From Gemmatimonadota bacterium (GTDB lineage Bacteria > GCA-2686955), in the NCBI GenBank assembly GCA_002686955.1, contig NYZA01000070.1, positions 1-6,375 on the forward strand: a stretch of DNA of 6,375 nt, written 5' to 3'. The notes under the pieces are model-generated. The model was not told where the DNA came from. It saw only the letters and a program-made list of their open reading frames with translations, and searched no databases. Within the stretch, counting starts at the first letter, position 1. Each line of letters begins with the position of its first letter. Of this stretch, positions 1 to 6,375 are shown piece after piece. The translations under genes were made by a program, and so were the position numbers.

Positions 1-14
1 ACGCGTCGACGCGT
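1..14. repeat. 14-base perfect palindrome at the window edge
   Basis: ACGCGTCGACGCGT reads the same on both strands. It contains two MluI-type hexamers flanking a SalI-type hexamer. It lies downstream of the protease gene and has no adjacent T-run, so it is not an obvious terminator. It may be chance in G+C-rich DNA, or part of a longer element cut by the window edge. Confidence 0.3.
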
Positions 15-102
15 GCAACGAGGCGCGAGCCGGCGAAAGGCCAAGACTCCCGCGGCACCGGACATCCCGTCGGCCCGGCACCACGGTCGTCGGTCTATGT
101 TC
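15..102. other. non-coding stretch downstream of the protease gene
   Basis: This short stretch lies between the palindrome and the protease stop codon. I see no recognisable gene, no stem followed by a T-run on the minus strand, and no RNA signature. A plus-strand open frame that crosses it runs antisense into the protease gene and has low-complexity Arg/Gly/Ala composition, so I do not call it. Confidence 0.4.
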
Positions 103-2550
103 CTACTGCACGAGCACCTCTATCCCGTTCGATTTCGAATCGGGCGGAATCGGGTCGGAGCCGGTCCACTGAACGAAGACTCGCAGATCGACGGGCGCCT
201 CGGCGGGCACGGTTAGGCCGAAACGGCCGTTGCCCGAAGCATCGAGAGCGAGAGGGAAGGGGCCGACCAGCGGAGGCTGGATCAGTTCGCAGCCTCCGCT
301 CGTGTCGGCGAGAGTCGACGCGAAGAGCGCACCATCGCTATCCGGGAGACCGCCGGTGATCTCGAATTCGATCCGGCCGCCCGGTGTCGCGCGACCCGTC
401 GCCGCGAGATGGGGCGCATAGCCGCTCGATCCAGCGCACGCCTCACCGTACTCCGTGAAGAAAGGACCGCGGCAGATATAGCCCTCGCTGCCCAGAACGA
501 ATACGTCGTCCACCGCCCAATACCAGTCGTACTGGGAATTGTAGTAGTGGAATCGCACCTGTAGATCCAACTCGCCGGCGGCGTATTGGCTGATGTCGAG
601 CATCACGGTTCCGCTGGCGTCGGCATCCTCGAACTTCGCGACATTGACCCAGTCACCGGTCGCCGTCGAGCGAACATCTACATCGGCCTGCTCGTCGGGG
701 CCGCCCGAGTAGTAGTCGAAAACGTGGCTGAACTGCAGACTCACGAATTCGAACGCCGACATATCGATCTGGGGGCTGATCAGCTGCTCGTCCATGATGT
801 CTTCGGTCCCCAGTTCGTCCGAGTCGGCGATGGCGAAAGGCTCGGTGAGCGATAGATCCCGCTGCCCCGGATTCGCGGTGGTCCAGGTCGACGCGGGGCC
901 GGATCCCGTTCCTCCGTCGACGATCGTCCACGCATCCAGCCCCGAAGAGAAGTCGTCGAAGAAGACAGTGGCCCATGGCTGATGGCCGACCGGGTACGAA
1001 ACGATCTCGCTCTGGTCGGAGAAAGGCCCGCCGTTGTCGGCGACAATATTGATGAGATCGAGGATCACGATCTCCCCGCAGGGGATGCTCCGTCCGGCGG
1101 TCACGACCACCGGATCGATGGAAAACGCGGTTTCACTCGGGTCGACGTCGCCGAATTCCACGGTCGGATTGTCCACGAAGATCGGCACTGCCGAGGCGGG
1201 ATTGACCGCGACCTCGGCGCGAACATTGCTCGCGATATCGTCGCACGAGAGGTTGCGAACTCCCGGCCGAATGCCCCACGTCTCGCCCGGGTCGAGAACG
1301 GCGTCGCCGTTGCCGTTGATCTCCGTAATCCCACCGATCCCACCGGTACCGATGTCGAGATAGTCGGAGCAGAGGAACTCCTCGATATGGGGATAGATAT
1401 CGGACATCAACATGCCGCGGTTGCCCACGCCCGGAGTGGTGCAGCCACCGCAATGATGCAGTCCCACCATCCGATTGTCCGATTCGCGGAAGATCGGCGA
1501 ACCGGAGCTGCCGCCCTCCGTGTCGAGCGTGTCGTAGTAGCGCAACACGGTGCCGTCGACATCGACATTCGCTCCACTGCCGTGCGTGATCTCGTGCGGG
1601 CGACCATCGGGGTGCTGGACAATGTAGATCGCTTCACCATCGGTCAATGGGATCGGATCGGGAGCCACGAAACCGAAGAGATCGCTTGGATTCCCGATGA
1701 CGTCGCAGAGACTGAAGTCGAGATCGTTCAGACCCTGGTCACAACTTCCCACCGGTGAATTCGCGACGATTTGGTCGCATCGATAACCCTGCCAGTCCTC
1801 CGTTGCGGGAGAACCGTCGTTACAGCCGGTTCTGTAGAACTTGAAGACGAATTCCGCGGAGTTGCAGTCCCCCGACGAAGAGACACAATGGTCGTTGGTC
1901 AACACGTACCCTTTTGGGGAGACGTTCGATGCCGAGCACCACAGGGCGCTGATCGGATTGCCACCCACGGTCATGACCCCGGCGGAAGCGAGGACGGTTT
2001 CCCACTTGGCACTGTCCCCCTGATAACAGATCACGTCCTCGAAGTCGGCCGGCGAGCAGATGCTCTCCAATTCGGGCGGATCCTCACCTGGGATGTCCGC
2101 CCCCCCGACAATCACTTGATCGATGCGGAAGGGGGATCGGTCGTAGCCGTCGGAGAATCTGAGCTCGAGGGCGAGCTCTTCCCCTTGGGCGGAAAGGGCC
2201 CAGAAACTGCCCCGCGCCTTGGGACCTCGCCCCGTGATGGTCTCGAGGACCCGTCCGCCGCCGGTGCGGAGTGTGAGCGAGTCGCCGTGCCGCAGATTGA
2301 CGTCCACCAGATGGGCTTTGAGGAAAGTGGCGTCCTTCACGAAGATCAACTCGCTCCAGACCCGTTTATTCCCTTCCACGATCGCTTCGTGCAGCGCCGG
2401 CACGATCTCGATCGGTCTGCTCTCACCGATTATGGGCAGCGAGAAACCCGGCTCGGACTTCCGGGCGTACCCGGGCGTGGCGGCCAGGAGCGCCGCCAGG
2501 AAGAGGAGGGGAACTTGATGTCTCGCATCGTGTCTTGGGAAGGGGCTCAT
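103..2550 (-). CDS. secreted multidomain trypsin-like serine endopeptidase
   Basis: This 815-residue protein is predicted to be exported and to cleave proteins outside the cytoplasm. Residues 1-29 look like a signal peptide, with a basic start, the hydrophobic stretch VPLLFLAALLAA and likely cleavage near PGYA. The catalytic domain spans about 165-395 and shows His221 in LTNDHC, Asp278 in NDLDFSLC and Ser349 in GGSSGSPIF, a full chymotrypsin-fold triad of the lysyl-endopeptidase (Achromobacter protease I) style. Many cysteines suggest disulfides. Three beta-sandwich modules follow: about 400-520 with GDAVLDPGETW, about 528-688 resembling the MAM or immune-inhibitor-A type (FFDDFSSGLDAW to WYWAVDDVFVLG), and about 700-815 of a type common in planctomycete-like secreted proteins. 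No sorting tail is visible at the end. The ATG start is supported by the signal peptide directly after it and a weak AGG 8 bases upstream. Family assignment is firm; the substrate is unknown. Confidence 0.9.
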   Translation of the reverse strand: MSPFPRHDARHQVPLLFLAALLAATPGYARKSEPGFSLPIIGESRPIEIVPALHEAIVEGNKRVWSELIFVKDATFLKAHLVDVNLRHGDSLTLRTGGGRVLETITGRGPKARGSFWALSAQGEELALELRFSDGYDRSPFRIDQVIVGGADIPGEDPPELESICSPADFEDVICYQGDSAKWETVLASAGVMTVGGNPISALWCSASNVSPKGYVLTNDHCVSSSGDCNSAEFVFKFYRTGCNDGSPATEDWQGYRCDQIVANSPVGSCDQGLNDLDFSLCDVIGNPSDLFGFVAPDPIPLTDGEAIYIVQHPDGRPHEITHGSGANVDVDGTVLRYYDTLDTEGGSSGSPIFRESDNRMVGLHHCGGCTTPGVGNRGMLMSDIYPHIEEFLCSDYLDIGTGGIGGITEINGNGDAVLDPGETWGIRPGVRNLSCDDIASNVRAEVAVNPASAVPIFVDNPTVEFGDVDPSETAFSIDPVVVTAGRSIPCGEIVILDLINIVADNGGPFSDQSEIVSYPVGHQPWATVFFDDFSSGLDAWTIVDGGTGSGPASTWTTANPGQRDLSLTEPFAIADSDELGTEDIMDEQLISPQIDMSAFEFVSLQFSHVFDYYSGGPDEQADVDVRSTATGDWVNVAKFEDADASGTVMLDISQYAAGELDLQVRFHYYNSQYDWYWAVDDVFVLGSEGYICRGPFFTEYGEACAGSSGYAPHLAATGRATPGGRIEFEITGGLPDSDGALFASTLADTSGGCELIQPPLVGPFPLALDASGNGRFGLTVPAEAPVDLRVFVQWTGSDPIPPDSKSNGIEVLVQ

Positions 2551-2630
2551 CTTGGCAACCTAATCGGTGGGGTTGTTGTTTCCGCCCAGCATAGCCCGAT
2601 TTCGGGGACCGTTTTCGATACCATTGCGGC
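2551..2630. promoter_or_regulatory. divergent intergenic region, presumed promoters both ways
   Basis: These 80 bases separate the starts of the minus-strand protease gene and the plus-strand split-barrel gene, so promoters for both should lie here or slightly inside the genes. I find no -35/-10 pair with convincing consensus and spacing in either direction. TTGTTG at 2573-2578 is the best -35-like hexamer on the plus strand, but no matching -10 lies 16-18 bases later. The function is inferred from gene layout only. Confidence 0.4.
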
Positions 2631-3146
2631 GTGGATCCCGATATTCGAACCCTCATGAAGCTGCTGGAATCGCGCTGGGTGCTTTCGCTGGCCACCACCG
2701 ACCCGGAAGGCCGGCCTTACGCCACACCGCTCTTCTACGCGGTGATCCCCCCGGACGCGCCACCGGCGGTGGAATCTCCGATCCTGCTCTTCGCGAGTCA
2801 TCCTCGGAGCAGCCATGCCGCTCATATCGGAGATCGCCCCTCTTCGGCAGCAGCTTCGATTCAGCTCGAAACCAGAATCTTGGGGCGAGTTCGCGGGGCG
2901 CAGCTCAGGGGATCGGTCTTTCCCGCGCGTATTTGTGGCGGAGACCTTCCGCGAACGCTGCTCTCGGTCTATCTTCGTCGGCATCCGGTCGCCGCGGGAG
3001 TCCTTGGCGGGGACTCCGAAGAGCAACTCTATCTGTTCGTGGTGAATTGGGCGAAGATGACCGACAACCGATGGGGAATCGGTGAGCACCGTACCTGCGT
3101 TTTCGATCCCGCGTGGTCGCGCCTGAAGATCGCCCCTCCAGTCTGA
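2631..3146 (+). CDS. YhbP/UPF0306-like flavin split-barrel protein
   Basis: The predicted 171-residue cytoplasmic protein belongs to the pyridoxamine-5'-phosphate-oxidase-like FMN-binding split-barrel fold and most resembles E. coli YhbP (about 147 residues) from memory. Matching stretches are the opening strand pair (VLSLATTDPEGRPYATPLFY, 17-36), the RSSHAAHIGDRP segment (59-70; YhbP has a similar TRHAQM stretch), RGAQLRG (88-94), YLRRHPVA (114-121) and KMTDNRWGIG (142-151). No catalytic role is established for this family; flavin binding is inferred from the fold. A Pro-rich insert at about 39-50 makes it longer than YhbP. The GTG start gives an N-terminus that aligns with YhbP; an in-frame ATG at 2655 is the alternative, and neither has a clear ribosome binding site. 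It is divergent from the protease and 48 bases ahead of the broken beta-helix gene. Confidence 0.75.
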   Translation: MDPDIRTLMKLLESRWVLSLATTDPEGRPYATPLFYAVIPPDAPPAVESPILLFASHPRSSHAAHIGDRPSSAAASIQLETRILGRVRGAQLRGSVFPARICGGDLPRTLLSVYLRRHPVAAGVLGGDSEEQLYLFVVNWAKMTDNRWGIGEHRTCVFDPAWSRLKIAPPV

Positions 3147-3184
3147 TCGAGCGCCGCTATGATGGACTCACTACTCAATGTCCT

Positions 3185-3189
3185 GGAGA
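3185..3189 (+). promoter_or_regulatory. ribosome binding site GGAGA for the beta-helix gene
   Basis: GGAGA lies 5 bases before the ATG at 3195, the clearest Shine-Dalgarno match in the window. It decides the start: translation from 3195 gives a clean signal peptide, whereas the upstream in-frame ATG codons at 3159 and 3162 would add residues that spoil it. Confidence 0.7.
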
Positions 3190-3194
3190 ATCCG

Positions 3195-3832
3195 ATGACC
3201 CGCGGAACCTGTTTCGCCCTGGCGGCCTCAACGGCCGCCTCTACCGCTCTCGCCGCCGTGATCGATGTGCCCGGAGATTTCGCTCAGATCCAGGCCGCCA
3301 TAACGAAACCGGCGCCTCGTTGCTTGGTGGGGGAGGCGCGGCCGTCATCGAATCGAAAGGCATCTTCGCCGGCTGTAGGATCGCTGACAATGGCTCCGGT
3401 TCGACCGGTGGCGGCATTTCACTCGGCGACACAGAAGCGCTCGTGTTGAACTGCACCGTGGTTCGAAATCAAGCGCAGAGCGGCGGCGGAATCTTCGTTA
3501 TCACCGACGGCGGCAACGAGATACGCAGCACCATAGCGTGGGACAACGCCGCGCCCAGCAGTTCTTCGATCCACGTCGACGGAAACCAGCCACTCGTCGT
3601 GTACGGCTGCATCGAGGGGGGATGGCCGGGTGTAGGCAACATAGATGTCGATCCGGATCTCACCGACTATTCGACCTGGAGCGATGTGCTCTACGTCGGA
3701 AGTCCCTGCATCGATTCCGGTGATCCTCTGCCGAATCTGAACGACTCGGTCGTCTGGCCCGGCTGGTACGAAAACGGGGCGAGATCCGATATGGGGGCGT
3801 ACGGAGGGGTCACGACATATTTGTGGAAGTAG
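3195..3832 (+). pseudogene. exported beta-helix protein gene, internally deleted and frameshifted
   Basis: Two frames must be joined to make a sensible protein. The first, from the ATG at 3195 to about 3302, encodes a signal peptide (about residues 1-21, ending ALAA) followed by VIDVPGDFAQIQAAI, the usual opening of right-handed parallel beta-helix proteins. The second frame, one base back, runs from about 3302 to the TAG at 3830-3832. It encodes beta-helix coils (GGGGAAVIESKGIFAGC, STGGGISLGDTEALVLNC, SGGGIFVI) and a typical end (NIDVDPDLTD, GSPCIDSGDP, RSDMGAYGG). The strands expected after IQAAI, normally including a GDTVLVAPGTY-like motif, are absent, so this looks like a deletion whose length is not a multiple of three rather than a simple indel. 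Without a shift, translation from 3195 stops at 3449. Intact relatives are secreted and often carbohydrate- or surface-associated, but no active site is visible here. An assembly or sequencing error is the main alternative. Confidence 0.75.
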
Positions 3833-4862
3833 TTCGTTCGAGGAATCGTCCCGGCACTTCCGCTCCGCAGCGCCGGCACTCTCCGCTCTCGATCGCGAGT
3901 TTCTCGACACGATACCCCCTTCTCTCGATCACCGCTTCGCCGCATGATGCGCAGAGGGTTCGCTGCCCGTCCCGGTCCGGAATGTTGCCCGTATAGACAA
4001 AGCGCAATCCCTCTTTCCGGGCGATCCGCCTGGCCCGCTTAACCGTAGCCGCGGGCGTTGCGGGGTTTTTCAGTTCGAAAGCGGGGCGATAGGCGCTGAA
4101 GTGGAGTGGGATATCGGGCGAAAGCTCGTCGCGGATCCAGGCGGAGAGCGCCCGCACCTCGTCCTCCGAATCGTTTTCACCCGGGATCAGCAGTGTCGTG
4201 ATCTCCACCCACACCGGGGTCTCGTGCACCAGGTACGAGAGCGTATCGAGGACCGGATCGAGATGTCCGCGGCAGAGCCGCCGGTAGAATCGCTCCGTAA
4301 ACGCTTTTAGATCGACATTCGCGGCATCGATCACGGAGAAGAGATCGGACCTCGCGGCCGGCTCGATGTACCCCGCGGTTACCGCAACGCTACGAAGGTC
4401 GCGCCGGCGACACTCCAAAGCGGTGTCGATCGCGTACTCCGCGAAGATCACGGGATCGTTGTAGGTGAAAGCGACGGAACGACAGTTCTTGCGTTGAGCG
4501 GCGGACGCTATCGCCTGAGGGTCGGCTTCCCCAACCAAGCGATCGGCTCGCTTTGCGTTGGAGATGTGCCAGTTCTGACAGAATCGGCACCCCAGATTGC
4601 AGCCGGCCGTTCCGAAAGAGAGAACGTCGCTGCCGGGATAGAAATGGAAAAGAGGCTTCTTCTCGATCGGATCGACGCAGAGCCCCGATGAGAGGCCATA
4701 TGTGGACAGCGCGATCCCTTCGTCGGTCGCTTCTCGCACGAAACAGAATCCTTTCTGCCCTGGACGGAGGCGACAACCCCGCGGGCAGAGGTCGCAGACG
4801 AATCGATCGCACTCTCGGTGCCACCATCGCCCGATTTTCAAGGCTGGACGACCCTTCGGCAT
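3810..4862 (-). CDS. amrS: AmmeMemoRadiSam system radical SAM enzyme
   Basis: This 350-residue protein is predicted to be a cytoplasmic iron-sulfur enzyme that cleaves S-adenosylmethionine to start radical chemistry; its substrate is unknown. The cluster motif CNLGCRFC places Cys88, Cys92 and Cys95 in the CX3CX2C spacing. An N-terminal cysteine set (CDLCPRGC, Cys23/26/30, then Cys40 in GFC) and the stretch VDPIEKKPLFHFYPGS (63-78) are hallmarks of this family. Further family matches are TYNDPVIFAEY (133-143), NVDLKAFTERFY (182-193) and EITTLLIPGENDS (220-232). The tail carries two CXXC pairs (Cys304/307, Cys329/332), probably a zinc ribbon. TYNDP replaces the more usual TYNEP. The ATG lies inside the 3' end of the upstream Memo-AMMECR1 gene (25-base overlap) with no clear ribosome binding site, which suggests translational coupling. 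The 3' end overlaps the convergent beta-helix gene by 23 bases. Confidence 0.92.
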   Translation of the reverse strand: MPKGRPALKIGRWWHRECDRFVCDLCPRGCRLRPGQKGFCFVREATDEGIALSTYGLSSGLCVDPIEKKPLFHFYPGSDVLSFGTAGCNLGCRFCQNWHISNAKRADRLVGEADPQAIASAAQRKNCRSVAFTYNDPVIFAEYAIDTALECRRRDLRSVAVTAGYIEPAARSDLFSVIDAANVDLKAFTERFYRRLCRGHLDPVLDTLSYLVHETPVWVEITTLLIPGENDSEDEVRALSAWIRDELSPDIPLHFSAYRPAFELKNPATPAATVKRARRIARKEGLRFVYTGNIPDRDGQRTLCASCGEAVIERRGYRVEKLAIESGECRRCGAEVPGRFLERTTSTNMS

Positions 4863-6073
4863 CGGAATCTGGCCAACTCGTACCTCTCCCTGGGGTCGAT
4901 TCCGGCCTTTCGAAGGGCGATGCCGATCGCCTTGGCCGCCGTATCGACATGCTCAACGGCCGGCAGGAGCACGCCACGTCGTTTTCCCAGTCTGACCACG
5001 ACGCCATGTTTTCTTGGGTCGATCATCTCGGAATCCTCCACCGGCTCGGCATCCCCGAGCAGGCTCACTTCGTAGCGGAGTTCCGGTAGCTCCCACACCG
5101 CCACCCGCTCGAAACGGCCGTCGCGCGTGGCCGAGCCGACGGCGATGTCGGCGATCTCGTGGAAAAGGAGCTCGGCATCGGGCCGCAGACGCCCGGTGCA
5201 TCCCCTCAGCTCCCCCTCTTTTCTGAGGGTCACGAACACGCCCCTCGCCGCCGGTCCGCCCTGCGGCTGCCGCCACGCATCGCCCCTGATGTGGCTCTCG
5301 ATCGCCCCCCGGGCGATCGCCCAAAGGGGCGGCTTCTCATCGTGAAGTACAGCCACCGTATAGCCAACGCCCCAGGGCCCCTCGTAGGACAGAACCGCCG
5401 AACTTCGCGCATCCTCGATCGAGGCCATCGCCGTCCTCGTCGAATCGATCACGTCCTCGGCCGCGACCTCCCGTTCCGGCGCTCCGAGCGCCCCTTTCCA
5501 GTCGCCGCGACGAAGCGCCCCGACGAATGCGCGGTCGAACGCTTGAGCCTGGGGATCGTAACCAGCCGGAGCCTCCACGCTCAATCGGTGGCTCATATCC
5601 CCCGACGCGATCACCGCCGTGTTTCCCGGGATCGCGGCCAAGGCGCCGCCGATCTCCTCCGCATCGCCCAGCGGCCATGGCGGTGCCAGCACCACCGTGG
5701 GGCCTCTCCAGCCGGAACGCGCCAGAAAAAGAAGGGGCACGACCGCTCCATGGTCGAGCTCCCCCCGGATTCCGCGCTCCAGCCCGAGCGCTCGAATCGC
5801 GGTGGGATCGGGTGGGAGATCGACACGCTCACGCGCGTGCCGAAAGCGCGCCAGAGATCCGCTCAGGGGCCCTTCCCATGCTCCCCAAATCCTCCCGTGA
5901 CGGGGTGAGTGTGGGGAGACCAAAACGACACGATCCGGCCCCGAGGCGACACAGCGATCGGCCACCTCTCGCATGGATCGGGTCGTTGCCGCACAGCGGT
6001 GGGCTTCGACCCCACCCACTTCAGGAACCACGATCGGGGCGTGGCACATCAGGGCCGCGAACTCGACACCCAC
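4838..6073 (-). CDS. amrB-amrA: Memo-AMMECR1 fusion (AmmeMemoRadiSam proteins B and A)
   Basis: The 411-residue product joins two conserved domains found from bacteria to humans. Residues 1 to about 245 are a Memo domain, related to class III extradiol dioxygenases (LigB fold). Family positions are CHAPIVVPEVG (10-20), SPHSP (53-57), LDHGAVVPL (106-114) and SGDMSHRL (157-164), whose histidines match metal-binding positions. From about 246 to the end is an AMMECR1 domain with LRGCTG (289-294, conserved Cys292), SATRDGRF (314-321) and HGVVVRLGKRRGVLLPAV (356-373). The biochemical roles of both domains are unsettled; genome co-occurrence ties them to the radical SAM partner encoded directly downstream. 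Translation begins at a GTG chosen by family alignment (FAALMCHAPIVVPEVG should be whole); the ATG at residue 9 would cut into it. Variations from the usual motifs are CHAP for PHPP, LRGCTG for LRGCIG and DGRF for DPRF. The gene lies 54 bases after the phosphofructokinase gene and is probably cytoplasmic. Confidence 0.92.
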   Translation of the reverse strand: MGVEFAALMCHAPIVVPEVGGVEAHRCAATTRSMREVADRCVASGPDRVVLVSPHSPRHGRIWGAWEGPLSGSLARFRHARERVDLPPDPTAIRALGLERGIRGELDHGAVVPLLFLARSGWRGPTVVLAPPWPLGDAEEIGGALAAIPGNTAVIASGDMSHRLSVEAPAGYDPQAQAFDRAFVGALRRGDWKGALGAPEREVAAEDVIDSTRTAMASIEDARSSAVLSYEGPWGVGYTVAVLHDEKPPLWAIARGAIESHIRGDAWRQPQGGPAARGVFVTLRKEGELRGCTGRLRPDAELLFHEIADIAVGSATRDGRFERVAVWELPELRYEVSLLGDAEPVEDSEMIDPRKHGVVVRLGKRRGVLLPAVEHVDTAAKAIGIALRKAGIDPRERYELARFRCRRVVQP

Positions 6074-6127
6074 GACCCAAATCTACAACAGATCGAGGCC
6101 GCGCGTCAGGAAGCGTGCGACAGACCC

Positions 6128-6375
6128 CTACACGTCGCTGGTCATGATGAAGAGCGGCCGCCGCGAGAAAGTCTGGTAGATCGGTCGCAATCGATCGGCG
6201 TTGTAGTACTTCTGCACATCGATCCCCTTCTTCCGTCCCACCACCACATCGACCGGCACACTGTCGTAGCAACCGTTCCGCAGGCTGACCAATCTTCCCG
6301 CGGTCTTCGAGAGCACCAGGTCCATCGCCAGGTTCCCGAACGCCATCGGGACGATCGAATCGAGCGCGTCCGGAT
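6128..6375 (-). CDS. pfkA: 6-phosphofructokinase, C-terminal part (cut by window end)
   Basis: Only the last 81 codons are present; the gene continues beyond the window. The frame is open to the edge and ends at the TAG at 6128-6130. The residues match the C-terminus of phosphofructokinases of the mixed ATP/PPi lineage: PDALDSIVPMAFGNLAMDLV corresponds to the family's (S/G)xPDxLDRxVAxxxAxxAxDL helix. It is followed by GRLVSLRNGCYDSVPVDVV, a (K/R)-x-(I/V)DV element and the end RRPLFIMTSD. The enzyme phosphorylates fructose 6-phosphate to the 1,6-bisphosphate in glycolysis. The residues that decide between ATP and pyrophosphate as donor lie in the missing N-terminal part, so the symbol could equally be pfp. 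It is the first visible gene of a minus-strand run leading into the AmmeMemoRadiSam pair; no terminator-like hairpin is visible in the 54-base gap after it. Confidence 0.82.
   Translation of the reverse strand, partial: PDALDSIVPMAFGNLAMDLVLSKTAGRLVSLRNGCYDSVPVDVVVGRKKGIDVQKYYNADRLRPIYQTFSRRPLFIMTSDV

Follow-up and report, generated by a model that had tools for sequence, protein, structure and literature searches.

What kind of system is encoded by two overlapping genes of a Gemmatimonadota bacterium, and how much of the AmmeMemoRadiSam system do they hold? A preliminary description, made from the sequence alone, read the locus as a complete version of that system compressed into two reading frames, with Memo (protein B) and AMMECR1 (protein A) in one polypeptide and the synthesis of the radical SAM enzyme coupled to it. 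We analysed the window, i.e. the whole stretch of 6,375 nucleotides, which is the entire contig C70. The sequence and its relatives support the two-frame arrangement, the fusion of components B and A and the coupled synthesis, whereas the word "complete" has to be given up; on balance, we favor the view that the locus is a LigB-substituted, two-gene form of the AmmeMemoRadiSam system.

Anatomy of the two-gene locus

Both genes lie on the minus strand, in different registers, with the following features:

4838..6073, minus strand: LigB-AMMECR1 fusion protein, 411 aa, an open frame from a GTG start at 6073 to a TGA stop at 4838
5333..6073, minus strand: LigB-type (class III extradiol dioxygenase-like) domain, residues 1-247, from Pfam and the predicted fold
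4856..5317, minus strand: AMMECR1 domain, residues 253-406, from PF01871 and the PH0010 fold
5198..5200, minus strand: Cys292 in the LRGC motif, invariant in alignments
3810..4841, minus strand: AmmeMemoRadiSam-type radical SAM enzyme, 343 aa if begun at the TTG, which is preferred, and 350 aa if at ATG 4862
4578..4601, minus strand: CX3CX2C cluster motif (CNLGCRFC), from the sequence and Radical_SAM PF04055
4838..4841, minus strand: TTGA, a TTG start overlapping the TGA stop, from comparison with relatives

The fusion frame (6073-4838) spans 414 aa from stop to stop with no internal stop, and its product can be aligned over the whole length with the fusion proteins of loci L005, L007, L045 and L014 (43-55% identity). 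As these four fusions are independent, a frameshift artefact is very unlikely to be the source of this frame, and the earlier claim that components B and A share a single polypeptide stands. The N-terminal half matches LigB PF02900 (71.6 bits against a gathering score of 26.3), and the C-terminal half matches AMMECR1 both in Pfam (PF01871, 127 bits, E 6e-37) and in NCBIfam (TIGR04335, 111.2 bits, cut-off 99), with the previously described Cys292 in its LRGC motif; the NCBIfam name of the fusion, AmmeMemoRadiSam protein A, derives solely from this AMMECR1 part. In the AlphaFold2 model of the fusion (pLDDT 89.8, pTM 0.87) the AMMECR1 half superimposes on PH0010 with a Z of 21. The gene directly after the fusion encodes, as described, a radical SAM enzyme, recognized by TIGR04337 at 531 bits (cut-off 220, E 1e-159). 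The genome has one TIGR04335 and one TIGR04337 match, both inside the window. Our confidence in this anatomy of the two-gene locus is high. A binning error was considered for the contig and rejected, as its tetranucleotide value of 0.919 agrees with that of the genome (0.930 +/- 0.019), against 0.59-0.74 for relatives. Used as query in a genome scan, the fusion protein gave no match; a plasmid search likewise had no result.

Linkage, start codons and fusions among relatives

Relatives of the radical SAM enzyme were taken from GTDB species genomes; the counts that follow come from the best 80 of 492 matches and are biased toward close relatives. In 47 of these loci, the window included, the radical SAM gene immediately follows AMMECR1, and every one of the 47 has a candidate start no more than 16 bases from the AMMECR1 stop. 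The start overlaps in 36 of the 47 loci and sits at exactly -4 in 23. The preliminary description had proposed a survey of how often fusion and overlap occur together; we find an overlapping start in all 11 fused loci and in 25 of the 36 unfused ones. Overlap of start and stop is the norm, fused or not. With close linkage the rule and fusions common, the rarity implied by calling the locus a "compact version" is not borne out.

Two starts come into question for the radical SAM gene of the window. The 25-base overlap described earlier depends on ATG 4862, whereas the in-frame TTG 4841 overlaps the fusion gene by 4 bases, as TTGA, and yields the N-terminal length seen in relatives: counted from the overlapping start, the RWW motif is found at residue 5 both in the window and in L007, L045 and L014, and the seven extra residues gained from ATG 4862 have no counterpart in these three relatives. 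In a first survey, GTGA occupied the equivalent place in the four LigB-type fusions whose radical SAM gene is separate. Predicted ribosome binding energies, -3.7 kcal/mol at the ATG and -4.6 at the TTG where the median of the window is -3.0, reveal no strong site at either start and do not discriminate between them, in line with the earlier remark that a clear ribosome binding site is missing. Because the ribosome binding site does not settle the start, it was chosen by homology, and TTG 4841 with its 4-base overlap is well supported as the preferred start by this comparison. Weak ribosome binding sites would fit reinitiation by a ribosome that has just terminated, and the overlap makes it likely that synthesis of the radical SAM enzyme is coupled to translation of the fusion. 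The main alternative has the radical SAM gene translated on its own, with ATG 4862 as its start; small overlaps being common, the one seen here would then have no regulatory meaning. ATG is the stronger start codon, the binding energy of the TTG does not set it apart, and overlaps recur in unfused loci; against this stands the agreement of the TTG-derived length with three relatives, and we consider independent translation unlikely.

Fusions of components B and A occur with both LigB-type and Memo-type B components. Besides the window, the best 80 of 492 matches include 11 LigB-type loci, eight of them fused (L005, L007, L045, L014, L009, L029/L168, L166 and L167) and three unfused (L084, L030 and L075), in hosts from the Myxococcota, Nitrospirota, Verrucomicrobiota, Acidobacteriota and Bdellovibrionota, among others. 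The LigB-AMMECR1 fusion proteins share the domain order of the window, and a radical SAM gene neighbors them in L005, L007, L045, L014, L166 and L167; the window is no different in kind, and is one of those in which the predicted third metal position is Asp, L167 having Cys. The window locus is one more LigB-AMMECR1 fusion beside a radical SAM gene, of a kind catalogued in CDD as ED_3B_N_AMMECR1. The superfamily was reportedly surveyed by Burroughs et al. in 2019.

On the radical SAM tree the LigB label requires eight changes, and at least three if starred branches alone are counted. The B component was probably exchanged more than once, with the caveats that 28 loci have no B component and that several rows of the tree are long.

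In two of the LigB-type loci the fusion extends to all three proteins. The first, at L009:4558-7059, encodes LigB, AMMECR1 and radical SAM domains (PF02900, PF01871, PF04055) in one intact 834-aa frame. The second is assembled from L168:331-1332 and L029:1-1734: L029 opens inside the LigB domain at a contig end, and L168, on contig C267 of the same genome, supplies the rest, the two contig ends being identical over 123 bases and in frame with each other. These triple fusions come from a deltaproteobacterial and an Akkermansiaceae metagenome-assembled genome. On the radical SAM tree L009 stands beside L075, which has three separate genes, and L029 beside L166, which has a separate radical SAM gene. 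As L009 and L029 sit in different well-supported (starred) clades, the tree suggests that the full triple fusion arose at least twice. A three-domain model of a triple fusion (pLDDT 66.9, pTM 0.55) was too poor to judge the interface. As a further observation on local organization, a locus of Gulosibacter macacae (L067:2640-6013) has three AMMECR1 frames clustered with a Memo gene and a radical SAM gene.

The LigB-type domain and its predicted metal site

The preliminary description had taken the N-terminal half of the fusion for Memo. This half instead matches PF02900; neither PF01875 nor the NCBIfam Memo-type component matches the fusion, and PF01875 has no match on the whole contig. Its predicted fold is nearer to the extradiol dioxygenases than to MEMO1: residues 1-247 align with class III extradiol dioxygenases overall at Z 20-26 (rmsd 2.5-3.4 over 233-249 residues), with 2-aminophenol 1,6-dioxygenase, TK2203 and DHPAO leading (Z 24-26, of which 26 for the first two; rmsd 2.5-3.0), against a Z of 17 for MEMO1. 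Comparison of profiles from the LigB-type and Memo-type sets places the two in one superfamily (probability 96%).

MEMO1 binds iron or copper via His49, His81 and Cys244, the counterparts of His12, His61 and Glu242 of LigB (PMC11081632), and His127 and His195 are further catalytic residues of LigB (PMC11926856). Based on these assignments, and on conservation scored over 11 aligned LigB-type sequences with the window included, we infer the following residues:

6041..6043, minus strand: His11, predicted metal ligand (LigB His12), invariant (11/11), in the aligned range of the structural matches
5909..5911, minus strand: His55, predicted metal ligand (LigB His61), invariant (11/11), aligned to PDB profiles
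5453..5455, minus strand: Asp207, predicted third ligand (LigB Glu242, MEMO1 Cys244), by offset from the aligned ends
5588..5590, minus strand: His162, predicted counterpart of catalytic LigB His195, invariant (11/11), aligned to PDB profiles
5750..5752, minus strand: His108 (LDHG), predicted counterpart of LigB His127, present in 10/11, missing in L014

The predicted metal site is made up of His11, His55 and Asp207. Position 207 is Asp in 10 of the 11 LigB-type sequences and Cys in L167, and it aligns with an Asp of TK2203 in the PDB profiles. Glu231, in an invariant SYEGP motif, was considered as the third ligand; Asp207 is preferred because known third ligands map by offset to model positions 205-208 (LigB Glu242 and BvDOD His229 to 207, DesB Glu239 to 208, APD Glu251 to 205). 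When the residues were aligned with those of E. coli MhpB, this region came out misplaced owing to the longer insert of MhpB, whose long stretch before the third ligand is lacking in the window domain; the profile alignment of LigB with Memo has gaps here. The window domain has the fold, and probably also the metal site, of class III extradiol dioxygenases such as 2-aminophenol 1,6-dioxygenase, LigB and TK2203, and differs from them in its fusion to AMMECR1 and its linkage with a radical SAM gene; it would differ from MEMO1 in having Asp rather than Cys as third ligand. The one Cys-bearing LigB-type fusion (L167:360-1784) has the sequence AAECGLRS at the place of Asp207, resembling the ACG motif of Memo; in its genome COX1 is absent and an anaerobic ribonucleotide reductase is present.

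That the LigB domain occupies the usual place of Memo among most relatives is well supported. In the AmmeMemoRadiSam system protein B is Memo-type, whereas the B component of the window is LigB-type and joined to protein A as one polypeptide; protein A and the radical SAM enzyme score above the curated cut-offs, the neighborhood is alike, and the linkage is equally tight. As no Memo component is present at the locus and a LigB-type domain stands in its place, the locus is not a complete system in the sense first described. No Memo match was found in the genomes, partly drafts, of the 11 LigB-type relatives, which fits LigB doing the job of Memo. Strict mutual exclusion of LigB and Memo fails in the genome of the window itself, as one PF01875 protein is encoded there on contig C129, with neither AMMECR1 nor a radical SAM gene beside it. 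This solitary Memo (L001:1018-2412) has an extra N-terminal region of about 160 aa that matched no Pfam family, and L015 contains a comparably long frame whose C-terminal end is Memo.

The predicted active site raises the question of oxygen. One could suppose that the LigB half functions as a dioxygenase that cleaves rings with O2 and was joined, by an accident of operon history, to a system whose other parts do something else. The putative 2-His-1-carboxylate set and the counterparts of both catalytic histidines would be in keeping with this, as would the haem-copper oxidase encoded in the genome of the window and in those of ten of the eleven LigB-type relatives. However, 11 other genomes also have a LigB domain fused or adjacent to these two partners, which chance does not explain, and AMMECR1 is one of the leading Pfam markers of anaerobes, found in 3% of aerobes and 51% of anaerobes (PMC13386939), a distribution that counts against dependence of the whole system on O2. 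Given the oxidases, O2 use in this particular branch stays conceivable. The oxidase genes are uninformative on LigB type versus Memo type, because most Memo-type genomes (31 of 41) also carry COX1; with this control, the idea that Asp versus Cys tracks oxygen lifestyle, suggestive on 12 genomes, had to be dropped. We regard a chance-fused dioxygenase as quite improbable. Equally tentative, and in our estimate improbable to the same degree, is the idea that in this branch the Cys site of the Memo type was swapped for an extradiol-type, O2-using 2-His-1-Asp site, so that the AMMECR1/radical SAM pathway would run with two metal chemistries in different bacteria; if true, L167, a Cys-bearing LigB-type locus of a genome without haem-copper oxidase, would be the intermediate.

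A true Memo-AMMECR1 fusion, with Memo as component B of a complete system, is the least credible reading by far: the common superfamily, the appearance of MEMO1 among the structural matches and genuine Memo-AMMECR1 fusions in other loci (e.g. L013 and L033) are outweighed by the clear PF02900 match with PF01875 unmatched, by leading structural matches 7-9 Z units above MEMO1 and by Asp where Memo has Cys.

Possible joint action of the three parts

Taking the locus as the LigB-substituted form, we propose the following scheme. Ribosomes terminating on the fusion message probably also make the radical SAM enzyme. By analogy with the known families, it would follow that this is a 4Fe-4S enzyme and that the LigB half has a mononuclear metal site. 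In our scheme this site would bind one metal ion, probably iron, via His11, His55 and Asp207, and the LigB half would hold an oxygen-bearing substrate. The radical SAM enzyme would form a 5'-deoxyadenosyl radical acting on the substrate of LigB or on its precursor, and AMMECR1, via Cys292, may serve in binding or as a relay between the LigB half and the radical SAM enzyme. The three parts would form a 1:1:1 assembly working on one small molecule or nucleobase; the 1:1 and 1:1:1 stoichiometries are proposed because the recurrent double and triple fusions fix them. We think it somewhat probable that the parts act jointly on one substrate, whereas the individual chemical roles given to them here are doubtful. 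A literature search found no paper on the bacterial reaction.

Memo and AMMECR1 both occur in humans, as separate proteins, MEMO1 having the superfamily fold and AMMECR1 belonging to the family seen in the window, and the loci with LigB in place of Memo, together with the triple fusions, show which parts have to act together. The value of the locus lies in comparison, as either Memo or a dioxygenase-type domain can accompany the same partners, and a metal site with Asp for Cys would have a chemistry better understood than that of Memo. Natural single-chain versions suit biochemistry, and the intact triple fusion of L009 is a better object than the window for structure and assay.

The surroundings of the two genes add some minor observations. 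The radical SAM gene overlaps tail to tail, by 23 bases (3810-3832), a plus-strand beta-helix-like frame (3113-3832). At the other side, 54 bases upstream of the fusion gene and on the same strand, lies the 3' end of a probable 6-phosphofructokinase gene (6128-6373; a weak NCBIfam match, E 0.001), possibly in one operon with it. Farther away, positions 103-2550 of the minus strand encode a protein of 815 aa in which a trypsin-like peptidase domain (PF13365) is joined by a probable signal peptide.
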